NCBI RefSeq assembly: GCF_015101885.1
Contig: NZ_CP062941.1
Location: forward strand, 3,286,001-3,350,000
Length of the DNA: 64,000 bases
Direction: 5' to 3'
Source: Massilia litorea
Lineage (GTDB): Bacteria > Pseudomonadota > Gammaproteobacteria > Burkholderiales > Burkholderiaceae_D
Under the pieces are notes generated by a model. It ran no database searches. It was given only the letters and a program-made list of their open reading frames with translations, and had not been told where the DNA came from. This document shows, piece by piece, positions 1 to 64,000 of this stretch. The position numbers and the translations under genes were made by a program. Within the stretch, counting starts at the first letter, position 1. Every line of letters begins with the position of its first letter.

Positions 1-273
1 GCCGCCGGCAAACATGGCCTGAAACGCGACCTCTTCCGTCGTCGGCGTGTTGTAGTGGTGGGTCAGTAGCGTGGCCAGCGCGGCCGAGCCGCAGCTGAAG
101 TCGTACTGCTGGCGCAGCGTTGCCTGGAAGCGCAGGTCCTTCATGCTCTTGACGGGCATGCTGCCGACGCGCATGCCATTGGGCAGTGCCAGTTCGGCCG
201 AATGCGCGGCGGCATGGCCGAGCAGCAGGGCCAGGCTGCCGGCAAACGTGCCAAGTCGTACGCGATGTCTCAT
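1..273 (-). CDS. C39-family (bacteriocin-processing type) peptidase, partial
   Basis: The first 91 codons are present; the gene runs off the left edge of the window. A signal-peptide-like start (MRHRVRLGTFAGSLALLLG, then AAAHSA) is followed by a segment with QQYDFSCGSAALATLL. This is the usual active-site cysteine region of C39 double-glycine peptidases: the Cys is nucleophile and the preceding Gln helps form the oxyanion hole. The catalytic His and Asp would lie beyond the edge. The start codon overlaps the stop of the upstream gene (ATGA), so the two are translationally coupled. C39 peptidases of this stand-alone periplasmic type (for example FapD of the Fap amyloid operon) accompany secreted fibre subunits. 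Processing or export of the neighbouring low-complexity protein is the inferred role. Confidence 0.8.
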   Translation of the reverse strand, partial: MRHRVRLGTFAGSLALLLGHAAAHSAELALPNGMRVGSMPVKSMKDLRFQATLRQQYDFSCGSAALATLLTHHYNTPTTEEVAFQAMFAGG

Positions 274-719
274 TTGAACTGCAGGTTGATGACCGTCGCG
301 CTCTGGATCAGCACATTGGCGCCGGTGTTCTGGATCACGACCGGAATGCCGGACATGTTGGCGAAGGAGCCGGAATCGATGGTGTTCGACCCGGTGTTGA
401 CATTGGTGGCGCTGTTGTTCGCCACGTCGCCGTTGAGCTTGGTGTCGTTGAGGACGGTGTCGGCGCGGCCACGTTCGTGCTCGAGCTTGTCGAGGTCGAC
501 CGCCTGGACCCGGTCGCCGCCGATGGAAAGAGTGGTGGCGGGTTCCTGCGCCAGCGGGGGCGGCGCCCTCAAAACCTGTTCGATCCCTGCGATCGCGGGC
601 GCACCGATCCGTTCGGGTGCCACCGTGGCAGGTTCGCCGGCGCAGGCCTGGCCAACGAAGGCGGCCAGTGCCAGGACGCAGGCATGCGGTAAGCGGGGCA
701 TTGCAAAAATCGTGTTCAT
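270..719 (-). CDS. Small secreted partner of the low-complexity matrix protein
   Basis: 149 residues. The N terminus looks like a signal peptide (PRLPHACVLALAAFVGQACA). The C-terminal third is rich in Asn, Ser, Thr and Val, with a run of alternating residues (IPVVIQNTGANVLIQSATV) that resembles the last 50 residues of the large protein encoded just upstream. I do not recognise a named family. The shared Asn/Gln/Val pattern and the common operon suggest a minor subunit or nucleator of the same extracellular structure, but this is inference. The ribosome binding site is AGGGAG, and the stop overlaps the start of the C39 peptidase by four bases. A strong RNA hairpin lies between this gene and the large upstream gene. 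Confidence 0.7.
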   Translation of the reverse strand: MNTIFAMPRLPHACVLALAAFVGQACAGEPATVAPERIGAPAIAGIEQVLRAPPPLAQEPATTLSIGGDRVQAVDLDKLEHERGRADTVLNDTKLNGDVANNSATNVNTGSNTIDSGSFANMSGIPVVIQNTGANVLIQSATVINLQFK

Positions 720-737
720 CGTGTCTCCCTGAATCAG

Positions 738-766
738 ATTGCCGCGCCCGCGAAGGGCACGGCAAT
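738..766 (-). other. Intraoperonic RNA hairpin
   Basis: Read on the minus strand, this 29-base stretch folds into a stem of 12 pairs (ATTGCCG with CGGCAAT, one G-U, then GCCC with GGGC) closed by the loop TTCGC. It sits in the 73 bases between the stop of the large secreted protein and the next start. No T-tract follows, so it is not a standard terminator. Transcript processing, 3'-end protection or partial attenuation that raises the ratio of the large to the small protein is possible. Confidence 0.6.
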
Positions 767-792
767 CCCTGCTTCACTACGCTCGGTTCAGC

Positions 793-2472
793 TTACGGGC
801 CGACGGACAGGTTGCTCTGGACGTTGACGCTCTGCTGGATCAGGGACGAGAAGCCGTTGTTCTGGCTGAGGACCGTCACGCCTGCGGCCGACTGACCGAC
901 ATTGGTCATGGTGTTGGACATGTCGAAGGTGCCTGCGTTGACGGTGTTGGTGCCGCCCGCGCCGCCGGTCGCCGCGCCGCCGGCGCCGCCGGTGCCGGTA
1001 CCGGCCGTGTTGGTGCCGCTCGCACCGCCCATGCCACCGGTGCCGGTGCCACCGGCGCCGCCCGCGCCGCCGGTGCCGGCCGTTGCCGTGCCCGAGGTCC
1101 CCGAACCGCTGGTGGCGGTGCCCGAGGTGGCGTTACCGCCCGCCGACCCTGCGCCGCCGGTGTTTGATGCCAGGCCGGTGGAACCGCCCGCGCCGCCCGC
1201 ACCGGCTGCCGCGCCCGCGCCGCCGGTCGAGGTGCCGGCCGTGGCCGAGCCGCCTGTGCCGCCTGCGCCGCTGGTGCCGGTGCCTGCCGCGCCGCCGGTA
1301 CTCGACAGGGCCGCGCCGGCGCCGCCGGTGCCGCCGGTAGCGGTACCGCCGGCCGCGCCTGCGCCGCCCGCGCCGCCTGCCGCGCCCGCGCCGCCTGCGC
1401 CGCCCGTGCCAGTGCCTGCCGAGGCCGTGTTGGTGGCGCCGGTCACGGTGCCGCCGGTGCTGCTGGCAGTGCCGCTGTCAGCCGCGCCGCTGGCGCCGCC
1501 GGTCGAATCCGGGGTCGAGGCGCCGCTGCCGCTGGAGGCCGTGTTACCGCTCATGCCGGCGCCCGCGCCGGATGCGTCGCCCGTCGACGATGCGCCGCCG
1601 ACCGTCACCATGCCGCCGGCCGCGCCGCGTCCGCCGAGTCCGCCAGTGCCGCCCATGCCGCCGTCACCCGCAGCCACCCGGCCGGCGTTACCGCCGTTGC
1701 CGCCACTGCCACCCATCGCTGCGCCGCCGGCGCCGCCGGTACCGGCGCCGCTCGCGCCGCCGGCACCGCCCATGCCGCCACCGGCGTTACCGCTGGAGCC
1801 GCCCGCGCCGCCGGCACCACCTGCACCGCCCGACGCGCCCGATCCGCTCGTCGCATTCGATGCCAGGCCGCCGGCGCCGCCTGAACCTGCGGTGGCGCCG
1901 CCTGCGCTGGCAGCACCGGCGCTTGCCGATCCGGTCGTGGCGTTGCCGCCGGTCGAGCCCGACGCCGCCATGCCGCCCGTGCCGCTGGCGCCGGCCCCGC
2001 CATTGCCGCGCGCATTCCCGCCTGAGCCGCTGGCACCGGCGCCACCGGTCGAGGCGCCGCCGTTGGCGCTGCCCATGTTGGTGGCGACGTTGCCGATGTA
2101 GCTGATCGAGTTGCCCGACACCGTGCCGTTGAGCGTGCTGTTGGCGGTGGCGCTGGAGGTGTTGAAGGAATTCGAGAAGGTCGAGGTCGCGGTGCCGCCG
2201 TTATTCGCTGCAACTCCGCCGACGGCGCTGGCGCTCGCTGCGCCGCTGCTGTTGTTCTGGCCCGAGCTGTCGCGCGAGGACGAATCGTTACCCTGGTTCG
2301 AGTTGTCCGCCGTGTTGGTCGAGGAATTGTTGCCCTGGTTCGAATTGTCAGTCGTGTTCGTCGACGAGTTGTTCCCCTGATTCGAGTTGTCAGTGGTCGG
2401 ATCTGTCGTCTGGGCTTGGGCATTCAGTGCAAAAGCGAGCGACAGCGCAGTAACGAGCAAAGTCTTGTTCAT
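793..2472 (-). CDS. Large secreted Gly/Ala/Ser/Thr-rich low-complexity protein (amyloid- or matrix-like)
   Basis: 559 residues from the ATG at 2472, which has a clear ribosome binding site (AGGGG). Residues 1-20 form a Sec signal peptide ending LNAQA. Residues 26-67 hold three near-identical 14-residue repeats (TTDNSNQGNNSSTN type). Residues about 80-140 are a Ser/Thr/Asn-rich section with few charges. From about 140 to 505 the chain is almost only Gly, Ala, Ser, Thr and Asn. The last 50 residues form a distinct end containing GVTVLSQNNGFSSLIQQSV. This build (signal peptide, repeats, collapsed Gly-rich body, hydrophobic Asn/Gln-rich end) fits a secreted fibre or matrix subunit; I cannot assign it to Fap, curli or chaplins by sequence. 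It is first in an operon driven by a sigma54 promoter. The opposite strand also stays open through the body because of the GCC/GGC codons. Confidence 0.75.
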   Translation of the reverse strand: MNKTLLVTALSLAFALNAQAQTTDPTTDNSNQGNNSSTNTTDNSNQGNNSSTNTADNSNQGNDSSSRDSSGQNNSSGAASASAVGGVAANNGGTATSTFSNSFNTSSATANSTLNGTVSGNSISYIGNVATNMGSANGGASTGGAGASGSGGNARGNGGAGASGTGGMAASGSTGGNATTGSASAGAASAGGATAGSGGAGGLASNATSGSGASGGAGGAGGAGGSSGNAGGGMGGAGGASGAGTGGAGGAAMGGSGGNGGNAGRVAAGDGGMGGTGGLGGRGAAGGMVTVGGASSTGDASGAGAGMSGNTASSGSGASTPDSTGGASGAADSGTASSTGGTVTGATNTASAGTGTGGAGGAGAAGGAGGAGAAGGTATGGTGGAGAALSSTGGAAGTGTSGAGGTGGSATAGTSTGGAGAAAGAGGAGGSTGLASNTGGAGSAGGNATSGTATSGSGTSGTATAGTGGAGGAGGTGTGGMGGASGTNTAGTGTGGAGGAATGGAGGTNTVNAGTFDMSNTMTNVGQSAAGVTVLSQNNGFSSLIQQSVNVQSNLSVGP

Positions 2473-2536
2473 GCAAATTCCCCTAGGGTGTGTGGTTGAG
2501 TTCGACTGGCGGTCGTGCCAGCTGAACCCGGATATA

Positions 2537-2552
2537 TGCAAGAGGGATGCCA
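2537..2552 (-). promoter_or_regulatory. Sigma54 (-24/-12) promoter
   Basis: On the minus strand the sequence is TGGCATCCCTCTTGCA. It matches the RpoN consensus (TGGCAC-N5-TTGCA) with GG and GC at the required spacing and both boundary elements intact. It lies about 65 bases upstream of the matrix-protein start codon and points toward it. The next gene upstream encodes a sigma54 activator, which makes the match biologically coherent. Confidence 0.8.
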
Positions 2553-2704
2553 GAGGCGGATGAACATGCTCAAATCATTGATCAATAAGCACAATTCCAT
2601 CTCGAAAATGATGAAATTGCGAATGGGAATTGTTGTTAGGAATTTAAGCGAATTCGGGTGTACCGGATATGGAACATTTGTGTGCCGTTTGGCCGGGCTG
2701 GAGG

Positions 2705-2717
2705 TGGACACTGTCCA
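2705..2717. promoter_or_regulatory. Candidate upstream activator site
   Basis: A perfect 6-1-6 palindrome (TGGACACTGTCCA) is centred about 160-170 bases upstream of the sigma54 promoter. That distance is typical for enhancer-binding-protein sites. Only one copy was noticed, and no site is established for this regulator, so the link is inferred from position. Confidence 0.35.
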
Positions 2718-3003
2718 TCAGGACCAACCCAGCGGGATGCCGACCGCAATCCAGTCCATTCGCCGAGAGCCGCCTGGATGCCGGTTCCTGGCGCCTGAGG
2801 CCGCTTGCAGCGCGCGCTGGCGCGTTGTGCCTGAGCTGGATGATGACGGCGTGGCCGCTGATGTGTACGGCGGCGACGACGTCCAGGCGGAGCGCATGAC
2901 GGCAAGCGGTATACCGGCCCGGCGTCGGCAGGCTCACGCAGGCTGTGCAGGCACGGCAGGGGCTACAGGGAAGGAAGCGGCGCGGCGTGCCGCCGGAGGT
3001 GGT

Positions 3004-4326
3004 TCAGGGGCGCATGCCGTGCTTGGCAAGCAGGCGGTACATGGTGGTGCGCGAGACGCCGAGGTGGCGCGCGGCGCGGCTGACGTTCTGGCCGGTCCGG
3101 TCGAGGCAGTCGCGGATCGCAAGCCGCTCGGAGCTGCAGCGCGCATCGTCGAGCACGGCCTCGATCGGCGGCGAGGGCGGGACGAGGTCGAGGTCGTCCG
3201 GTTCGATCCATTTGCCGTCGGCCATGACCAGCGCCCGCCGCACGCGGTTGATCAGTTCGCGCACATTGCCCGGCCAGTCATGGGCCGCGATCGCGGCCAG
3301 GGCCTTGCTGCTGAAGCCTTTCAGGCGCGGCGATTTGTCGGCGCAATGCAGCTGGAAGAAGTGTTCGGCCAGTTCGACCAGGTCGTCGCGGCGCTCGCGC
3401 AGCGATGGCACGGAAACGGGCAGCACGCTCAGCCGGTAGTACAAGTCTTCGCGGAAATCGCCGCGCGCGACCGCCTGCTGCAAATTCACGTGCGAGGCCG
3501 AGATCACGCGCACGTCGACCGGAATGGGGCGCGTGGAGCCGAGCCGGATGATGGTCTTGTCCTGCACGAAGCGCAGCAGGTTCGCCTGCAGGTCTTTCGG
3601 CAGGTCGCCGATCTCGTCGAGGAAGAGGGTACCGCCGTTGGCCGATTCGATCAGGCCGACCTTGTGGCGCGCCGCGCCGGTGAAGGCGCCGCGCTCGTAG
3701 CCGAAGAGTTCGGAGTGGATCAGGTTGGGGGCGATCGCGCCGCAATTGATTGGCACCATCGGGCCCGTCGAGCGCAGCGACTGGCGGTGGATGGCCTGCG
3801 CCGTGAGTTCCTTGCCGCTGCCGCTTTCGCCCCAGATCAGCACGGGCGCATCGACCTTCGCCACCCGCTCGACCTGGCTGCGCAGGCGCAGCATCGCATG
3901 GCAGCTGCCGATCAGGGACGACGGTACGCTGGCCGGGCGCGGGCGCGGACCGCGCAGCAGGGCGTGACCGTGCACGTGGCCGAGCGTGTGCACCAGGCGC
4001 CGGCTGTCGAGCGGCAGCGTATGGTAGTCGCAGAGATAGTCGGCGACCAGGTCGCGCCAGCCCGCGGCCGCGATGGCTTCGGAGCGGAACACGCCGACCC
4101 ATTGCACCTGGCTGTGCTCGCGCAGGAAAAGTTCGACCTCGAGCTGCGGGCGGGAACCGATTACGTGCATCAACAACCCGACCAGGTAAGCATCCTGGCG
4201 CAACTCGGTGCGTGCTTCGTCGACGCTGCGCACGGTACGGATCTGCCAGTCCGGCATCTCCGCCCGCAAAAGGTCGACCGCAAGGAGGTCATCGGGCGAA
4301 ATGCAGAGTAATCGTTTCTGAACCAT
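3004..4326 (-). CDS. Sigma54-dependent VpsR-like transcriptional activator
   Basis: 440 residues. Residues 1-125 are a receiver-like domain containing [12 protein letters not shown], characteristic of the VpsR/BerB group of c-di-GMP-linked biofilm activators; the usual phosphoacceptor pattern is not obvious. Residues about 145-375 are an AAA+ module with Walker A (GESGSGKE), the sigma54-contact loop (GAFTGA) and Walker B (TLFLDEIGD). The last 45 residues form a Fis-type helix-turn-helix ([19 protein letters not shown]). It lies upstream of the RpoN promoter of the matrix-like operon and is its likely activator. VpsR-family proteins control exopolysaccharide or fibre genes in response to c-di-GMP. 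That signal is inferred here, not seen. Confidence 0.9.
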
Positions 4327-4495
4327 TCATCTCCTCGCTGCGCTACGCCACCGGGCTCGGCGCAGCTGGCTGCGCCGGATGACCCTGTAACTTCGGGTAA
4401 GCATACTGCATTATTTGCGTTGCACACCCGGCCATTGAGGGCGCCGTGTTTCGTTACCAACTCGACAATGCGCGGGGCTTGACGGCGGGCCGAAG

Positions 4496-5716
4496 CTAGT
4501 GCAGGCCGAGGAGATCGGCGCGCGGATAGCCCCAGTGCGGCACCCTGTCCGGGCAGGAAGCGGAGGCAGCCTTGTCGAGCGGCAGGGTCGAGAAGTTGGG
4601 TGCGCCGGGAATGCCGAAGCGCAGGTCGGTGGCACTGCCGCCGGCCAGCGAGGGCACGCGTGCAAAGCGCAGCCAGGCGTCGAAACGGCAGTCGCGCGCT
4701 TGCAGGGCGCGCAGCGCCGCGACCGAACCGGGCTCCTCCCAGGCCCAGACGACGGCGGCCGGGCTCGGGGCCACGCGCACGCCGCCGATGGCCACCGGAC
4801 AGGACGCGGCCGGCGCGATGCGGGGCGCCAGGCTGAGCACGCCGCGGCGCACGCGGTAGCCGTCCGTCCCCTCGCGCGTGATCGCGATCGCGCCCCAGCA
4901 CAGCGGGTTGGCCGGGAAGGCCGACAGCGGCAGGTCGCGGATCTGCACGGATGGGTCCGCCCGGCGCAGCGCGGCCGTGAGTTCGCTGCGCGCCTGTTGC
5001 GCCATCGCGCCCTGCAGCAGCACGAAGGCGCCGGTCACCACCACCCCGGCCAGCAGGGCGGCGCGTTCGCCCAGGCGCCGCGTCAGCAGCAGCGCCAGCG
5101 CCCATACGGTCGCCAGCCCCAGCAACGAGCCCCATTGGAGGAAGTCGGCCAGCGTGAACAGCGCCGGCACCGCCAGCAACAGGCCCAGCAGCAACAGGCG
5201 CCAGCCGCGGTGCGCCACGTGCGCCGCCAGCGGCGTGCCCAGCGCCAGCCAGAATACGGGTTCGACAATGAAGACCATGTCGCCGTAATACCAGCGCGGA
5301 TCGAAGGGCGCGAACGGGTGGATGCCGTAGACATTCAGCGCGTCCATGCCGAAGTGCAGCAGCAGCCCGGCCACGATCGCGGCGCCCAAGCCCAGGCGCG
5401 CCGGGCCGCTGCCGCGCAGCAGGGCACGCGCGGCGGGCCAGCACAGCCAGAGCGCGGCGAGCAACAGCAATGCCTGGGGCAGCGCATACAGCAGCGTATG
5501 CGTGTGGCCGCGGTGGTGCAGCAGGTAGCCCAGGGGCGCCGGCGCCAGCCCGGTCAGGACCAGGTCGAGGTCGGGGAAATTGCTGGCCAGCGCGGCGCTG
5601 CTCAGCAGCAAGCGGCGGCGGGTGCTTGCCTTGGCCGGGTCGGCCTCGCGCGGCAGCAAGCGATGGGTGAGTTCGCCAAGCGCCAGGCCGACGAGCGAGT
5701 GGGTGAGATTATCCAT
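4496..5716 (-). CDS. Membrane-bound metal-dependent hydrolase, YdjM/DUF457 type
   Basis: 406 residues. It opens with MDNLTHSLVGLALGE, the usual N terminus of this family (LexA-regulated YdjM and relatives). Conserved polar clusters follow: SNFPDLD, HHRGHTH and a later H-x3-D (LLHFGMDALN) between hydrophobic stretches. These probably form the metal site facing the membrane. About six membrane segments lie in residues 35-250. The C-terminal 150 residues are soluble and more variable. The substrate is unknown; the family is often annotated as a phospholipase-C-like inner-membrane hydrolase. The gene stands alone, upstream of and codirectional with the sigma54 activator (169-base gap). Confidence 0.85.
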   Translation of the reverse strand: MDNLTHSLVGLALGELTHRLLPREADPAKASTRRRLLLSSAALASNFPDLDLVLTGLAPAPLGYLLHHRGHTHTLLYALPQALLLLAALWLCWPAARALLRGSGPARLGLGAAIVAGLLLHFGMDALNVYGIHPFAPFDPRWYYGDMVFIVEPVFWLALGTPLAAHVAHRGWRLLLLGLLLAVPALFTLADFLQWGSLLGLATVWALALLLTRRLGERAALLAGVVVTGAFVLLQGAMAQQARSELTAALRRADPSVQIRDLPLSAFPANPLCWGAIAITREGTDGYRVRRGVLSLAPRIAPAASCPVAIGGVRVAPSPAAVVWAWEEPGSVAALRALQARDCRFDAWLRFARVPSLAGGSATDLRFGIPGAPNFSTLPLDKAASASCPDRVPHWGYPRADLLGLH

Positions 5717-5790
5717 ATTGCAATATTAGCATCGCCCTGGCGCCATAGCAGGCTGAGGACATACTCGCGGTTTCAAACAGTCAAGCGTAA

Positions 5791-6173
5791 CTGTTCAACA
5801 ACCGCTCCAAGTACGGCGAACTTTATTGGCTCGTGGCAGACGTAGTGCCGCTCAAGGATTCCAGGCCTTTGCGCCGTGTCTCGATGCCAGACCTGACCCC
5901 GGTTAGTACGTGACCCCGGTTAGTACGACACCGAACTACAGTGCGAAATATGGTATGCCCCAACAAAATGTTGTGAGGGCTGACTTTCTCGAGATTGGCC
6001 AGCCAAAGCCGGGGCTGCCGCTGATTACGCGTCCGGCCCCAGGTGTCGGGGCTAACAAGGGCGGAGGAATCGAGGCCGTTACCTATCCAAGTGGGGTGAA
6101 AGTAAGGACGTTCTCAACAGTCGATTTCGGTAAAAAGACGAATGGAAAAAATGGCAGCGGCAACGGCCCCTGA
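5791..6173 (+). pseudogene. Frame-broken tail of a polymorphic-toxin-like protein
   Basis: Two fragments in different frames join at a tandem duplication. The first (5791-5913) reads LFNNRSKYGELYWLVADVV and ends at TGA. The second (from 5910, no ribosome binding site) reads through PLITRPAPGVGANKGGG to 6173. Removing one copy of the 17-base repeat at 5894-5927 fuses both into one frame of about 121 residues. The motif near the end (PAPGVG with GGGIE, then a valine-rich stretch) resembles C-terminal ends of hemagglutinin- or Rhs-type secreted toxins. That assignment rests on recall only. No start is visible upstream, so this is a remnant. Confidence 0.4.
5894..5927. repeat. 17-base perfect tandem duplication
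   Basis: TGACCCCGGTTAGTACG occurs twice, at 5894-5910 and 5911-5927, with no gap. Seventeen is not a multiple of three, so the duplication shifts the reading frame of the toxin-like remnant. Confidence 0.9.
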
Positions 6174-6257
6174 GTCTGTAGACGCGGCGGTGGATAGAAT
6201 CGCGCGAGCCGATCAAAAAAACGTCCATTCAAATCGGTTCTTTTGCGAAGGAGTAGC

Positions 6258-6617
6258 ATGAAGGATGCCTTACTTTTGCTGGCATATTGTCTGGCTATTG
6301 GCGTTCCTCTCGGATTGGCGCTTTTGTCTCGACCTCGGCGTAAACAGTCCAGCGCCGCGAGCGGGGCTGACGCGACCGACCAGAAACGCACGGCTGAGCC
6401 AGACATCGTCGAGACTATCACAGCGTTAGCGGGCGCGTTGCGCTCGCGTGGCGACGAGGCGGCTGCGGAGCAACTGCTCGACGCCTTTTTCGGGGCTGCC
6501 ACTGGTACCGAACTGGTGATGGGCGTACGCTTCGTGCTGCGGACGATCGATCGCCGGAAGCTGGGCGAGGACGTGGCCCTGCTTATGAGGGTCGAGCGAC
6601 TCCTGGCGTCACACTGA
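6258..6617 (+). CDS. Small membrane-anchored protein of unknown function
   Basis: 119 residues from an ATG with a good ribosome binding site (AAGGAG). Residues 4-24 form one membrane segment (LLLLAYCLAIGVPLGLALL) followed by basic residues (RPRRK), so the rest should face the cytoplasm. The soluble part is acidic and helical, with no motif I recognise. It sits 84 bases after the broken toxin-like tail, where an immunity gene would be expected. That role is a positional guess. Confidence 0.55.
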   Translation: MKDALLLLAYCLAIGVPLGLALLSRPRRKQSSAASGADATDQKRTAEPDIVETITALAGALRSRGDEAAAEQLLDAFFGAATGTELVMGVRFVLRTIDRRKLGEDVALLMRVERLLASH

Positions 6618-6769
6618 CTAGCGACGTAGCATGAAAGCTTGGGATTGCGACTGCGAAGGGCACTTCGGACCAGCTCAATGGCCTCATCCTCATCAAGCCG
6701 TACCGCACCCGCGACCGGGCAACCTGGCAGTCCACAACATGGAAACAGCCACGACGAATAGCCCAGGCA

Positions 6770-7171
6770 CTACATCGTCGGCCCGCGCCCCGTTCCTTCT
6801 TCCTTCTCGATCCGCTCCTGGCACGGCACGCAGGTCCGCACCGTCGGCGTCGCCAGCAGGCGCTGCTCCGGAATCTCGCAGCCGCAGGACTCGCAGATGC
6901 CGTAACCGCCCGCTTCGAGGCGGCCGATGGCGGCGTCGATTTCGTGCAGCAGGGCCGTTTCGTGGTCGGCGAAATGCTCTTCGTCGTGGGCGATCATTTC
7001 CGCGGTCGGGGCGTCGTCGTTCTGGACCAGGTGGGCGCGCGGCGAGATGACGGGCGGCTCGTCGCCCGAGGAGTCGGAATCGGTGCGCGCGCGCACGGTG
7101 GCGAGCGCGGCTTCGCGGCTTTCGTTCAGTTTTTTCGCGATGTCGGCGTGGAGGGAGGGCGAGATGGGCAT
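6770..7171 (-). CDS. TraR/DksA-type zinc-finger protein
   Basis: 133 residues. The C-terminal half carries a four-cysteine zinc finger (CESCGCEIP ... CVPCQ) preceded by GRLEAGGYGICESCG, the signature of the DksA/TraR C4 family. The N-terminal half is charged and probably a coiled coil, but shorter than in housekeeping DksA (about 150 residues) and without the typical DxxDxA tip I would expect. It may act on RNA polymerase in stress responses or be a stand-alone zinc-finger protein. It is monocistronic and convergent with the small membrane protein gene. Confidence 0.85.
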   Translation of the reverse strand: MPISPSLHADIAKKLNESREAALATVRARTDSDSSGDEPPVISPRAHLVQNDDAPTAEMIAHDEEHFADHETALLHEIDAAIGRLEAGGYGICESCGCEIPEQRLLATPTVRTCVPCQERIEKEEGTGRGPTM

Positions 7172-7361
7172 GCGGTTTCCTGATAGTAAATAGTGAATGT
7201 TTCTAAAAAAGCAGTCCGGAATACTCTAGCCGATTACGGGCAATGCCCGCGCCAGCTTGGGGCCGCGTGGCCCTGTAAAGATTGTCCGCGGCAACTCTTC
7301 CATGCTAGATTCAGGCCGGCAATAGCCAAACGATAAGCGAACGATAACCAGAAGAGAGACC

Positions 7362-9200
7362 ATGCCGATTTCCTCCCCGCGCAGCCTGCGCGCCGCCGTT
7401 GCCACCCTGTTCGTCCCCCTCGCGCTGGCAGCAAGCGTCCTCCCGGATGCCGCACTCGCCGCGCCGGTGGCCAAGACCGCCGCCGCCAGACCGAACGCCG
7501 CCTTCGAGAAATGGGCCGAGCGCTTCGCCGACGACTGGGTGCGCATGAACCCGCAGCTGGCCAGCAGCACCCAGTACTTCAGCGGCGCTGAACAGGCCGC
7601 GCTCGACCGCCAGCTCACGCCGCAGACCCCGGAACGGCGCAAGAAGATGGTCGCCATGGCGAAGCAGGGCGTGGCCCGCCTCGACAAGTGGATCGCCGGT
7701 CCCCTGGACGAGACCCAGAAGATTTCGGCCGCCGTGATGCGCTGGTCGCTGTCGAACGTGATCGCGAACGAGCCCTTCGAGGACTACAACTTCGTGTTCT
7801 CGCAGTTCGGCGGTCCGCAGGTCGGTCTGGTGAATTACATGACGCAGACGCACCCGATGCGCACGGCCGCGGACGTCGATAGCTGGCTGGCGCGCCTTGA
7901 CCAGATGGGCACGCGCATGGACGAAGCATTGGCGCGCGCCCGCAGCGCGACCGAACGCAAGCTCATCCCGCCGCGTTTCATCCTCGAACGCGCCCAGTTC
8001 CAGGTCGATACTTTCCTGAAACCGGCGGCAAGCCAGAACGTGCTGGTGGCCTCGCTGGAAAAGCGCAGCGCCGAGCTGAAGGACCTGACGCCTGAGGCGC
8101 GCAGCGCCGCGATCGCGCGCGCGACGCGCATCGTCGAGGAGAAGATCCGCCCGGCCTATGTGCGCGTGCAGGGCTTCATGGCGGAACTGCACCCGAAGAC
8201 GAACGACACGGCCGGCATCTCGCGTTTGCCGGGCGGACTGAAAGCATATGAGCGTGCGCTCGCCAACTTCACCAGCACCACGCTTGGCGCCGAGGAAATC
8301 CACGCGATCGGCCTGCGCGAAGTGGCGCGCCTGGAAGGCGAGATGGACAAGCACCTGCGTTCGCTCGGCTTCACCGAGGGCAACATCGAGGCGCGCATGA
8401 AGGCGCTCGACGCGACTTTCCAGCCCAAAGGCGAAGGCGATCCGCGGCCGGCGATCCTGGAGAAATACAAGGCGATGGTGAACGACGCCCTGGTGCGCAG
8501 CGAGAAGCTGTTCAACCTGAAGCCGCGCGCCCCGGTCGAGGTGCTGCGCGAGCCGCCGCTGACCGAAGCCTCGGCCGCCGCCCACTACAGCCTGCCGGCG
8601 CCGGACGGCAGCCGTCCGGGCGTGTTCTGGGTGCCGATGCGCGGGCCGACCTTCGACATGATCCGCATGCGCAGCCTCTCGTATCACGAGGCGGTGCCGG
8701 GCCATCATTTCCAGCTGGCGATCCAGCAGGAGCTGGCAGGCATCCCGAAATACCGCAGCCAGCGCATCTTCAGCGGCGGCAGCGCCCATGCCGAAGGCTG
8801 GGCGCTGTACACCGAGCGGCTGGCGGTGGAGCAGGGCTGGTATGAGGGAGATATCCCGGGCCTGCTCGGCGCCCTCGGCTCGGAACTGTTCCGCGCGCGG
8901 CGCCTGGTGGTCGATACCGGCCTGCATACCAAGGGCTGGACGCGCCAGCAGGCGGTCGACTACGGCATCAATGTCGAGGAAGTCGACCGCTACGTGGTCT
9001 GGCCGGGCCAGGCGACCGCCTACATGATCGGCATGCTGCGCATCGTCGAACTGCGCGAGAAGGCGAAGGCGGAACTGGGGGCGAAGTTCTCGCTGCCGGC
9101 TTTCCACGACATGGTGCTGGGGGCAGGGTCGGTGCCGCTGGATGTGCTGGGGCAGCTGGTGGACGGGTGGATTGCCAGAGAAAAGGCGAAGGCGGTCTAG
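7362..9200 (+). CDS. DUF885 family secreted metalloprotein (peptidase-like)
   Basis: 612 residues with a Sec signal peptide (residues about 1-29, ending ALAAP). The conserved centre of DUF885 is seen near residues 440-500: HEAVPGHHFQ, GGSAHAEGWALYTERL and, later, YVVWPGQATAYMIG. The His/Glu arrangement (HExxPGHH plus a downstream Glu) mimics a zinc-peptidase site, and some family members have been linked to peptide or ester hydrolysis. The substrate is unknown. Full length for the family. It is transcribed alone and followed by an intergenic palindromic repeat. Confidence 0.85.
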   Translation: MPISSPRSLRAAVATLFVPLALAASVLPDAALAAPVAKTAAARPNAAFEKWAERFADDWVRMNPQLASSTQYFSGAEQAALDRQLTPQTPERRKKMVAMAKQGVARLDKWIAGPLDETQKISAAVMRWSLSNVIANEPFEDYNFVFSQFGGPQVGLVNYMTQTHPMRTAADVDSWLARLDQMGTRMDEALARARSATERKLIPPRFILERAQFQVDTFLKPAASQNVLVASLEKRSAELKDLTPEARSAAIARATRIVEEKIRPAYVRVQGFMAELHPKTNDTAGISRLPGGLKAYERALANFTSTTLGAEEIHAIGLREVARLEGEMDKHLRSLGFTEGNIEARMKALDATFQPKGEGDPRPAILEKYKAMVNDALVRSEKLFNLKPRAPVEVLREPPLTEASAAAHYSLPAPDGSRPGVFWVPMRGPTFDMIRMRSLSYHEAVPGHHFQLAIQQELAGIPKYRSQRIFSGGSAHAEGWALYTERLAVEQGWYEGDIPGLLGALGSELFRARRLVVDTGLHTKGWTRQQAVDYGINVEEVDRYVVWPGQATAYMIGMLRIVELREKAKAELGAKFSLPAFHDMVLGAGSVPLDVLGQLVDGWIAREKAKAV

Positions 9201-9225
9201 GGGCGTATCGGCACCGACATCCGTT

Positions 9226-9352
9226 GGCGGCCGTGTAACGCAGGGTGGGTACGCGTGCCCGCGGCGCCGATGTCTCGGCTCCAGCGCGGGAGGCAGCTGT
9301 GACGGCGCTGCACGCGTGGGCTCGAGAGCCCACCCTACGGTACGCGGCGGCC
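9226..9352. repeat. Intergenic palindromic repeat (GTAGGGTGGGC family)
   Basis: The outer arms are imperfect inverted copies: GGCGGCCGTGTAACGCAGGG at the left and the complement of GGCCGCCGCGTACCGTAGGG at the right. Each arm carries an AGGGTGGG core and an inner GCCC/GGGC hairpin. A second member of the same family lies at 36884-36989. This organisation is that of a BIME-like paired repetitive element. Confidence 0.7.
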
Positions 9353-9355
9353 AGG

Positions 9356-9499
9356 GACTCACCTGAAAAGCTGGTTGTACGCGAGCTGCCGGCCTCGGAA
9401 GCTTTCTACACTGCGATTTTCCAGGTGCTGCAGGTGCACCAGGGCGGCGAGGGTGACGATTATTTCTGGTTCGCGCCGTCGGTCACGATTTCCTTCTGA
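9356..9499 (+). pseudogene. Fragment of a VOC/glyoxalase-family protein
   Basis: A 47-residue open stretch without its own start reads KLVVRELPASEAFYTAIFQV and then GGEGDDYFWF before a stop. This is the recognisable first beta-alpha module of small VOC (glyoxalase/bleomycin-resistance) proteins, which run to about 120-130 residues. It abuts the right arm of the palindromic repeat, and the rest of the domain is not found after it. The 170 bases up to the oxidase gene show nothing else I recognise. Confidence 0.45.
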
Positions 9500-9670
9500 A
9501 GCCCAGGTTCAGGCGAGCGGCGCGAGAATATCCGTCTGGCAAGACTCGATAACGAGGCGAAAAAGCATTCCGACATGCGTGTAGACCTGGGTCGGGTCCG
9601 GGCCGATTCCCAATTGTGCGCGCCCAAACCCGTGCTAGATTCTGGACACCGCAGCTCAAGAGGACAGCAC

Positions 9671-11122
9671 ATGTTCAGCCCGTCGGCCCTGGATCTGGCA
9701 CGCTTCCAGTTCGCGTTCACGATGTCCTTCCACATCCTGTTCCCGGCGGTGACCATCGGCCTGGCCAGCTACCTCGCCGTCCTCGAACTGTCCTGGCTGA
9801 AGACCAAACGCCAGGTCTACGTCGACCTGTATCACTTCTGGCTGAAGATCTTCGCCGTCATGTTCGGCATGGGCGTGGTCTCGGGCATCGTGATGGCCTA
9901 CCAGATCGGCACCAACTGGAGCTACATGTCCGAGTTCGCCGGCTCGATCATGGGGCCGGTGCTGGCCTACGAAGTGCTCACGGCGTTTTTCCTCGAAGCA
10001 GGCTTCCTCGGCGTGATGCTGTTCGGCTGGACCCGGGTCGGCCCCGCCCTGCATTTTTTCGCCACCTGCATGGTCGCCGTCGGCACCCTCGTCTCGGCCA
10101 CCTGGATCCTGGCCGCCAACAGCTGGATGCAGACCCCGCAGGGCTATGCCATCGAAGGCAACCGGATGGTGCCCGCCGACTGGCTGGCGATCGTCTTCAA
10201 TCCCTCGTTTCCCTACCGGCTGATGCACATGGTGGTGGCGGCTTATCTGACCACTGCCCTGATCGTCGGCGCTACCGGGGCCTGGCAGCTGCTGCGCCGC
10301 AGGGACAACCCGGCGGTGCGCAAGATGCTGTCGATGGCGATGTGGATGCTGCTGCTGGTCGCGCCGATCCAGGCCGTGATCGGCGACTTCCACGGCCTCA
10401 ACACCGCCGAGCACCAGCCGGCCAAGCTGGCGGCGATGGAAGGGCACTGGCAGAACGAGCCGGGGGAGGCCGTGCCGCTGCTGCTGTTCGGCGTCCCCGA
10501 CATGGAGGCCGAAAAAACTCGTTACGCGGTCGGCATCCCGCACCTGGGCAGCGTGATCCTGACCCATTCCTGGCGCGGCCAGATACCGGGCCTGAAGGAG
10601 TTCCGGCGCGACGAACGGCCGAATTCCCTGATCGTGTTCTGGAGTTTCCGGCTGATGGTGGGCCTGGGCCTGCTGATGATCGCGCTCGGCGCCTGGAGCC
10701 TGCTGCTCAGGCGGGGCGGGCGCATCTTCACCACGCGCCCCTTCCTGCGTGCCGCGCTGTGGATGGGGCCGGCCGGACTGGTGGCCATCCTGGCCGGCTG
10801 GGTGACGACCGAGGTCGGGCGCCAGCCCTGGGTAGTGTACGGGGTGCTGCGGACGGCTGACGCGGTCTCGCCGCACGGCGCCGTCTCGGTCGGGCTCACG
10901 CTGGCCCTGTTCGTCGCCGCCTATTTCTTCGTGTTCGGCGCCGGCACCGTGTACGTGCTGCGCATGATGAGGAAGGGGCCGCAGGCCTTCGAACTGCACC
11001 GGGCCACGGCCGGCGGACCGGGCGAGGAGCGTACGCCGATGCGGCCGATGTCGGCGGCCGATGTCGGCAACGACGACGAGGGCACCGGCGAGGCCCTGCA
11101 CCGCGACGGCAAGGGGAATTGA
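9671..11122 (+). CDS. cydA: Cytochrome bd-type (CIO-like) quinol oxidase subunit I
   Basis: 483 residues from the ATG at 9671, preceded by AGAGGA. The N-terminal FSPSALDLARFQFAFTMSFH is typical of subunit I; the His in TMSFH is the expected haem b595 ligand, and a conserved GRQPW signature (RQPWVVYG) lies near residue 390. About nine membrane segments. The quinol-binding Q-loop is short, as in the cyanide-insensitive CioA subgroup. With subunit II it oxidises quinol and reduces oxygen to water. The next gene starts directly after the stop. Confidence 0.93.
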   Translation: MFSPSALDLARFQFAFTMSFHILFPAVTIGLASYLAVLELSWLKTKRQVYVDLYHFWLKIFAVMFGMGVVSGIVMAYQIGTNWSYMSEFAGSIMGPVLAYEVLTAFFLEAGFLGVMLFGWTRVGPALHFFATCMVAVGTLVSATWILAANSWMQTPQGYAIEGNRMVPADWLAIVFNPSFPYRLMHMVVAAYLTTALIVGATGAWQLLRRRDNPAVRKMLSMAMWMLLLVAPIQAVIGDFHGLNTAEHQPAKLAAMEGHWQNEPGEAVPLLLFGVPDMEAEKTRYAVGIPHLGSVILTHSWRGQIPGLKEFRRDERPNSLIVFWSFRLMVGLGLLMIALGAWSLLLRRGGRIFTTRPFLRAALWMGPAGLVAILAGWVTTEVGRQPWVVYGVLRTADAVSPHGAVSVGLTLALFVAAYFFVFGAGTVYVLRMMRKGPQAFELHRATAGGPGEERTPMRPMSAADVGNDDEGTGEALHRDGKGN

Positions 11123-12130
11123 ATGGGCATCGACACCTCGGTCATCTGGGCCGTCATCATTTATTTTTCCGTGTTCATGTATGTGGTGCTGGACGGATTC
11201 GACCTCGGTATCGGCATGCTGTTCCCGTTCGTCAAGGACAAACGCGAGCGCGACACCATGATGAATACGGTCGCCCCGGTCTGGGACGGCAACGAGACCT
11301 GGCTGGTGCTTGGGGGCGAGGGTCTGCTGCTGGCCTTTCCGGTCGCATATTCGATCATCCTGACCGGGCTCTACCTGCCGCTGATCTTCATGCTGATCGG
11401 CCTGGTTTTCCGTGGCGTGGCCTTCGAGTTCCGCTTCAAGGCCAAGGACCACCGGCGCCATCTGTGGGACAAGGCTTTTATCGGCGGCTCGGTAGTCGCT
11501 TCCTACTTCCAGGGCGTCTCGCTCGGCACCTTCCTCAACGGCATCACGGTGTCGGGGCGCAGCTATGCCGGCGGCCCGCTCGACTGGGTGGCGCCGTTTC
11601 CGCTGCTGGCCGGCTTCGGCGTGATGATCGCCTATACGCTGCTGGGCAGCACCTGGCTGATCATGAAGACCGAGGGCGAGCTGCACAAGCGCATGGTGCA
11701 GGTGGCGCGCCCGTTCGCGCTGATGCTGCTCGGCGCCGTGGTCGTGGTCAGCATCTGGACGCCGCTGCGCGACGCGGCCGTGGCCGAGCGCTGGTTCAGC
11801 TTCCCGAACATCGTCTTCCTGATGCCGGTGCCGGTGCTGGTCATGCTGTCGATCGTCGTCCTGCTCGGTTCGCTCAAGAGCGACCCGCATCGCTGGCCTT
11901 TTGTTGCCGCGCTGGCGCTGATCTTCCTCGGCTACACGGGGATGGCGATCAGCATCTGGCCGCACATCGTGCCGCCCTTCATCACGATCTGGGAGGCGGC
12001 CTCGCCGCCGGCGAGCCAGGGATTCGCCCTGGTCGGCACGCTCTTCATCCTGCCGGTGATCCTGATGTACACGGTCTGGTCGTACTGGGTATTCCGGGGC
12101 AAGGTCAAGGCCGACGCGGGGTATCACTGA
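11123..12130 (+). CDS. cydB: Cytochrome bd-type quinol oxidase subunit II
   Basis: 335 residues and about eight membrane segments. The family's N-terminal motif is present (YVVLDGFDLGIGMLFPF), followed by WDGNETWLVLGGEGLLLAFP. It is the structural partner of subunit I in the haem-bearing dimer. Its start immediately follows the subunit I stop, and its own stop overlaps the start of the small DUF2474 gene by one base, so the three form one unit. Confidence 0.94.
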   Translation: MGIDTSVIWAVIIYFSVFMYVVLDGFDLGIGMLFPFVKDKRERDTMMNTVAPVWDGNETWLVLGGEGLLLAFPVAYSIILTGLYLPLIFMLIGLVFRGVAFEFRFKAKDHRRHLWDKAFIGGSVVASYFQGVSLGTFLNGITVSGRSYAGGPLDWVAPFPLLAGFGVMIAYTLLGSTWLIMKTEGELHKRMVQVARPFALMLLGAVVVVSIWTPLRDAAVAERWFSFPNIVFLMPVPVLVMLSIVVLLGSLKSDPHRWPFVAALALIFLGYTGMAISIWPHIVPPFITIWEAASPPASQGFALVGTLFILPVILMYTVWSYWVFRGKVKADAGYH

Positions 12131-12279
12131 TGGGCGCGCCAAAGGCAATCCGGGCTGCGCCGCCCCTCTGGCTGCGGCGGCTGGGCTGGCTCGTCGTGCT
12201 GTGGGCCGGCGGGGTGCTGACCCTCTATCTGGTTGCCAGCTTGATCCGGGTAATCATGCACGCGGCTGGAATGCGCTGA
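12130..12279 (+). CDS. DUF2474 small membrane subunit of the bd oxidase
   Basis: 49 residues with one membrane helix (GWLVVLWAGGVLTLYLVASL) preceded by LWLRRL. Short proteins of this kind (DUF2474) are encoded directly after CIO-type cydAB and are thought to play a CydX-like role in stabilising the oxidase. TGA of cydB and ATG of this gene overlap. Confidence 0.85.
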   Translation: MGAPKAIRAAPPLWLRRLGWLVVLWAGGVLTLYLVASLIRVIMHAAGMR

Positions 12280-12389
12280 AGAAATTAACCGCATGGCCCG
12301 CGGATGCACCAAAAAAGTTCAACCGTGCGCGCCTTTTGCCAGAGGAAAGCTTACACTTTCGATGAAGATTTACTAACGGAGTGCCGCCA

Positions 12390-13097
12390 GTGTCCATGCA
12401 GTCTGCATCGCCCAATGTTTCCCCTTCCGCGGCGCCCGACGCCGCCCCTGCCGGCGTTGCAGCAGGCGTCCAGGTCGCACTGCCGCTTGGCGCCGAAGAC
12501 CAGGCCCGGGCCGACCTGTATGCCCTGGCGGCGCGCCTGCTGCTGGCTCCGCCTGACGCAGGGCTCCTCGCCGGCCTGGCGCATGCCGATCCGATCGAAT
12601 CGAACGGCGGCGACCACCAGCTGGCCGACGCCTGGGAAAAGCTCGGGCAGGCCTCGAGCGTGATGGATGCCGACGCCGTCGCCGAGGAATTCGACGCGCT
12701 CTTCATCAGTAGCGGCACGCCGGCACTGAATCCCTATGGCTCGCTCTACCTGTCGGGCTTCATGAACGATACGCCGCTGGCCGAACTGCGTGCCGATCTC
12801 GCCGTCTTCGGGATCGGGCGCGTGCGCGGCGTCGGCGAGTCCGAGGATCACCTGGGCGCCCTGTGCGAGACGATGCGCGTGCTGATCGCGGGCGGCAACG
12901 GGATCCGGCGCCAGCCGCTCGAGCGCCAGAAGCTCTTTTTCGAGTCGCGGATCGCGCCCTGGTACGCGCGCTGCCTGAAGGACATGCAAAACGCCGAGGG
13001 CGCCAATTTCTACCGGCTGGTTGCGGCTTTTGTTGCCGCGCTGCTGGCGATCGAGGCCGAAGCCTTTGCGGTGGAGGACGGTTTCGATGCTGGATAA
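12390..13097 (+). CDS. TorD/DmsD-family chaperone for the formate dehydrogenase
   Basis: About 235 residues. It has the all-helical TorD fold signature: a FDALFI segment, then NPYGSLYLSG and the C-terminal APWYARCLKDM with helical stretches. These chaperones bind the twin-arginine leader of a molybdoenzyme and assist cofactor loading. Start: GTG at 12390 lies eight bases after GGAG, which suits better than GTG at 12381 (too close) or ATG at 12396 (too far). It is the first gene of the fdh operon. Confidence 0.85.
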   Translation: MSMQSASPNVSPSAAPDAAPAGVAAGVQVALPLGAEDQARADLYALAARLLLAPPDAGLLAGLAHADPIESNGGDHQLADAWEKLGQASSVMDADAVAEEFDALFISSGTPALNPYGSLYLSGFMNDTPLAELRADLAVFGIGRVRGVGESEDHLGALCETMRVLIAGGNGIRRQPLERQKLFFESRIAPWYARCLKDMQNAEGANFYRLVAAFVAALLAIEAEAFAVEDGFDAG

Positions 13098-13125
13098 AAG
13101 TGGTAAGCAAATCGAGAGGAATGCG

Positions 13126-13347
13126 ATGGACAAGCACGAACAAGCCAAGGCAGCGCCAGCGACACCCGACCCGTCGCGCCGCAGCTTCCTGAAGGCGGCG
13201 CCGCTGGGCGCGCTGGCAGTGGTCGCCGGCGGCGCCGAGGCGAAACCGGAGATCGCGCCCGCCGAGGCGGCGAAACCCGAGGTGAAACGCGGCTACCACG
13301 AAACCGAGCACATTCGTACCTACTATAAAACCGCCGCCTACTGGTGA
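13126..13347 (+). CDS. Formate dehydrogenase region TAT-signal protein
   Basis: 73 residues with a twin-arginine motif (SRRSFLKAAPLGALAVV) and a short conserved tail (RGYHETEHIRTYYKTAAYW). This matches the small TAT protein regularly encoded immediately before fdhA in proteobacterial N-type formate dehydrogenase operons (TIGR02811-like). The role is unclear; it may be a small subunit or maturation factor. Start: ATG at 13126 after GAGAGGA. It is followed 19 bases later by the catalytic subunit gene. Confidence 0.85.
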   Translation: MDKHEQAKAAPATPDPSRRSFLKAAPLGALAVVAGGAEAKPEIAPAEAAKPEVKRGYHETEHIRTYYKTAAYW

Positions 13348-13366
13348 GCGTACCCGGAGAGTCGTC

Positions 13367-16186
13367 ATGTCTTTAGTGAAGAGTTCCAACGACAAGGGCC
13401 TGAAGCGCCGCAAGTTCCTGGTCGGGGCCGGCGTCGCGGCCGGCGCCGGCGCGCTGGCGCGCCAGCTGCCGCTGAACGTGATCGAGCCGGTCCAGGCCGC
13501 CGACGCGGCGGCCGAACCGGTCAAGACGGAACTGAAGCGCACCGTCTGCAGCCACTGCTCGGTCGGTTGTTCGGTGAATGCGATCGTCAGCAACGGCGTC
13601 TGGACACGCCAGGAAGCGGCCTTCGAGTCGCCGATCAACATGGGCGCGCACTGCGCCAAGGGCGCTTCGGTGCGCGAGCACGGTTTCGGCGAGCACCGCC
13701 TGCGTTACCCGATGAAGCTGGTGAACGGTAAGTACACGCGCATCTCCTGGGACCAGGCGATCAATGAAATCGGCGACAAGCTGCTCCAGCTGCGCCAGCA
13801 ATCCGGCCCGGATTCGCTGATGATCATCGGCAGCTCGAAGCACAACAACGAACAGGCCTACCTGCTGCGCAAGTTCTCCTCGATGTGGGGTTCGAACAAC
13901 TGCGACCACCAGGCCCGCATCTGCCACTCGACCACGGTCGCGGGCGTGGCCCAGACCTTCGGCTACGGCGCGATGACGAACTCCTTCAACGACCTGCACT
14001 ACAGCAAGGCCGTGATGTTCATCGGCTCGAACCCGGCGGAAGCGCATCCGATCTCGATGCTGCACTTCCTGCACGCCAAGGAACTGGGCGCGAAGATGAT
14101 CGTGGTCGATCCGCGCTTCACCCGCACGGCGCGCTTCGCCCATCACTACGTGCGCGTGCGCCCCGGTACCGACATCCCGCTGGTCTGGGGCATCCTCTGG
14201 CACATCTTCAACAACGGCTGGGAAGACAAGGAATACATCGCCGCCCGTACCTACGGCATGGACGACGTGCGCAAGGAAGTGGCGAAATGGACGCCCGATA
14301 AGGTTTCCGATATTACCGGCGTGCCGGAAGCCTCGGTGCGCATGGCGGCCGAGATGCTCGCCAAGAACCGCCCTTCGTCGGTGGTCTGGTGCATGGGCAT
14401 TACCCAGCACCACGTCGGCACCGCGAACGTGCGCGCGCTCTCGATCCTGCAGCTGGCGCTGGGCAATATCGGCGTGCCCGGCGGCGGCGCCAACATCTAC
14501 CGCGGCCACGACAACGTGCAGGGCGCAACCGACGTCGGCCCGAACGGCGACTCGCTGCCCGGCTATTACGGTCTGGCCGAAGGCGCCTGGAAACATTTCT
14601 CCAACGTGTGGGGCGTCGACTACAACTGGATCCTGTCGCGCTTCGGCTCCAAGGAGCTGATGGAAAAGCCGGGCATCACGGTCTCGCGCTGGTTCGATGC
14701 TGTCAACGAACAAAACCAGTTCGTCGACCAGCCGGCCAACCTGAAGGCGGTGTTTTACTGGGGCCACGCGCCGAACAGCCAGACCCGCTTGCCGGACATG
14801 AAGGCGGCCATGCAGAAGCTCGACATGCTGGTCGTGATCGACCCCTATCCGAGCATGACGGCGGCCATGCACGGCCGCACCGACGGCGTCTACCTGCTGC
14901 CGGCGGCCTCGCAGTTCGAGACCCAGGGTTCCTGCACCTCGTCGAACCGGTCGATCCAGTGGCGCGAGCGCGTCATCGCACCGCTGTTCGAGTGCAAGAC
15001 CGACCACGAGATCATGTACCTGTTCGCCAGGAAGCTCGGCTTCCACAATGAACTGTGCAAGAACATCAAGGTCGTGCAAAACGAGCCGGTGATCGAGGAC
15101 ATCCTCCGCGAAATCAACCGCTCCTGCTGGACCATCGGCTACACCGGCTGCTCGCCGGAGCGCCTGAAACTGCACATGGAGAACAAGCACACCTTCAATC
15201 CGACCACCATGCTGGCCGAGTCCGGTCCCTGCAAGGGCGACTATTACGGCCTGCCGTGGCCGTGCTGGGGCACGCCGGAAATGAAGCACCCGGGCACCCC
15301 GATCCTGTACGACATCAACAAGCCGGTGGCGAAGGGCGGCCTGCCGTTCCGCGCCAACTGGGGCGTCGAACACAATGGCCAGACCCTGCTGGCGGCCGAC
15401 GGCTCGACCAACAGGGATTCCGAGCTCGACACCGGCTACCCGGAATTCGACCATGTGTTCCTGAAGAAATTGGGTTGGTGGTCCGAGCTCACGCCCCAGG
15501 AGCAGGCCATGGCCGAGGGCAAGAACTGGAAGACCGACAATTCGGGCGGCATCATCCGCGTCGTCATCGCCCACGGCTGCGCGCCTTTCGGCAATGCGCG
15601 CGCCCGCTGCAATGTCTGGAACTTCCCGGATCCGGTTCCGACCCACCGCGAGCCGCTGATGTCGCCGCGGCGCGACCTGGTCGCCAAGTACCCGACCTAC
15701 GACGACAAGGCCAATTTCCTGCGCCTGCCGACGCTGTACAAATCGGTGCAGGAAGTCGACTTCTCCAAGGACTTCCCGATGATCATGACCTCGGGCCGCC
15801 TGGTCGAGTACGAGGGCGGCGGTGAGGAAACCCGCTCCAATCCCTGGCTGGCCGAACTGCAGCAGAACATGTTCGTCGAGGTCAATCCGAAGGACGCGGT
15901 CCAGTCGGGCCTCAAGCTGGGCGACTATGTCTGGATCGAAACGCCGACCGGTGCGCGCCTGAAGATGATGGCGATGGTCACCGAGCGGGTTCCGGTGGGC
16001 ATGGTCTGGGCGCCGTTCCACTTCGGCGGCTGGTGGATGGGCGAGGACCTGGAGCGCCACTATCCCGAAGACGGGGCGCCGACGGTGCGCGGCGAAGCAA
16101 TCAATACCGGCTGGACCTATGGCTACGACGCCGTCACGATGATGCAGGAAACCAAGGTTTCGCTGTGCCGCCTCGTGCGCGCGTAG
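13367..16186 (+). CDS. fdhA: Formate dehydrogenase catalytic (alpha) subunit, molybdopterin type
   Basis: 939 residues. The twin-arginine leader is KRRKFLVGAG. A [4Fe-4S] site follows at about residues 60-95 (CSHCSVGC ... CAKG). The active-site position is cysteine rather than selenocysteine (QARICHSTTVAGVAQTFG, residue about 186), so no SECIS element is needed; the neighbouring His is retained. The C-terminal dinucleotide-binding domain ends GYDAVTMMQETKVSLCRL. It oxidises formate to CO2 on the periplasmic face, and electrons pass to FdhB and the cytochrome b subunit. Full length for the FdhN/FdhO-like group. Confidence 0.95.
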   Translation: MSLVKSSNDKGLKRRKFLVGAGVAAGAGALARQLPLNVIEPVQAADAAAEPVKTELKRTVCSHCSVGCSVNAIVSNGVWTRQEAAFESPINMGAHCAKGASVREHGFGEHRLRYPMKLVNGKYTRISWDQAINEIGDKLLQLRQQSGPDSLMIIGSSKHNNEQAYLLRKFSSMWGSNNCDHQARICHSTTVAGVAQTFGYGAMTNSFNDLHYSKAVMFIGSNPAEAHPISMLHFLHAKELGAKMIVVDPRFTRTARFAHHYVRVRPGTDIPLVWGILWHIFNNGWEDKEYIAARTYGMDDVRKEVAKWTPDKVSDITGVPEASVRMAAEMLAKNRPSSVVWCMGITQHHVGTANVRALSILQLALGNIGVPGGGANIYRGHDNVQGATDVGPNGDSLPGYYGLAEGAWKHFSNVWGVDYNWILSRFGSKELMEKPGITVSRWFDAVNEQNQFVDQPANLKAVFYWGHAPNSQTRLPDMKAAMQKLDMLVVIDPYPSMTAAMHGRTDGVYLLPAASQFETQGSCTSSNRSIQWRERVIAPLFECKTDHEIMYLFARKLGFHNELCKNIKVVQNEPVIEDILREINRSCWTIGYTGCSPERLKLHMENKHTFNPTTMLAESGPCKGDYYGLPWPCWGTPEMKHPGTPILYDINKPVAKGGLPFRANWGVEHNGQTLLAADGSTNRDSELDTGYPEFDHVFLKKLGWWSELTPQEQAMAEGKNWKTDNSGGIIRVVIAHGCAPFGNARARCNVWNFPDPVPTHREPLMSPRRDLVAKYPTYDDKANFLRLPTLYKSVQEVDFSKDFPMIMTSGRLVEYEGGGEETRSNPWLAELQQNMFVEVNPKDAVQSGLKLGDYVWIETPTGARLKMMAMVTERVPVGMVWAPFHFGGWWMGEDLERHYPEDGAPTVRGEAINTGWTYGYDAVTMMQETKVSLCRLVRA

Positions 16187-16229
16187 TAGACCATACGACG
16201 AGACCTCTGGACAGGAACAGGAGACGAAC

Positions 16230-16913
16230 ATGTCCGCAAGGATGAAATTCATTTGCGATACCGAGCGCTGCATCGACTGCAACGGCTGCGTTACCGCATG
16301 CAAGAACGAACACGAGACGCCCTGGGGCGTGAACCGGCGCCGCGTCGTCACCATCAACGACGGCGCACCGGGCGAACGCTCGGTGTCGATCGCCTGCATG
16401 CATTGCACCGACGCGCCTTGCCTGGCCGTGTGCCCGGTCAACTGCATCTATCACACCGAAGACGGCATCGTCCTGCACAGCAAGGACCAGTGCATCGGCT
16501 GCGGCTATTGCCACTATGCCTGCCCGTTCGGCGCGCCGCAATTCCCGTCCACCGGCCTGTTCAACCACCGCGGCAAGATGGACAAGTGCACCTTCTGCGC
16601 CGGCGGTCCGGAGCCGGATACCTCGGAAGACGAATTCAAGAAGTACGGCCGCAACCGCATCGCCGAGGGCAAGCTCCCGGCCTGCGCGGAAATGTGCGGC
16701 ACCAAGGCGCTGCTGGGCGGCGAGGCCAACCTGATTGCCGACATCTACCGCCAGCGCGTCGAGACGCGCGGCTACGGCCCCGAGCTGTGGGGCTGGAAGA
16801 TCGCCTACGGCCCGAACAAACGCGGCGGCCCGCGCAAGGCGACCGGCGACCTGCCGCGCGTGAACCAGAAACCTGGCGACAGCCAGAACGATCCGGGGAG
16901 CCTGCCGACATGA
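16230..16913 (+). CDS. fdhB: Formate dehydrogenase iron-sulfur (beta) subunit
   Basis: 227 residues with four cysteine clusters of the ferredoxin type: CIDCNGCVTACKNEHETPWG, CMHCTDAPCLAVCPVNCIY, CIGCGYCHYACPFGAP and a split CTFC ... PACAEMCG set. This is the four-[4Fe-4S] electron wire of N-type formate dehydrogenases (Fdh3 beta group). No C-terminal membrane anchor is seen; it ends in a polar tail. Its stop overlaps the start of the next small lipoprotein gene. Confidence 0.94.
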   Translation: MSARMKFICDTERCIDCNGCVTACKNEHETPWGVNRRRVVTINDGAPGERSVSIACMHCTDAPCLAVCPVNCIYHTEDGIVLHSKDQCIGCGYCHYACPFGAPQFPSTGLFNHRGKMDKCTFCAGGPEPDTSEDEFKKYGRNRIAEGKLPACAEMCGTKALLGGEANLIADIYRQRVETRGYGPELWGWKIAYGPNKRGGPRKATGDLPRVNQKPGDSQNDPGSLPT

Positions 16914-17128
16914 AAAAACTGACTCTCCTCGCGGCGTTGCCGCTCGTGCTCGCCCTGTCCGGTTGCCTCGAAGTCGAACAGCATCCGGCCTGGGTGAAAG
17001 GGCAGTACGCGGGCAAGAAGGACACCCGCCATTTCCAGACGCTGTTCCATAACGACAAGCTCTCCTGGAGCGCTGCGATCATCAATCGCAACAACCAGCA
17101 GAACGAGTACAACCGCGCCAATCCCTAG
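16910..17128 (+). CDS. Small lipoprotein inside the formate dehydrogenase operon
   Basis: 72 residues with a lipobox (LALSGC, Cys at about residue 19). The mature part of about 53 residues is polar and contains WVKGQYAGKKDTRHFQTLFH and NRNNQQNEYNRANP. It lies between fdhB and the cytochrome gene with an ATGA overlap, so it is co-translated with the enzyme. I do not recognise a named family. A role in anchoring or assembling the periplasmic FdhAB part is possible, since FdhB lacks an obvious anchor. Confidence 0.75.
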   Translation: MKKLTLLAALPLVLALSGCLEVEQHPAWVKGQYAGKKDTRHFQTLFHNDKLSWSAAIINRNNQQNEYNRANP

Positions 17129-17137
17129 GAGACCGCC

Positions 17138-18214
17138 ATGCGAGCTCAATTCAATGCCGTGCGTGCGATCCTTGCGTTGATGCTGGCCTTGCTCGTGCCC
17201 GCGGCCTTTGCGGGCGTGCCGAACAAGGACGCGAGGCCGGCCTATGCCGAAGAGCAGACCATGCTGCAGGTCGAAGGCGACTCGCGCGTGCGCGAACCGG
17301 GTCTGGACGAGAGCGCCTCGGGCCGCGTCCATATCGACCGCCACTACCTCGGCCAGTACGGCAACAACGAGGCGAATGTCATCGTCCAGCGCGGCGGCAA
17401 TACCTGGCGCTTCCTGCGCAATGGTCCGCTGGCGCTGATCGCCGGAACCATCCTGCTGGCCGTGCCGCTGCTGCTGCTCGTATTCTATAAAGCCTTCGGT
17501 CCGGCGCCGTTCGATCCGGCGCCGTCCGGACGGCGCATCCACCGCTTCAACAGCTGGGAACGCACCGTGCACTGGGCCACGGCCTTTGCCTTCATCGCGC
17601 TGGCCGTCACCGGGATCATCATCATGTTCGGCAAGAACATCCTGATGCCGTGGATGGGGCACACGCTGTTCTCCTGGGTCGCGATCATCTCGAAATACCT
17701 GCACAATGTCGTCGGGCCGCTGTTCGTCCTGTGCTCGATCCTGATGATCTTCACCTTCCTGCGCCGTAACTTCTTCAATCGCATCGACTGGCAGTGGGTG
17801 AAGCAGGGCGGCGGACTCATCTCCCATAAACACGTGCCGGCCGGCTTTTTCAATGCCGGCGAAAAGAGCTGGTTCTGGTTCGGCGTCGTGATGCTCGGCC
17901 TGGTCATGTCGATCACCGGCCTGATCCTCGACTTCGTCACCTTCGGCCAGACCCGTTACGTGATGCAGATGGCGAACTACCTGCACATCGGCGGCGCCAC
18001 GCTGTACATGGCGGCGGCCATGGGCCACATCTATATCGGCACGATCGGTACGCCGGGCGCCTACGACGCCATGCGCCACGGCAGCGTCGACGAAAACTGG
18101 GCCAAGGCGCACCACGCGCTGTGGTACGAGGAAGCCAGATCGGGCGCCGCGCCCGACACCACGCGTCCGGGACAGGTGCCGCCGGCGGCGCCGCGTCCGG
18201 GACCGGCACACTGA
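17138..18214 (+). CDS. fdhC: Formate dehydrogenase cytochrome b (gamma) subunit
   Basis: 358 residues. It has an N-terminal signal-like helix and a periplasmic segment of about 70 residues. The membrane cytochrome domain starts with RIHRFNSWERTVHWATAFAF and continues through KYLHNVVGPLF to YLHIGGATLYMAAAMGHIY; the paired histidines are expected haem b ligands. It passes electrons to the quinone pool. The periplasmic N-terminal extension is longer than in E. coli FdnI (about 217 residues) but usual for the Fdh-gamma group of Burkholderiales. Confidence 0.92.
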   Translation: MRAQFNAVRAILALMLALLVPAAFAGVPNKDARPAYAEEQTMLQVEGDSRVREPGLDESASGRVHIDRHYLGQYGNNEANVIVQRGGNTWRFLRNGPLALIAGTILLAVPLLLLVFYKAFGPAPFDPAPSGRRIHRFNSWERTVHWATAFAFIALAVTGIIIMFGKNILMPWMGHTLFSWVAIISKYLHNVVGPLFVLCSILMIFTFLRRNFFNRIDWQWVKQGGGLISHKHVPAGFFNAGEKSWFWFGVVMLGLVMSITGLILDFVTFGQTRYVMQMANYLHIGGATLYMAAAMGHIYIGTIGTPGAYDAMRHGSVDENWAKAHHALWYEEARSGAAPDTTRPGQVPPAAPRPGPAH

Positions 18215-18222
18215 GGTCAACG

Positions 18223-18687
18223 ATGAAAGTATCCACACTCGCTCTTGGCATCCTTGCCGCCTGCATGACGCTCGCCGGCTGCGACCGCGGCCACGCCAAC
18301 CCGAAGGACGGCGTGATCCAGACCAAATTCCCGGGGCAGGTCACGGCCGGCGGCGGCACCAGCGGCCAGGTGATGGCGCGCAGCAGCAAGCCTGAAACCA
18401 ACGCCGCCTATGCCGGCGGCACGCCGGGCATCGCCGGCGGCTCGGGCGGCACCACCGGCGGCGCGGCCATGGGCGGCACCGTCACCGAGACCGGCCAGGG
18501 CCCGTCCTCGGGCGTGACCGCGCCGGTCAGCGGTGGGGCGCCGGGCAACAAGCCTGCGGGCGACTACGGCACCAAGGCGGCGAACGCCCCGGCGGCCGGC
18601 GTCACCCCGGTCGGCGCCGGCAGCGCCACCAACCAGGACAGCACCCCGGCCGCGGCGCCGGGCACGCTGACGGGAGAAAAGAAATGA
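18223..18687 (+). CDS. Gly/Ala-rich lipoprotein of the fdh operon
   Basis: 154 residues with a signal peptide and lipobox (MTLAGCD). A short polar section (NPKDGVIQTKFPGQVTAGGG) is followed by a low-complexity chain rich in Gly, Ala, Thr and Pro. No known family. It follows the cytochrome gene by eight bases, with GAGGT before the ATG, and its stop overlaps the next start, so co-expression with formate dehydrogenase is clear. It may be a spacer-like envelope protein. Confidence 0.65.
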   Translation: MKVSTLALGILAACMTLAGCDRGHANPKDGVIQTKFPGQVTAGGGTSGQVMARSSKPETNAAYAGGTPGIAGGSGGTTGGAAMGGTVTETGQGPSSGVTAPVSGGAPGNKPAGDYGTKAANAPAAGVTPVGAGSATNQDSTPAAAPGTLTGEKK

Positions 18688-19400
18688 GCCGCATCCGACT
18701 GATGAAGCGCGCATTGGTGCTGGCCTCGCTGGCCACGACCAGCCTTGCCTGGGCCACCTTGCCGGCGCCGACGCCGGCGGCGCAGCAGGCGGCGGCCGCC
18801 AAGAAAGCGGCGGCCGATGCCGAAGCGGCAAAGCAGAAGGAATTGCTGGCAGCCTCGATGGAGTCGCTCAGTGCGCGCTGGCGTTCGAATGCCAGCGCCA
18901 AGGGCTGGACCACGCACCCGCCGGTGGCGATCGCGGCGGCACCGGCGCCCGCCGCGGCTGGCGCGCCGGGCGCTCCGGCCGCCGGCGCGCCATCGGTCGG
19001 CGCAACGTCCGCGGGCGTGCCCGGACCGGGTCCGTCGGCCACCGGCGCACAAGGTGGTCCACAAGCGGGCGCAGCGCTGAGCGGCGCAGTGCCGCAGGCG
19101 GTCCAGACCACCGGCGTGGCCACCACCGGCACGCCGATGCCAGGCGTCGCGCCGCGCGCAACCGGCGTCTCGGCCAACACGCTCACCGGCACCCCGGCCG
19201 GCAATGCGGCCGCCTCGCCTGGTAACGGCGCGGCGCCGCGCAGCCCGCAGGCGATGGAGTCCGCGAACGTGCCGATCAAGAGCGAGAAGCTCGGCACCGC
19301 CACGCCGAGTCCGGACGCCAAGAAAATTCCGACCCAGGCAGTGCCGAAGGGCGCTTCGCCGGCTGTCGACAAGGGCAATGCAAAAGAGGTAAAGCACTGA
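18684..19400 (+). CDS. Ala/Pro-rich exported protein of the fdh operon
   Basis: 238 residues. The signal peptide is RALVLASLATTSLAWA. A short helical, charged section (residues 30-75, including LLAASMESLSARW) is followed by a long Ala/Pro/Gly/Val-rich tail to about residue 200 and a Lys-rich end. No enzyme motif. It is translationally coupled to the lipoprotein before it and overlaps the DUF3305 gene by one base. Both proteins share the same low-complexity style and may span the periplasm together. Confidence 0.65.
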   Translation: MSRIRLMKRALVLASLATTSLAWATLPAPTPAAQQAAAAKKAAADAEAAKQKELLAASMESLSARWRSNASAKGWTTHPPVAIAAAPAPAAAGAPGAPAAGAPSVGATSAGVPGPGPSATGAQGGPQAGAALSGAVPQAVQTTGVATTGTPMPGVAPRATGVSANTLTGTPAGNAAASPGNGAAPRSPQAMESANVPIKSEKLGTATPSPDAKKIPTQAVPKGASPAVDKGNAKEVKH

Positions 19401-19840
19401 TGAAAATGGCCAGCATGCCGATCGCGGTGATCATGCAGCGCCGCGCGCTGCAGCACCGCTGGGCCGACGAGGCCTGGTCCGCCGTCGGCGTCGTGCCCGA
19501 CCGCGGCAACCTGCCGCGCCTGCAGATACTCGGCGAAAGCCAGGAGCGCGACTATTACCTGGTCTCGGGCCTGGAACTCGAGCTCTACACGGACGAACAC
19601 GAAGGCTATTACGAGAACGTGATCGCGCCCGAATCGAAAGTGTTCGTACTGTGGCGCATGGAAGACGGCCGCGCCATGCCTGCACGCGCCTCGGTCAGCT
19701 ATGTCGAAGGCACGCGCATGTTCGATTCCGGCGAATCGGCCGACGGCGTGACGATGCCGGCCGAAATCTACGCCTGGGTCGCCGGCTACCTGCGCGAGAA
19801 CTACACGCCGAAGCCGCGCCGCGGCCGCCAGCACGGGTAG
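19400..19840 (+). CDS. DUF3305 family protein
   Basis: 146 residues. It has the conserved start MPIAVIMQRRALQHRWADEA, then GLELELYTDEHEGYYENV and RASVSYVEGTRMFDSGE with WVAGYLRENY near the end. DUF3305 proteins are small soluble proteins found almost only in formate dehydrogenase operons, next to DUF3306. Their role is thought to be in biogenesis and remains undefined. Confidence 0.88.
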   Translation: MKMASMPIAVIMQRRALQHRWADEAWSAVGVVPDRGNLPRLQILGESQERDYYLVSGLELELYTDEHEGYYENVIAPESKVFVLWRMEDGRAMPARASVSYVEGTRMFDSGESADGVTMPAEIYAWVAGYLRENYTPKPRRGRQHG

Positions 19841-19848
19841 GAGCATTG

Positions 19849-20577
19849 ATGCCCGAAGAAGGATTCCTGCGCCGCTGGGCGCGCATGAAGGCAACCGGCG
19901 AGGCTGGCAGCGACGCTGCCCCGGCCGAAGCGAAGCGCCCCGGGCCGCCCGCCGCAGCCCCTGCGCCTGCCACCGTCCCCGAACCCGTGCAAGCGGCGCC
20001 CGTTGGCGAGCTCGCCGCCGGGCCTGCACCTGCCGCTCCCACGCTCGAGGACGCTGCCCGGCTGACGCCCGCTTCCGACTTTTCCGCCTTCGTCAGCCAG
20101 GGCGTGGACAAGGACGTGCGCCGCCTGGCGCTGAAAAAGCTGTTCGCCGATCCCCATTTCAAGGTGCTGGACCGGCTCGACATGTACATGGACGACTACA
20201 ACAAGCCGGACCCGGTGTCGGCCACGATGCTGGCGGCGCTCGAGCACGCGCGCGGGGTCTTGCGCCGTCCGGAAGAGGTGCAGGCCGAGCTGGCAAGGCT
20301 GGCCGCGCGCGACCGGCCCGCCGACGCGGCAGCCCGGGCCCTGGAGGCGGAGCTCTCCGAGGTGCAGGACGTCGAAGAGCAGGCCGCGGCGGCAGGGGAG
20401 CAGGCAGCGCCCGGGACTGCTCCCGACGAACCCGCCGCGGACATGCCTGTCCGGTCCGACCCCGCAAGCGGCGCAGCGCCCATGCCTCAGCCGCTCCCGG
20501 CGCTTCCCATCGAGCCCGCCGTCGACACCATTGCACTCCCCAGCCTGGGCGCGCACAATGCAGAGGCACGCCCGTGA
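19849..20577 (+). CDS. DUF3306 family protein
   Basis: 242 residues. The N-terminal FLRRWARMK and the central DFSAFVSQGVDKDVRRLALKK with FKVLDRLDMYMDDYN are the hallmark DUF3306 segments. The linker and the last 100 residues are Ala/Pro/Glu-rich and variable. It pairs with DUF3305 in fdh operons and probably assists enzyme assembly in the cytoplasm. Start: ATG at 19849, eight bases after the DUF3305 stop. Confidence 0.85.
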   Translation: MPEEGFLRRWARMKATGEAGSDAAPAEAKRPGPPAAAPAPATVPEPVQAAPVGELAAGPAPAAPTLEDAARLTPASDFSAFVSQGVDKDVRRLALKKLFADPHFKVLDRLDMYMDDYNKPDPVSATMLAALEHARGVLRRPEEVQAELARLAARDRPADAAARALEAELSEVQDVEEQAAAAGEQAAPGTAPDEPAADMPVRSDPASGAAPMPQPLPALPIEPAVDTIALPSLGAHNAEARP

Positions 20578-20644
20578 TTGTCATTGAAGCCCAGGCCAGT
20601 CTCCACCAGCAATTCACTCAAGCGCATTTCAACCAAGGTAACGC

Positions 20645-22306
20645 ATGAACATCCGATTTCTGGAAGGGCAGGCCGGCGATCCGCTGCAGGAACGCCGCAA
20701 CGCCCTTGCCAAGACCGCCGCCATCCTCGCAGCCGACGCCATCGCCCCCTTCGAGCCGGCCGCCTCCGTCAGCTACCGCTCGGGCGGGCGCACCCTGGTC
20801 GTCGGCAGCTCGCTGCAGGCCCTGGCCTGGGCCGAGCACCTCGCAAGCAGCTTGCCGGTCACGCTGCTGCTGCTCGACAACGTCGACGTCGGCGAGCGCC
20901 TGTACCCGGTCTTCGTGGCGCGCGCGGTGGCCGTTGCCGGCTGGCTCGGCGCCTTCGAGGCGCGCTGGCAGGCACCTGGCCAGCCGGCCCAGCAGGGCAA
21001 GTTCGACCTCGTCTTCGACCTGTCGCCGAGCCCGCTGATTTCGACCCATCAGCATCCGCATGGCTATTATGCGCCGGGCCCCGACGAGGGCGCCCGCCGC
21101 GCAGCCGCCGCCGAGATGATGGAGATGACGGGCGACTTCGACAAGCCGAAGTATTTCGCCTACAAGGAACGCCTGTGCGCCCACAGCCGCAACGGCCTGA
21201 CCGGCTGCAACGCCTGCATCGAGATCTGCTCGGCCAAGGCCATCGTCGGCGACGGCGACCGCGTCAAGGTCAATCCGTATTTGTGCGCCGGCTGCGGCGC
21301 CTGCGGCACCGTCTGCCCGACCGGTGCGATGAGCTACAACTATCCGTCGCCGGCGCACACGGGCAGCCGCATCAAGGCCGCGCTGCGCGCCTATGCCGAG
21401 GCCGGCGGCCAGGACCCGGTCCTGCTGTTCCACAGCGATGGCGGCGCGCCGCTGCTCGAGGCGGCAATCGACGCCGTGCCCGGCCGCGTGATCCCGATGG
21501 CCCTGCATCACACTGCCTCGACCGGCATCGACCTGTGGCTCACGAGCCTGTCCTATGGCGCCGCCGGCATCACGGTGCTGATGACCGAGGCCGAAGCCCC
21601 GCAATACGCGGCCGCGCTCGACACCCAGATGCGCGTCGCCCAGGCCGTGCTCGATGGACTCGGCTATGCCGGCCCGCACTTCCAGCTGCTGCGCGTCGCC
21701 GGCCCGCAGGAACTGACCCTCGCCCTGCAGCACGCGCCGCGCGGCGAAACCCCGGCGCAGGCGGCGACCTTCAACCTGGCCCAGGACAAGCGCAATACGC
21801 TCGACTACGCGCTCGACCATTTGTTCCGCCACGCGCGCCAGCAGCCAGACGCCGTGCCGCTGCCGGCAGGCGCCCCCTTCGGCGCGATCGCGGTCGACAA
21901 GCAGGCCTGCAGCCTGTGCATGGCCTGCGTCGGCGCCTGTCCGTCCTCGGCCGTGATGGACACGCCGAACGCGCCGCAGCTGCGCTTCGTCGAGCAGAAC
22001 TGCGTGCAATGCGGCCTGTGCGCGAATACCTGCCCTGAAAACGCGATCACTCTGGTGCCGCGCATGGCCTTCGGCGAAACGCGCAAGCAGACCGTGCTGC
22101 TGAACGAATCCCAGCCTTTCCACTGCATCCGCTGCAGCAAGCCTTTCGGCACGCTGCACATGATCGAGAACATGCTGTCGAAGCTGTCGCAGCACGGCGC
22201 CTTTGCCGGCAATCTCGATCGCCTCAAGATGTGCGGCGATTGCCGCGTGATCGACATGATGCAGCCAGAGGGCGAGCTGTCGGTGCCGCTGCGCCGCCCA
22301 CGCTGA
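20645..22306 (+). CDS. Multi-cluster [4Fe-4S] protein of the fdh operon
   Basis: 553 residues, apparently cytoplasmic. Two bacterial-ferredoxin modules are seen: CNACIEICSAKAI with CAGCGACGTVCPTGAM (residues about 190-235), and CSLCMACVGACPSSAV with CVQCGLCANTCPENAI (residues about 420-470). A third cysteine set lies near the end (HCIRC, MCGDC). The region between resembles a pyridine-nucleotide or CoB-CoM-type fold only loosely. Proteins of this build accompany DUF3305/3306 in fdh operons and may deliver sulfur or electrons during enzyme maturation. It is the last gene of the operon. Confidence 0.85.
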   Translation: MNIRFLEGQAGDPLQERRNALAKTAAILAADAIAPFEPAASVSYRSGGRTLVVGSSLQALAWAEHLASSLPVTLLLLDNVDVGERLYPVFVARAVAVAGWLGAFEARWQAPGQPAQQGKFDLVFDLSPSPLISTHQHPHGYYAPGPDEGARRAAAAEMMEMTGDFDKPKYFAYKERLCAHSRNGLTGCNACIEICSAKAIVGDGDRVKVNPYLCAGCGACGTVCPTGAMSYNYPSPAHTGSRIKAALRAYAEAGGQDPVLLFHSDGGAPLLEAAIDAVPGRVIPMALHHTASTGIDLWLTSLSYGAAGITVLMTEAEAPQYAAALDTQMRVAQAVLDGLGYAGPHFQLLRVAGPQELTLALQHAPRGETPAQAATFNLAQDKRNTLDYALDHLFRHARQQPDAVPLPAGAPFGAIAVDKQACSLCMACVGACPSSAVMDTPNAPQLRFVEQNCVQCGLCANTCPENAITLVPRMAFGETRKQTVLLNESQPFHCIRCSKPFGTLHMIENMLSKLSQHGAFAGNLDRLKMCGDCRVIDMMQPEGELSVPLRRPR

Positions 22307-22468
22307 TCTCCCCGAAGAGCCGGCCGGCTTGCCCCGCGCCGGCCTTGCATGTACACCTGCCGCGCGCCGCCAAGCCGTGGCACAATGTGCGCAAACTGAC
22401 AATAAAAGCCGAGCCATGTCCTTCCGGGATGGGACCAGGCTGCCCCGCAACTGCGCACAGGAGACACC

Positions 22469-24148
22469 ATGACCCCTTACCAGCGTTTCGTTCAGGCACG
22501 CGACTTCCTGCAACAGCACCGCACCGACTACGACACCGCCTACCGCGACTACCAGGCTCCGAAGCTCGATACCTTCAACTGGGCGCTCGACTTCTTCGAC
22601 CACGAAGCGAGGGACAACGAGAACCCGGCGCTGTGGGTGGTCGAGGAGGATGGGCGCGAGCAGAAAATCTCCTTCGCGGACATGTCTTCCCGTTCGAACC
22701 AGGTCGCGCAATACCTGCAGCAATGCGGCGTCGAACGCGGCGACCGGGTTCTCCTGATGCTGCCGAACCGGGTCGAACTCTGGGAAATCATGCTGGCCGG
22801 GATCAAGCTCGGCGCCGTGCTGGTGCCGACGACGATGCTGGTCTCGACCGCCGACCTGCAGGACCGGATGGCGCGCGGCCGGGTGCGCCACGTGATCGCC
22901 CAGGTCTCCGAGGCGCACAAGTTCGAAGGCATCACCGGCAACTACACGCGCATTGCCGTGGGCGGCAGCCTCGACGGCTGGCACGACTTCGACGATTGCC
23001 GGCGCGTGCTGAGCGTCTTCACGCCGAAGGGCGAAACGCAGGCCCACGATCCGCTGCTGCTGTACTTCACCTCCGGCACCACGGCCCAGCCGAAACTGGT
23101 GCTGCACAGCCACCAGAGCTATCCGGTCGGCCACCTGTCGACCATGTACTGGATCGGCCTGCAGCGCGGCGACGTGCACTGGAACATCTCCTCGCCGGGC
23201 TGGGCCAAGCACGCCTGGAGCTGCTTCTTCGCGCCCTGGAATGCCGGCGCCACCGTATTCGTCTATAACTATGAACGCTTCAGCGCCAAGGCGGCGCTGG
23301 AAACCGTGCAGCGCTGTGGCGTCACCTCGCTGTGCGCGCCGCCGACGGTCTGGCGCATGCTGATCAAGGAAGACCTGAGCCAGTGGAAGCCGCCGCTGCG
23401 CGAACTGGTGGGGGCGGGCGAGCCGCTCAATCCCGAAGTCATCGAACAGGTCGAGCGCGCCTGGGGCATCCGCATCCGCGACGGCTTCGGCCAGACCGAA
23501 ACCACGGCCCAGATCGGCAACCCGCCGGGCCAGACCGTGAAACCGGGCTCGATGGGCCGCCCGCTGCCCGGCTACAGCATCGCCCTGCTCGACATCGACG
23601 ACCAGCCGGCGCAGGAGGGCGAGATCTCCGTGAAGCTCGATCCCCGCCCGCTGGCGCTGATGCTGGGCTATGAAGGCGATGAGGAAAAGACGGCGGACGT
23701 GATGCGCGCCGGCTTCTATCACACCGGCGACACGGCCATGGTCGACGAGGACGGCTATTACTTCTACGTCGGCCGCAACGACGACGTCTTCAAGTCGAGC
23801 GACTACCGCATCAGCCCCTTCGAGCTGGAGAGCGTGCTGGTCGAACACGAGATGGTGCTGGAGGCGGCCATCGTCCCGAGTCCGGACGCGCTGCGCCTGT
23901 CGGTGCCGAAGGCCTTCATCACGCTGCGCCAGGGCGTCGAACCGAGCGCCGCGCTGGCGAAAGAAATCTTTGCCTTCGCGCGCGAGCGTCTGGCGCCGTA
24001 CAAACGTATTCGCCGCATCGAGTTCCGCGAGCTGCCTAAGACGATTTCCGGCAAGATCCGGCGGGTCGAGCTGCGCAAGCAGGAAGAGACGCGCGATAGC
24101 GTGCCGGGAACGGGTATCGAGTTCCGCGAAGAGGAGCTCGGTAACTGA
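22469..24148 (+). CDS. Acyl-CoA synthetase (AMP-binding, medium-chain/benzoate-like)
   Basis: 559 residues. ATP/AMP motifs appear in order: LLYFTSGTTAQPKLV (P-loop-like A3), GAGEPLNPEV, DGFGQTETT (A5), YHTGDTAMVDEDGYYFYVGR (A7-A8), and LPKTISGKIRRVELR with the catalytic lysine near the C terminus. The pattern (TMYWIGLQRGDVHWNISSPG, FGQTETT) fits the ACSM/medium-chain group. It activates a carboxylic acid to its acyl-CoA through an acyl-AMP. It stands alone with AGGAGA before the ATG. Confidence 0.88.
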   Translation: MTPYQRFVQARDFLQQHRTDYDTAYRDYQAPKLDTFNWALDFFDHEARDNENPALWVVEEDGREQKISFADMSSRSNQVAQYLQQCGVERGDRVLLMLPNRVELWEIMLAGIKLGAVLVPTTMLVSTADLQDRMARGRVRHVIAQVSEAHKFEGITGNYTRIAVGGSLDGWHDFDDCRRVLSVFTPKGETQAHDPLLLYFTSGTTAQPKLVLHSHQSYPVGHLSTMYWIGLQRGDVHWNISSPGWAKHAWSCFFAPWNAGATVFVYNYERFSAKAALETVQRCGVTSLCAPPTVWRMLIKEDLSQWKPPLRELVGAGEPLNPEVIEQVERAWGIRIRDGFGQTETTAQIGNPPGQTVKPGSMGRPLPGYSIALLDIDDQPAQEGEISVKLDPRPLALMLGYEGDEEKTADVMRAGFYHTGDTAMVDEDGYYFYVGRNDDVFKSSDYRISPFELESVLVEHEMVLEAAIVPSPDALRLSVPKAFITLRQGVEPSAALAKEIFAFARERLAPYKRIRRIEFRELPKTISGKIRRVELRKQEETRDSVPGTGIEFREEELGN

Positions 24149-24229
24149 TCTCCAGCCGGGTGCACGGACGGCGGGCTTGAACTTTTTTGCCGCAGCGGGG
24201 TATTCACCGAAAACAGCGGAGATGCAGGC

Positions 24230-24829
24230 GTGGATTGCCGGACCCATGAAACGCAGCCCGCCGCGCGGCTGGCGGAAACAGGCCAGGACCGCGACGCCGA
24301 GCTGGTCGGCCTGGTGGCGGGCGGGGACCGGCACGCCTTCGAGGTCTTGTACCGTGCCTATTTCCCGCGCCTGACGCGCTTCCTGCACCGGATGACGCGC
24401 AGCGTGCAGCTGATCGAGGAGATCGTCAACGACGTCATGCTGGTCGTCTGGCAGAAAGCCGACAGTTTCGACGGCAGTTGCAAGGTTTCGACCTGGATTT
24501 TTGCGATTGCCTACCGCAAGGCCTGCAAGATGCTGCACAAGCTCGACGATCCGCTCGATTCTTTTCCCGATGCGCTCGCATCCGAGGCGAGTTGCCAGCC
24601 GGAGCGCCGCTTCGAGCAGCTGAGCCTGGCGCACGCGCTGGGCGACGCCCTCGACACCTTGCCGCTGGCGCAACGGGCCGCGTTCCAGCTGACCTTTTAT
24701 CACGACATGAGTTGCGCGGAGATTGCCGATATCATGGATTGCCCCGTCAACACGGTCAAAACCCGGCTGTTCCACGCCCGGCGCCGCCTTGCCCTGCTGT
24801 TCGAAGGCCAGCTGGAAGGACGGCCATGA
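24230..24829 (+). CDS. ECF-type sigma70 factor
   Basis: 199 residues. Region 2 spans AFEVLYRAYFPRLTRFLHRM to DVMLVVWQKADSF. Region 4 is AEIADIMDCPVNTVKTRLFHARRRL. There is no region 1 or 3, as in ECF factors. Start: GTG at 24230 with GGAG eight bases before it. The stop overlaps the start of a zinc-finger anti-sigma gene (ATGA), a classic sigma/anti-sigma pair. Confidence 0.9.
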   Translation: MDCRTHETQPAARLAETGQDRDAELVGLVAGGDRHAFEVLYRAYFPRLTRFLHRMTRSVQLIEEIVNDVMLVVWQKADSFDGSCKVSTWIFAIAYRKACKMLHKLDDPLDSFPDALASEASCQPERRFEQLSLAHALGDALDTLPLAQRAAFQLTFYHDMSCAEIADIMDCPVNTVKTRLFHARRRLALLFEGQLEGRP

Positions 24830-25476
24830 ACGGGCGTTCCGACATGGATGGCGACGCGGCTCACCGCGCAACCCGGGACGCCTTGCCCTGGCTGCTGAGC
24901 GGCCGGCTCGGCGGCGACGAGCTGGACGCGGCGCAGGCCCATCTTGCCGGCTGCGCCGCCTGCCGCGCCGATTTCCAGCAACTGCGCCGCCTGCGCGAGG
25001 CGGCAGCGGCGCCCGACCCGCAGTGCGACCCGGACGCCGCACTTGGCCGCTTGCTCGCGCGCATCGACGCGCCGGTCCAGCCGCCGGCGGACGTTTCCCC
25101 ACCGCCGACGCTGCGGGGGCGGGCCGCCAACGATCCGCGCTGGCTGCGCCGCATGGCGCTCGCCCAATGCGGCGTGATCGTGTTGCTGGCCGTCCTGCTG
25201 GCCCGGCCGGGTCCACCCGCCGACAGCTTCCGCGGACTGGGCGCGGCGCCCGCGGCGACGGGGCAGGCGGTGGTCGTGTTCCGGCCCGAGACCGCCGAGC
25301 GCGAGCTGCGCCGTATCCTGCGCGCCAGCGGGGCGCGCGTGGTCGGCGGGCCGACCGTGACCGATGCCTGGCTGCTCGCGATGCCGCAAGCCGATGCGGC
25401 GGCGTCCCTGGCCAGGTTGCGCGCCGAGCCGGCGGTACTGCTGGCCGAACCGCTCGGCGCCACGGGCCACCCATGA
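24826..25476 (+). CDS. Zinc-finger anti-sigma factor with periplasmic propeptide-like domain
   Basis: 216 residues. The zf-HC2 site is HLAGCAACR (H-x3-C-x2-C), residues about 42-50. One membrane helix lies at about 110-125 (LAQCGVIVLLAVLLA). The periplasmic part (about 140-216) reads VVVFRPETAERELRRIL, then ARVVGGPTVTDAWLLAMP and ends AEPAVLLAEPL. That order of elements is like the I9-type inhibitory propeptide of subtilases, and a subtilase is encoded next. Binding of the sigma factor at the membrane and release by a protease is the expected mechanism; recognition by the neighbouring protease is inference. Confidence 0.82.
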   Translation: MNGRSDMDGDAAHRATRDALPWLLSGRLGGDELDAAQAHLAGCAACRADFQQLRRLREAAAAPDPQCDPDAALGRLLARIDAPVQPPADVSPPPTLRGRAANDPRWLRRMALAQCGVIVLLAVLLARPGPPADSFRGLGAAPAATGQAVVVFRPETAERELRRILRASGARVVGGPTVTDAWLLAMPQADAAASLARLRAEPAVLLAEPLGATGHP

Positions 25477-26807
25477 TCCGGACCGGCATCGCGGCCCTGG
25501 TGCTGGGGCTGTGCACGCTGCTCGGCCCGGCGCAGCGCTGCGCCGCCCAAGCCGCAGACGAGGACGCCCAGCCGGCGCCGCCCGCCGCCGCGCGCGACGC
25601 CGAGCCGGCCGCGCGCCAGCTGCTGGTCATGCTGCGCCTGCCGCCCCGGCATTTTCGTCCCGACAGCGCCTACGGCAGCGGCTATGGCGGCGACGGCACC
25701 CGTGCCGCGCGCCGTCGCCTCGCCGAGGAACTGGCCGGCGCCCATGGGCTGAAACTGGTGAATGCCTGGCCGATGCCGGCGATCGGCGTCGACTGCTTCG
25801 TGATGGAAGAGGCGGGCGGGGTTCCGGTCGAGCGCGCCCTGGCGGAACTGGCGCGCGATCCGCGCGTGCTCTGGGTGCAGCCTGTCAGCCAGTACGAGGG
25901 CCTGGACGGCGGCGATCCCTTGTACGCCGTCCAGCCGGCCGGCCGCGACTGGCAGCTGGCGGCGCTGCACCGCGCCAGCACTGGACGCAGGGTGCCGGTG
26001 GCCGTCATCGACAGCGGCGTCGACAGCGCGCATCCCGACCTGCTGGGACAGGTGGCGCTGCGCGAGAATTTCGTCGATACCGGCCCGGACGCCGCCGAAG
26101 CGCACGGCACGGCGGTGGCGGGCATCATCGCAGCGCGCAGCGGCAACGGCGTCGGCATCGCCGGCATCGCGCCGGACGCCAGGCTGATGGCCTTGCGCGC
26201 CTGCTGGGAGCGCCCGCATGCGCCGGTCCGCTGCAACAGCTTTACCCTGGGACGGGCCATCAACTATGCGCTGCTGCACGGCGCCAGGGTCATCAACCTG
26301 AGCCTGAGCGGGCCGCCCGACCGATTGTTGCAAAGCCTGCTCGACGCGGCCCTGGCGCGCGGCATCGCGGTGGTCGGCGCGGCCGATCCGCGCCGCGCCG
26401 ACGGCGGCTTTCCGGCCTCGCATCCGGGCGTGATTTCCGTGGCGGCGGCGGGAACGGGCGCGGCGCCCGGCGCGCTGCATGCGCCGGGCGCCGACATCCC
26501 GACCTGCATGCCGGGCGCGCGCTGGGCATTGGTGAACGGGTCCTCGTTTGCGGCGGCGCATGTGTCGGGCCTGGCCGCCCTGCTGGTCGAATTGCGGCCC
26601 GCGCTGACGCCGGCCGGCCTGCGCAGCCGCCTGAGCGAGGCGGGGGCGGGCGTGGCGGCCTTCTCGCTGAACACGCGACAAGAACCGGGACAGCAAGCCG
26701 AACGAACTGGTAGCATAGACGCATGCGCAGTCATCGGGCGCGCCGCCGGAGCCTGTGTCTGCCCATGCCCCTCGACTGTCGCGATCACTGCCGAAAAAGC
26801 CCCTTGA
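25473..26807 (+). CDS. Subtilisin-like serine protease (S8 family)
   Basis: 444 residues with a signal peptide and an N-terminal propeptide-like region (residues about 45-140). The catalytic Asp is in VAVIDSGVDSAHPDL, His in EAHGTAVAGIIAA and Ser in VNGSSFAAAHVSGLAALL; the oxyanion Asn region is less clear. It is exported to the periplasm or beyond. It is co-translated with the anti-sigma factor (ATGA) and its 3' end overlaps the next gene by 85 bases. Possible substrates include the anti-sigma periplasmic domain. Confidence 0.87.
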   Translation: MIRTGIAALVLGLCTLLGPAQRCAAQAADEDAQPAPPAAARDAEPAARQLLVMLRLPPRHFRPDSAYGSGYGGDGTRAARRRLAEELAGAHGLKLVNAWPMPAIGVDCFVMEEAGGVPVERALAELARDPRVLWVQPVSQYEGLDGGDPLYAVQPAGRDWQLAALHRASTGRRVPVAVIDSGVDSAHPDLLGQVALRENFVDTGPDAAEAHGTAVAGIIAARSGNGVGIAGIAPDARLMALRACWERPHAPVRCNSFTLGRAINYALLHGARVINLSLSGPPDRLLQSLLDAALARGIAVVGAADPRRADGGFPASHPGVISVAAAGTGAAPGALHAPGADIPTCMPGARWALVNGSSFAAAHVSGLAALLVELRPALTPAGLRSRLSEAGAGVAAFSLNTRQEPGQQAERTGSIDACAVIGRAAGACVCPCPSTVAITAEKAP

Positions 26808-27496
26808 TCCCTGGCCGCCGGGTCGTGCCCGCGGCCTGCCGCGCCGTCTTCCTGCTGTCCTTGTTCGCACTGGCGCCCGGCGCCCAGGCGCAGACGGCCG
26901 CCACCTTCAGCGTCGTGTCCGAATACAGCCTGCGCGGCCTCTCGCTCAGCAGCGGCCGCGCGGAGCCGCAGCTGCGCATCGACCAGGACAGCAGCGATGG
27001 CTGGTACTGGGGAGCCTTCGGCTCGCGCGTGCTCCTGCGCGCCAGTCCCGCCAGCGCATTGGCGATCGCCTACGCCGGCTATGCCCGGCGCCTGGCCTCC
27101 GGGCTGGGCTGGGATGCCGGGGTCAGCCGCGTGGTGTTCCTGCGCGACGGCCGCAGCAATTACCTCGAGGTGTATGCCGGGATCAGTTCCGATCGCGCCG
27201 GCGCGCGGGTGTCGCTGTCGCCCCATTATTACGGCGAGGGCCGCACCGCCTATGCCGAAGTGAACGGCGACTGGCCGCTGGGCGAGCGCTTGCGGCTGAC
27301 CGGCCACGCCGGCCTGCTGCACTGGCTGCAGGACTATGGCCGCGCCGCGCGCAACCGCATCGACCTGCGCGCCGGCCTGGCCGCCGACATCGGCGACTTC
27401 AGCGTCGAGATCGGCCTGCAGGCGCGCCAGCGCGACCCCGGCCTGGGCGCCGCGCGGGCGCGTGCGCTGTTCGCCAGCGCCAGCCTCGGCTTCTGA
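26723..27496 (+). CDS. Outer-membrane beta-barrel protein (TorF-like putative porin)
   Basis: Up to 257 residues. A signal peptide is seen at CRAVFLLSLFALAPGAQAQ, and the next residues (FSVVSEYSLRGLSLSSGR) are the opening of TIGR02001-type barrels. Amphipathic strands with aromatic girdles follow and the chain ends in Phe (ASASLGF), as barrels do. The start is uncertain: ATG at 26723 lies inside the protease gene, ATG at 26765 is the next, and a GTG close to the signal peptide would remove the overlap. It is probably part of the same ECF-controlled unit. Confidence 0.7.
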   Translation: MRSHRARRRSLCLPMPLDCRDHCRKSPLIPGRRVVPAACRAVFLLSLFALAPGAQAQTAATFSVVSEYSLRGLSLSSGRAEPQLRIDQDSSDGWYWGAFGSRVLLRASPASALAIAYAGYARRLASGLGWDAGVSRVVFLRDGRSNYLEVYAGISSDRAGARVSLSPHYYGEGRTAYAEVNGDWPLGERLRLTGHAGLLHWLQDYGRAARNRIDLRAGLAADIGDFSVEIGLQARQRDPGLGAARARALFASASLGF

Positions 27497-27591
27497 CGGG
27501 CAGCCTTTTGCGCCGCGACGCTTGAACCTTGCGCGGGCCGGCGGGCATTAACGGGGGATCATCCTTCCCGACCCAGCCCTGAGGAGCAGCC

Positions 27592-28710
27592 ATGCACATC
27601 CATTCCAAAGCGGCCGCCTGGTTCAAGGCGGCCCTCTCCGGCGCGGCCCTGGCCGCCGTCGTCGCAGCCTGCGGGGGCGGCGACGACCATCCGATGCGCC
27701 CGCCCGTCGTCATGCCGCCGGTCGCCACCAGCGCCTATGCCACGACGGTCCTGGTGGCCGATGCGGCGCCGGCGCCGCACGTCGATACGCACCTCGTCAA
27801 TGCCTGGGGCATCGCCTTCAATCCGACCGGCTTCGTCTGGGTCAACAACGAAGGTACCTCGACCTCGACCCTGTACGACGGCGCCGGCGTGCCGCAGTCC
27901 CTGGTCGTCGCGATTCCCGCCGGCACGGCCGGCGCGGCGCGGCCGACCGGCATCGTGTTCAACGGCAGCAGCGATTTCAAGGTGACCCAGAACGGCGTCA
28001 CCGGCGCCAGCCCCTTCATCTTCGCCGGCCTGGCCGGCACCGTGGCCGGCTGGTCGCCCACGGTGAACCGCACCAATGCGGTGACGGTGGTCGACAGCGG
28101 CGGCGCGTCCGTCTACACGGGCCTAACGATCGCCAGCTCGGGCGGCGCGAACTTCATTTACGCGGCGGATTTCCGCAATCGCCGCATCGATGTCTACGAC
28201 GGCAACTGGCAGAAGGCGACGCTGCCGGGCGGCAGTTTCACCGACCCCAACCTGCCGGCCACCTATGCGCCCTTCGGCATCCAGGCCGCGGGCGGGCGCA
28301 TCTACGTAGCCTATGCGCAGCGCGGCGCCTCCGGCGAGGAGGCCAAGGGCGCGGGCCTGGGCATCGTCGACGCCTTCGATCCGAACGGCGCCTTCGTCGC
28401 GCGGGTGGCGACCGGCGGCGCCCTGAACGCGCCCTGGGGCATGACGCTGGCGCCGGCCGCCTTCGGCGACTTCAGCAACAGCCTGCTGGTGGCGAATTTT
28501 GGCGACGGCAAGATCAACGCCTACAACCCCAGCACCGGCGCCCTGATGGGGACGCTCAGCCGCGCGGACAAGACGCCGATCGTCATCGATGGCTTATGGG
28601 GTATCGCCTTCGGCAATGGCATCCAGGCGCAGCCGACCACCACCCTGTTCTACGCGGCCGGGCCGGGCGACGAGGCGCACGGCCAGTACGGCAAGATCGA
28701 GCTCCAGTAA
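27592..28710 (+). CDS. TIGR03118 family lipoprotein
   Basis: 372 residues. Signal peptide and lipobox (VVAACGGG, Cys about 26). The conserved TIGR03118 pattern is present: HLVNAWGIAFNPTGFVWVNN, then IYAADFRNRRIDVYDGNW and a beta-propeller-like repeat with LLVANFGDGKINAYNP and IDGLWGIAFGNG near the end. These are exported beta-propeller proteins of unknown ligand. A strong terminator follows, so this gene ends a transcription unit. Confidence 0.85.
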   Translation: MHIHSKAAAWFKAALSGAALAAVVAACGGGDDHPMRPPVVMPPVATSAYATTVLVADAAPAPHVDTHLVNAWGIAFNPTGFVWVNNEGTSTSTLYDGAGVPQSLVVAIPAGTAGAARPTGIVFNGSSDFKVTQNGVTGASPFIFAGLAGTVAGWSPTVNRTNAVTVVDSGGASVYTGLTIASSGGANFIYAADFRNRRIDVYDGNWQKATLPGGSFTDPNLPATYAPFGIQAAGGRIYVAYAQRGASGEEAKGAGLGIVDAFDPNGAFVARVATGGALNAPWGMTLAPAAFGDFSNSLLVANFGDGKINAYNPSTGALMGTLSRADKTPIVIDGLWGIAFGNGIQAQPTTTLFYAAGPGDEAHGQYGKIELQ

Positions 28711-28728
28711 GGGCGCGTGTCCCGTTGG

Positions 28729-28766
28729 CGCTCGCTGCGGTGTCGTCCGCAGCGGGCGTTTTTTTT
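28729..28766 (+). terminator. Rho-independent terminator
   Basis: A 12-pair stem (CGCTCGCTGCGG with CCGCAGCGGGCG, one G-U pair) with a six-base loop is followed by eight T residues. It lies 18 bases after the TIGR03118 stop and points the same way. Confidence 0.92.
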
Positions 28767-28838
28767 CGCCGGCGAGAAATACTCATGTGCGGCGTGGACG
28801 GAAAAAACGTACGATAATAGTAATGATGCACATCGCGC

Positions 28839-29360
28839 ATGCCGCGCGTCGATCGCCAACCCGAACCCTACATGCCCACCAAACCCGCAGCCAAGGCCGA
28901 CCCGGCCTATGAAGTGAAGAAATCCCCCGTCCACGGCAACGGCGTCTTTGCCCGCCGCCACATCGATGCCGGCGAGCGCATCATCGAATACCGGGGCGAA
29001 CGCATCACCTGGGACGAGGCGACCCAGCGCGCCGAAGACCGGGGCGGTCCGATCAACCACACCTTCTACTTCAGCCTGCACGACGGCCGCGTCATCGACG
29101 GCGGCAGCCGCGGCAACGAGGCGCGCTGGATCAACCATGCCTGTTCGCCCAACTGCGAAGCGTATGAAGACGAAGGGCGCGTCTACATCCACGCGCTGCA
29201 TCCGATCGAGCCGGGCCAGGAACTGAACTACAACTACGCACTCATCTACGATGAGCGCCATACGCCCGCCCTGAAGAAGCTGTTCGCCTGCCGCTGCGGC
29301 ACGCCCGGCTGCACCGGCACCATGCTCGCGCCCAAAAAACGTCAAAAGAAAAAGGCGTGA
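28839..29360 (+). CDS. SET-domain protein-lysine methyltransferase
   Basis: 173 residues. Conserved SET motifs: VHGNGVFARRHIDAGERIIEY (N-terminal GxG), GNEARWINHACSPNCEAY (the NHxCxPN pseudoknot) and GQELNYNY; a post-SET-like CRCGTPGC follows near the end. It probably methylates a protein lysine with S-adenosylmethionine; the bacterial substrate is unknown. A Lys-rich tail (KKRQKKKA) may bind nucleic acid. The start could be 28839 or 28872 and neither has a strong ribosome binding site; a GATAAT box at 28813-28818 could be the -10 element of a near-leaderless transcript. Confidence 0.87.
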   Translation: MPRVDRQPEPYMPTKPAAKADPAYEVKKSPVHGNGVFARRHIDAGERIIEYRGERITWDEATQRAEDRGGPINHTFYFSLHDGRVIDGGSRGNEARWINHACSPNCEAYEDEGRVYIHALHPIEPGQELNYNYALIYDERHTPALKKLFACRCGTPGCTGTMLAPKKRQKKKA

Positions 29361-29370
29361 AAGAAAAATC

Positions 29371-30561
29371 ATGAAACCCATCGTCCGCAGCCTGCTGGAA
29401 ACCGACCTCTACAAATTTACGATGTGGCAGGCGCTGCTGCACCGGCACCCGAACGCGCATGGCGAATACGAATTCCTGTGCCGTAACCAGCCGGACTATC
29501 CGCTGGCCGAGCTGAAGGAAGAAGTCGAGCGCGAGCTCGACCATCTGTGCGAGCTGCTGTTCACCGACGAAGAGATCGCCTATCTGCGCGGCCTGCGTTT
29601 CATCAAAAGCGACTTCGCCGACTTCCTGACGGTGTTCCGCTTCCAGCGCAAGTTCATCACGGTCGAGGCCGACGGACCGCACCTGCGCATCCGCGCCACC
29701 GGCCCGATCGTGCATGTGATGGGCTTCGAGATCTATGTGCTCTACATCGTCAACGAGCTGTATTTCCGGCGCTTCGACGCCGCCGCGGCGATCGGGGAAG
29801 CGCGCAAGCGCCTGGCGCTGAAGGTCGAACAGTTCCGCGACTTCGACAAGGAGCCGAAGCGCACCAACCCCTTCGAATTCTTCGACTTCGGCGTGCGCCG
29901 GCGCTTTTCGGGGGAGTGGCAGGACGAGGTCGTGTCGACGCTGGCGCGCGAGCTGCCGCAGTTCTTCAAGGGCACCTCGAACGTGCACCTGGCGCGCAAG
30001 TACAACCTGGTGCCGATCGGGACCATGGCGCACGAATACATGCAGGCCTTCCAGGCCTTCCCGGTGCGCCTGCGCGACTTTCAGAAAGCGGCGCTCGAGG
30101 ACTGGGTGCAGGAATACCGGGGCGACCTCGGCACGGCGCTGACCGACGTGGTCGGCATGGACGCCTTCCTGGCCGACTTCGACCTGTATTTCGCCAAGCT
30201 CTTCGACGGCCTGCGCCACGATTCGGGCGATCCGCTGGAATGGGGAGAGAAGGCGCTGGCGCACTATGCGAAACTGCGCATCGACGCCCGCACCAAGCGC
30301 CTCGTGTTCTCCGATGCGCTGACCGTGCCCAAGGCGCTGGCCCTGTACCGCCATTTCGCCGACCGCACCCAGACCGGCTTCGGCATCGGCACCCAGCTCA
30401 CCAACGACACGCCCTATAAAGCGCTGAACATCGTCATGAAACTGACCCGCTGCAATAACCAGCCGGTGGCGAAACTGTCGGACACGCCCGGCAAATCGAT
30501 GTGCACCGACGAGACTTTCATGGCCTACTTGCGCCAGGTGTTCCAGCATTCCGTATCCTAG
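29371..30561 (+). CDS. pncB: Nicotinate phosphoribosyltransferase
   Basis: 396 residues, full length for the PncB family. N terminus SLLETDLYKFTMWQALLHRH; then EFFDFGVRRRFSGEWQ, with the His in PIGTMAHEYMQAF expected to be the phosphorylated or substrate-binding residue; DSGDPLEWGEKAL and FGIGTQLTND form the PRPP site. It converts nicotinate and PRPP (with ATP) to nicotinate mononucleotide in NAD salvage. It starts ten bases after the SET gene stop and is likely co-transcribed with it. Confidence 0.95.
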   Translation: MKPIVRSLLETDLYKFTMWQALLHRHPNAHGEYEFLCRNQPDYPLAELKEEVERELDHLCELLFTDEEIAYLRGLRFIKSDFADFLTVFRFQRKFITVEADGPHLRIRATGPIVHVMGFEIYVLYIVNELYFRRFDAAAAIGEARKRLALKVEQFRDFDKEPKRTNPFEFFDFGVRRRFSGEWQDEVVSTLARELPQFFKGTSNVHLARKYNLVPIGTMAHEYMQAFQAFPVRLRDFQKAALEDWVQEYRGDLGTALTDVVGMDAFLADFDLYFAKLFDGLRHDSGDPLEWGEKALAHYAKLRIDARTKRLVFSDALTVPKALALYRHFADRTQTGFGIGTQLTNDTPYKALNIVMKLTRCNNQPVAKLSDTPGKSMCTDETFMAYLRQVFQHSVS

Positions 30562-30620
30562 GCCCGGTTCCTGGACCGGCTGCGCGGCGGCCGCTTGCCG
30601 TCAACTCGATGGAGAACGTC

Positions 30621-31040
30621 TTGAAAGCACTCGCCGCCTTCGTGCTGGCCGCCGCCAGCTTCGCCGCCCCGACCATTCATGCGCAGGAAACGGCCAGCGT
30701 CGCCGCCGCAACCGACGCCGCCACCCAGTGGCTCGCCCTCATGGATGCCGGCAAGATCCCTGAATCCTGGGATGCCATGGCGCCGGCCATGCAGCAGGCC
30801 GTGACGCGCGACACCTGGGCCAGGGTCGGCAGCGAGGCGCGCGCCCCCTTTGGCGCGGTCAAGACGCGCACGCTGGGTTCGGCCGGCTACACCCGCACGC
30901 TGCCGAACGCGCCTGCCGGCGAATACGTCGTCATCCAGTACAACACCGACTTCGCCAGGCGCGCCGGCGCCGTCGAGACCGTGGTCCCGATGCGCCAGCC
31001 GGATGGCAGCTGGAAAGTCTCGGGCTACTTCATCCGCTAG
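30621..31040 (+). CDS. DUF4019 family exported protein
   Basis: About 139 residues. Chosen start: TTG at 30621, six bases after GGAG, giving a normal signal peptide (KALAAFVLAAASFAAPTIHA); an ATG at 30609 lacks a ribosome binding site. The mature part shows WLALMDAGKIPESWDAMAP and ends with VVPMRQPDGSWKVSGYFIR, the usual DUF4019 pattern. Function unknown. The fold is probably related to NTF2-like stress proteins. Confidence 0.75.
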   Translation: MKALAAFVLAAASFAAPTIHAQETASVAAATDAATQWLALMDAGKIPESWDAMAPAMQQAVTRDTWARVGSEARAPFGAVKTRTLGSAGYTRTLPNAPAGEYVVIQYNTDFARRAGAVETVVPMRQPDGSWKVSGYFIR

Positions 31041-31044
31041 CTGC

Positions 31045-32142
31045 TCAGTTATCCGGCTTGCCTGGCACCAGGCGCCACAGCTCGGTCGGCAGCGCGCTCG
31101 GCGCGTCCGGCTTGAAGAAGGCCGCATCCTGGATGTGCGAGGTCGTCACATAGACCGTGCCGTCCGGGCCCTGGCTGAAGGTGTCGGGCCAGCGCAGCCG
31201 TTTGTCCTGCACCAGTGTCTGCAGCGGCGCGCCTGGCCCCGCGTCGAGGTCGCGCATCCGGATGGCGTCGTTTTCCACGCTGGTGAGCAGCATGCGGTTG
31301 GTGCCGCGCGGGATCAGCAGGCCGTCGTTCACGCCGTTCAGGCCATAGGGTTCGACTTCCTTCGAGACGTCCTCGCCGCGCATGCCGGCGCCGCGCAGCT
31401 GCTCCGTGCGGATGCGGTACAGGGTGTCGCCCTTGATCGCCTGCCAGTACAGGTATTCTCCGTCGTCGGAGAGCTCGATGCCGTCGGCCGAGAACTCGAC
31501 GCCGCGCCCGTCCGGACGGCGCAGCACCTTGCCGTCGGCTTTGACGTCGAGTCCCTTCTTCATCTGGGTGGAGTCGTCGCCGTCGAGCACGCGCACCGCC
31601 TTGCCGCTCCTGATGTCGACCACCACGATCGCGCCCTTTACGCCCGAGTCGGTGATGTAGGCGACGGCGCCGTCGTTCGAAAAGCGCACGTCGTTCAGGT
31701 AGGAACCCTGGGGCGCCGCGTCCTCATCGAAGGCGATGGTCTGTTTCACCTTGTTGGTGGCGAGGTCGATGCGCACCAGCTTCGGTCCGCCGTCGACCAC
31801 ATGGCTTTGCGCCGGCGCGGCCGGGTCCAGTACCCACAGGCTGCCGCGGCCGTCGGCGACGACGCTCTGCACGCAGACCCAGTGGTCTTCCGGACTCAGC
31901 TCGTCTTTCTTCGCATTGCGCCAGGCGTTCCATTCTTCGTCCGGATAAGGCTTGACGCTGCCGTCGGCCAGCACTTCGGCCACCGAGACCGGCGCGTCTT
32001 CGGTCCAGCGCGGGAAATTGACGAAGATGCGATTGTCCTCGGAGACGGTGACGCCCGTCACCTGGTGTTCGAAACGGGCCACGCAGTCGATGCTGCAATG
32101 GCCTTCCTGGAGATCGAAAGTCGATGCGGTCTTCTTGCTCAT
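31045..32142 (-). CDS. Major royal jelly/yellow-type beta-propeller protein
   Basis: 365 residues, no signal peptide. Conserved pieces of the MRJP/yellow (L-dopachrome-tautomerase-related) family: VTGVTVSEDNRIFVNFPRW, HWVCVQSVVADGRGSLWVLD, SYLNDVRFSNDGAVAYITDS and GPDGTVYVTTSHIQD. The fold is a six-bladed propeller that often binds small amines or acts as a lactonase-like enzyme. The bacterial role is not known. It lies downstream of topoisomerase IB on the same strand with a 39-base gap and may be co-transcribed. Confidence 0.83.
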   Translation of the reverse strand: MSKKTASTFDLQEGHCSIDCVARFEHQVTGVTVSEDNRIFVNFPRWTEDAPVSVAEVLADGSVKPYPDEEWNAWRNAKKDELSPEDHWVCVQSVVADGRGSLWVLDPAAPAQSHVVDGGPKLVRIDLATNKVKQTIAFDEDAAPQGSYLNDVRFSNDGAVAYITDSGVKGAIVVVDIRSGKAVRVLDGDDSTQMKKGLDVKADGKVLRRPDGRGVEFSADGIELSDDGEYLYWQAIKGDTLYRIRTEQLRGAGMRGEDVSKEVEPYGLNGVNDGLLIPRGTNRMLLTSVENDAIRMRDLDAGPGAPLQTLVQDKRLRWPDTFSQGPDGTVYVTTSHIQDAAFFKPDAPSALPTELWRLVPGKPDN

Positions 32143-32181
32143 GAATGTCCTTGGAATCGTTGAAAAGGGGGAGGCCGACTC

Positions 32182-33306
32182 TCAGGCAGCCTTCTTCTGG
32201 TTGCCCGAGGCGGCTTCGGCCTCGTGCGCCAGGCGCTGCTGCAGCATGGCGAGCACGGCTGCTTCCTCGGGCTGGAGCGCGTGCAGGTCTTCGACCAGCT
32301 CCTGTTCGGTGCGTTCGCGCATGGCCTCGATCACGGCGCCTTCCATGTAGGCGTCGAGCACGGCCGGATGCACATAGCACTTGCGGCAGACCGAGGGCGT
32401 GTTGCCGAGTTTTTGCGCCACCGACTCGATGGCGCGCACGACGTTCTTCTTGGCCTGGGTTTCGGAATCGAACTTCTCGAATTCCTGCAGGGCGAGGGCG
32501 GCCAGCACCGTACCCGACCAGGTACGGAAATCCTTGGCCGTATAGTCTTCGCCGGTAATGCTGCGCAGGTAATCGTTGACGTCGGAAGAATCGATGCTGT
32601 GTGTCTCGCCATCTTCGCCCACGTACTGGAACAGTTCCTGGCCGGGCAGGTCGCGCGTGCTGCGGATGATGCGCGCCACGCGCCGGTCGTGCACCTTGAT
32701 CTTGTGGTAGACGCCGCTCTTGCCCCGGAAAGAGAAGGCGACCTCGCTGCCGTCGACTTTCACGTGGCGGTTGCGCAGGGTGGTCAGCCCGAAGGATTTG
32801 TTGGTGCGCGCATATTCCTCGTTCCCGACCCGCATCATGGTCGCCTCGAGCAGGTAGACGATGGTCGCCAGCATTTTTTCGCGCGGCAGGCCGGGCAGTT
32901 TCAGGGCGCGGTCCACTTCGGCCCGGATCGCGGGCAGGGCCTTGCCGAAATTGATCATCCGCTCGTACTTCACCTCGTCGCGCACGCTGCGCCATTTCGG
33001 GTGGTAGCGGTATTGCTTGCGCCCGCGCGCATCGCGCCCGGTCGCCTGCAGGTGGCCGTTGGCCTGGGGGCAGATCCAGACCTCGGTCCAGGCCGGCGGG
33101 ATGACGAGCGACTTGATGCGTTTCAGGGTCGCCTCGTCCTCGATCGGCTCGCCCTTGGCCGAGAAGTAATTAAAACCTTCTTGCGCCGGCTCGCGCCGGA
33201 TGCCGGGCCGGTCGTCGTGGACGTAGCGCAGCCCGGCCGCCTTGGCGGCGGCGGGCGGATCGCTGAGCGGTGCAGGGTCTTGCTGCGTCTGGGCGTCGAG
33301 GGTCAT
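32182..33306 (-). CDS. DNA topoisomerase IB
   Basis: 374 residues, the compact bacterial/poxvirus-like type. N-terminal GLRYVHDDRPGIRRE, then VIPPAWTEVWICP and GRDARGRKQYRYHPKWR. The catalytic core has RVGNEEYARTNKSFGLTTLR (Arg), GKSGVYHKIKVHD (Lys), DFRTWSGTVLA (Arg/Trp) and the tyrosine in CRKCYVHPAVLDAY. It relaxes supercoils through a 3'-phosphotyrosine link. It is divergent from the ParD-like gene. The Lys tail (NQKKAA) is short. Confidence 0.92.
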   Translation of the reverse strand: MTLDAQTQQDPAPLSDPPAAAKAAGLRYVHDDRPGIRREPAQEGFNYFSAKGEPIEDEATLKRIKSLVIPPAWTEVWICPQANGHLQATGRDARGRKQYRYHPKWRSVRDEVKYERMINFGKALPAIRAEVDRALKLPGLPREKMLATIVYLLEATMMRVGNEEYARTNKSFGLTTLRNRHVKVDGSEVAFSFRGKSGVYHKIKVHDRRVARIIRSTRDLPGQELFQYVGEDGETHSIDSSDVNDYLRSITGEDYTAKDFRTWSGTVLAALALQEFEKFDSETQAKKNVVRAIESVAQKLGNTPSVCRKCYVHPAVLDAYMEGAVIEAMRERTEQELVEDLHALQPEEAAVLAMLQQRLAHEAEAASGNQKKAA

Positions 33307-33445
33307 GGTCGCGGCTCTGGAGTCAATGTGCCGGACCGATCTTACGCCTTCCACATGTGCGTACCGTTCGGGAGCTAACGCAGCGCGCGGGGCAGGACGA
33401 TGACCTGGATCAGCAAAGATCGCTTGCACTATGCTCGATCGACAA

Positions 33446-33478
33446 TATATGATCCGTATATGAATCGTATATAAGGGG
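33446..33478. promoter_or_regulatory. Three 11-base AT-rich direct repeats (candidate operator)
   Basis: TATATGATCCG, TATATGAATCG and TATATAAGGGG lie head to tail directly before the ParD-like gene (start 33485). The first two differ at one base. Such spaced repeats at 11-base (one-turn) intervals fit binding by a ribbon-helix-helix dimer array. The third repeat overlaps the possible -10 region and ribosome binding site, so the site could be autoregulatory. Confidence 0.5.
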
Positions 33479-33484
33479 TTTGGC

Positions 33485-33697
33485 ATGGGCATTGTTAACA
33501 TCGACGACGATCTGCACGACCAGATTCGCAAGGGGAGCAGTGTGTCGCACCGCTCGATCAACGCGCAGGCGGCGTTCTGGGTCAGGATCGGCATGCTGGC
33601 CGAATTGAATCCGACCCTGAGTTTCAACGAGCTCATGGCGCGCGAGCTGCGGGCGGCGGGCATCATGGAGGACGCCATCCGGGTGGCCTCGACATGA
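33485..33697 (+). CDS. ParD-like (ribbon-helix-helix) small protein
   Basis: 70 residues. MGIVNIDDDLHDQIRKGSSVSHRSINAQAAFWV has the ribbon-helix-helix plan of ParD-like antitoxins: a short basic/acidic strand, then two helices. The C-terminal helices contain LSFNELMARELRAAG. Its stop overlaps the start of a methionine aminopeptidase gene, not a ParE toxin. It is therefore likely a DNA-binding regulator of that gene. Confidence 0.82.
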   Translation: MGIVNIDDDLHDQIRKGSSVSHRSINAQAAFWVRIGMLAELNPTLSFNELMARELRAAGIMEDAIRVAST

Positions 33698-34461
33698 CCA
33701 AGCGGCCGGAAGAGATCGCCCTGCTGGCCGAATCGGGCAAGCTGCTGGCGCAGGTGTTCGGCCACCTGGACCGGCTGAGCCTGATCGGCATGTCGACCAT
33801 GCAGGTCAACGACCTGGTCGACAGCCTGATCGTCGACGAGCTGAAGGCGCGGCCGGCCAGCAAGGGGCAATACGGCTATGCCTATGCCCTGAATTCTTCC
33901 CGCAACAACGTGGTCTGCCATGGCGTGCCATCGACGAGCGAGCTGCTGCAGGACGGGGACATCGTGAATTTCGACATCACGCTGGAGAAGAACGGCTATA
34001 TCGCCGACTCCAGCAAGACCTATCTGGTCGGGGCGGTGTCGCCGCTGGCCGAACGGCTGGTGCAGGTGACTTACCAGGCGATGTGGAAGGGCATCAAGGC
34101 CGTGCGTCCGGGTGCGACGCTGGGCGACGTCGGGCATGCGATCGAGCGCCATGCGCGGCGCAACGGCTATTCGGTCGTCCGGGAATACTGCGGGCACGGG
34201 ATCGGCCGCGAAATGCACGAGCCGCCGCAGGTGCTGCACTGGGGGAAACCGCAGACAGGCCTGGTGCTGCGCGAAGGCATGGTGTTCACCATCGAACCGA
34301 TGCTCAACCAGGGGCGGCGCGCGGTACGGACCGAGGATGACGGCTGGACTGTCGTCACACGCGACGGGCAGCTCTCGGCGCAGTTCGAGCACACCGTGGC
34401 CGTGACCCGCAATGGCGTGCGGGTGCTGACCCTGCGCCCTGAGGAAGGGATGCCGGCTTAA
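33694..34461 (+). CDS. map: Type I methionine aminopeptidase, ParD-linked second copy
   Basis: 255 residues. All five metal ligands are visible: Asp in GDIVNFDITLEK, Asp in YIADSSKTY, His in YCGHGIGREMHEPPQVLH, Glu in MVFTIEPM and Glu in SAQFEHTVAVT; the substrate His is in NNVVCHGVP. It removes the initiator methionine. It is coupled to the ParD-like gene (ATGA) and overlaps the convergent membrane-protein gene by four bases. A housekeeping map elsewhere in the genome is expected (usually near rpsB). Confidence 0.9.
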   Translation: MTKRPEEIALLAESGKLLAQVFGHLDRLSLIGMSTMQVNDLVDSLIVDELKARPASKGQYGYAYALNSSRNNVVCHGVPSTSELLQDGDIVNFDITLEKNGYIADSSKTYLVGAVSPLAERLVQVTYQAMWKGIKAVRPGATLGDVGHAIERHARRNGYSVVREYCGHGIGREMHEPPQVLHWGKPQTGLVLREGMVFTIEPMLNQGRRAVRTEDDGWTVVTRDGQLSAQFEHTVAVTRNGVRVLTLRPEEGMPA

Positions 34462-35042
34462 GCTGCCGGTGTCGAAGCTACGGGCGCGGTGCCAGGGGCA
34501 GGGCGCAGCGCCCCCAGGGCACTCATCCACAAGATCAGCCCGGTGCCGAGAAAGCCGACCGGATCGCGCGCCCCGCCCGGTGCGAGGAAGGGATACGACA
34601 GCGCCAGGGCGACCATCGCGCATGCGGTGAGGTAATGGGGCGGGTTGCGGTACACGTGCGCCAGCGGCACGAAGTGCAGGCCGATCACGGCGATCGCCAT
34701 CGGCACCACCCAGTCGCCCAGTCCCAGGTTGGCCATGACATTGCCGAGCACCAGGATCAGCAGCCACTGGCCCAGGTTCACGAGGTTGAACACACGGTCG
34801 GCGCGGCGCTTTTCCGCCGAGTCGGGTTCGCCGGCCAGGGCCGGTGCATGGCGCCGGTAACGCATGCCGGCAAACATGAACAGGACCAGGCCGAGCGCGC
34901 CGATCGTCAGGGCCAGCGGCAAGCCGGCATGCGCACGCTCGTTCCAGACCTCGAGCAGGACGCTGCCGAAAAAGCCGAAGATCAGCGCTCCCAGGGCGCG
35001 CCTCGCGCTCAGGGCATCGGCAACATGGATGGAAGTCTGCAT
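34458..35042 (-). CDS. Membrane protein of unknown function
   Basis: 194 residues with about five or six hydrophobic segments (for example ALIFGFFGSVLLEVW, LTIGALGLVLFMFAGM, VVPMAIAVIGLHFVPLAHVY). Start: ATG at 35042 after AAGGAG. A conserved-looking NPPHYLTACAMVALALSYPF segment lies near residue 145. I do not recognise a family with certainty. It is monocistronic and convergent with the aminopeptidase. Confidence 0.7.
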   Translation of the reverse strand: MQTSIHVADALSARRALGALIFGFFGSVLLEVWNERAHAGLPLALTIGALGLVLFMFAGMRYRRHAPALAGEPDSAEKRRADRVFNLVNLGQWLLILVLGNVMANLGLGDWVVPMAIAVIGLHFVPLAHVYRNPPHYLTACAMVALALSYPFLAPGGARDPVGFLGTGLILWMSALGALRPAPGTAPVASTPAA

Positions 35043-35121
35043 CGCCGGCTCCTTCTCTTCCAAATGGTTGAGCAGAATTCTGGCGCAGTTTCGGGTCCTT
35101 GACAATCGTGGCGCCGGCCGT

Positions 35122-35166
35122 GCGCCCCCGCGTTGGAGGAAAGCGACGGGGGCGCGTTTCTTTTTA
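35122..35166 (+). terminator. Hairpin with T-tract, plus orientation
   Basis: GCGCCCCCG and CGGGGGCGC pair over a 16-base loop and a T-rich run (GTTTCTTTTT) follows on the plus strand. Both flanking genes are on the minus strand, so it does not end either of them in the normal direction. It could stop antisense read-through from map. Confidence 0.5.
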
Positions 35167-35197
35167 TCGGCGCCGGCCGAACGGTTCTGCAAGTCCC

Positions 35198-36826
35198 TCA
35201 GCCGTACCTGGACTCGACCAGGTCGATCTCGCGCAGCAGCTTGCGCGCGATTTCGTCCGACAGTTCGCGCGCGTGCACCAGCGCCAGGATCGCCGTGCGT
35301 TCTGCCTTCAAGGCGGCGAGCCGGTATTCGCGCTCGGCCTGTTCCGCCACGCGCACGCGCGACGGGTCGTACAGGCCGCCCACGCCCAGCCGATGCTCGT
35401 AGACGCCACGTACATGGTCGACGGCGCTGGCGTGGACGTCGGCGTCATGCTCCTTGTCGGCGTGGCCGTGGGCAGCCTTGTCGATGGCGACGATGGCGGC
35501 GAGGGCGGCATCGTGGCGCGCGCGGTCTTCTTCGGCCAGTTCGGCCGGTTCGTCCGGGACTTCCAGGTTGCGCAGGACGCGCGGCAGGCCGATGCTGGCC
35601 ACCAGCAGCGACACGATGATGACGGCGCTGGCATAGAAGATCGCCAGGTCGCGGGCGGGGAAGGGCGCGCCGCCGGGAAGCGTCAGGGGCAGGGTCAGCA
35701 CGCCCGCCATCGTGATCGCGCCGCGCACCCCGGCCAGCGAGGTGGCGACCACCAGCCGGAAGTTCGGCGTGTAGACGTGCTGGCCGTGGCGCCGGGCTTT
35801 CAGGATCGTCAGGCGCAGCGAGACCCAGACCCACACCAGGCGCAGCAGGATCAGGCCCAGGCTGATGGCGAGGGCCGTGCCGAGCAGCGACATCGGCGTC
35901 ATGTCCGCATCGAGCCGGGCGTCGTGCAGGGCGCGTTGCACGATCTCGGGCAGCTGTTCGCCGAGCAGCACGAACATCACGCCGTTCAGGGAGAACTGCA
36001 CCGTGTCCCAGACCACGGCGCGGCGCACGCGCGTCGTCGCCAGCGCGCGGCCCGAGAGTTCGACAAAGCTCATCGTGACGCCGGCCGAGACGGCGGCCAG
36101 GATGCCCGAAGCCTCGATGTGTTCGGCCGCGAGGTAGGCGCCGAAGGGGATCAGCAGGTTCACCAGGATCGGCGAGCCCGGTTCCTCGCCGAGGCGTTGG
36201 GCCGCCACACGCTGGATGAAGGCCACGCTGACCGTGATCGCGACGCCGCAGGCGATGCCGGCCAGGGCCACCCAGAGGAAGGTGAACGAGGCGCTGGCGA
36301 GCGAAAACGCGCCCGTCATCGCGGCGGCGACGGCGAAGCGGAAGCACACCAGGCCGGTGGCGTCATTCAGCAGCGATTCGCCCTCGAGGATGTGCATCAG
36401 GCGGTGCGGGATCGGCACCCGCGCGGCGATCGAGGACACGGCCACCGGGTCCGTGGGCGCGACGATCGCGGCCAGCGCAAAGGCTACGGGCAGCGGCATG
36501 GTCGGCACCAGCCAGTGGATCAGGAAGCCGGCGCCCAGCACCGTAAACACGACCAGGCCCAGGGCCAGCTCGAGGATCGTGCCCTTGTCGCGGAACAGGC
36601 CGACCTTCGGAATGCGCCAGCCATCGAGGAACAGCAAAGGCGGGAGGAACAGGAGGAAGAAGATCTCGGGATCGAGCGCGACGCCGCGCTTGAGGACGCC
36701 GGCAATGACGGCGCCGAGGGCGATCTGCACCAGCGGCAGCGGCACCGCGAAGGGCAGCAGCCGCACCAGGTAACCGCTGCCGATCACCGCCAGCAGCATT
36801 GCGAGTACGACGCCTACCGATTCCAT
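35198..36826 (-). CDS. CPA1-family Na+/H+ antiporter
   Basis: 542 residues with about 12 membrane segments. Family motifs: FFLLFLPPLLFLDGW, the ion-binding ALAAIVAPTDPVAVSSI, and HRLMHILEGESLLNDATGLV with the conserved Glu-Ser-x-x-Asn-Asp. The hydrophilic C-terminal tail (residues about 415-542) is charged and probably regulatory. It exchanges Na+ or K+ for protons at the inner membrane, similar to NhaP or YjcE. It is transcribed alone, and a palindromic repeat lies upstream. Confidence 0.9.
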   Translation of the reverse strand: MESVGVVLAMLLAVIGSGYLVRLLPFAVPLPLVQIALGAVIAGVLKRGVALDPEIFFLLFLPPLLFLDGWRIPKVGLFRDKGTILELALGLVVFTVLGAGFLIHWLVPTMPLPVAFALAAIVAPTDPVAVSSIAARVPIPHRLMHILEGESLLNDATGLVCFRFAVAAAMTGAFSLASASFTFLWVALAGIACGVAITVSVAFIQRVAAQRLGEEPGSPILVNLLIPFGAYLAAEHIEASGILAAVSAGVTMSFVELSGRALATTRVRRAVVWDTVQFSLNGVMFVLLGEQLPEIVQRALHDARLDADMTPMSLLGTALAISLGLILLRLVWVWVSLRLTILKARRHGQHVYTPNFRLVVATSLAGVRGAITMAGVLTLPLTLPGGAPFPARDLAIFYASAVIIVSLLVASIGLPRVLRNLEVPDEPAELAEEDRARHDAALAAIVAIDKAAHGHADKEHDADVHASAVDHVRGVYEHRLGVGGLYDPSRVRVAEQAEREYRLAALKAERTAILALVHARELSDEIARKLLREIDLVESRYG

Positions 36827-36883
36827 TCATCCCCCTTCATGTCGAATCGGCATGATACGGGAATGCGGGGCGGAGTGGTTTTC

Positions 36884-36989
36884 GTAGGGTGGGCATTCAT
36901 GCCCACGCGGTGATACGTACGGGCTCCGTTATCGGGCGCGACGATCTCGCCGCTACCTATCACCGCGTGGGCACAAGTGCCCACCCTAC
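36884..36989. repeat. Paired palindromic repeat (GTAGGGTGGGC family)
   Basis: Two 32-base arms (36884-36915 and 36958-36989) are inverted copies with 29 of 32 matching positions. Each arm has GTAGGGTGGGCA and TGCCCACGCGGTGATA parts that can form their own inner hairpin. The right arm supplies the stop codon of the histidine-kinase gene. It is related to the element at 9226-9352. Confidence 0.85.
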
Positions 36990-39232
36990 CGCGGATGCTG
37001 CTCCGCCGCCGCATCGGCCAGCAAATCCGACAACTCCACCGTATTGACCGGCTTGACCATGTAACGATCGAAGCCCGCCGCCACGGCGGCGTCGCGGTCC
37101 TGCTGGCGGCCGTAGCCGGTCATGGCGACCAGCGTGGCGCCGGTGGCTTGCGGCAGGCGGCGCAGGCGGCGGGCCAGTTCGTTGCCGTCGAAGTCGGGCA
37201 GGCCGATGTCGAGCAGGCAGACGTCGGGCACGAACACGCGCGCCAGTTCGATCGCGTCGGCGCCGCAGTAGGCGATTTCGACCCGGTGGCCCCCGGCGGC
37301 CAGGAACAGCTGCAGCGTGTGCGCGGCGTCCAGGTTGTCGTCGACCAGCAGCACTTTCAGCGGCTTGACCGCCTGCGCGTGGCCCGCGCTCTGCGCCACC
37401 GGGGTCAGCACTTCCTGGCTGTGGCGCGGCAGGCGCACGGTGAAGGTGCTGCCCTGGCCGAGACCGCGGCTTTCCGCCCGCACCGTCCCGCCGTGCAGTT
37501 CGACCAGGCTTTTCGCCAGCGCCAGGCCCAGGCCCAGGCCGCCCTGCGAGCGGTCCGGCGTACGTTCGGCCTGGGTGAACAGGTCGAACACGCGGGAGAC
37601 CAGCTGCGGCTCCATGCCGATGCCGTCGTCGCGCACGGTGAGCACGTAGTCGGCGCCGTCTTCAGCCAGGCCCAGTTCGATGCGTCCGCCTTCGGGCGTG
37701 TACTTGTTCGCGTTGTTGAGCAGGTTGGCCACCACCTGCACCAGCCGCTTGTGGTCGCCCTTGACCGTGGCCGGGCTGGACGGCAGGTCGAGCACGACGC
37801 TGTGGCGGCGGGTCGAGATCAGGGGCCGGATCTGCTCGGCCGCGTCGTCGATCACTTTTCGCAGGTCGAGCACCTGGGTCGAGATCGAGACCAGGCCGCG
37901 CGTCACGCGCGACACGTCGAGCAGGTCGTCCACCAGGCCCGTCATGTGCTCGACCTGGCGCGCGATGATGGCGCAGGTCTGCGTGATCTGGGCGTTGTCC
38001 GAGTGGAGCAGTTTCAACAGGTGCGCGCCGGTGCTGATCGGCGCCAGCGGATTCCTCAACTCGTGCGCCAGCATGGCGAGGAATTCGTCCTTGCGCTGGT
38101 CGGCCGCGCGCAGTTCGCGTTCGGCCAGGCTGCGCGCCGCTTCCTTCTTTTGCAAGGTCGCCGCCATCTCGTCCAGCGCCTCGGCCAGCTGGCCGATTTC
38201 TTCGCGCTCGTAAGCGATGCCCGAGCGGGCGTCAAGGTCGCCGGCGGCGATGCGGCGCGCCGTGTCCATCAGCTTGCGCACGCGCTGCACGATCAGCACG
38301 TCCCCGGCCAGCCAGGCCGCGAGCAGCGCCAGCATGGTAGTGGCGGCCAGGCCGACCAGCGACATCAGCTGGGCGCGGCGTGCGCCCGCCGTGACCGTGT
38401 CGACCGGGATGCCGATCGTGACCGTGTAGTCCGACAGCGAAGGCGCGCCCACGCGGGCGAAGGTGTGCAGGCGTTCGACATCGTCGTCGTCGCGCAGCAC
38501 GACGGCGCGCCGGCCGCCGCCTTTCACGGCCTCGCGCATGGCGTCGCGCATCGCGGTCGAGACCTTGGTGCCGAACCAGCGCTCGGGGTCGGGACGGCGC
38601 GAGATGATGGTGCCGTTGGCGTCGGTCGTCACCAGCACCGAGCCGGGCGGCAGGTTGATGTCGGCGACAAAGGTGTCGAGGCCGGCGAGGTCCATTGCCG
38701 CGAAGACGACGGCGACGACCTTGCCGCTGCGGTCGATCACCGGATAGGTGAGGTTGATCGTGTGGCGCCGGATCACGCGGCCGAACACGTAGTCGCCGGC
38801 GATGAAGCGGCGTTCGGAGATGGCGCGCTTGAAGTGGCTGCGGTCGCCCAGGTTGACCGGATGGAGCATCGGCACGGCGCTGCAGGTGACGTCGCCGTTC
38901 AGCTGGATCAGGCCGAAGTTGACATAGCCTTCGTTGCGGTCCAGGACATCCGCCAGCAGCGCATTGCAGCGCGGCGTTTCGCCCAGCAGGTCGGGGACGC
39001 TGGCGAGATCCACCAGGATCTGCCGCGCGCGCTCGACCGATTGCGCTTCGTTGGCCGCGGCCAGGTTGGTCAGGCGGCGCAGGTTGTCCTGGGAGGCCTC
39101 GACCGCCTGCTCGCGTTCGCGCAGCCCGCCCAGGATGGTCATCAGGGCCAGCGGCAGGATCGCCAGCGCGACCAGCAGCATCAGCCGGCTGCGCAGGCTG
39201 CCCGGCTTGAAGGGTGCGCGCGGCGGTTTCAT
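36986..39232 (-). CDS. Hybrid sensor histidine kinase with dCache sensor and receiver domain
   Basis: 748 residues. Membrane helix at about 14-33, a periplasmic sensor (about 35-270, Cache-like, with HFKRAISERRFIAGDYVFG), second helix at about 285-305, HAMP (to about 365), HisKA with FLAMLAHELRNPLAPI (His about 400), HATPase with NLLNNANKYTPEGG and GGLGLGLALAK, then a receiver (LKVLLVDDNLD, LLDIGLPDFDG, MTGYG, MVKP). The attached receiver shows the phosphoacceptor Asp and Lys. The input ligand is unknown. Start: ATG at 39232, coupled by ATGA to the aminotransferase-like gene. Stop: TAG inside a palindromic repeat. Confidence 0.9.
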   Translation of the reverse strand: MKPPRAPFKPGSLRSRLMLLVALAILPLALMTILGGLREREQAVEASQDNLRRLTNLAAANEAQSVERARQILVDLASVPDLLGETPRCNALLADVLDRNEGYVNFGLIQLNGDVTCSAVPMLHPVNLGDRSHFKRAISERRFIAGDYVFGRVIRRHTINLTYPVIDRSGKVVAVVFAAMDLAGLDTFVADINLPPGSVLVTTDANGTIISRRPDPERWFGTKVSTAMRDAMREAVKGGGRRAVVLRDDDDVERLHTFARVGAPSLSDYTVTIGIPVDTVTAGARRAQLMSLVGLAATTMLALLAAWLAGDVLIVQRVRKLMDTARRIAAGDLDARSGIAYEREEIGQLAEALDEMAATLQKKEAARSLAERELRAADQRKDEFLAMLAHELRNPLAPISTGAHLLKLLHSDNAQITQTCAIIARQVEHMTGLVDDLLDVSRVTRGLVSISTQVLDLRKVIDDAAEQIRPLISTRRHSVVLDLPSSPATVKGDHKRLVQVVANLLNNANKYTPEGGRIELGLAEDGADYVLTVRDDGIGMEPQLVSRVFDLFTQAERTPDRSQGGLGLGLALAKSLVELHGGTVRAESRGLGQGSTFTVRLPRHSQEVLTPVAQSAGHAQAVKPLKVLLVDDNLDAAHTLQLFLAAGGHRVEIAYCGADAIELARVFVPDVCLLDIGLPDFDGNELARRLRRLPQATGATLVAMTGYGRQQDRDAAVAAGFDRYMVKPVNTVELSDLLADAAAEQHPR

Positions 39233-40383
39233 CGTCGCGCTGCCATCCGGTCGCCGAATGCGACCAGGCGCCGCACGCCTTCCATCAGCGTCCAGGTGTC
39301 GTCGCAGATGTAGCCGATGCGGATGAAGCCGGGCACGCCGAGCGCGTCGCCCGGCATGATGGCCACGCCTTCCTCGGCCAGCAGCGCTTCGGCGAAGGCC
39401 TCGGTGTCATGGGTGAGCGCGCGCACGTCGCCCCACAGGTAGGGGCCGGAATCGGGACACTTCATCTCGATCCACGGCACTTCGCGCACGTGGCGCAGCA
39501 CCGTGTCGCGGCGCTCGCGGTATTCGTCGATCATGTGCTGCTGGGGGCCGCAGTCGAAGGCGGCGACGGTCGCGACCTGGGCCAGGTGCGAGGCGGCCGC
39601 CGTGATCGGACCCTGCAAGGTCTGCATCGCCTCGGCGATCTCGAGCGGGGCCAGCGCAAAGCCGAGGCGCCAGCCCATCATCGCGTAGCTCTGCGAAGCC
39701 GAGAAGATCGTCACCACGCCGAGCGCGCGCCAGTCGCACAGGGTGGCGAAGCTGGTGTGGGCCGGGCCGAAGCTGAGGTGTTCGTAGCTCTCGTCGACGA
39801 TCACCTGGGAGCCGTTGGCTTCTACCCAGTCGCGGATCGCCTCCAGCTCCTGCTTCGTATAGACCTTGCCGGTCGGGTTGTGCGGATTGTTGATGATGAC
39901 GAGGTCGGCGCGCGGGCAGGCGCCCAGCGTCGCGGGCGTCACCTGGTCGGGCAGGTCGACCAGCACAGGGGTCAGGCCGAGCAGCTGGCAGGTGGTGACA
40001 TAGGCGGGCCAGTGCGGCTTGAAGATCAGCACGCTGTCGCCCGGATCGGTCATCGCATACAGCGCCTCGTACAGGGCCTGCTTGGCGCCGTTGGTGACGA
40101 TGATCTCGCCGGCTTTGGCGTCGATGCCGTTTTCGCGTTGCAGCTTGGTGCACAGGCTGCGGCGCACATCGAGCGCGCCGGCCACGCCGGTATAGGGCAT
40201 GGTGCGTTCTTCCTGCACGGCGGCCGTCACGGCGTCCAGCACCGGCGCCGGGGGAGGGAAGTGCGAGATCGCGATCGAGAAATCGATGATGCCCATGCCC
40301 TCGTTGCGGAAGGCTTCGACGCGGCCATGCATGGCGGTCGTTGCGAGGGGACGGGAGGCGGCAATCCGGTGCGAAATCTTCAT
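39229..40383 (-). CDS. Class I/II aminotransferase-like protein without the PLP lysine
   Basis: 384 residues of the fold-type I aspartate-aminotransferase superfamily. Seen: GVAGALDVRRSLCTKLQREN, NGAKQALYEALYAMTDPGD, NNPHNPTGKVY (Asn), VIVDESYEHLSFG (Asp/Tyr) and GFIRIGY near the C terminus (carboxylate-binding Arg). The usual S-x-S-K-x-x-x-M-x-G-W-R motif reads SASQSYAMMGWRLG: Gln (codon CAG) replaces the Schiff-base lysine. It should not act as a normal aminotransferase unless another lysine serves. Start: ATG at 40383 with AAGAAG upstream. It is coupled to the kinase gene. Confidence 0.85.
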   Translation of the reverse strand: MKISHRIAASRPLATTAMHGRVEAFRNEGMGIIDFSIAISHFPPPAPVLDAVTAAVQEERTMPYTGVAGALDVRRSLCTKLQRENGIDAKAGEIIVTNGAKQALYEALYAMTDPGDSVLIFKPHWPAYVTTCQLLGLTPVLVDLPDQVTPATLGACPRADLVIINNPHNPTGKVYTKQELEAIRDWVEANGSQVIVDESYEHLSFGPAHTSFATLCDWRALGVVTIFSASQSYAMMGWRLGFALAPLEIAEAMQTLQGPITAAASHLAQVATVAAFDCGPQQHMIDEYRERRDTVLRHVREVPWIEMKCPDSGPYLWGDVRALTHDTEAFAEALLAEEGVAIMPGDALGVPGFIRIGYICDDTWTLMEGVRRLVAFGDRMAARR

Positions 40384-40645
40384 CTTCTTATGCTCAGCTT
40401 CTGTTCTATTAAACGATTGACACTGTGTCTCCGTGTGGCTTCCGCGTGCCACAACATTTCCTGATTGTACTAAAAAATTGCAGCGGGGCGAGCGCGAATG
40501 GCGTCAAACCGGGCCCAGTGGGCATGTTCCGTATGACCTTCGGTTTTACGTGTGTTCAAACGCCGACAGCGCGGGGCCATCCGGGCGAGCGCCGCAGGGA
40601 AAAGGATTCTGGTACGGTGGTCACAACTGCAACAATGGAGCGACC
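40384..40645. other. Divergent promoter region
   Basis: 262 bases between the aminotransferase-like gene (minus) and the small stress-like gene (plus). It must hold both promoters. Possible -35 elements (TTGACA near 40418) are present but no pair of boxes is convincing, and no repeat or RNA structure stands out. Confidence 0.5.
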
Positions 40646-40984
40646 ATGAACAAGCAGATCGTACGTGTGCTGCCCGATTTCGCGGCGGCCGACCAGGCGC
40701 GCAAGACCTTGCTGGCGGAGGGGTTCGACGGCGACGGCATCGATATCAAGGTGACCACCGACGAAGCAGGTCCTGCCGAGAGCAATTTCTATGTCGGCGA
40801 TTCGCCTCAGGTGAAGGGCGGTACCGATTACAAGGATGTCTTCAGGCCCGCCGATCGCGGCGACCTGTGCGTGATGACGGTCACGGTGGCCGACGCCAGT
40901 CAGATCGAGCGCGCGACGGCCATCCTCGACTACAACGGCGGGCTCGACGTCGACCCTGCGCACCATCGGCCAGGCCGGGCCTGA
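40646..40984 (+). CDS. Small soluble protein, general-stress-like
   Basis: 112 residues, acidic. The N terminus (KQIVRVLPDFAAADQARKTLL) follows the pattern of proteins with a YflT/GS17M-like alpha-beta fold, where a short strand and helix are followed by a Gly/Asp-rich loop. The remainder includes FYVGDSPQVKGGTDYKDVF and CVMTVTVADASQIERA. The function is unknown and the family link is tentative. Start: ATG after GGAGCGACC. It stands alone. Confidence 0.6.
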   Translation: MNKQIVRVLPDFAAADQARKTLLAEGFDGDGIDIKVTTDEAGPAESNFYVGDSPQVKGGTDYKDVFRPADRGDLCVMTVTVADASQIERATAILDYNGGLDVDPAHHRPGRA

Positions 40985-41006
40985 GCCCGGCGCCCGGCTT
41001 CCCCGA

Positions 41007-43235
41007 TCAGCTCCAGCTCAGGTCGGTCTTGCTGAGCGGTAGTTCGCGCACGCGCTTGCCCGTCGCGGCGAAGATCGCATTGCATACTGCCGGGGCGAGC
41101 GGCGGCAGCACCGGCTCGCCCAGGCCCGTGACCGGATAATCGGTCTTCAGGAAATGGATGTCGATCCGCGGCGGCGTTTCCGGCATGCGCAGCAGCTTGT
41201 ACTCGTGGAAGTTGCTCTGCACCACGCGACCGCCTTCGATGTTCAGTTCCGGGTGCAGCAGCGTCGACAGGCCGTCGATCACCGAGCCCTGCACCTGGTT
41301 CTCGGCGCCGGAGAGATTCACGATCTGGGCGCCGATGTCGGTCACCACGACCACCCGGTCGACCCTCAGTTCGCCCGACTTCGAGACCGTCACCTCCGCC
41401 ACTTCCGCCACATAACCGCGATGGCTGAAGTGGAAGGCGACGCCCGCGCCCTGGCCGCGCGCGAACTGCTTCTTGCCCCAGCCGGACTTCTCGGCCACTT
41501 CCTTCAACACATTCCTCATGCGCACGACGCTATAGGGCTGTCCCCGTTCGCCGGTGCCGGGAACGATGTCCTTCTCTCCCAGCAGTTCCAGGCGGAATTC
41601 GATCGGGTCGCGCCCGCCCGCATGGGCCAGCTCGTCGATAAAACTGTGGAAGACCCAGGAAAACACATTGCTGCCCGGCGCACGCCACGGTCCCATCGGG
41701 ATCCGGCATTCGAGGGCGGTCTGCTCGAGCAGGCAGTTGGCCAGCCAGCGTCCCGGGAATTCGTCGCCGGACAGGCTGCCGCCGCTGCCCGGCTGCAAAA
41801 TGCTCTTGCCGTCGCGCTCGATGCGGTTGGCGAAGGTGACGAAATGGTTGTGCCAGGCGACCAGCTTGCCCTGGGCATCGACGCCGCCCCGCAGGTGGTG
41901 GAAACCGCCGGCGCGGAAATGGTCGTGCTGCAGGTCGTCTTCGCGGGTCCAGGTCAGTTTCACCGGCGCCTTGACCCGTTGCGCGATGGCCGCGGCCTCG
42001 ACGATGAAGTCCGAACTGAGGCGCCGCCCGAAGCCGCCGCCGCTACGGATGATGTGGAGCACGATCTTTTCCTTCGGGATGCCGAAGGTCGCGCTGATCA
42101 GGGCCTGGCCGGCGCCCGGGTTCTGGGTCGGCGCCCACAGTTCCAGCGTGCCGTCCGCCGGCTTGAACAGGGCGGTGCAGTTCTGCGGCTCCATGCTGGC
42201 ATGCGAGATGAAGGGATAGCGGTAGCTTGCTTCCACGGTTTTTGCGGCACCGGCCAGGGCCGCGCGCACGTCGCCGTCCTGGCGCAATACCGTCGTGCCC
42301 GGCTTGCCGGCGGCGGCCTCGGCCTGGGCTGCAAAACCGGCCCAGCTGTGGCCGGCGCCGGCGCCTTCGTCCCATGTCACTTCCAGCGCACGGCGCGCCT
42401 TGAACGCCGCCCAGGTCGAAGTGGCGACGATCGCCACGCCCGGACGCAGGCCGTTCAGGTTCCCGGTGCCCTCGACGATGAAGGCATCCTTCACGCCCGG
42501 CATGGCCTTGATCGCCGCCAGGTTGGCACTGACCGGCTTGCCGCCGAACACAGGGCATTTCGCATACACCGCGTACAGCATGCCCGGCAATTGCACGTCG
42601 ATGCCGAACAATGGCTTGCCGCTGACGATGGCCGCGTTATCGACGCCGCCGACGCGGGTGCCGAGCAGGGTGTAGGTGGCCGGGTCCTTCAGCTGGACCT
42701 GGGCAGCGTCCGGCAGCGCCAGTTGCGATGCGCTTGGCACCAGCGCGCCGTAGCCGAGCTTGCGGCCGCTGGCGGCATGGTGGACGGCGCCATGAAGCGC
42801 GCGGCATTCGGAGGCCGGGACACCCCAGGCCTGGGCTGCCGCCTGGACCAGCACCGTGCGCGCGGTCGCGCCCAGGCGGTGGAAATCGTTGTAATTGGTC
42901 GGCGTCGAGGTCGAGCCGCCCGCGCCCTGGCTGCCGTAGGCCGGGTTCAGGTCGCCCTGGACGACGCGCACGTCTTTCCAGTCGATTTCGAGCTCTTCGG
43001 CGATGACCATGGGCAGCGAAGTCTTGATGCCCTGGCCGATTTCCGGCTGCTTCGATATCAGGGTCACGACGCCGTCGCGGCCGATGCGGATGAAGACGTT
43101 CGGCGCGAATTCTTCGGCCGGCTTGCCCGCGTTCTGTGCGGCCAGCACGCCGCCCGGACCCATGCCGATGACGAGGGCACCGGCGCCGGCGGCCCGCAGG
43201 AAGCCGCGGCGCGAGGAAGACAGGGGCGCGTTCAT
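41007..43235 (-). CDS. Molybdopterin-binding oxidoreductase large subunit (IorB-like)
   Basis: 742 residues. A twin-arginine leader (SSRRGFLRAAGAGALV) directs the folded enzyme across the membrane. Xanthine-oxidase-family motifs: QPEIGQGIKTSLPMVIAEEL, GAGGSTSTPTNYNDFHRLG, MEPQNCTALF, RSGGGFGRRLSSDF, APGSNVFSWVFHSFIDELA and, at the C terminus, GLGEPVLPPLAPAVCNA with the catalytic Glu. This is the isoquinoline-1-oxidoreductase (IorB) or periplasmic aldehyde-oxidase subgroup. It hydroxylates an aromatic aldehyde or N-heterocycle; the substrate is not evident. It is coupled to the 2Fe-2S subunit gene by ATGA. Confidence 0.9.
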   Translation of the reverse strand: MNAPLSSSRRGFLRAAGAGALVIGMGPGGVLAAQNAGKPAEEFAPNVFIRIGRDGVVTLISKQPEIGQGIKTSLPMVIAEELEIDWKDVRVVQGDLNPAYGSQGAGGSTSTPTNYNDFHRLGATARTVLVQAAAQAWGVPASECRALHGAVHHAASGRKLGYGALVPSASQLALPDAAQVQLKDPATYTLLGTRVGGVDNAAIVSGKPLFGIDVQLPGMLYAVYAKCPVFGGKPVSANLAAIKAMPGVKDAFIVEGTGNLNGLRPGVAIVATSTWAAFKARRALEVTWDEGAGAGHSWAGFAAQAEAAAGKPGTTVLRQDGDVRAALAGAAKTVEASYRYPFISHASMEPQNCTALFKPADGTLELWAPTQNPGAGQALISATFGIPKEKIVLHIIRSGGGFGRRLSSDFIVEAAAIAQRVKAPVKLTWTREDDLQHDHFRAGGFHHLRGGVDAQGKLVAWHNHFVTFANRIERDGKSILQPGSGGSLSGDEFPGRWLANCLLEQTALECRIPMGPWRAPGSNVFSWVFHSFIDELAHAGGRDPIEFRLELLGEKDIVPGTGERGQPYSVVRMRNVLKEVAEKSGWGKKQFARGQGAGVAFHFSHRGYVAEVAEVTVSKSGELRVDRVVVVTDIGAQIVNLSGAENQVQGSVIDGLSTLLHPELNIEGGRVVQSNFHEYKLLRMPETPPRIDIHFLKTDYPVTGLGEPVLPPLAPAVCNAIFAATGKRVRELPLSKTDLSWS

Positions 43236-43720
43236 GCCTTGCCCTTTCCGTGTTTCGCGCTCTCGGCGATCTCGGCGGCGCGGTGGATGCCGGCGCGGAT
43301 GCGGGTATAGGTCGCGCAGCGGCACAGGTTGCCGGCCATCGCTTCGTCGATCTGGGCGTCGGTCGGTTTCGGGTGCTGTTTCAGGAGGGCGCAGGCGCTC
43401 ATGATCTGGCCCGACTGGCAGTAGCCGCACTGCGGCACATCGAGTTCCTGCCAGGCGAGCTGCAGCGGATGGCGATGGTCCCTGGCCAGCCCTTCGATGG
43501 TCGTGATCTTCGCCTTGCCGATGTTCGACACCGGCAACAGGCAGGAACGGGTCGGCGCGCCATCGATGTGCACGGTGCAGGCGCCGCACTGGCCCGCGCC
43601 GCAGCCGTACTTGGCCCCGACCAGCCCGAGCGCGTCGCGCAGCGCCCACAGCAGTGGGGTGTCGGCTTCGACATCGACCGCCTGCCGCTTGCCGTTGATG
43701 TTCAGCGTGTATTTACTCAT
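43232..43720 (-). CDS. [2Fe-2S] small subunit of molybdenum hydroxylase (IorA-like)
   Basis: 162 residues. The plant-type cluster motif is YGCGAGQCGACTVHID with a later Cys (TRSCLLPV). The second cluster set is QCGYCQSGQIMSACALL and MAGNLCRCATYTRIRAGI. It carries electrons from the molybdenum site. It is first in the two-gene operon. A poorly charged C-terminal tail (AKHGKGKA) ends it. No FAD subunit gene lies beside it, as in IorAB-type enzymes that pass electrons to cytochromes. Confidence 0.92.
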   Translation of the reverse strand: MSKYTLNINGKRQAVDVEADTPLLWALRDALGLVGAKYGCGAGQCGACTVHIDGAPTRSCLLPVSNIGKAKITTIEGLARDHRHPLQLAWQELDVPQCGYCQSGQIMSACALLKQHPKPTDAQIDEAMAGNLCRCATYTRIRAGIHRAAEIAESAKHGKGKA

Positions 43721-43844
43721 CCACTTTCCTTGCCTTGCCTGGTGATAAACCCGAGCATCGTATCAAAAGGCGGCAGGAAAGCGGTGGCGTGAGGAAAGTT
43801 TATTGTTGGAGAATTGTTGCGGATACCCGTCCATGGAGACAGTC

Positions 43845-45185
43845 TTAAATCCCCTCCGGATACGTCTCCGGCGGCTCGCCCGAATGCCAGCCGCTGGTTG
43901 CGTCGAGCGGCACCAGTGCTTCGGTCTGGTCGATGTGGATGATGGCATCGAACTGCTGGGCCAGCTGGGCCTTGAAGTAATGGCTCTGGCGTTCGGTGCG
44001 CGGCAAATACAGCACACCGATCGCCCGTTCCAGGCGCTCCTCCTGCAGCAGGCGGCGCGCGGGGCCCTCGTCGCGCAGGTTCAGGTAGTAGCGCGGCAGG
44101 CCGACATGGTGCAGCAATTCCTCGTAGCTGCCGGACATGCCGGGACGCACGCGCTTGCGCTCGGCCGGGCCGTCCCACTCCGAGGCCGCCGTCACATGCC
44201 CCTCGTAGGTCGAAAAGCCCACCAGGCAGGTCTGGCCCGGGTAGGCCTTGCGCACGAGTTCGCCCACATTCCATTCGCCCAGGTTCCCCATATGGGTGGC
44301 GCGGGCGTCGCCGATGTGGGAATTGTGTTCCCAGACCACGATTTTGGCGGGCTCGCCGCCCTTCGACAGGTGGCGCGCGAGGGCGTCGAGCGTCTCGGCC
44401 ATGTGGCTGTCGCGCAGGTTCCAGGACGAGACCCGGCCACGGAACATGGTCCGGTAGTATTCCTCGGCGTTCTTCACCAGGCGCGCGTTCTGCTGGGCGT
44501 AGAAAAAAGCGTCTTCGCTGGAGGCGCCATCGGCATGCATGTAGTCGAAGGCGCGCTGCTGCAGTTCCTGCAGCTGGGTCAGTACCCCTTGCTGGCAGGA
44601 TTCGGAGAGGCCAACGCCGGTGGCGTAACCATAATGCTGGCTGTCTTCGCCGTAATGGTCGAAGCAGGCATAGCGGCGCCGGGCTTCCTCGGCGGCGGTC
44701 GGGTCGACCTTGTCCAGGTAATTGAGGACTTCGCGTACCGAGGTGAACAGGCTGTAGAGGTCGAGTCCGTAGAAGCCGACCTTCGGCCCCGCCCTGACCC
44801 CGGCATTGTGGGTGCGCAGCCAGTCGATGAAGGTGGCGACATCGGCGTTACGCCACATCCAGGCCGGAAAGCGTTCGAAGCCGGACAGCGCGGCATCGGC
44901 GTCGGCGTCCAGGCCTTCGCCGCGTACGTAGCGGTTGACACGATAGGCATCGGGCCAGTCGGCCTCGACCGCAACTGCGGTGAATCCCTTCTCGCGGATC
45001 AGGCGCTGGGTGAGGCGCGCCCGTTCCTCGTAGAACTCGTGGGTGCCGTGGGTCGCTTCGCCGATCAGCACGAAGCGGGCGTCGCCCACGAGATTCATCA
45101 GGGCGTCGTAGTCGCCCGGTCCACCGGAGAGCGGACGGGCGGCGGCCGCCAGCGCGGCCGCGCTGATGTCGATCGCGGCCGTCAT
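43845..45185 (-). CDS. Erythromycin-esterase family protein
   Basis: 446 residues. The EreA-type core is intact: FVLIGEATHGTHEFYEERARL (Glu-His), FTAVAVEADWPDAYRVNRYV, KIVVWEHNSHIGDARATHMG (Glu-His) and the C-terminal AIGVLYLPRTERQSHYFKA. The family includes macrolide esterases, but chromosomal copies next to phosphoribosyltransferases have no proven antibiotic role, and resistance should not be assumed. It is the last gene of a stress cluster on the minus strand. Start: ATG at 45185, five bases after the SRPBCC gene ends. Confidence 0.87.
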   Translation of the reverse strand: MTAAIDISAAALAAAARPLSGGPGDYDALMNLVGDARFVLIGEATHGTHEFYEERARLTQRLIREKGFTAVAVEADWPDAYRVNRYVRGEGLDADADAALSGFERFPAWMWRNADVATFIDWLRTHNAGVRAGPKVGFYGLDLYSLFTSVREVLNYLDKVDPTAAEEARRRYACFDHYGEDSQHYGYATGVGLSESCQQGVLTQLQELQQRAFDYMHADGASSEDAFFYAQQNARLVKNAEEYYRTMFRGRVSSWNLRDSHMAETLDALARHLSKGGEPAKIVVWEHNSHIGDARATHMGNLGEWNVGELVRKAYPGQTCLVGFSTYEGHVTAASEWDGPAERKRVRPGMSGSYEELLHHVGLPRYYLNLRDEGPARRLLQEERLERAIGVLYLPRTERQSHYFKAQLAQQFDAIIHIDQTEALVPLDATSGWHSGEPPETYPEGI

Positions 45186-45189
45186 GGCG

Positions 45190-46389
45190 TCAGTGCAGGA
45201 AGCGGCTGCCCGACTTCTCGCGCTGCGCCGCATCGTGCGGAATCTTGCCGCGCTCGATGTATTGCTTCATGCGCGCCAGGTCATCGTCCATCTGGCCTTT
45301 CGGGTCGGACCCGAACAGCGAGGCCAGGCCATGGCCGATGGCGCCGGCCGGCGGAGAGTAGGACAGGCGCACGGTGACCCGGGTGCCGCCCCGGTAGGGC
45401 TCGAACTCGACCGAGCCCGCATTCGGGATCTGCGCGCCCGGTTCGCTGCGCCAGGCCAGGCGCCGGTTCTTCGTCTGCTCGGTGAGCACGGAATCGAATT
45501 CGAACTGGGTGCCGGCCGGACCCTGCACGACCCAGTGCGAGCGGCGGCGGCCCATGTCGCGCACGTCGACCACATGCGACATGAAGCGCGGGAAGTTTTC
45601 GTAGTTGCTCCACATGTCGTACACCTCGTCCGGCGAGGCGTCGATGCGGATCGATTTTTCGAGGTCGATGCTGCGCCCGCGGCCGCTGCCGAGCAGCTTC
45701 GCCAGGGCCGAACCGCCGCCGCCACTGCTGCGTGCGGCGAGCGCGAGCGCGCCCAGGGCAACTGCGGCGCCCACCGGCGAGCGGCGGAACAGCCCGATCA
45801 GGCCGAGCACGCCGCCACCGACCACGGCCGGGTTGCGCAGCAGGGCAGACAGGTCGTCGCGGTTCTCCAGGTGCAGGGCCCTGGCTGCGCTGCCGGCGGC
45901 ATTGCTGGCCATGCGGCCAAAGCGCGATGCGGCGGCACTGGCGCTGCTCGATGCGTCGTCGAGCATGCGCGATGCGCCGTCGACCGCATCTTCATAGCTG
46001 CGGCGGGCCGAGCCGTTCGGCTTGGCCGACTCCAGCATGCGGTTCGCGCGCGAGCCGGCTTCGTCGGCATATTTGCTTGCGCGCGAGCTGGCTTCGTCGA
46101 CATATTTGCCGGCGGTGTCGCTGGCGTCCTCGAGCATCTCGCTGGCGGCGTCGCCGGCCTGGCGGGCCGCCTTGCCGATGCGCTCGCCAATGCCGTGCCA
46201 GGCATTGCCGAGCGCACTGCCGGTACGCGTACCCGCGTTGCGCAGCGCCGAGGTCGAGGTGGCGCGTCGTGCGCTGCCGCGGTCGGGATCGAGCATGTAC
46301 ATCAGCAGGGCGCCTGCGGCGGCTCCGCCCAGCAACTTGACCAGATCGCCTGCTTCGATGCTGCTGTCGGTAGTGGTGGTGTGTCGCAT
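45190..46389 (-). CDS. SRPBCC-domain membrane-associated protein
   Basis: 399 residues. Residues about 14-35 hold a glycine-rich hydrophobic stretch (LVKLLGGAAAGALLMYML). Residues 60-160 form an Ala/Ser-rich helical region with repeated SRAS/SRAN-type units. A second hydrophobic patch lies near 190-215 (GGGVLGLIGLFRRSPVGAAVALGALALAA). The last 160 residues are an SRPBCC (polyketide-cyclase/Coq10-like) domain: IDASPDEVYDMWSNYENFPRFM, then HWVVQGPAGTQFEFD. The ligand is unknown. The same protein type is often found with the erythromycin-esterase/PRTase stress genes. Confidence 0.82.
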   Translation of the reverse strand: MRHTTTTDSSIEAGDLVKLLGGAAAGALLMYMLDPDRGSARRATSTSALRNAGTRTGSALGNAWHGIGERIGKAARQAGDAASEMLEDASDTAGKYVDEASSRASKYADEAGSRANRMLESAKPNGSARRSYEDAVDGASRMLDDASSSASAAASRFGRMASNAAGSAARALHLENRDDLSALLRNPAVVGGGVLGLIGLFRRSPVGAAVALGALALAARSSGGGGSALAKLLGSGRGRSIDLEKSIRIDASPDEVYDMWSNYENFPRFMSHVVDVRDMGRRRSHWVVQGPAGTQFEFDSVLTEQTKNRRLAWRSEPGAQIPNAGSVEFEPYRGGTRVTVRLSYSPPAGAIGHGLASLFGSDPKGQMDDDLARMKQYIERGKIPHDAAQREKSGSRFLH

Positions 46390-46461
46390 GTTGTGTCCTT
46401 TCTGTTGGTTGCTTCAGTTGCCAAAAGCGCCTGAATACCCGAAGGCGAGCTCCAGGGCGCT

Positions 46462-47145
46462 CTAGGGTTGCATGCGGGGCGTGCGATCTGCCCCGCTGCG
46501 CCAGGCCATTGCCAGCAAGTCCTGCACTTCCTCGTCGCTCGTCTGGTCGAACGTCTCGTACCACTGGCTCACCGCGCGAAAATGCGGCGGTGCTGCCAGG
46601 CAGACCACTTCGTCGGCCACCGCCTCCAGCGCCGCGAGCGTATCGGGCGGGGCGACCGGTGCGGCGACGACGACGCGCCGGGCGTCATGCCCGCGCGCCA
46701 CCTGCACCGCGGCCAGCATCGTCGAACCGGTGGCGATGCCGTCGTCGACGATGATCACCGTCCGGCCGGCCAGCACCGGCTGCGCGCGCCCGCCCCGGTA
46801 GAGGCGGGTGCGCCGTTCGATCTCGAGCAGTTCGCGCGCGGTGATCGCGTCGACCTGTTCCTGTGTCACGCCCAGCAGCCCGGGCACGCCCGGCTGCAAG
46901 ACCCGCACGCCGCCGCTGCCGACCGCGCCGATGGCGTACTCGGGCTGGTAGGGCAGGCCCAGCTTGCGCACCAGCAGGATGTCGAGCTCGAGATCGAGCG
47001 TCATCGCCACTGCGAACGCAACCGGGACGCCGCCGCGCGGCAGTGCCAGCACGACCGCGTCAGGCTGGTGCGCGTAAACGCCCAGCGCTTTCGCGAGCAA
47101 TTTGCCGGCCTGCGCGCGGTTCTTGAAACGGCGGACCTCGGCCAT
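46462..47145 (-). CDS. Phosphoribosyltransferase-fold protein
   Basis: About 227 residues. The PRPP-binding loop is VIIVDDGIATGSTMLAAV (acidic pair plus GATGST-like loop). N-terminal VVLALPRGGVPVAFAVA and DILLVRKLGLPYQPEYAIGA are characteristic of the stress-cluster PRTases paired with erythromycin-esterase-like proteins. Enzymatic activity is not established for this group. Start chosen at ATG 47145 with GGGGTG before it. An inverted repeat separates it from hsp20. Confidence 0.85.
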   Translation of the reverse strand: MAEVRRFKNRAQAGKLLAKALGVYAHQPDAVVLALPRGGVPVAFAVAMTLDLELDILLVRKLGLPYQPEYAIGAVGSGGVRVLQPGVPGLLGVTQEQVDAITARELLEIERRTRLYRGGRAQPVLAGRTVIIVDDGIATGSTMLAAVQVARGHDARRVVVAAPVAPPDTLAALEAVADEVVCLAAPPHFRAVSQWYETFDQTSDEEVQDLLAMAWRSGADRTPRMQP

Positions 47146-47165
47146 CGTGATCACCCCGATTCCGT

Positions 47166-47189
47166 GCATGCCAGCCGCAGCTGGCATGC
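47166..47189 (-). repeat. Inverted repeat between hsp20 and the PRTase gene
   Basis: GCATGCCAGC, four-base loop CGCA, GCTGGCATGC: a perfect ten-pair stem in the 63-base gap. No T-tract follows in either direction. It may modulate transcript processing within the operon. Confidence 0.7.
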
Positions 47190-47208
47190 GTGGATTGCGA
47201 CCGCAGGC

Positions 47209-47679
47209 TCAGTGGATTTCAAGCCGCCGCGCTGCGCCGCCCTGTTTCTTCGGCAGCGTCAGGTGCAGCACCCCGTTTTCCAGCTTTGCCTCCGCAGCCG
47301 CATCGTCGACTTCGCCAGGCAGGGTGAAGCTGCGCATGAACTTGCGTGCTGAACGTTCAGAATACACCACGTTTTCGCCCTCGCGCCGCTCGTTTGCCTT
47401 GCGGCATTCTCCTTCGATGGTGACGCGCTGATGGTCGATCGCCACCTTCAGGTCTTCCTTCTCGACGCCCGGCATTTCGGCCTGAATTTCATAGGCTTGC
47501 TCGCTCTCGGTCATGTCCAGGCGCGGGATGCTGGTATCTCCCTGGCGCAGGCCGGCTCCCACGGTCATGGGCGCAAAGAAATCTTCGAACATGCTTTCGA
47601 CGAGGCGGCCAAACCCGTCCTCGACCGTGCCGGGGCGATAGGCCGCCAGGGGCGAACTGCCTCTCCTGACGAGATTCAT
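47209..47679 (-). CDS. Hsp20/alpha-crystallin small heat-shock protein
   Basis: 156 residues. The alpha-crystallin domain covers about 50-145: IPRLDMTESEQAYEIQAEMP, KVAIDHQRVTIEGECR, ARKFMRSFTLPGEVD (A-x-x-x-n-G-v-L follows as AKLENGVLHLTLPK). It acts as an ATP-independent holdase. It has a strong ribosome binding site (GGAGG) and a heat-shock-type promoter upstream. First gene of the minus-strand stress cluster. Confidence 0.92.
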   Translation of the reverse strand: MNLVRRGSSPLAAYRPGTVEDGFGRLVESMFEDFFAPMTVGAGLRQGDTSIPRLDMTESEQAYEIQAEMPGVEKEDLKVAIDHQRVTIEGECRKANERREGENVVYSERSARKFMRSFTLPGEVDDAAAEAKLENGVLHLTLPKKQGGAARRLEIH

Positions 47680-47734
47680 GGTAAGCCTCCTTTTATAATG
47701 GATGAACAAGCGCGGCATGGCGCCGCACCTGTTT

Positions 47735-47762
47735 TATAGGGCAGCGCAAGGGCATTTTCAAG
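47735..47762 (-). promoter_or_regulatory. Candidate sigma32 heat-shock promoter
   Basis: On the minus strand CTTGAA (-35) and GCCCTATA (-10) lie 14 bases apart, close to the RpoH consensus (CTTGAA, CCCCATNT). The expected start lies about 45-50 bases before the hsp20 ATG. The leader holds GCGGC-GCCAT-GCCGC, a possible small hairpin. Confidence 0.6.
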
Positions 47763-47875
47763 GGTCGAAAGGGCTTCGCGAGTCCGCTTTGGGGCGGCTT
47801 TGCGGGAGGGCAGGAATGGTGCAACCAGGCGGAACTGAAAGCAGTTCCGCCGGTCAAAACGAGCGTGTGAAAGCG

Positions 47876-48715
47876 TCAGCCGAGCTGGCGGCGGTGGAAG
47901 CGCAAGTGGTCTTCGACGAAGCTGGCGATGAAGTAATAACCGTGGTCGTAGCCGGCGTGGCGGCGCAGGGTCAGGGGCTGGCCGGCGGCGCTGCAGGCGG
48001 CCTCGAAGGCCTCGGGGTTGAGCTGGTCCGGCAGGAATTTGTCGGCCAGGCCCTCGTCGACCAGGATGCCTTGCGGGAAGCGCACCGGACCCTCGGCCAC
48101 CAGCTCGGTGGCGTCCCAGGCGCGCCAGCGCGCGCGGTCCGGGCCCAGGTAGCCGCCGAAGGCTTTTTCGCCCCAGGGGCAGCGGCTCGGGGCGGCGATC
48201 GGCGCAAAGGCCGACACCGAACGGAACAGCTCGGGCTTGCGCAGGGCCAGCACCAGTGCCCCATGGCCGCCCATCGAGTGGCCGAAGATGCCGCAGCGTT
48301 CGGCGTCGGCGCCGAATTCGCGCAGCACCAGTTCGCGCAGCTCGAGGATGTAGCTGTACATGCGGTAGTGGCGCGACCACGGCTCCTCGGTCGCGTCGAC
48401 GTAGAAGCCGGCCCCTACGCCGAAGTCCCAGCTGTCGGTCTCGCCCGGCACGCCGGCGCCGCGCGGGCTGGTATCGGGCGCGACCACGATCAGGCCTTCC
48501 TCGGCGGCGACGCGCTGGAAGCCGCCCTTGATCGCGAAGGTCTCTTCGGTGCAGGTCAGGCCGGCGAGGTAGAACAGCACCGGCAGGTGTTTTCCTTCGG
48601 CGCCCGGCGGCAGGTAGACCGAGAACCGCATCGGCAGGCCGATGGCGCTTGATTCGTGCTGGTAGAAACGCTGGACGCCGCCGAACGAGGCGTGTTCGCT
48701 GAGGAGAGTAAGCAT
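47876..48715 (-). CDS. fghA: S-formylglutathione hydrolase
   Basis: 279 residues, full length. N-terminal FGGVQRFYQHESSAIGLPMR; FYLAGLTCTEETFAIKGG; PDTSPRGAGVPGE; the nucleophile elbow CGIFGHSMGGHGALV (Ser); ILVDEGLADKFLPDQL (Asp) and RRHAGYDHGYYFIASF (His). It hydrolyses S-formylglutathione to formate and glutathione in formaldehyde removal. The released formate could feed the formate dehydrogenase encoded at 13-16 kb. The partner alcohol dehydrogenase is not in the window. Confidence 0.95.
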   Translation of the reverse strand: MLTLLSEHASFGGVQRFYQHESSAIGLPMRFSVYLPPGAEGKHLPVLFYLAGLTCTEETFAIKGGFQRVAAEEGLIVVAPDTSPRGAGVPGETDSWDFGVGAGFYVDATEEPWSRHYRMYSYILELRELVLREFGADAERCGIFGHSMGGHGALVLALRKPELFRSVSAFAPIAAPSRCPWGEKAFGGYLGPDRARWRAWDATELVAEGPVRFPQGILVDEGLADKFLPDQLNPEAFEAACSAAGQPLTLRRHAGYDHGYYFIASFVEDHLRFHRRQLG

Positions 48716-48780
48716 GGAAGGCTCCGGATGATCGATACCGCAAGTATGCCAGTTCGGCAAACCGGGCGCATCGCGTTGGC

Positions 48781-48877
48781 GCGCCTGACAAAATCGCCAT
48801 GGCCGCGTTGCAGCGCCTCGCCGTACCCTCGTACTGTCTTCGGGGCCGCGCCTTGCCCTGACGGTTTTGTCAGGCGC
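48781..48877. repeat. 97-base repeat with 13-base perfect terminal inverted repeats
   Basis: GCGCCTGACAAAA at 48781-48793 is the exact reverse complement of TTTTGTCAGGCGC at 48865-48877. The interior contains GTACCCTCGTACTG-like paired segments and can fold further. It fills the gap between fghA and the chromate transporter and abuts the latter's stop codon. No open reading frame is present. It resembles short palindromic intergenic elements of this bacterial family. Confidence 0.75.
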
Positions 48878-48879
48878 TC

Positions 48880-49464
48880 CTACACGAAGCCGAGCGCTCC
48901 CAATAATGCACCGGCCCCCAGCACCCACAGCAGGTGCAGTTTCGTGCGCCAGATGACGAGGCAGCTGGACAGCGTCAGCAGCCAGAGCGGCCAGTGGTAG
49001 CCGCTGCCGCCCGCCGAACTGGCCAGGATCCAGCTGGTGGACAGCAGCAGGGCGATCACGACCGGCGCCATGCCCTGCTTGAAGGCGCGCACCGGGCGCA
49101 GCTCGCGGTTGCGGTGCCCCCATTGCGCGACCTGGTAAGTGAAGATGGTCGAGGGCAGCAGGATCCCGATCATGGTCGTCGCCACGCCGAGAAAGGCGGC
49201 GCTGGTGCTGCCGGCGTTCATGCCGACATTCCAGCCCATCAGGGCCACGAACAGCACATTCGGGCCCGGCGCGGCCTGGGCCAGCGCGATCGAATCGTTG
49301 AACTGGGCCTGGCTCAGCCAGCCATGCTGCTCGACCAGGAAGCGGTGCATCTCAGAAGTGGTCGAGATCGCACCGCCGAGCGACATCAGGGACAACAGCA
49401 TGTAGTGGGCGAACAGGTTCAGCCAGTCATGCCAGGCGAGAGTGATGTGGATGGCGCCGTTCAT
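48880..49464 (-). CDS. Chromate transporter, half-size subunit (second)
   Basis: 194 residues with about five or six membrane segments. ChrA-type signatures: LLSLMSLGGAISTTSEMHRF, AQFNDSIALAQAAPGPNVLF and VGMNAGSTSAAFLGVATTM. It is one half of the two-gene short-chain CHR type, which forms a heterodimer with the preceding gene product. It may export chromate or a related anion. Start: ATG at 49464, overlapping the stop of the other half. Confidence 0.88.
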   Translation of the reverse strand: MNGAIHITLAWHDWLNLFAHYMLLSLMSLGGAISTTSEMHRFLVEQHGWLSQAQFNDSIALAQAAPGPNVLFVALMGWNVGMNAGSTSAAFLGVATTMIGILLPSTIFTYQVAQWGHRNRELRPVRAFKQGMAPVVIALLLSTSWILASSAGGSGYHWPLWLLTLSSCLVIWRTKLHLLWVLGAGALLGALGFV

Positions 49465-50036
49465 CGCAGGTTCCTGTAAGCCAGCACGCAGCCGAGGCCG
49501 CCAAGGGCAAGCAGCACATAAGCCAGGGGAAATTTCAGCAGGGCGACGAGCACGAAGCCGATGGCGCCGATCGCCACGCACCACTGCAGGGGCACCGGAT
49601 TGCGCTTGAGCGCCACCGACATCTTGAGGCCGGTCGCCGCGATCAGGCCGGCCGAGACCGCCGCCATGCCGCGCAGGGCGCCGGCCACCTGGGCGTTGCC
49701 GGCAAAGCGCGCGTGCAGGATCGCCAGCAGCAGGATCAGCACCAGCGGTACGGCCAGCATGCCGGCCAGCGCCGTCAGCGCGCCGCGCAGGCCGAAATAG
49801 CGGGCGCCGATCATCATCGACAGGTTGACGACGTTCGGCCCGGGCATGATCTGCGCGACCGCCCAGTCCTCGATGAACTCTTCGTTGCTCAGCCAGCGTT
49901 TGCGCTCGACGAGCTCGCGCTGGACGACCGCCAGCACGCCGCCGAAGCCTTGCAGGGCCAGGACGGTAAAGGCGACGAACAGGTCGAGCAGGGATTCGGG
50001 ACGCGGGTGTTCGAAAGCGGAGGGCGGTGAAGTCAT
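49461..50036 (-). CDS. Chromate transporter, half-size subunit (first)
   Basis: 191 residues. LLDLFVAFTVLALQGFGGVL, then WLSNEEFIEDWAVAQIMPGP and NVVNLSMMIGARYFGLRGAL are the CHR-domain motifs. Together with the next gene it forms a short-chain chromate-transporter pair. Start: ATG at 50036, just after a CGCGATAATCGCG palindrome that may overlap the control region. Confidence 0.88.
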   Translation of the reverse strand: MTSPPSAFEHPRPESLLDLFVAFTVLALQGFGGVLAVVQRELVERKRWLSNEEFIEDWAVAQIMPGPNVVNLSMMIGARYFGLRGALTALAGMLAVPLVLILLLAILHARFAGNAQVAGALRGMAAVSAGLIAATGLKMSVALKRNPVPLQWCVAIGAIGFVLVALLKFPLAYVLLALGGLGCVLAYRNLR

Positions 50037-50101
50037 CCCGCGATTATCGCGCCCAGCCGGCTTTCTGTCACGCAAGCGCCCGGAATCAGCCTGTCCTCGG
50101 C

Positions 50102-50278
50102 TCAGCCGCCGCCGATCCCCCGCATGACGCGTCCGCTGCCGCCGCATTGCGGGCACTGCTTGCCGTCGGCCAGTTTGCCGCTGCCGGAGCAGGCTTCGCA
50201 GACGTCTTCGCCGGCGCCGGGCGTGCCCGGGGTGGCTTCGTCGCCAGGGTTCAGGTCGGGTTCGGGAGTCGTTGCCAT
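50102..50278 (-). CDS. Small CxxCxGxG zinc-ribbon protein
   Basis: 58 residues from ATG 50278. After a flexible acidic/Pro-rich start it has CEACSGSGKLADGKQCPQCG with GSG following: two Cys pairs arranged like the DnaJ zinc-binding repeat. No J domain. A small zinc protein of unknown role, perhaps a chaperone helper. It precedes the chromate transporter genes on the same strand by 65 bases. Confidence 0.75.
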   Translation of the reverse strand: MATTPEPDLNPGDEATPGTPGAGEDVCEACSGSGKLADGKQCPQCGGSGRVMRGIGGG

Positions 50279-50458
50279 GGGTGCCTCGCAAGTGGGTGGA
50301 GAACACGGCCATTCTAGGACGATCCCGGTACCGGTGGCGCTCCCTTGAGAAAGTCGTACGCTCAACTTTTTACACTTTTCGATAGGAAGTTGACATTGAC
50401 ATTCTTTTGTATTGATGAATACTCGTTAGGAAACTTCAACCTGTGAGGCGAGGTCACT

Positions 50459-50674
50459 ATGGAGCAATCCCCAAGCGAGCAAACGGATATATCGGCAGTC
50501 ATAGACGAATCCCGGACCGACGCGCGCCAGCGCCGCATCGTCGATGCCGGCATTGCGGTCCAGGACAGCAGCAATACCATGTCCGCATTCGAATACCTGC
50601 GCACACGCGATATCGACGTCCACGTCATCGAGCGGGTACTGCTGGAGCCGCACCGGCGCCGCTCCCGCTCCTGA
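50459..50674 (+). CDS. Small acidic/basic hypothetical protein
   Basis: 71 residues with GAGG before the ATG. The middle (RRIVDAGIAVQDSSNTMSAF) and the end (DIDVHVIERVLLEPHRRRSR) look like a two-helix regulator-type protein recurring in this bacterial family, but no function is known. A TTGACATTGACATT stretch at about 50392 could supply the -35 box. Confidence 0.6.
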   Translation: MEQSPSEQTDISAVIDESRTDARQRRIVDAGIAVQDSSNTMSAFEYLRTRDIDVHVIERVLLEPHRRRSRS

Positions 50675-51115
50675 AAGTTTCCCACAATACTGTCTTTTTG
50701 ATGTCAAAGGTGCATGTTTGTTGCGCCTGGTGACCGGCATTTATACACATAAGTTGCATTTTTTTATCTTCACCGATCTTCACGGTGGTCCTGCGCATGA
50801 TCTCGCAAGTCATTGATTTTTCGTGAATTCGGTGCTGCCCGCCGAACGGGCAAATTGTTGAAACCCGCATGCGGACGGGTTTTCCGCCTGTCAAGCCCCT
50901 TCTTTTCCACAAAGTTATTCACAGACTTTGTGGATATCCGGAAAAGTTCTTTGGTTACGGCTACTTAGCAGAAAAGGATCGCGTAACACGCGAGCTTCGC
51001 GCAACGCTCGTGCACGCTTTTTACAACATCGCATCGGGCAGCAAGTGCAAAATGCACTTGCGAAGCGCTACTGGACAAATGTACAGTTGCGTTGTCTTCA
51101 CCTTGTCAGTTTTCC
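50675..51115. other. Intergenic region holding the left DnaA-box repeat
   Basis: About 440 bases before the helicase gene. It contains the left copy of the 133-base direct repeat (50805-50937). No further gene is convincing; a long open frame from 50869 has no ribosome binding site and only shadows the helicase. Confidence 0.7.
50805..50937. repeat. 133-base direct repeat with three DnaA-box-like sites, left copy
   Basis: It starts GCAAGTCATTGATTTT, has TTGTTGAAACCCGCAT at offset 50 and three DnaA-type 9-mers: TTTTCCACA (50903), TTATTCACA (50915, fits TTATNCACA) and TGTGGATAT (50929, reverse orientation). The right copy at 53358-53490 has every element at exactly the same offset. Confidence 0.85.
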
Positions 51116-53251
51116 ATGTCCGCTGCCGCCGCCGTCGCTGTGCCCGCTCACTCGTCCGATCCTTTGGCTGCATCCGTGCCGGCCGCTTTACCCCCTGTCG
51201 ACGATCCTTTCGCCAGCCTCAATCCCGCGCAGCGCCTGGCGGTCGAGCACGACATCGGCGCAGCGGCCAGCCGGCCTTTGCTGGTCGTGGCCGGCGCCGG
51301 TTCGGGCAAGACGAATACCCTTGCGCACCGGGTGGCGCGCCTGATCATGGCCGGCGCCGATCCGCAGCGGATCCTGCTGCTGACCTTTTCGCGGCGCGCC
51401 GCCAACGAGATGACCCAGCGCGCCGGCAATGTACTGCAGAGGATCATGGGAGGCAGTGCGGGCGGCGTCGCGACGCTGCCCTGGGCCGGCACCTTCCACA
51501 GCATCGGTGCGCGCCTGCTGCGCGAATTTTCCGGGCGCATCGGCCTGGACGAATCGTTCACGATCCACGACCGCGGCGACTCCGAAGACCTGATGGGCCT
51601 GGTACGCCACGAGATCGGGCTGACCCAGACCGCCAAGCGTTTTCCCCTGAAAGGGACCTGTCTGTCGATCTATTCGCGGGTCGTGAATTCGCGCGAACCG
51701 CTCGACCTGGTTCTGCAGAGCACCTTCCCTTGGTGCTGCGAGTGGGAAGCGGAGCTGAAACGCCTGTTCGGCGCCTATGTCGACGCCAAGCAGGAGCAGA
51801 ATGTGCTCGACTACGACGATCTGCTGCTGTTCTGGGCCGAGATGGCCTCGGACCCCGAACTCGGGCCCGAGATCGGTTCCCTGTTCGACCACGTGCTGGT
51901 CGACGAATACCAGGACACCAACCGCCTGCAGGCCGCCATCATCACCGGCATGAAGCCGGGCGGGGAGGGCGTGATGGTGGTCGGCGACGATGCCCAGTCG
52001 ATCTATTCCTTCCGCGGCGCCACGGTGCGCAACATCCTCGACTTCCCGGGCCAGTTCTCGCAGCCGGCGCAGGTGATTACGCTCGACCGCAATTACCGCT
52101 CGACCCAGCCGATCCTCGACGCCTCGAACGCCGTGATCGCCGCCGCGCTCGAGCGCCACGCGAAAACGCTGTGGACGGACAAGGTCGCCAGCAGCCTGCC
52201 GCAGCTGGTCCTGATTCCCGACGAGGCCGAGCAGGCGCGCTGGGTCTGCAACCGCATCCTCGAACACCGCGAAGCGGGCATCAAGTTGACGACCCAGGCC
52301 GTGCTGTTCCGGGCGGCCAGCCATAGCGCGGCGCTGGAGCTCGAACTGATGCGCCGGAATATCCCGTTCGTGAAATTCGGCGGCCTGAAATTCCTGGAAG
52401 CCTCGCACATCAAGGACGTGCTGGCCGTGCTGCGCTTTGCCCAGAACCCGAACGGGCGCATGGCCGGCTTCCGGGTGCTGCAACTGATTCCGGGCATCGG
52501 CCCGGCCACGGCCACGCGCCTGCTGGACGCGATGGCCGCGGCGCCCGAAGCGCTGGACGCGGTCGAGGCCTTCACGCCGCCCTCGAAAAGCCAGGGCGAC
52601 TGGCAGGATTTCGTTACCCTGTACCGGCGCCTGCGCACGCCGGGTTTGCGCTGGCCGGCCGACATCGAGCTGGTGCGCGACTGGTACTTGCCCCACCTCG
52701 AGCGCCTGCACGACGACGCGACAGTGCGCGCGGCCGACGTCGCCCAGCTGGCCCAGCTGGCGGGCGGCCACGGCACGCGCGAAAGTTTCCTGGCGGAGAT
52801 CACGCTCGATCCGCCCGAGGCCACCAGCGACCGCGCCGGGCCGCCGCTGCTCGACGAAGATTATCTGATCCTGTCGACCATCCACTCGAGCAAGGGCCAG
52901 GAATGGAAGTCGGTGCACGTGCTGAATGTGGTGGACGGCTGCATTCCCTCCGATATGAGCACCGGAAGCGCCGAGGAAATCGAGGAGGAGCGGCGCCTGC
53001 TGTATGTCGCCATGACGCGCGCCAGGGAGCATCTGCACCTGGTGGTACCGAACCGTTTCTTCATCAAGCAGCAGTCGCAGATGGGCGATCGCCATGTGTA
53101 TGCGGCGCGCACCCGCTTCGTGACGCCGGCCATGCTCAAGCATTTCGAGGAATGCGTCTGGATCACGGCGGACACGGCGAAATCGAACAAGCCGATGCCC
53201 GACAGTGTCCGGATGCTGGTGCGCGATCGTGCCCGCAGCGCGTGGAAGTGA
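51116..53251 (+). CDS. UvrD/Rep-family ATP-dependent DNA helicase
   Basis: 711 residues. Superfamily 1A motifs in order: SLNPAQRLAVEH (Q motif), VAGAGSGKTNTLAHRVARL (I, residues about 58-76), ILLLTFSRRAANEMTQRA (Ia), HVLVDEYQDTNRLQ (II), VMVVGDDAQSIYSFRGA (III), LDRNYRSTQPILD (IV), and STIHSSKGQEWKSVHVLNVVDG with RRLLYVAMTRAREHLHL (V-VI). It is shorter than UvrD by a reduced 2B domain and C terminus. It unwinds DNA 3' to 5', probably in repair or replication restart. No ribosome binding site is strong; ATG 51116 is chosen over an upstream TTG. The gene is bracketed by the DnaA-box repeats. Confidence 0.92.
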   Translation: MSAAAAVAVPAHSSDPLAASVPAALPPVDDPFASLNPAQRLAVEHDIGAAASRPLLVVAGAGSGKTNTLAHRVARLIMAGADPQRILLLTFSRRAANEMTQRAGNVLQRIMGGSAGGVATLPWAGTFHSIGARLLREFSGRIGLDESFTIHDRGDSEDLMGLVRHEIGLTQTAKRFPLKGTCLSIYSRVVNSREPLDLVLQSTFPWCCEWEAELKRLFGAYVDAKQEQNVLDYDDLLLFWAEMASDPELGPEIGSLFDHVLVDEYQDTNRLQAAIITGMKPGGEGVMVVGDDAQSIYSFRGATVRNILDFPGQFSQPAQVITLDRNYRSTQPILDASNAVIAAALERHAKTLWTDKVASSLPQLVLIPDEAEQARWVCNRILEHREAGIKLTTQAVLFRAASHSAALELELMRRNIPFVKFGGLKFLEASHIKDVLAVLRFAQNPNGRMAGFRVLQLIPGIGPATATRLLDAMAAAPEALDAVEAFTPPSKSQGDWQDFVTLYRRLRTPGLRWPADIELVRDWYLPHLERLHDDATVRAADVAQLAQLAGGHGTRESFLAEITLDPPEATSDRAGPPLLDEDYLILSTIHSSKGQEWKSVHVLNVVDGCIPSDMSTGSAEEIEEERRLLYVAMTRAREHLHLVVPNRFFIKQQSQMGDRHVYAARTRFVTPAMLKHFEECVWITADTAKSNKPMPDSVRMLVRDRARSAWK

Positions 53252-53357
53252 GGAGGGGAAATGGCGCAGAGAATGTGTCTCAAGCTGACTTATCCCCCGT
53301 TGTAGGACTTTGTAGGAATTTGCTGATAACGGCCCTGTGCACGAAAGCACAGTGCGT

Positions 53358-53490
53358 GCAAGCCATTGATTTTAAAGGACACAATTTCTGCCTGTAGATT
53401 GGGCATTTTGTTGAAACCCGCATCAATACTGCGCTTGCGGCTTGTCAAGAGGCGCTTGTCCACACAGTTATCCACAATTCTTGTGGATAT
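53358..53490. repeat. 133-base direct repeat with three DnaA-box-like sites, right copy
   Basis: Same layout as the left copy at 50805-50937: GCAAGCCATTGATTTT, TTGTTGAAACCCGCAT at offset 50, then TTGTCCACA (53456), TTATCCACA (53468, perfect DnaA box) and TGTGGATAT (53482). Both repeats have the same orientation, on either side of the helicase gene. Confidence 0.85.
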
Positions 53491-53519
53491 CAGCGCCGCC
53501 CTAATGAAATCAATGACTT
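53360..53519. repeat. 160-base element with 13-base terminal inverted repeats (MITE-like)
   Basis: AAGCCATTGATTT (53360-53372) and AAATCAATGACTT (53507-53519) are inverted copies (12 of 13). The element spans the right DnaA-box repeat. The left copy keeps the first terminus as AAGTCATTGATTT but its expected second terminus (50954-50966) is degraded. Confidence 0.65.
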
Positions 53520-53527
53520 AGCTGCAA

Positions 53528-54370
53528 TTATTTGCGCTGCATCAGCTCAGCCATCGCTTCGAGCGCGTCCCGTGCAGTAAGCGAAATTGCAACACCCGGA
53601 TGGCCGTCGAGCTGGGACGCGCGCGGATTGATGCGCACGATCGGCACGCCCTGCATCTGGCTCATGCGCCGCACAGAGGGAATGTCGATGCCGGCGCCGA
53701 GTTCGATCACGACCATTCCGCGCACCCTTGCGCGCCAGCGCCGCAGCCGTTCGAACTGCGCATCGGTCCGGTTCGCGATCCAGTCGCCGTCGTTGAACAT
53801 CAGGATGTTGGGCCGGGCCAGCGCCCCGCAATGCGGACAGCGCGGCGGCGCCGAGCGCAGCCGGCAAGCCTGCGCGTCGACCAGCGGCATGAATGCGTCC
53901 GCCGTCCAGGTCGCGTTCGAGCAGGGCAGGGTGCATTGCAGGTGGTGGATCGAGCCGTGGCATTCGACGATGCGCGCCTCGTCGAAGCCGGCGCGCTGGA
54001 ACTGGCCGTCGACATTGCTCGTGAAGACAAAGGCGCCGCCGGGCATATCGGCGGCCAACCTGCGCAGGATCGTGAACCCCGGGTGCGGCACCGTGTCCCG
54101 GTAGAGCTGCAGGCGATGCCCGTAGAAGCCCCAGGCAAGGGCAGGATCGTCGGCGAAGGATGCCGGATTGGCGATCTCGTGGAAGGCAATGTTTGATGCG
54201 CGCAAGGCCGGATAGGCTTGCCAGAAGCCGCTGTTGCCGCGAAAGTCGGGCAGGCCGGAATCGACGCCGATGCCGGCGCCGGCGCAGATCAGGAGCGAAT
54301 GCGCTTCGCGCAGGAGTTGCGCGGCGTCGGCGAGGCCGGCGGCCTTGTCAGCGCCAGGGTTCGACAACAC
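53528..54370 (-). CDS. Sir2-family NAD-dependent protein deacylase (sirtuin)
   Basis: About 280 residues. LLICAGAGIGVDSGLPDFRG (NAD site), FVFTSNVDGQFQRAG, VECHGSIHHLQC (catalytic His) and a zinc site CTLPC ... CPHCG; RPNILMFND and VVIELGAGIDIPSV follow. Full sirtuin length. It removes acyl groups from lysine using NAD. Start: GTG at 54370 (or TTG 54367) overlaps the previous gene by about 23 bases; ATG 54409 would overlap it by 62. Coupling to the small secreted-protein gene is suggested. Confidence 0.87.
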   Translation of the reverse strand: MLSNPGADKAAGLADAAQLLREAHSLLICAGAGIGVDSGLPDFRGNSGFWQAYPALRASNIAFHEIANPASFADDPALAWGFYGHRLQLYRDTVPHPGFTILRRLAADMPGGAFVFTSNVDGQFQRAGFDEARIVECHGSIHHLQCTLPCSNATWTADAFMPLVDAQACRLRSAPPRCPHCGALARPNILMFNDGDWIANRTDAQFERLRRWRARVRGMVVIELGAGIDIPSVRRMSQMQGVPIVRINPRASQLDGHPGVAISLTARDALEAMAELMQRK

Positions 54371-54713
54371 AGCCCCCGAGATCCACCGTTTCCAGCTTGA
54401 CCGGCCCATACCATTCGTCCACCGGTACGAAGCCGCCCTTGCGCCGTATCCACGCTTGTTTGTTGTCTTTGTTGATCAGGGCCGAATGGGCAAAGCCGTC
54501 GGGCACGTCTCCCTTCTGGTTCGGCAGGCGGATGACGACCAGGTCCGCCGTGCGCACACCGTGTTCGAGCGGCCGTGGCGCTTTCGGGATCTGCTTCCTG
54601 AAACCCGAAAACGAGATGCCATAGGTTTGTACTAACTGATCGGCTGCGTTACATGCCGCCTGGACAGGGAGGGCGAGCGCGAGCGCTGCGACAAGGCTGA
54701 GAATGCGTTTCAT
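54348..54713 (-). CDS. Small exported protein of unknown function
   Basis: 121 residues with a signal peptide (KRILSLVAALALALPVQA) and two cysteines (AACNAADQ and GGCVVEP) that could form a disulfide. The middle includes TADLVVIRLPNQKGDVPDG and AWIRRKGGFVPVDEWYGPVK. I do not recognise the family. It lies directly before the sirtuin gene, with GGAGA before the ATG. Confidence 0.65.
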   Translation of the reverse strand: MKRILSLVAALALALPVQAACNAADQLVQTYGISFSGFRKQIPKAPRPLEHGVRTADLVVIRLPNQKGDVPDGFAHSALINKDNKQAWIRRKGGFVPVDEWYGPVKLETVDLGGCVVEPWR

Positions 54714-54743
54714 CGGGGTCTCCTCCATACGATGCCGTCGAGC

Positions 54744-55364
54744 TTAGCGGATCGCTGCCGTTAGCCGATGCAGTTCGGCAAGAAAACGCTCGGCGGCCAG
54801 CGCCGGCGGCCATGGCTCCCAGGGCCGGCCGCCATAGCGCGCGACCAGCGGATCATCCTCCAATACGGCGGCCTGGATCTTGAGCGTGCTGCGTACTTCC
54901 TCGCGCGACCAGCCGGCCACGTGCACGGCTTCGCTGGCCGCTGCCAGGCGGTCGGCGCGCTTGTGGCGCGCATGGTCGAGCGGGGTCCAGGACGGCAGGC
55001 CGTAGCGCAGGAAGACCACGTGTTCCAGCCGTTTCGTCAGCGCATGAAAACCTTCGCCGAGGAAGGGCTTGATGACCGACAGCGCATCGAAGCCGAGCAG
55101 GCCTTCCTCGGCGTCGTGCAGCAGTTCGCGCAGCTCGAGCAGGGGTTCGGCCCGGTCGCCGAGCGCGGCGCGCTGCAGCAGCATGACCGTGATCGAATGC
55201 TGGGCCACCGACAGGGGCAGGGGCCAGGCCGAATGCCCGCCCCAGCGGTAGGTGCGGGCCAGGCCGAGCGCGAGGTCGGCGTCGTCCCAGTCGAAGGGGG
55301 TCGGGTTCAGCAGGTCGAGGCGCTTGCCCGACGGCATGCGCACCCAGGCGCGTTGCTGGGCCAT
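54744..55364 (-). CDS. HD-domain phosphohydrolase (YfbR-like)
   Basis: 206 residues from the ATG at 55364. HD motif: SVAQHSITV (first His), ELRELLHDAEEGLLGFDALSV (His-Asp), and a C-terminal Asp region (KRADRLAAASEAVHV). Starts with PSGKRLDLLNPTPFDW, which is common in these proteins. It likely removes phosphate from a nucleotide. It lies upstream of, and on the same strand as, the exported protein and sirtuin genes. A weak ribosome binding site leaves the start open to revision. Confidence 0.8.
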   Translation of the reverse strand: MAQQRAWVRMPSGKRLDLLNPTPFDWDDADLALGLARTYRWGGHSAWPLPLSVAQHSITVMLLQRAALGDRAEPLLELRELLHDAEEGLLGFDALSVIKPFLGEGFHALTKRLEHVVFLRYGLPSWTPLDHARHKRADRLAAASEAVHVAGWSREEVRSTLKIQAAVLEDDPLVARYGGRPWEPWPPALAAERFLAELHRLTAAIR

Positions 55365-55555
55365 CAGAAGATCCGGTTCGTCGTTCTCATACCCGGATTC
55401 TACAGGGCGGACGAACGCTTGCGGCCGGCATGGGCGTGCGCGTGCCGGGAGGCGCGCACGCGGATTTTCCTGGTGCCGGACCCATTGATCCATGCGAACA
55501 TGGCGACATGGAGGCGGCATACACTGGATCGGTTTGTGATCCTGAAGGAGGCCCC

Positions 55556-57106
55556 GTGGATGACACACCGAAGCGGTACGAGTGCGACGTGCTGATCGTC
55601 GGCGGCGGCATCAACGGCGCGGCCATCGCGCGCGACGCGGCCGGACGCGGCCTGCGCGTGGTGCTGTGCGAAAAGGACGACCTGGCCCAGCATACCTCCT
55701 CGGCATCGAGCAAACTCATCCATGGCGGCCTGCGCTACCTCGAACAGCGCCAGTTCGGCCTCGTGCGCAAGGCCCTGGCCGAGCGCGAAACCCTGCTCAG
55801 CAGCGCGCCCCACATCATGCGTCCGCTGCGCTTCGTGATGCCCCATGACGCCGGCGCCCGCCCGGCCTGGATGATCCGCGCCGGGCTGTTCCTGTACGAC
55901 CGCCTGGCGCGGCGCGAATTCCTGCCCGGCTCGCAGGGCGTGGACCTGCGCACCCACCCGGCGGGGGCATCGCTGCAGCCGCAGTACACGCGCGGCTTCA
56001 TGTATTCCGACGGCTGGGTCGACGACGCCCGTCTGGTCGTCTTGAATGCGCTGGACGCCCGCGAGCGCGGCGCCGTCATCCTGACCCATGCGCGCTGCAA
56101 CCCGCCGCAGCGCCACCCCGACGGCTGGAACGCCACGCTCGAGGGAGAAGGGCGCCACGTGCACGTGACGGCGCGCTGCCTGGTCAACGCCGCCGGCCCC
56201 TGGGCCGCGCGCTTCCTGCACGGCGCCACGAATGCGGCGGGCGGCCAGGCGCTGCGCCTGATCAAGGGCAGCCACATCGTCGTGCCGCGCCTGTTCGAAC
56301 ACGCGCACGCCTATATTTTCCAGCACCCGGACGGGCGCATCGTGTTCGCACTGCCCTATGAAGGCGCCTTTACCCTGGTCGGCACCACCGACGTCGACTT
56401 CCGCGGCGAGCTCGACAAGGTGGCGATCAGCGCCGAGGAAACGGTCTACCTGTGCCAGCTGGTGAACCGCTATTTCACGCGCCAGGTGACGCCTGCCGAC
56501 GTGCTGTGGAGCTATGCCGGCGTGCGTCCGCTGGTCGAGGATGCGGCCGCCAGCGCGGCGACCGCCACGCGCGACTTCCGTCTCGAGCCCGACCTGGCCG
56601 GGGCACCGCTGCTGTCCGTTTTCGGCGGGAAGATCACGACCAGCCGCAAGCTGGCCGAGCAGGCCGTGGACTGGATCGGGCAGGCGCTCGGCCGCGCGGG
56701 TCACAGTCACTGCGCGGGCTGGACGGAGCAGGCCTGCCTGCCCGGTGGCGACCTCTACGGTCCGCGTCCGGACAAGCGCGGGGTGCTGGAATTCGGCGCC
56801 TGGAGCGCGCGCCAGGCAGGCCGTTATGCCTGGCTGCCGGCGCCCCTGTTCGAGCGCTATGCTCGCGCCTACGGCACCCGCATCCATCTGCTGCTGGCAC
56901 GCCGCGAGAGCCTGGCGGACATGGGACCGGAAGTGCTGCCCGGCCTGTACGCGGCCGAGATCGACTACCTGATGCAGCACGAATGGGCGCGCAGCAGCGC
57001 CGACATCCTCTGGCGCCGCAGCAAGCTCGGCTTGCACATGGCACCCGGCAGCGCGGTGCGGCTCGACGAGTGGATCGCGGCGCGGCAGGGTGCGGTGGCA
57101 ATCTGA
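55556..57106 (+). CDS. glpD: Aerobic glycerol-3-phosphate dehydrogenase
   Basis: 516 residues. Start: GTG at 55556, right after AAGGAGGCCCC. FAD motif CDVLIVGGGINGAAIARDAA; substrate region SSKLIHGGLRYLEQ; RCLVNAAGPWA; FALPYEGAFTLVGTTDVDF; LWSYAGVRPLVED; LLSVFGGKITTSRKLAE; and the C-terminal helical domain with MQHEWARSSADILWRRSKLG. It oxidises glycerol-3-phosphate at the inner membrane and feeds electrons to quinone. Divergent from the HD gene. Confidence 0.95.
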   Translation: MDDTPKRYECDVLIVGGGINGAAIARDAAGRGLRVVLCEKDDLAQHTSSASSKLIHGGLRYLEQRQFGLVRKALAERETLLSSAPHIMRPLRFVMPHDAGARPAWMIRAGLFLYDRLARREFLPGSQGVDLRTHPAGASLQPQYTRGFMYSDGWVDDARLVVLNALDARERGAVILTHARCNPPQRHPDGWNATLEGEGRHVHVTARCLVNAAGPWAARFLHGATNAAGGQALRLIKGSHIVVPRLFEHAHAYIFQHPDGRIVFALPYEGAFTLVGTTDVDFRGELDKVAISAEETVYLCQLVNRYFTRQVTPADVLWSYAGVRPLVEDAAASAATATRDFRLEPDLAGAPLLSVFGGKITTSRKLAEQAVDWIGQALGRAGHSHCAGWTEQACLPGGDLYGPRPDKRGVLEFGAWSARQAGRYAWLPAPLFERYARAYGTRIHLLLARRESLADMGPEVLPGLYAAEIDYLMQHEWARSSADILWRRSKLGLHMAPGSAVRLDEWIAARQGAVAI

Positions 57107-57364
57107 AGCATCGGGAGCGATATTCCGGCCCCGGCCGAACCGGCCTCAGCGCGAAAACAACACACGAGCTCGTATAACAGCCTCTGTCTTTTCAGAGTAT
57201 GGGCCGAACAATGCACGCTGTTTTAGCTCAAGAACAATACAATATTTTTAACAACATTCCCGGGGGCTGATTGTCGCCGAAGCTATAGTTCTCGACAACC
57301 GGCGCCAAGACCGGAAAGAAAAGATGCACCGATCGAAGTTCATTTTTCCAAGAGATAAACAAAC

Positions 57365-57787
57365 ATGCGTAAACCTGCATTCACACTGCGCTGCGTCGCC
57401 GCCACGGCGGCACTGGTGCTCGCTGGTTCGGCCTTCGCCGCCGGCCAGGCCGACCAGGTCGTTGCTAAAGATCCACGCACGGGCAAGATCCGCAACGCGA
57501 CGGCCGCAGAAGCAAAACAGCTGAATGAACTGCGCGCCGCCGACCGCGCCGCCCAGAAAGCGGCGCGCCAGGCCGCCGGTGCCCCGGCCGCGGGCGTCGT
57601 CCGCCTGCAGCAGAACGGCATCGCTGCCGCCTATGTCGACGAAGAGTCGGTGTCGTACTCGGTGGTGCACCGCACCGCCGACGGCAAACTCGAAGCCGAC
57701 TGCATCCACGGCAAGACCGCCGCCGAAACCGCCCTGACCAACCCAGTGACCAAGCACTCCGAGGAGCACCAGCATGAAGTTCAATAA
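57365..57787 (+). CDS. Small exported protein preceding a metalloprotease
   Basis: 140 residues with a signal peptide (ATAALVLAGSAFAAGQ). The middle is Ala/Arg/Gln-rich and helical (residues about 40-80); the rest includes RLQQNGIAAAYVDEESVSY and a polar His/Glu end. No known family. Its last 14 bases overlap the metalloprotease start, and the protease ribosome binding site (GAGGAG) lies inside this gene, so the two are co-made. It may be a propeptide-like inhibitor or chaperone for the protease. Confidence 0.6.
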   Translation: MRKPAFTLRCVAATAALVLAGSAFAAGQADQVVAKDPRTGKIRNATAAEAKQLNELRAADRAAQKAARQAAGAPAAGVVRLQQNGIAAAYVDEESVSYSVVHRTADGKLEADCIHGKTAAETALTNPVTKHSEEHQHEVQ

Positions 57788-59210
57788 GCTCCCAAGCCTG
57801 ACCCTGGTGGCAGCAAGCCTGGCCCTCTCGTTCGCCGCGATGGGTTCTGCCCAGGCGGCAGCGAAGGTCGTGATCAACAACCTGAACGCGCCTGGCGTCG
57901 GCTTCAACGATCCGACCCCGGCCACCCCGGTCGGCGGCAATACCGGCACCACCATCGGCCAGCAACGCCTGATCGCGTTCACGCACGCCGCCAATATCTG
58001 GGGCGCGACCCTGACCTCGTCGGTGCCGATCGTCGTCAATGCGCAGTTCACGCCGTTGGCCTGTACCGCTACCAGCGCCGTGCTCGGCAGCGCCGGCGCC
58101 ACCCAGGTGTTCGCCGACTTCCCGGGCGCGCCGAAGGCCGGCACCGTCTATTCCTATGCCCTGGCCAACAAGCTCTACGGCAGCGAGATTTCGGACAACC
58201 CCGGCGCCCAGATCAATGCCCGTTTCAATTCCGACCTGGGCAAGGCCAACTGCCTGGCCGGCAGCTCCTTCTACCTGGGGCTGGACGCCAACGAAGGCAG
58301 CAACATCGACTTCGTCGCCACCCTGCTGCACGAGATGGGCCACGGCCTGGGCTTCCAGACCTTCACGAATGGCGCCACGGGTGCCCAGTTCGCCGGCTAC
58401 CCATCGGCCTGGGACCACTACCTGCTCGACAACACGACCGGCAAGCTGTGGGTCGACATGACCAATGCCGAGCGCGCCGCATCCGCGCTCAAGCCTTCGG
58501 GCCTGTCCTGGACCGGTCCGCGCGTGACCGCGGCCGTGCCTTCGGTCCTGACCGCCACGGCCGAGCTGCGCGTGGTCGGCGCGGGCGCCAACTCGCCGAG
58601 CGGCGACCTGTACGCTGTGGGCGAAGCCGATTTCGGTCCGAAGCTGGACCAGTCGCCGCTGACCGGCCAGGTTGCCCAGGTCGCCCTGCAGGCGGACAGC
58701 CCGGGCTCGGCTTGCACCCCGTTCAACGCCGCCAATGCCGAAGCGGTTCGCAACAAGATCGCACTGGTCAACCGCGGTACCTGCGGTTTCGTGGTCAAGG
58801 TCAAGAACGCGCAGAACGCGGGCGCGACCGGCGTGATCGTGGCGGACAATGCACCGGGCGCGGTCACGGGCCTGGGCGGTGCCGATCCATCGATCACCAT
58901 CCCGGCCGTGCGCGTGAGCCAGGCGGACGGCGTGCAGCTCGCCGCCAGCCTGACCAGGGCAAACGGCAATACGAACGGCACCGTGGCCAAGCTGCAGCGT
59001 TCCAGGAGCTCGCTCTCGGGCGCCGATGCGCAGCGCCGCATCACGATGTTCACGCCGAATCCGTACCAGCCGGGCTCGTCGGTCTCGCACTACAACACGA
59101 GCGCCACGCGCAACCAGCTGATGGAGCCGGCGATCAGCGCCGACCTGACCCACTCGGTGACGGCACCGACCGACCTGACCTTCGAACTGTTCAAGGACAT
59201 CGGTTGGTAA
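57774..59210 (+). CDS. Exported zinc metalloprotease with inserted PA domain
   Basis: 478 residues. Signal peptide ending GSAQAAA. The zinc motif VATLLHEMGHGLGFQTF (HExxHxxGF, residues about 183-199) is that of the metzincin-like bacterial group. A protease-associated domain is inserted after it: IALVNRGTCGFVVKVKNAQN, AGATGVIVADNAPG. The third part holds the Met-like turn (TRNQLMEPAISADLTHS) and ends LFKDIGW, the usual close of this family. It degrades extracellular protein. It ends a two-gene unit followed by a terminator. Confidence 0.86.
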   Translation: MKFNKLPSLTLVAASLALSFAAMGSAQAAAKVVINNLNAPGVGFNDPTPATPVGGNTGTTIGQQRLIAFTHAANIWGATLTSSVPIVVNAQFTPLACTATSAVLGSAGATQVFADFPGAPKAGTVYSYALANKLYGSEISDNPGAQINARFNSDLGKANCLAGSSFYLGLDANEGSNIDFVATLLHEMGHGLGFQTFTNGATGAQFAGYPSAWDHYLLDNTTGKLWVDMTNAERAASALKPSGLSWTGPRVTAAVPSVLTATAELRVVGAGANSPSGDLYAVGEADFGPKLDQSPLTGQVAQVALQADSPGSACTPFNAANAEAVRNKIALVNRGTCGFVVKVKNAQNAGATGVIVADNAPGAVTGLGGADPSITIPAVRVSQADGVQLAASLTRANGNTNGTVAKLQRSRSSLSGADAQRRITMFTPNPYQPGSSVSHYNTSATRNQLMEPAISADLTHSVTAPTDLTFELFKDIGW

Positions 59211-59233
59211 TTGCCGTTCCCGCAGTACGACGC

Positions 59234-59263
59234 AAAACCGCCTGCATGCAGGCGGTTTTTTTT
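59234..59263 (+). terminator. Terminator after the metalloprotease gene, disrupted by an IS
   Basis: The perfect palindrome AAAACCGCCTG/CAGGCGGTTTT around CATG is followed by eight T. The first base of an insertion sequence follows the eighth T. Without the IS, A-tract plus T-tract would make it bidirectional, serving the convergent regulator gene as well. Confidence 0.9.
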
Positions 59264-60310
59264 GGCGCTGTTCGCGTTAAATGTGGAATATGCCGATTGC
59301 CGCTCGCAGCAAAGCCTCTGGCGTCTTAATACGGGCGCCGTCGAGCGCCCAGCGCCAGCCGAGATAGTTGCCGAGGTAACGGCTGGCAATCCCGCGAAAT
59401 GGCTGCAGCCAGCCGCGCAGGCGGCTGTGATAGGCATTCACGTTCTGGACGTGGAGTGCGCCGCGCACCCGGATTCCCGCCTGCAAGTTCACCGTTTGGT
59501 GGGTGATCCCGGCTTCGCGCGCGAAATGCCGGTAGGCCGCATGGGCGTCCGTCACCAGCAACACGTCCGGCTCCAGGCGCACTTTCAAATGTTCGTGCAA
59601 TTGCGCCCGCGTCACCGGCCCCTTGCCGGGGACCCAGTCGAGCGTCTGGCCGGTCCGGTCGCGTGCGACCAGGATGCACATCTGTTCCTTTGAAATACCG
59701 CGTTTTGTCGCTTTGCCGCCGCGCTTGCGTGGAGGTCGATCGAGCGAGCGGGACCCTTTGTGTGATTCGAGCACATACATCTCGTCGGCCTCGGCGATCC
59801 CGGCCAGGCGCTGGGGCCGGTCGTTTTGAGTGAGCGCGAGAAAACGGTGGCGCCAGCGAAAGCTGGTGGCGCCGGCGACGCCGAGCTGGGCGGCGCTGCG
59901 CCGGATACTGTGCGAGTCGAGCATGCCGCCCAGGTAATCGAGCCAGCGCCCTTTGTGGCGCAAGCGCGCCAGCGGCGTGTTGGTGAGCGCATTGCAGGTG
60001 CGGCCGCAAGCGCGGCAACGAAAGCGCTGCAGCCCGTTGGCGCGGCCGTGCTTGTGAAACTGCTGCGCGCCGCAACCGGGACAGGCAAGTTGTGGCGCGC
60101 TCGCCTGCTCGATGACGTCCACCGTCCGATCGCGCTTGACCGTTGGCAGCAGCAGGCCGAGCAGCCGCTCGCGCTGGCGCCGGGTCAGCGCGGCCAGGTT
60201 CTTCAGGAAGTGCTCGAACTTGCGTGCATGCATGCGAACCTCCTCACGGGTGAAGTCCGGGTTGGACCTCAGCCGTTCAAGAAGATTCCACACTCAACGC
60301 GAACAGCGCC
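59264..60310 (-). mobile_element. IS1595-family insertion sequence, 1047 bases
   Basis: Terminal inverted repeats of about 26 bases (24 matching) begin GGCGCTGTTCGCGTT at both ends. Eight T (59256-59263) precede it and at least eight T (60311-60318 of a ten-T run) follow it, fitting the eight-base target duplication of this family. One intact transposase is inside. No passenger gene. Confidence 0.88.
59277..60293 (-). CDS. IS1595-family transposase
   Basis: 338 residues. An N-terminal C2C2 zinc ribbon (LACPGCGAQQFHKHG ... RCRACGRTCNAL) binds the ends; the DDE-type ISXO2-like core shows AGIAEADEMYVLESHKGSRS, LEPDVLLVTDAHAAYRHFA and NVNAYHSRLRGWLQPFRGIA with SRYLGNYLGWRW. The frame is intact. 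Start: GTG at 60293 inside the right inverted repeat, or ATG at 60233; the stop TAA lies inside the left repeat. Confidence 0.9.
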   Translation of the reverse strand: MWNLLERLRSNPDFTREEVRMHARKFEHFLKNLAALTRRQRERLLGLLLPTVKRDRTVDVIEQASAPQLACPGCGAQQFHKHGRANGLQRFRCRACGRTCNALTNTPLARLRHKGRWLDYLGGMLDSHSIRRSAAQLGVAGATSFRWRHRFLALTQNDRPQRLAGIAEADEMYVLESHKGSRSLDRPPRKRGGKATKRGISKEQMCILVARDRTGQTLDWVPGKGPVTRAQLHEHLKVRLEPDVLLVTDAHAAYRHFAREAGITHQTVNLQAGIRVRGALHVQNVNAYHSRLRGWLQPFRGIASRYLGNYLGWRWALDGARIKTPEALLRAAIGIFHI

Positions 60311-60344
60311 TTTTTTTTTTGCACGGCCGGGCTCGCGCTACCGT

Positions 60345-61166
60345 TCAGGCGCGCAGCATGCGTTCGCTGACATCGAGTCCGATGCCCCGGTAACCGGCGA
60401 ATGCACTGGCCGCGTCGAACATCGGTTCGCCGCTGACCTGCAGGGTTTGAACGCGTCCGTCCGGCAGGGTTCGGCTGTAGATAAAGTCGAGGAAGGGCTG
60501 CCGATTCGCAATCTTGGCCTCGAGCGTCGCACGCTCGGCCAGGTTCCAGCCCGCCGCAGCCATTTCCTCGGCAGTGACGCTGTTGTTGATGCCGAGCATC
60601 TCTTCCACCGGGCCCGAGAATTGCGTCAGGGCCCCCGCAGGGTCCTGCTCCCAATACCAGTCGGACGAGAGTTCGGTAAAGCGCTGGAAGCGTGCTTCGC
60701 TCCGGCGCAGCTCGGCGGTGCGTTCGAGGACGGTCTGTTCGAGCAGGCGGTTGTGATCGCCGAGCCGGCGGTACAGGAGGCGCACTTCGAGCATATTGTG
60801 GATACGCGTCTGTACTTCGACAAAGTCGAATGGCTTGCTGACGAAATCTTTCGCGCCCGCTTTCAGCGCGCGCAGCTTGTGCGCCGGCTGGGCGGTGATG
60901 ACCAGCACCGGAAGATAGCCGCCGTCCTCGATCGCCTTGAGCGCGTCGATCACCTCGAACCCATCCATTTCCGGCATCTGCAGGTCGAGCAGGATCAGGT
61001 CGAAGCGCTGCTCCTGGTGCAGGCTGCAGACCACGCGCGGATCCTGGGTCGTCGTGATGTGCCGATAGCCCGCGTTGCGCAGCATTTGCTCGAGCAGCAA
61101 GACGTTTGCCTCCTGGTCATCCACGATCAGGATCGTTGCGTTCAGGATTTCATTAGCGTCAAGCAT
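60345..61166 (-). CDS. Response regulator with C-terminal PAS domain
   Basis: 273 residues. Receiver domain (about 10-130): ATILIVDDQEANVLLLEQML, LILLDLQMPEMDGFEV (phosphoacceptor Asp), VLVITAQP and DFVSKPFD. A helical linker with HNRLLEQTVLERTAELRRSE leads to a PAS domain (about 165-273) with FQRFTELSSDWYWEQDPAGA. No output enzyme is present after the PAS. It overlaps the kinase gene by eight bases and is probably its partner. Confidence 0.88.
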   Translation of the reverse strand: MLDANEILNATILIVDDQEANVLLLEQMLRNAGYRHITTTQDPRVVCSLHQEQRFDLILLDLQMPEMDGFEVIDALKAIEDGGYLPVLVITAQPAHKLRALKAGAKDFVSKPFDFVEVQTRIHNMLEVRLLYRRLGDHNRLLEQTVLERTAELRRSEARFQRFTELSSDWYWEQDPAGALTQFSGPVEEMLGINNSVTAEEMAAAGWNLAERATLEAKIANRQPFLDFIYSRTLPDGRVQTLQVSGEPMFDAASAFAGYRGIGLDVSERMLRA

Positions 61167-63483
61167 GGCAGTTCCTCGGAATGTGCATCGGGATATCGAT
61201 ATTGGTGATGTGCGGCGGCTGGAGGCCCCGATGGCTGGCGGCGTGCAGCAAGGCGACATCGAGGGCGTTCATGAATTCGTGTACGCGGATCGGCTTGGTG
61301 AGGTAACGGAAGAAGCCGGCTTCCAGTCCTTTTTCGATGTCGCGCGGAACGGCGTTCGCCGACAGCGCCAGCACCGGGATATGTGCGGTGACCGGATCCT
61401 CGTGCAGGCGCTTGAGCGCTCCGTAGCCGCTCATGCCCGGCAGGTTGATGTCCATCAGGATCACGTCGGGCAGGTAGGCGCGCGCCAGTTCGATGCCGAG
61501 ATGCGCGTCGATCGCCGTCAGCAGTTTGAGGTCGCCTCGGCGCGCGATCAATTGCTCGACGAGGGCGAGGTTGGCCGGATTATCCTCAACGTAGAGCAGG
61601 GTCGGCTGCTCATCGAGTCCGGTGGCCGCCGTTTGCCGGCGCCCGAGGGATTCCTCGTCAATATTGTCCAGTACCAGGGTGGGCGGCGCGGACGCCGCAA
61701 ACTCGACCCAGAATACCGTTCCCTGGTTGACCACGCTGTCCACGCCGATCTGCCCGCCCATCAGTTGCACCAGTTGTTTCGTGACGACGAGTCCGATGCC
61801 GGTGCCTTCTTCGACGCTGTCGTGCTGGCCGAGGCGGTTAAACGGCTGGAACAATTGCGCAAGCTGGTCGGCGGAGAGGCCGGCGCCGGTGTCCCTGACG
61901 CTGATGCGCACGCGATCGGCGCCGCTGTTGGCACACTCGACCGTCACGCTGCCGCCGATGCCGTTGTATTTGATGGCGTTCGACAGCAGGTTGATCATGA
62001 CCTGCTTGAGCCGGGTGCGGTCCGCGTGCACATACAGGATGTTGTCGAGTTCCGGGAAGCGCATTGCAATGCCCCGTTTCGTCGCCTGCGGTTCGATCAT
62101 CCCCTTGCAGTCCTGCAGGACATCGTTAATCGACATCGATTCCTGCGACATGGTCACCTTGCCCGCCTCGATCATGGACAGGTCCAGTATCTCGTTAATC
62201 AGGCGCAGCAAATACCAGCCGCCCTTGAGGATCTGGTCGATCGAGCGTTGCTGGCGCGGCTCCGGTGGCGGCACTTCCGAACCCATCAGCTGGGCAAAAC
62301 CGAGCACCGCATTGAGCGGGGTCCGCAGCTCGTGGCTCATGCTCGACAGGAATTCGGACTTGGCACGGTTGGCCTTCTCGGCCGCTTCCCGGGCGGCGAC
62401 CAGCTCGCCGTTGGTCACCTGCAGCGCATGTTCGAAGTGCTTGCGCTCGGTGACGTCGCGCGCCGCGGCGAAGACCCCTTGCAGCTTGCGGTCGCGGTCA
62501 TGGAAGGTCGTCGCGTTAAACGACACCACCGTTTCCTTGCCGTTACGTGCCAGTGCCGTCAGTTCATAATTCGTGACCTTGCCTTCGTGCAGGACGCGGG
62601 TGATCGCCTCTTCGGCACGTTGCGGCTCGGTGAAGCAGCCCTTGAACGGCGCGCCGATCAGTTCGTCGCGCGTGCGGCCGGTCAGCATCTCCGTTTGCTG
62701 GTTGACGTCGCTGATAATGCCGCGCGGGTCGGTCGTAATCAGCGGGTCGATGTTCGATTCGATCAGCGAGCGCGTATAGAAATGCTGGTCGCGCAGGCGC
62801 TGGTCGAGCAGCGACTGTTCCGCCTCGACCTGCTTGCGGGCCGTATTGTCGGTCCCGATCAGCAGGAACCCGATCACCTCGCTGTTCGGGCCACGCAGGG
62901 CGGTGACCGACACCAGTGCCGGGAAGCGTGTTCCATCGGCACGGATATACGTCAATTCGTAAATGTCCTCGATACCCCGTACCGCCTTGTAGACAAGCGC
63001 GTCGAAGCCGGAACTGATGGCGGTGCCGAACTCGGTACTCAGGGATGCCGCGCGGACGATGAGCTCGTGCGCGTCCGAGATGCTGGCGGGCGTCAGCTTG
63101 TTCACCACGTCGCTGGGCGCATAGCCGAGCATGCGTTGGGCGCCGACATTGAAGATCTGGATGACACCGTCGGCATCGGTGGCAATGCTTGAAAAGTTGA
63201 CGCTGTTAAAAATCGCGTCCTGCAGCGCCCCGGTTTTCAACAAGGGTGCCGACAGCAGCTTCGCCTGCATGGCGCTGCGTTGGCGCGACTGGCTCCTGGC
63301 CAGCAGCAGCAAACCGCCCAGGAAACACAGCAGCAGGCCCAGGCTTGCCGTGACGCGCACCGTCATTGCCGGGCCGTCGGCATGCTGGAGTGCGAATGCG
63401 CTCACCAGGACCAGCACGGCCAGGCTGGCGGCGAAGCCGGCCGCCGCCAGGTTTCTGACGGAAAAATATCCGATATGTTGCAT
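61159..63483 (-). CDS. Membrane hybrid histidine kinase with PAS domains and receiver
   Basis: 774 residues from ATG 63483. Two membrane helices (residues about 10-70: FAASLAVLVLVSAFALQ and VTASLGLLLCFLGGLLLLA). Two PAS domains (about 95-215 and 225-345), a coiled coil, HisKA with KSEFLSSMSHELRTPLNAVL, HATPase with NLLSNAIKYN and EEGTGIGLVVTKQL, then a receiver: TLLYVEDNPANLALVEQLI, VILMDINLPGMSG and LTKPIRVHEF. No periplasmic sensor of size, so the signal is likely intracellular or membrane-linked. It is upstream of the response-regulator gene. Start: the GGAG before the ATG supports it. Confidence 0.9.
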   Translation of the reverse strand: MQHIGYFSVRNLAAAGFAASLAVLVLVSAFALQHADGPAMTVRVTASLGLLLCFLGGLLLLARSQSRQRSAMQAKLLSAPLLKTGALQDAIFNSVNFSSIATDADGVIQIFNVGAQRMLGYAPSDVVNKLTPASISDAHELIVRAASLSTEFGTAISSGFDALVYKAVRGIEDIYELTYIRADGTRFPALVSVTALRGPNSEVIGFLLIGTDNTARKQVEAEQSLLDQRLRDQHFYTRSLIESNIDPLITTDPRGIISDVNQQTEMLTGRTRDELIGAPFKGCFTEPQRAEEAITRVLHEGKVTNYELTALARNGKETVVSFNATTFHDRDRKLQGVFAAARDVTERKHFEHALQVTNGELVAAREAAEKANRAKSEFLSSMSHELRTPLNAVLGFAQLMGSEVPPPEPRQQRSIDQILKGGWYLLRLINEILDLSMIEAGKVTMSQESMSINDVLQDCKGMIEPQATKRGIAMRFPELDNILYVHADRTRLKQVMINLLSNAIKYNGIGGSVTVECANSGADRVRISVRDTGAGLSADQLAQLFQPFNRLGQHDSVEEGTGIGLVVTKQLVQLMGGQIGVDSVVNQGTVFWVEFAASAPPTLVLDNIDEESLGRRQTAATGLDEQPTLLYVEDNPANLALVEQLIARRGDLKLLTAIDAHLGIELARAYLPDVILMDINLPGMSGYGALKRLHEDPVTAHIPVLALSANAVPRDIEKGLEAGFFRYLTKPIRVHEFMNALDVALLHAASHRGLQPPHITNIDIPMHIPRNCHA

Positions 63484-63548
63484 GATGGACTCCAATGCCC
63501 GGCCAGGGGCGGCAAGCCTGGCGGACGGTAACGGGAAAAAGGGGGTGT

Positions 63549-64000
63549 TCAGGCGGCCAGGCCCGGCCGGGCCACCGGCTGGCGTTGGCGCACGTCCGAC
63601 AGCAGCCGTCCGAATTCCTTCTTGACCACGCCATAGCATTCGCATACATGCTGCTCGAGGCCGGCGCGGTCGAGTACCGTGATGTGGCCGCGCCGATAAC
63701 TGATGTAGCGGTATCCCTGCAGCCTGCCGGCGGCCTCGGTCACGCCTTCGCGCCGCACGCCCAGCATGTTCGAGATCAGCTCCTGCGTCATCGTCAGTTC
63801 GTTGGACGAAAGACGGTCGAGCGTGAGCAGCAGCCAGCGGCACAGTTGCTGCTCCACGGTGTGGTGGCGGTTGCATACCGCGGTTTGCGACATATGGGTG
63901 AGCAAGGCCTGGGTGTAGCGCAACAGCAGGCGCATCACCGGGCCTGCCCGGTTGAATTCTTCCATCAGGACGCGTACCGGCAGGCGATAACCGAAGCCGC
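63549..64000 (-). CDS. Crp/Fnr-family regulator, partial (C-terminal part)
   Basis: The open frame continues past the right edge; about 150 residues are visible. It shows a dimer-helix-like stretch (RLLLRYTQALLTHMSQTAVC), HTVEQQLCRWLLLTLDRLSS and a winged helix: MTQELISNMLGVRREGVTEA with AAGRLQGYRYISYRRGHITV. No Fe-S cysteine set is seen in this part. The helix-turn-helix is that of the Crp C-terminal domain. It is 65 bases upstream of the hybrid kinase gene on the same strand, so it may control that system. Confidence 0.85.
   Translation of the reverse strand, partial: GFGYRLPVRVLMEEFNRAGPVMRLLLRYTQALLTHMSQTAVCNRHHTVEQQLCRWLLLTLDRLSSNELTMTQELISNMLGVRREGVTEAAGRLQGYRYISYRRGHITVLDRAGLEQHVCECYGVVKKEFGRLLSDVRQRQPVARPGLAA

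Follow-up and report, generated by a model that had tools for sequence, protein, structure and literature searches.

Introduction

In Escherichia coli, DARS1 and DARS2 have in common a core of three DnaA boxes of identical spacing with box I opposed to the other two, on which ADP-DnaA oligomers form, stand head-to-head at boxes I/II and release ADP, as set out in the accessible sections of PMC5742627. According to the same partial text, DARS1 is active in vitro without added factors, IHF included, and DARS2 needs both IHF and Fis (PMC5742627; PMC4245941, accessible sections). The IBS1-2 of DARS2, with 3 bp between, gave partial activity when shifted from the core by 5 bp and moderate activity when shifted by 10 bp, whereas activity was no more than partial after either shift in the opposite direction (PMC4245941, accessible sections). 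DARS-like sequences are mentioned for E. coli-proximal beta- or gamma-proteobacteria (PMC5742627) and for many proteobacteria (PMC10380432), and since the available parts of both papers state these likenesses, the occurrence of such sites outside the relatives of E. coli was foreseen. DnaA recharging has been worked out in E. coli, and the likenesses elsewhere come, in the accessible portions of the literature, without a layout or genomic places. Literature searches on DARS in betaproteobacteria or Burkholderia, or on DnaA boxes in Massilia, led to no paper on such sites, and DARS1 is not mentioned in PMC13036160. Here we compare with these systems a pair of repeated elements around a helicase gene.

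Results

The window (the whole 64-kb stretch of DNA analysed) spans positions 3286001-3350000 of a 5.19 Mb contig (C1), in the Massilia-type genome of a soil-type bacterium, totalling 5.35 Mb. It contains two non-coding elements, the left one at 50805-50937, upstream of 51116, and the right one at 53358-53490, between the stops at 53251 and 53528. They are direct copies of 133 bp each with 72% identity over 104 bp (E-value = 1.2e-7), and a whole-genome search with the right copy matched these two places and none else. The landmark 16-mer TTGTTGAAACCCGCAT is established at offset 50 in both (50855..50870 and 53408..53423, + strand) and has no other exact match in the 5.35 Mb. With two mismatches it also appears at C1:11526 and C1:5186195, both close to the contig ends, which we guess to be one place doubled by contig overlap. 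Each element bears three DnaA boxes, the first two on the + and the last on the - strand, whose starts are separated by 12 and then 14 bp. In the left element these are TTTTCCACA at the place of DARS box III (50903..50911, + strand, offset 98), TTATTCACA at that of box II (50915..50923, + strand, offset 110) and the inverted ATATCCACA at that of box I (50929..50937, - strand, offset 124); in the right element they are TTGTCCACA (box III place, 53456..53464, + strand, offset 98), TTATCCACA (box II place, 53468..53476, + strand, offset 110) and again the inverted ATATCCACA (box I place, 53482..53490, - strand, offset 124). Perfect TTATNCACA boxes occur three times in the window against 0.20 expected, a number reached by none of 100 shuffles, and one of the three (50741) falls outside both elements.

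The first-pass annotation had reported the 133-base direct repeats, the 16-mer at offset 50 and the three DnaA-type boxes at offsets 98, 110 and 124, and all of them are where it placed them. Its claim that the spacing is constant to one base holds for these landmarks but fails for TGTCAAG, which starts at offset 84 in the left copy but at 85 in the right one, the shift being compensated ahead of the boxes. Both 133-base copies stand, but the elements extend further than it had proposed: each opens with an IHF consensus (50806-50818 and 53359-53371), and the right one is trailed by another at 53508-53520.

The perfect IHF consensus WATCAANNNNTTR is present three times in the 64-kb window, each time in the elements (0.27 expected; none of 100 shuffles reached three). 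Two of these sites, on the - strand, lie at -97 (in bp from the first DnaA box), at 50806..50818 on the left and 53359..53371 on the right, and the third (53508..53520, + strand) is located at +52 of the right element, inverted relative to the first. Counting only those genus copies whose core is exact, the predicted site at -97 is found in 26 of 30 left copies, with two more at -96, and in 30 of 36 right copies; a perfect consensus at +52 is carried by 23/36 right vs 0/30 left copies. The IHF-alpha gene was detected in the genome above its cut-off. A second ORF with the DnaA fold was also present, encoding 244 aa, which we presume may be Hda.

Between the -97 site and the boxes, at -66, both elements harbor an unstranded dyad with a G-N13-C outline, GCCCGCCGAACGGGC on the left (50837..50851) and GCCTGTAGATTGGGC on the right (53390..53404). 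Across the genus, 72/73 copies have a pyrimidine at its position 4 and 72/73 a purine at its position 12, which agrees in outline with the Fis consensus, and the dyad is a possible site of a Fis-like or other dimeric factor. Its 5-pair stem is paired in 99.2% of cells, with two pairs changed on both sides; such a well-kept stem is no proof of RNA, because a DNA dyad explains the pairing equally. An RNA reading was rejected, as folding either copy on either strand gave z-scores of -0.58 to -1.81, and the Rfam scan of the window returned no match at gathering thresholds. A promoter and terminator scan of 50300-53700 identified two promoter-like sites against 0.8 expected and three terminator-like sites against 2.7 expected, one of which (53389-53405) lies inside the right element.

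Read in the same direction, the MG1655 stretches taken, by genome place, as DARS1 and DARS2 show boxes +, +, - at 12 and 14 bp. Both elements of the window share with these a non-coding chromosomal site and the three-box core, with the DARS1/DARS2 spacing and box I opposed to II and III. A degenerate pattern of this geometry with 20 largely fixed positions matched the own genome twice at zero mismatches, which are the two elements, and once more at two mismatches; allowing up to two mismatches, it matched neither in the E. coli datA stretch nor around the genome's own dnaA/oriC stretch.

Within the genus, the right copy as query matched 36/36 other genomes, 34 of them twice, and gave two weak matches, restricted to the core, in 24 genomes of other families. 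The pair is present in 36 of 37 same-genus genomes; the exception is G006, whose contig ends within the helicase, and the degenerate second copy of G029 was recovered by direct BLAST. The core pattern is exact in 30/36 left and 36/37 right copies (73 copies in total), and mean pairwise identity is.68 inside the left and.75 inside the right copy vs.34 to.46 in the flanks, the right copy thus being the better conserved. Left and right copies are as similar within a genome (.627) as between genomes (.626), so the doubling is older than the sample and the copies evolve apart, with no sign of gene conversion between them in this comparison. Exact matches to 22 bases of the right copy, sought as a pattern in a named-genome collection, were obtained in 33 stretches, belonging to Massilia, Telluria, Janthinobacterium, Rugamonas, one strain labelled Herbaspirillum and one family-level MAG, and across the genomes compared the pair shares one gene neighbourhood.

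The gene between the elements (51116..53251, + strand) encodes a UvrD/PcrA-like helicase of 711 aa. A defence role was considered for it and rejected: its PADLOC matches, spread over 52 families of which the best 25 were seen, are led by the GajB and RTasHel models and are read as the general UvrD superfamily. Two genes converge on the right element, the helicase ending at 53251 and a Sir2-family gene at 53528, so that the element is the promoter of neither. The helicase is present in 34 of the 36 same-genus stretches retrieved and missing from two (G016 and G035); a third genome without it, G333, was found later. All three keep both elements without a helicase orthologue: their best match anywhere is a 32-33% paralogue, and the genomes are scored 100% complete. 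The elements are 529 bp apart in G016 and 346 bp apart in G333, in the same neighbourhood, and in G035 they enclose a DUF2271 gene, a PepSY/flavodoxin-type reductase gene and an ApbE gene. A MAG contig (L130) retains fragments of the helicase between paired elements. In three Janthinobacterium loci (L148, L152, L160) the pair is 1.05 kb apart, with one mismatch in the cores, and a helicase match sought at 1e-8 was not found; L148 has a response-regulator gene between the elements. The helicase is probably a passenger. The first-pass annotation had suggested that the array may tie helicase expression to DnaA; the pairs kept by these three genomes and by Janthinobacterium, together with the right copy between convergent 3' ends, do not support this.

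A second locus was detected in the same genome, where the non-coding stretch between exbB and xseA (L124) contains seven arrays with up to four mismatches. Five further same-genus genomes also have six or seven arrays by xseA, giving 38 in all six, and in 18 of these 38 the array is preceded, by exactly 30 or 29 bp, by a perfect IHF consensus. The window pair and the xseA cluster are located on opposite arms from dnaA in 6/6 genomes, at distances (pair/cluster, as fraction of the contig) of.44/.25,.24/.44,.32/.31,.31/.31,.34/.33 and.32/.32. A terminus-specific role of the pair was rejected, because its distance from dnaA is not fixed (.24 to.44 in six genomes with a chromosome-sized contig).

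Across the order, the core geometry with at most one mismatch was identified in 199 of 399 genomes (181/346 of high quality), and 200/399 gave no match. The reversed pattern had no match tabulated among the 399, a weak control, here as in the phylum sample below, because real DnaA boxes break that pattern. As a stronger control, both gaps were left free (110 combinations) in the 399 genomes: 58 matches were obtained in 53 genomes, and 54 of the 58 have the DARS length of 34 bp (the exceptions are on G193:C107, G349:C2, G211:C16 and G184:C5). The first-pass annotation had proposed that the DnaA boxes belong to a protein-binding array kept by selection and had staked this on the spacing recurring elsewhere; it does so in these 199 genomes and 54 free-gap matches, and with a geometry also kept across the genus the array is, judged from sequence, probably a selected one. 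Further out, the core pattern matched 134/299 genomes of a phylum sample; by hand count, these include 49 of the 67 genomes that belong to the class but not to the order. As a positive control, the family with E. coli-like DARS1/DARS2 sequences (f58) gave exactly two matches in 8/11 genomes (hand count), and its three genomes with no match are 1.0-1.2 Mb in size.

We examined 29 order loci (L084-L112), a non-random draw with four of the same genus. Twelve are beside xseA (with exbB or lpxK), seven beside priA, with hemE in the stretch of six, four at the present locus, where helicase-less cases were assigned by gene neighbourhood, and six at none of these places. By eye, several of the hemE-priA elements in other genera of the family have the longer module, with a TTGTTGAAACCCGCAT-like block and TGTCAAG; the window pair and the priA sites therefore look like copies of one module.

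The flanks were scanned, on the strand used by the window elements, for an IHF consensus lying between -100 and -95 and having at most one mismatch. The order set comprised 25 loci (24 of the 29, without L105-L109, plus L074) with 28 arrays, and the non-order set 40 further matches of the phylum sample, hand-chosen before the flanks were seen, with 41 arrays. The site is present in 22/28 order arrays (15 perfect; 0.07 expected; 5/5 families) and in 20/41 non-order arrays (13 perfect; 0.2 expected; 14/19 families), that is, at -95 to -100 in 42/69 outside-genus arrays combined, with about 0.3 expected. The opposite orientation at -100 to -95 was found in 2/28 order and 0/41 non-order arrays. 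A G-N13-C 15-mer, its interior often A/T-rich, is placed at exactly -66 in 13 of the 20 IHF-bearing non-order arrays (1.5 expected), and within the order it is less regular. At -64 to -67 the outline occurs in 30/42 IHF-bearing arrays, a weak count because G-N13-C is common, and the only standout of these counts is the peak at exactly -66 in the non-order arrays.

Discussion

The anatomy of the elements, a core geometry equal to that of both E. coli DARS, the IHF consensus at a fixed offset, the conservation of the pair and its persistence without the helicase make it likely that the two elements are a tandem pair of IHF-assisted DARS-type sites around a passenger gene. Because relatives without the helicase keep both, the elements probably help to time chromosome copying and do not serve the helicase. 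Binding of DnaA and IHF, nucleotide exchange and an effect on initiation timing are what we infer. IHF would bind at -97 and bend the DNA, a second factor, Fis-like or other, may occupy the -66 dyad, and DnaA-ADP would assemble on the core, where the molecule at the middle box would face the one at the inverted box head to head. ADP would then be loosened and apo-DnaA released, as happens at the E. coli DARS, giving more DnaA-ATP before the next initiation.

The main rival is a DnaA sink, in which the elements lower DnaA activity, either through titration by the boxes or through datA-like, IHF-aided hydrolysis of the ATP bound to DnaA. datA has the same ingredients of DnaA boxes plus IHF, near-consensus boxes should bind both DnaA forms, and the seven degenerate arrays beside xseA would add sink capacity. 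However, each element offers three boxes only, the 12/14 bp geometry with an inverted box is the DARS core and is absent from the E. coli datA stretch, and plain titration needs no fixed spacing, yet 54/58 free-gap matches have it; we consider a sink improbable. Still more doubtful is a DnaA/IHF-controlled transcription that would tie the expression of the helicase, and elsewhere of xseA or priA, to DnaA. The left copy does lie upstream of the helicase, and many order arrays adjoin xseA or priA, which are DNA repair and restart genes, but the better conserved right copy sits between convergent 3' ends, both elements remain when the helicase is missing, and the promoter scan gave near-chance sites at most.

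The remaining idea, that the repeats mark a mobile block or an accessory origin, appears very improbable. Its mobile form, with the helicase as cargo, was raised by the first-pass annotation and draws on direct repeats that flank variable content, namely the helicase, the flavoreductase/ApbE set, a response regulator or nothing sizeable. Against it, the gene neighbourhood is unchanged in the genomes compared, the copies diverged separately and are no more alike within than between genomes, and no further copy was found in the genome; neither of the marks of a mobile element, occurrence at several places or likeness of copies within a genome, was seen. For an accessory origin, three boxes are few and dnaA is 2.27 Mb away.

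Some observations also count against the DARS-type reading itself. No IHF match at -95 to -100 was found in 21/41 non-order arrays, the core is inexact in 6/36 left and 1/37 right copies, and the -66 15-mer is absent in 10/13 IHF-bearing xseA-side arrays. Furthermore, IHF sites of E. coli DARS2 are at -87/-71 and, in the accessible text, Fis acts elsewhere. To these add the two-mismatch IHF match of MG1655 DARS1, the published activity of DARS1 in vitro without IHF, and the 200/399 order genomes that gave no match at up to one mismatch. A module whose IHF site, dyad and core are locked in spacing is recognizable from sequence and would give direct access to DnaA recharging in many genomes. Its predictions are that IHF acts at DARS1-type sites and that another factor binds at -66, and relatives with differing unit numbers would be a natural dosage series for initiation timing.

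Concerning the known systems, the -98/-66 layout, the xseA/priA place and a tandem DARS were not met in the accessible portions of PMC5742627, PMC10380432, PMC8682772, PMC4585315, PMC12371093 and PMC13220808. E. coli datA resembles the elements in combining DnaA boxes and an IHF site in non-coding DNA; it differs in its layout, given in the available literature text as boxes 2, 3 and 7 plus one IHF site, and its stretch has no array of DARS geometry. oriC likewise has DnaA boxes and, in E. coli, IHF, but the elements (~3338000) have three boxes each and are 2.27 Mb from dnaA (G000:C1:1069842), and are thus no oriC. The MG1655 DARS2 sites at -87 and -71, with their 3 bp gap, fit the IBS1-2 described in the accessible part of PMC4245941. 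DARS2, between rppH and ygdT/mutH, shares with the elements the core geometry and the side on which IHF sites flank the core, the most similar site being also on the same strand. It is unlike them in that its two IHF sites lie at those places with one mismatch each vs the perfect consensus at a fixed -97 on the box-III side here, and it has neither an IHF match at -99 nor a G-N13-C at -66; the Fis site required for DARS2-type activity lies, in E. coli, elsewhere than the Fis-like outline seen here at -66. DARS2 also requires extra DnaA boxes and a Fis site, as far as the available text goes (PMC4245941).

DARS1 has the same three boxes in the same order, orientation and 12/14 bp spacing, and in MG1655 it carries a G-N13-C 15-mer, GCCGTCTTTAACGCC, at -66; it is unlike the elements in that its IHF match, at -99, has two mismatches, and in being single, with no tandem pair, at another genomic place. 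It is located beyond bioD, and uvrB is presumably its other neighbour. These comparisons allow a broader proposal, for which we see the case as evenly balanced: in Gammaproteobacteria (betas included), across much of the class, the standard DARS would have IHF at about -98, a dyad factor at -66 and the three-box core. E. coli DARS1 would then be a worn and DARS2 a rearranged member, and Massilia and its kin would run on multiplied copies, a tandem pair and an opposite-arm xseA array of 6-7 worn units with IHF locked at -30.

Content between the Paired Elements and Neighboring Features

The paired elements (left, 50805-50937; right, 53358-53490) flank a UvrD/PcrA-like helicase gene (51116-53251), and the DNA between them (equivalent of 50806-53520) varies in content among relatives (stretches L118, L119 and L114, the MAG contig L130 and the Janthinobacterium stretch L148), in which it comprises an intact helicase or fragments of one, reductase/ApbE genes, a response regulator, or no insert of any size. 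A perfect DnaA box, TTATACACA, the third in the window, is located at 50741-50749, 65 bp ahead of the left element. On the minus strand, a 338 aa ORF (59277-60293) appears to encode an IS1595-type transposase. Concerning the 16-mer landmark at offset 50 of both elements, two matches (2 mismatches) sharing the same 16 letters were located near both ends of the M. litorea contig (about 11526 and 5186195), a pattern that suggests an untrimmed overlap of the contig ends.

DnaA-box Arrays Elsewhere

Outside the window, the non-coding stretch between exbB and xseA (L124:4500-5700; about 4973500-4974700 of the contig) harbors seven degenerate arrays with DARS geometry, five of them preceded at a distance of 30 bp by a perfect IHF consensus. 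Five additional same-genus genomes bear 6-7 arrays each at this stretch, and an IHF site at -30 or -29 accompanies 18 of the 38 arrays from all six genomes.

Another array, flanked by hemE and priA, was detected in one same-genus genome (G012, L122:5050-5084) and in several other genera (L101, L104, L111, L112 and others). It lies about 0.02 of the contig away from dnaA in G012 and G061, and presents the same geometry of three DnaA boxes (+, +, -; starts 12 and 14 bp apart) as the Escherichia coli DARS1 and DARS2 cores.
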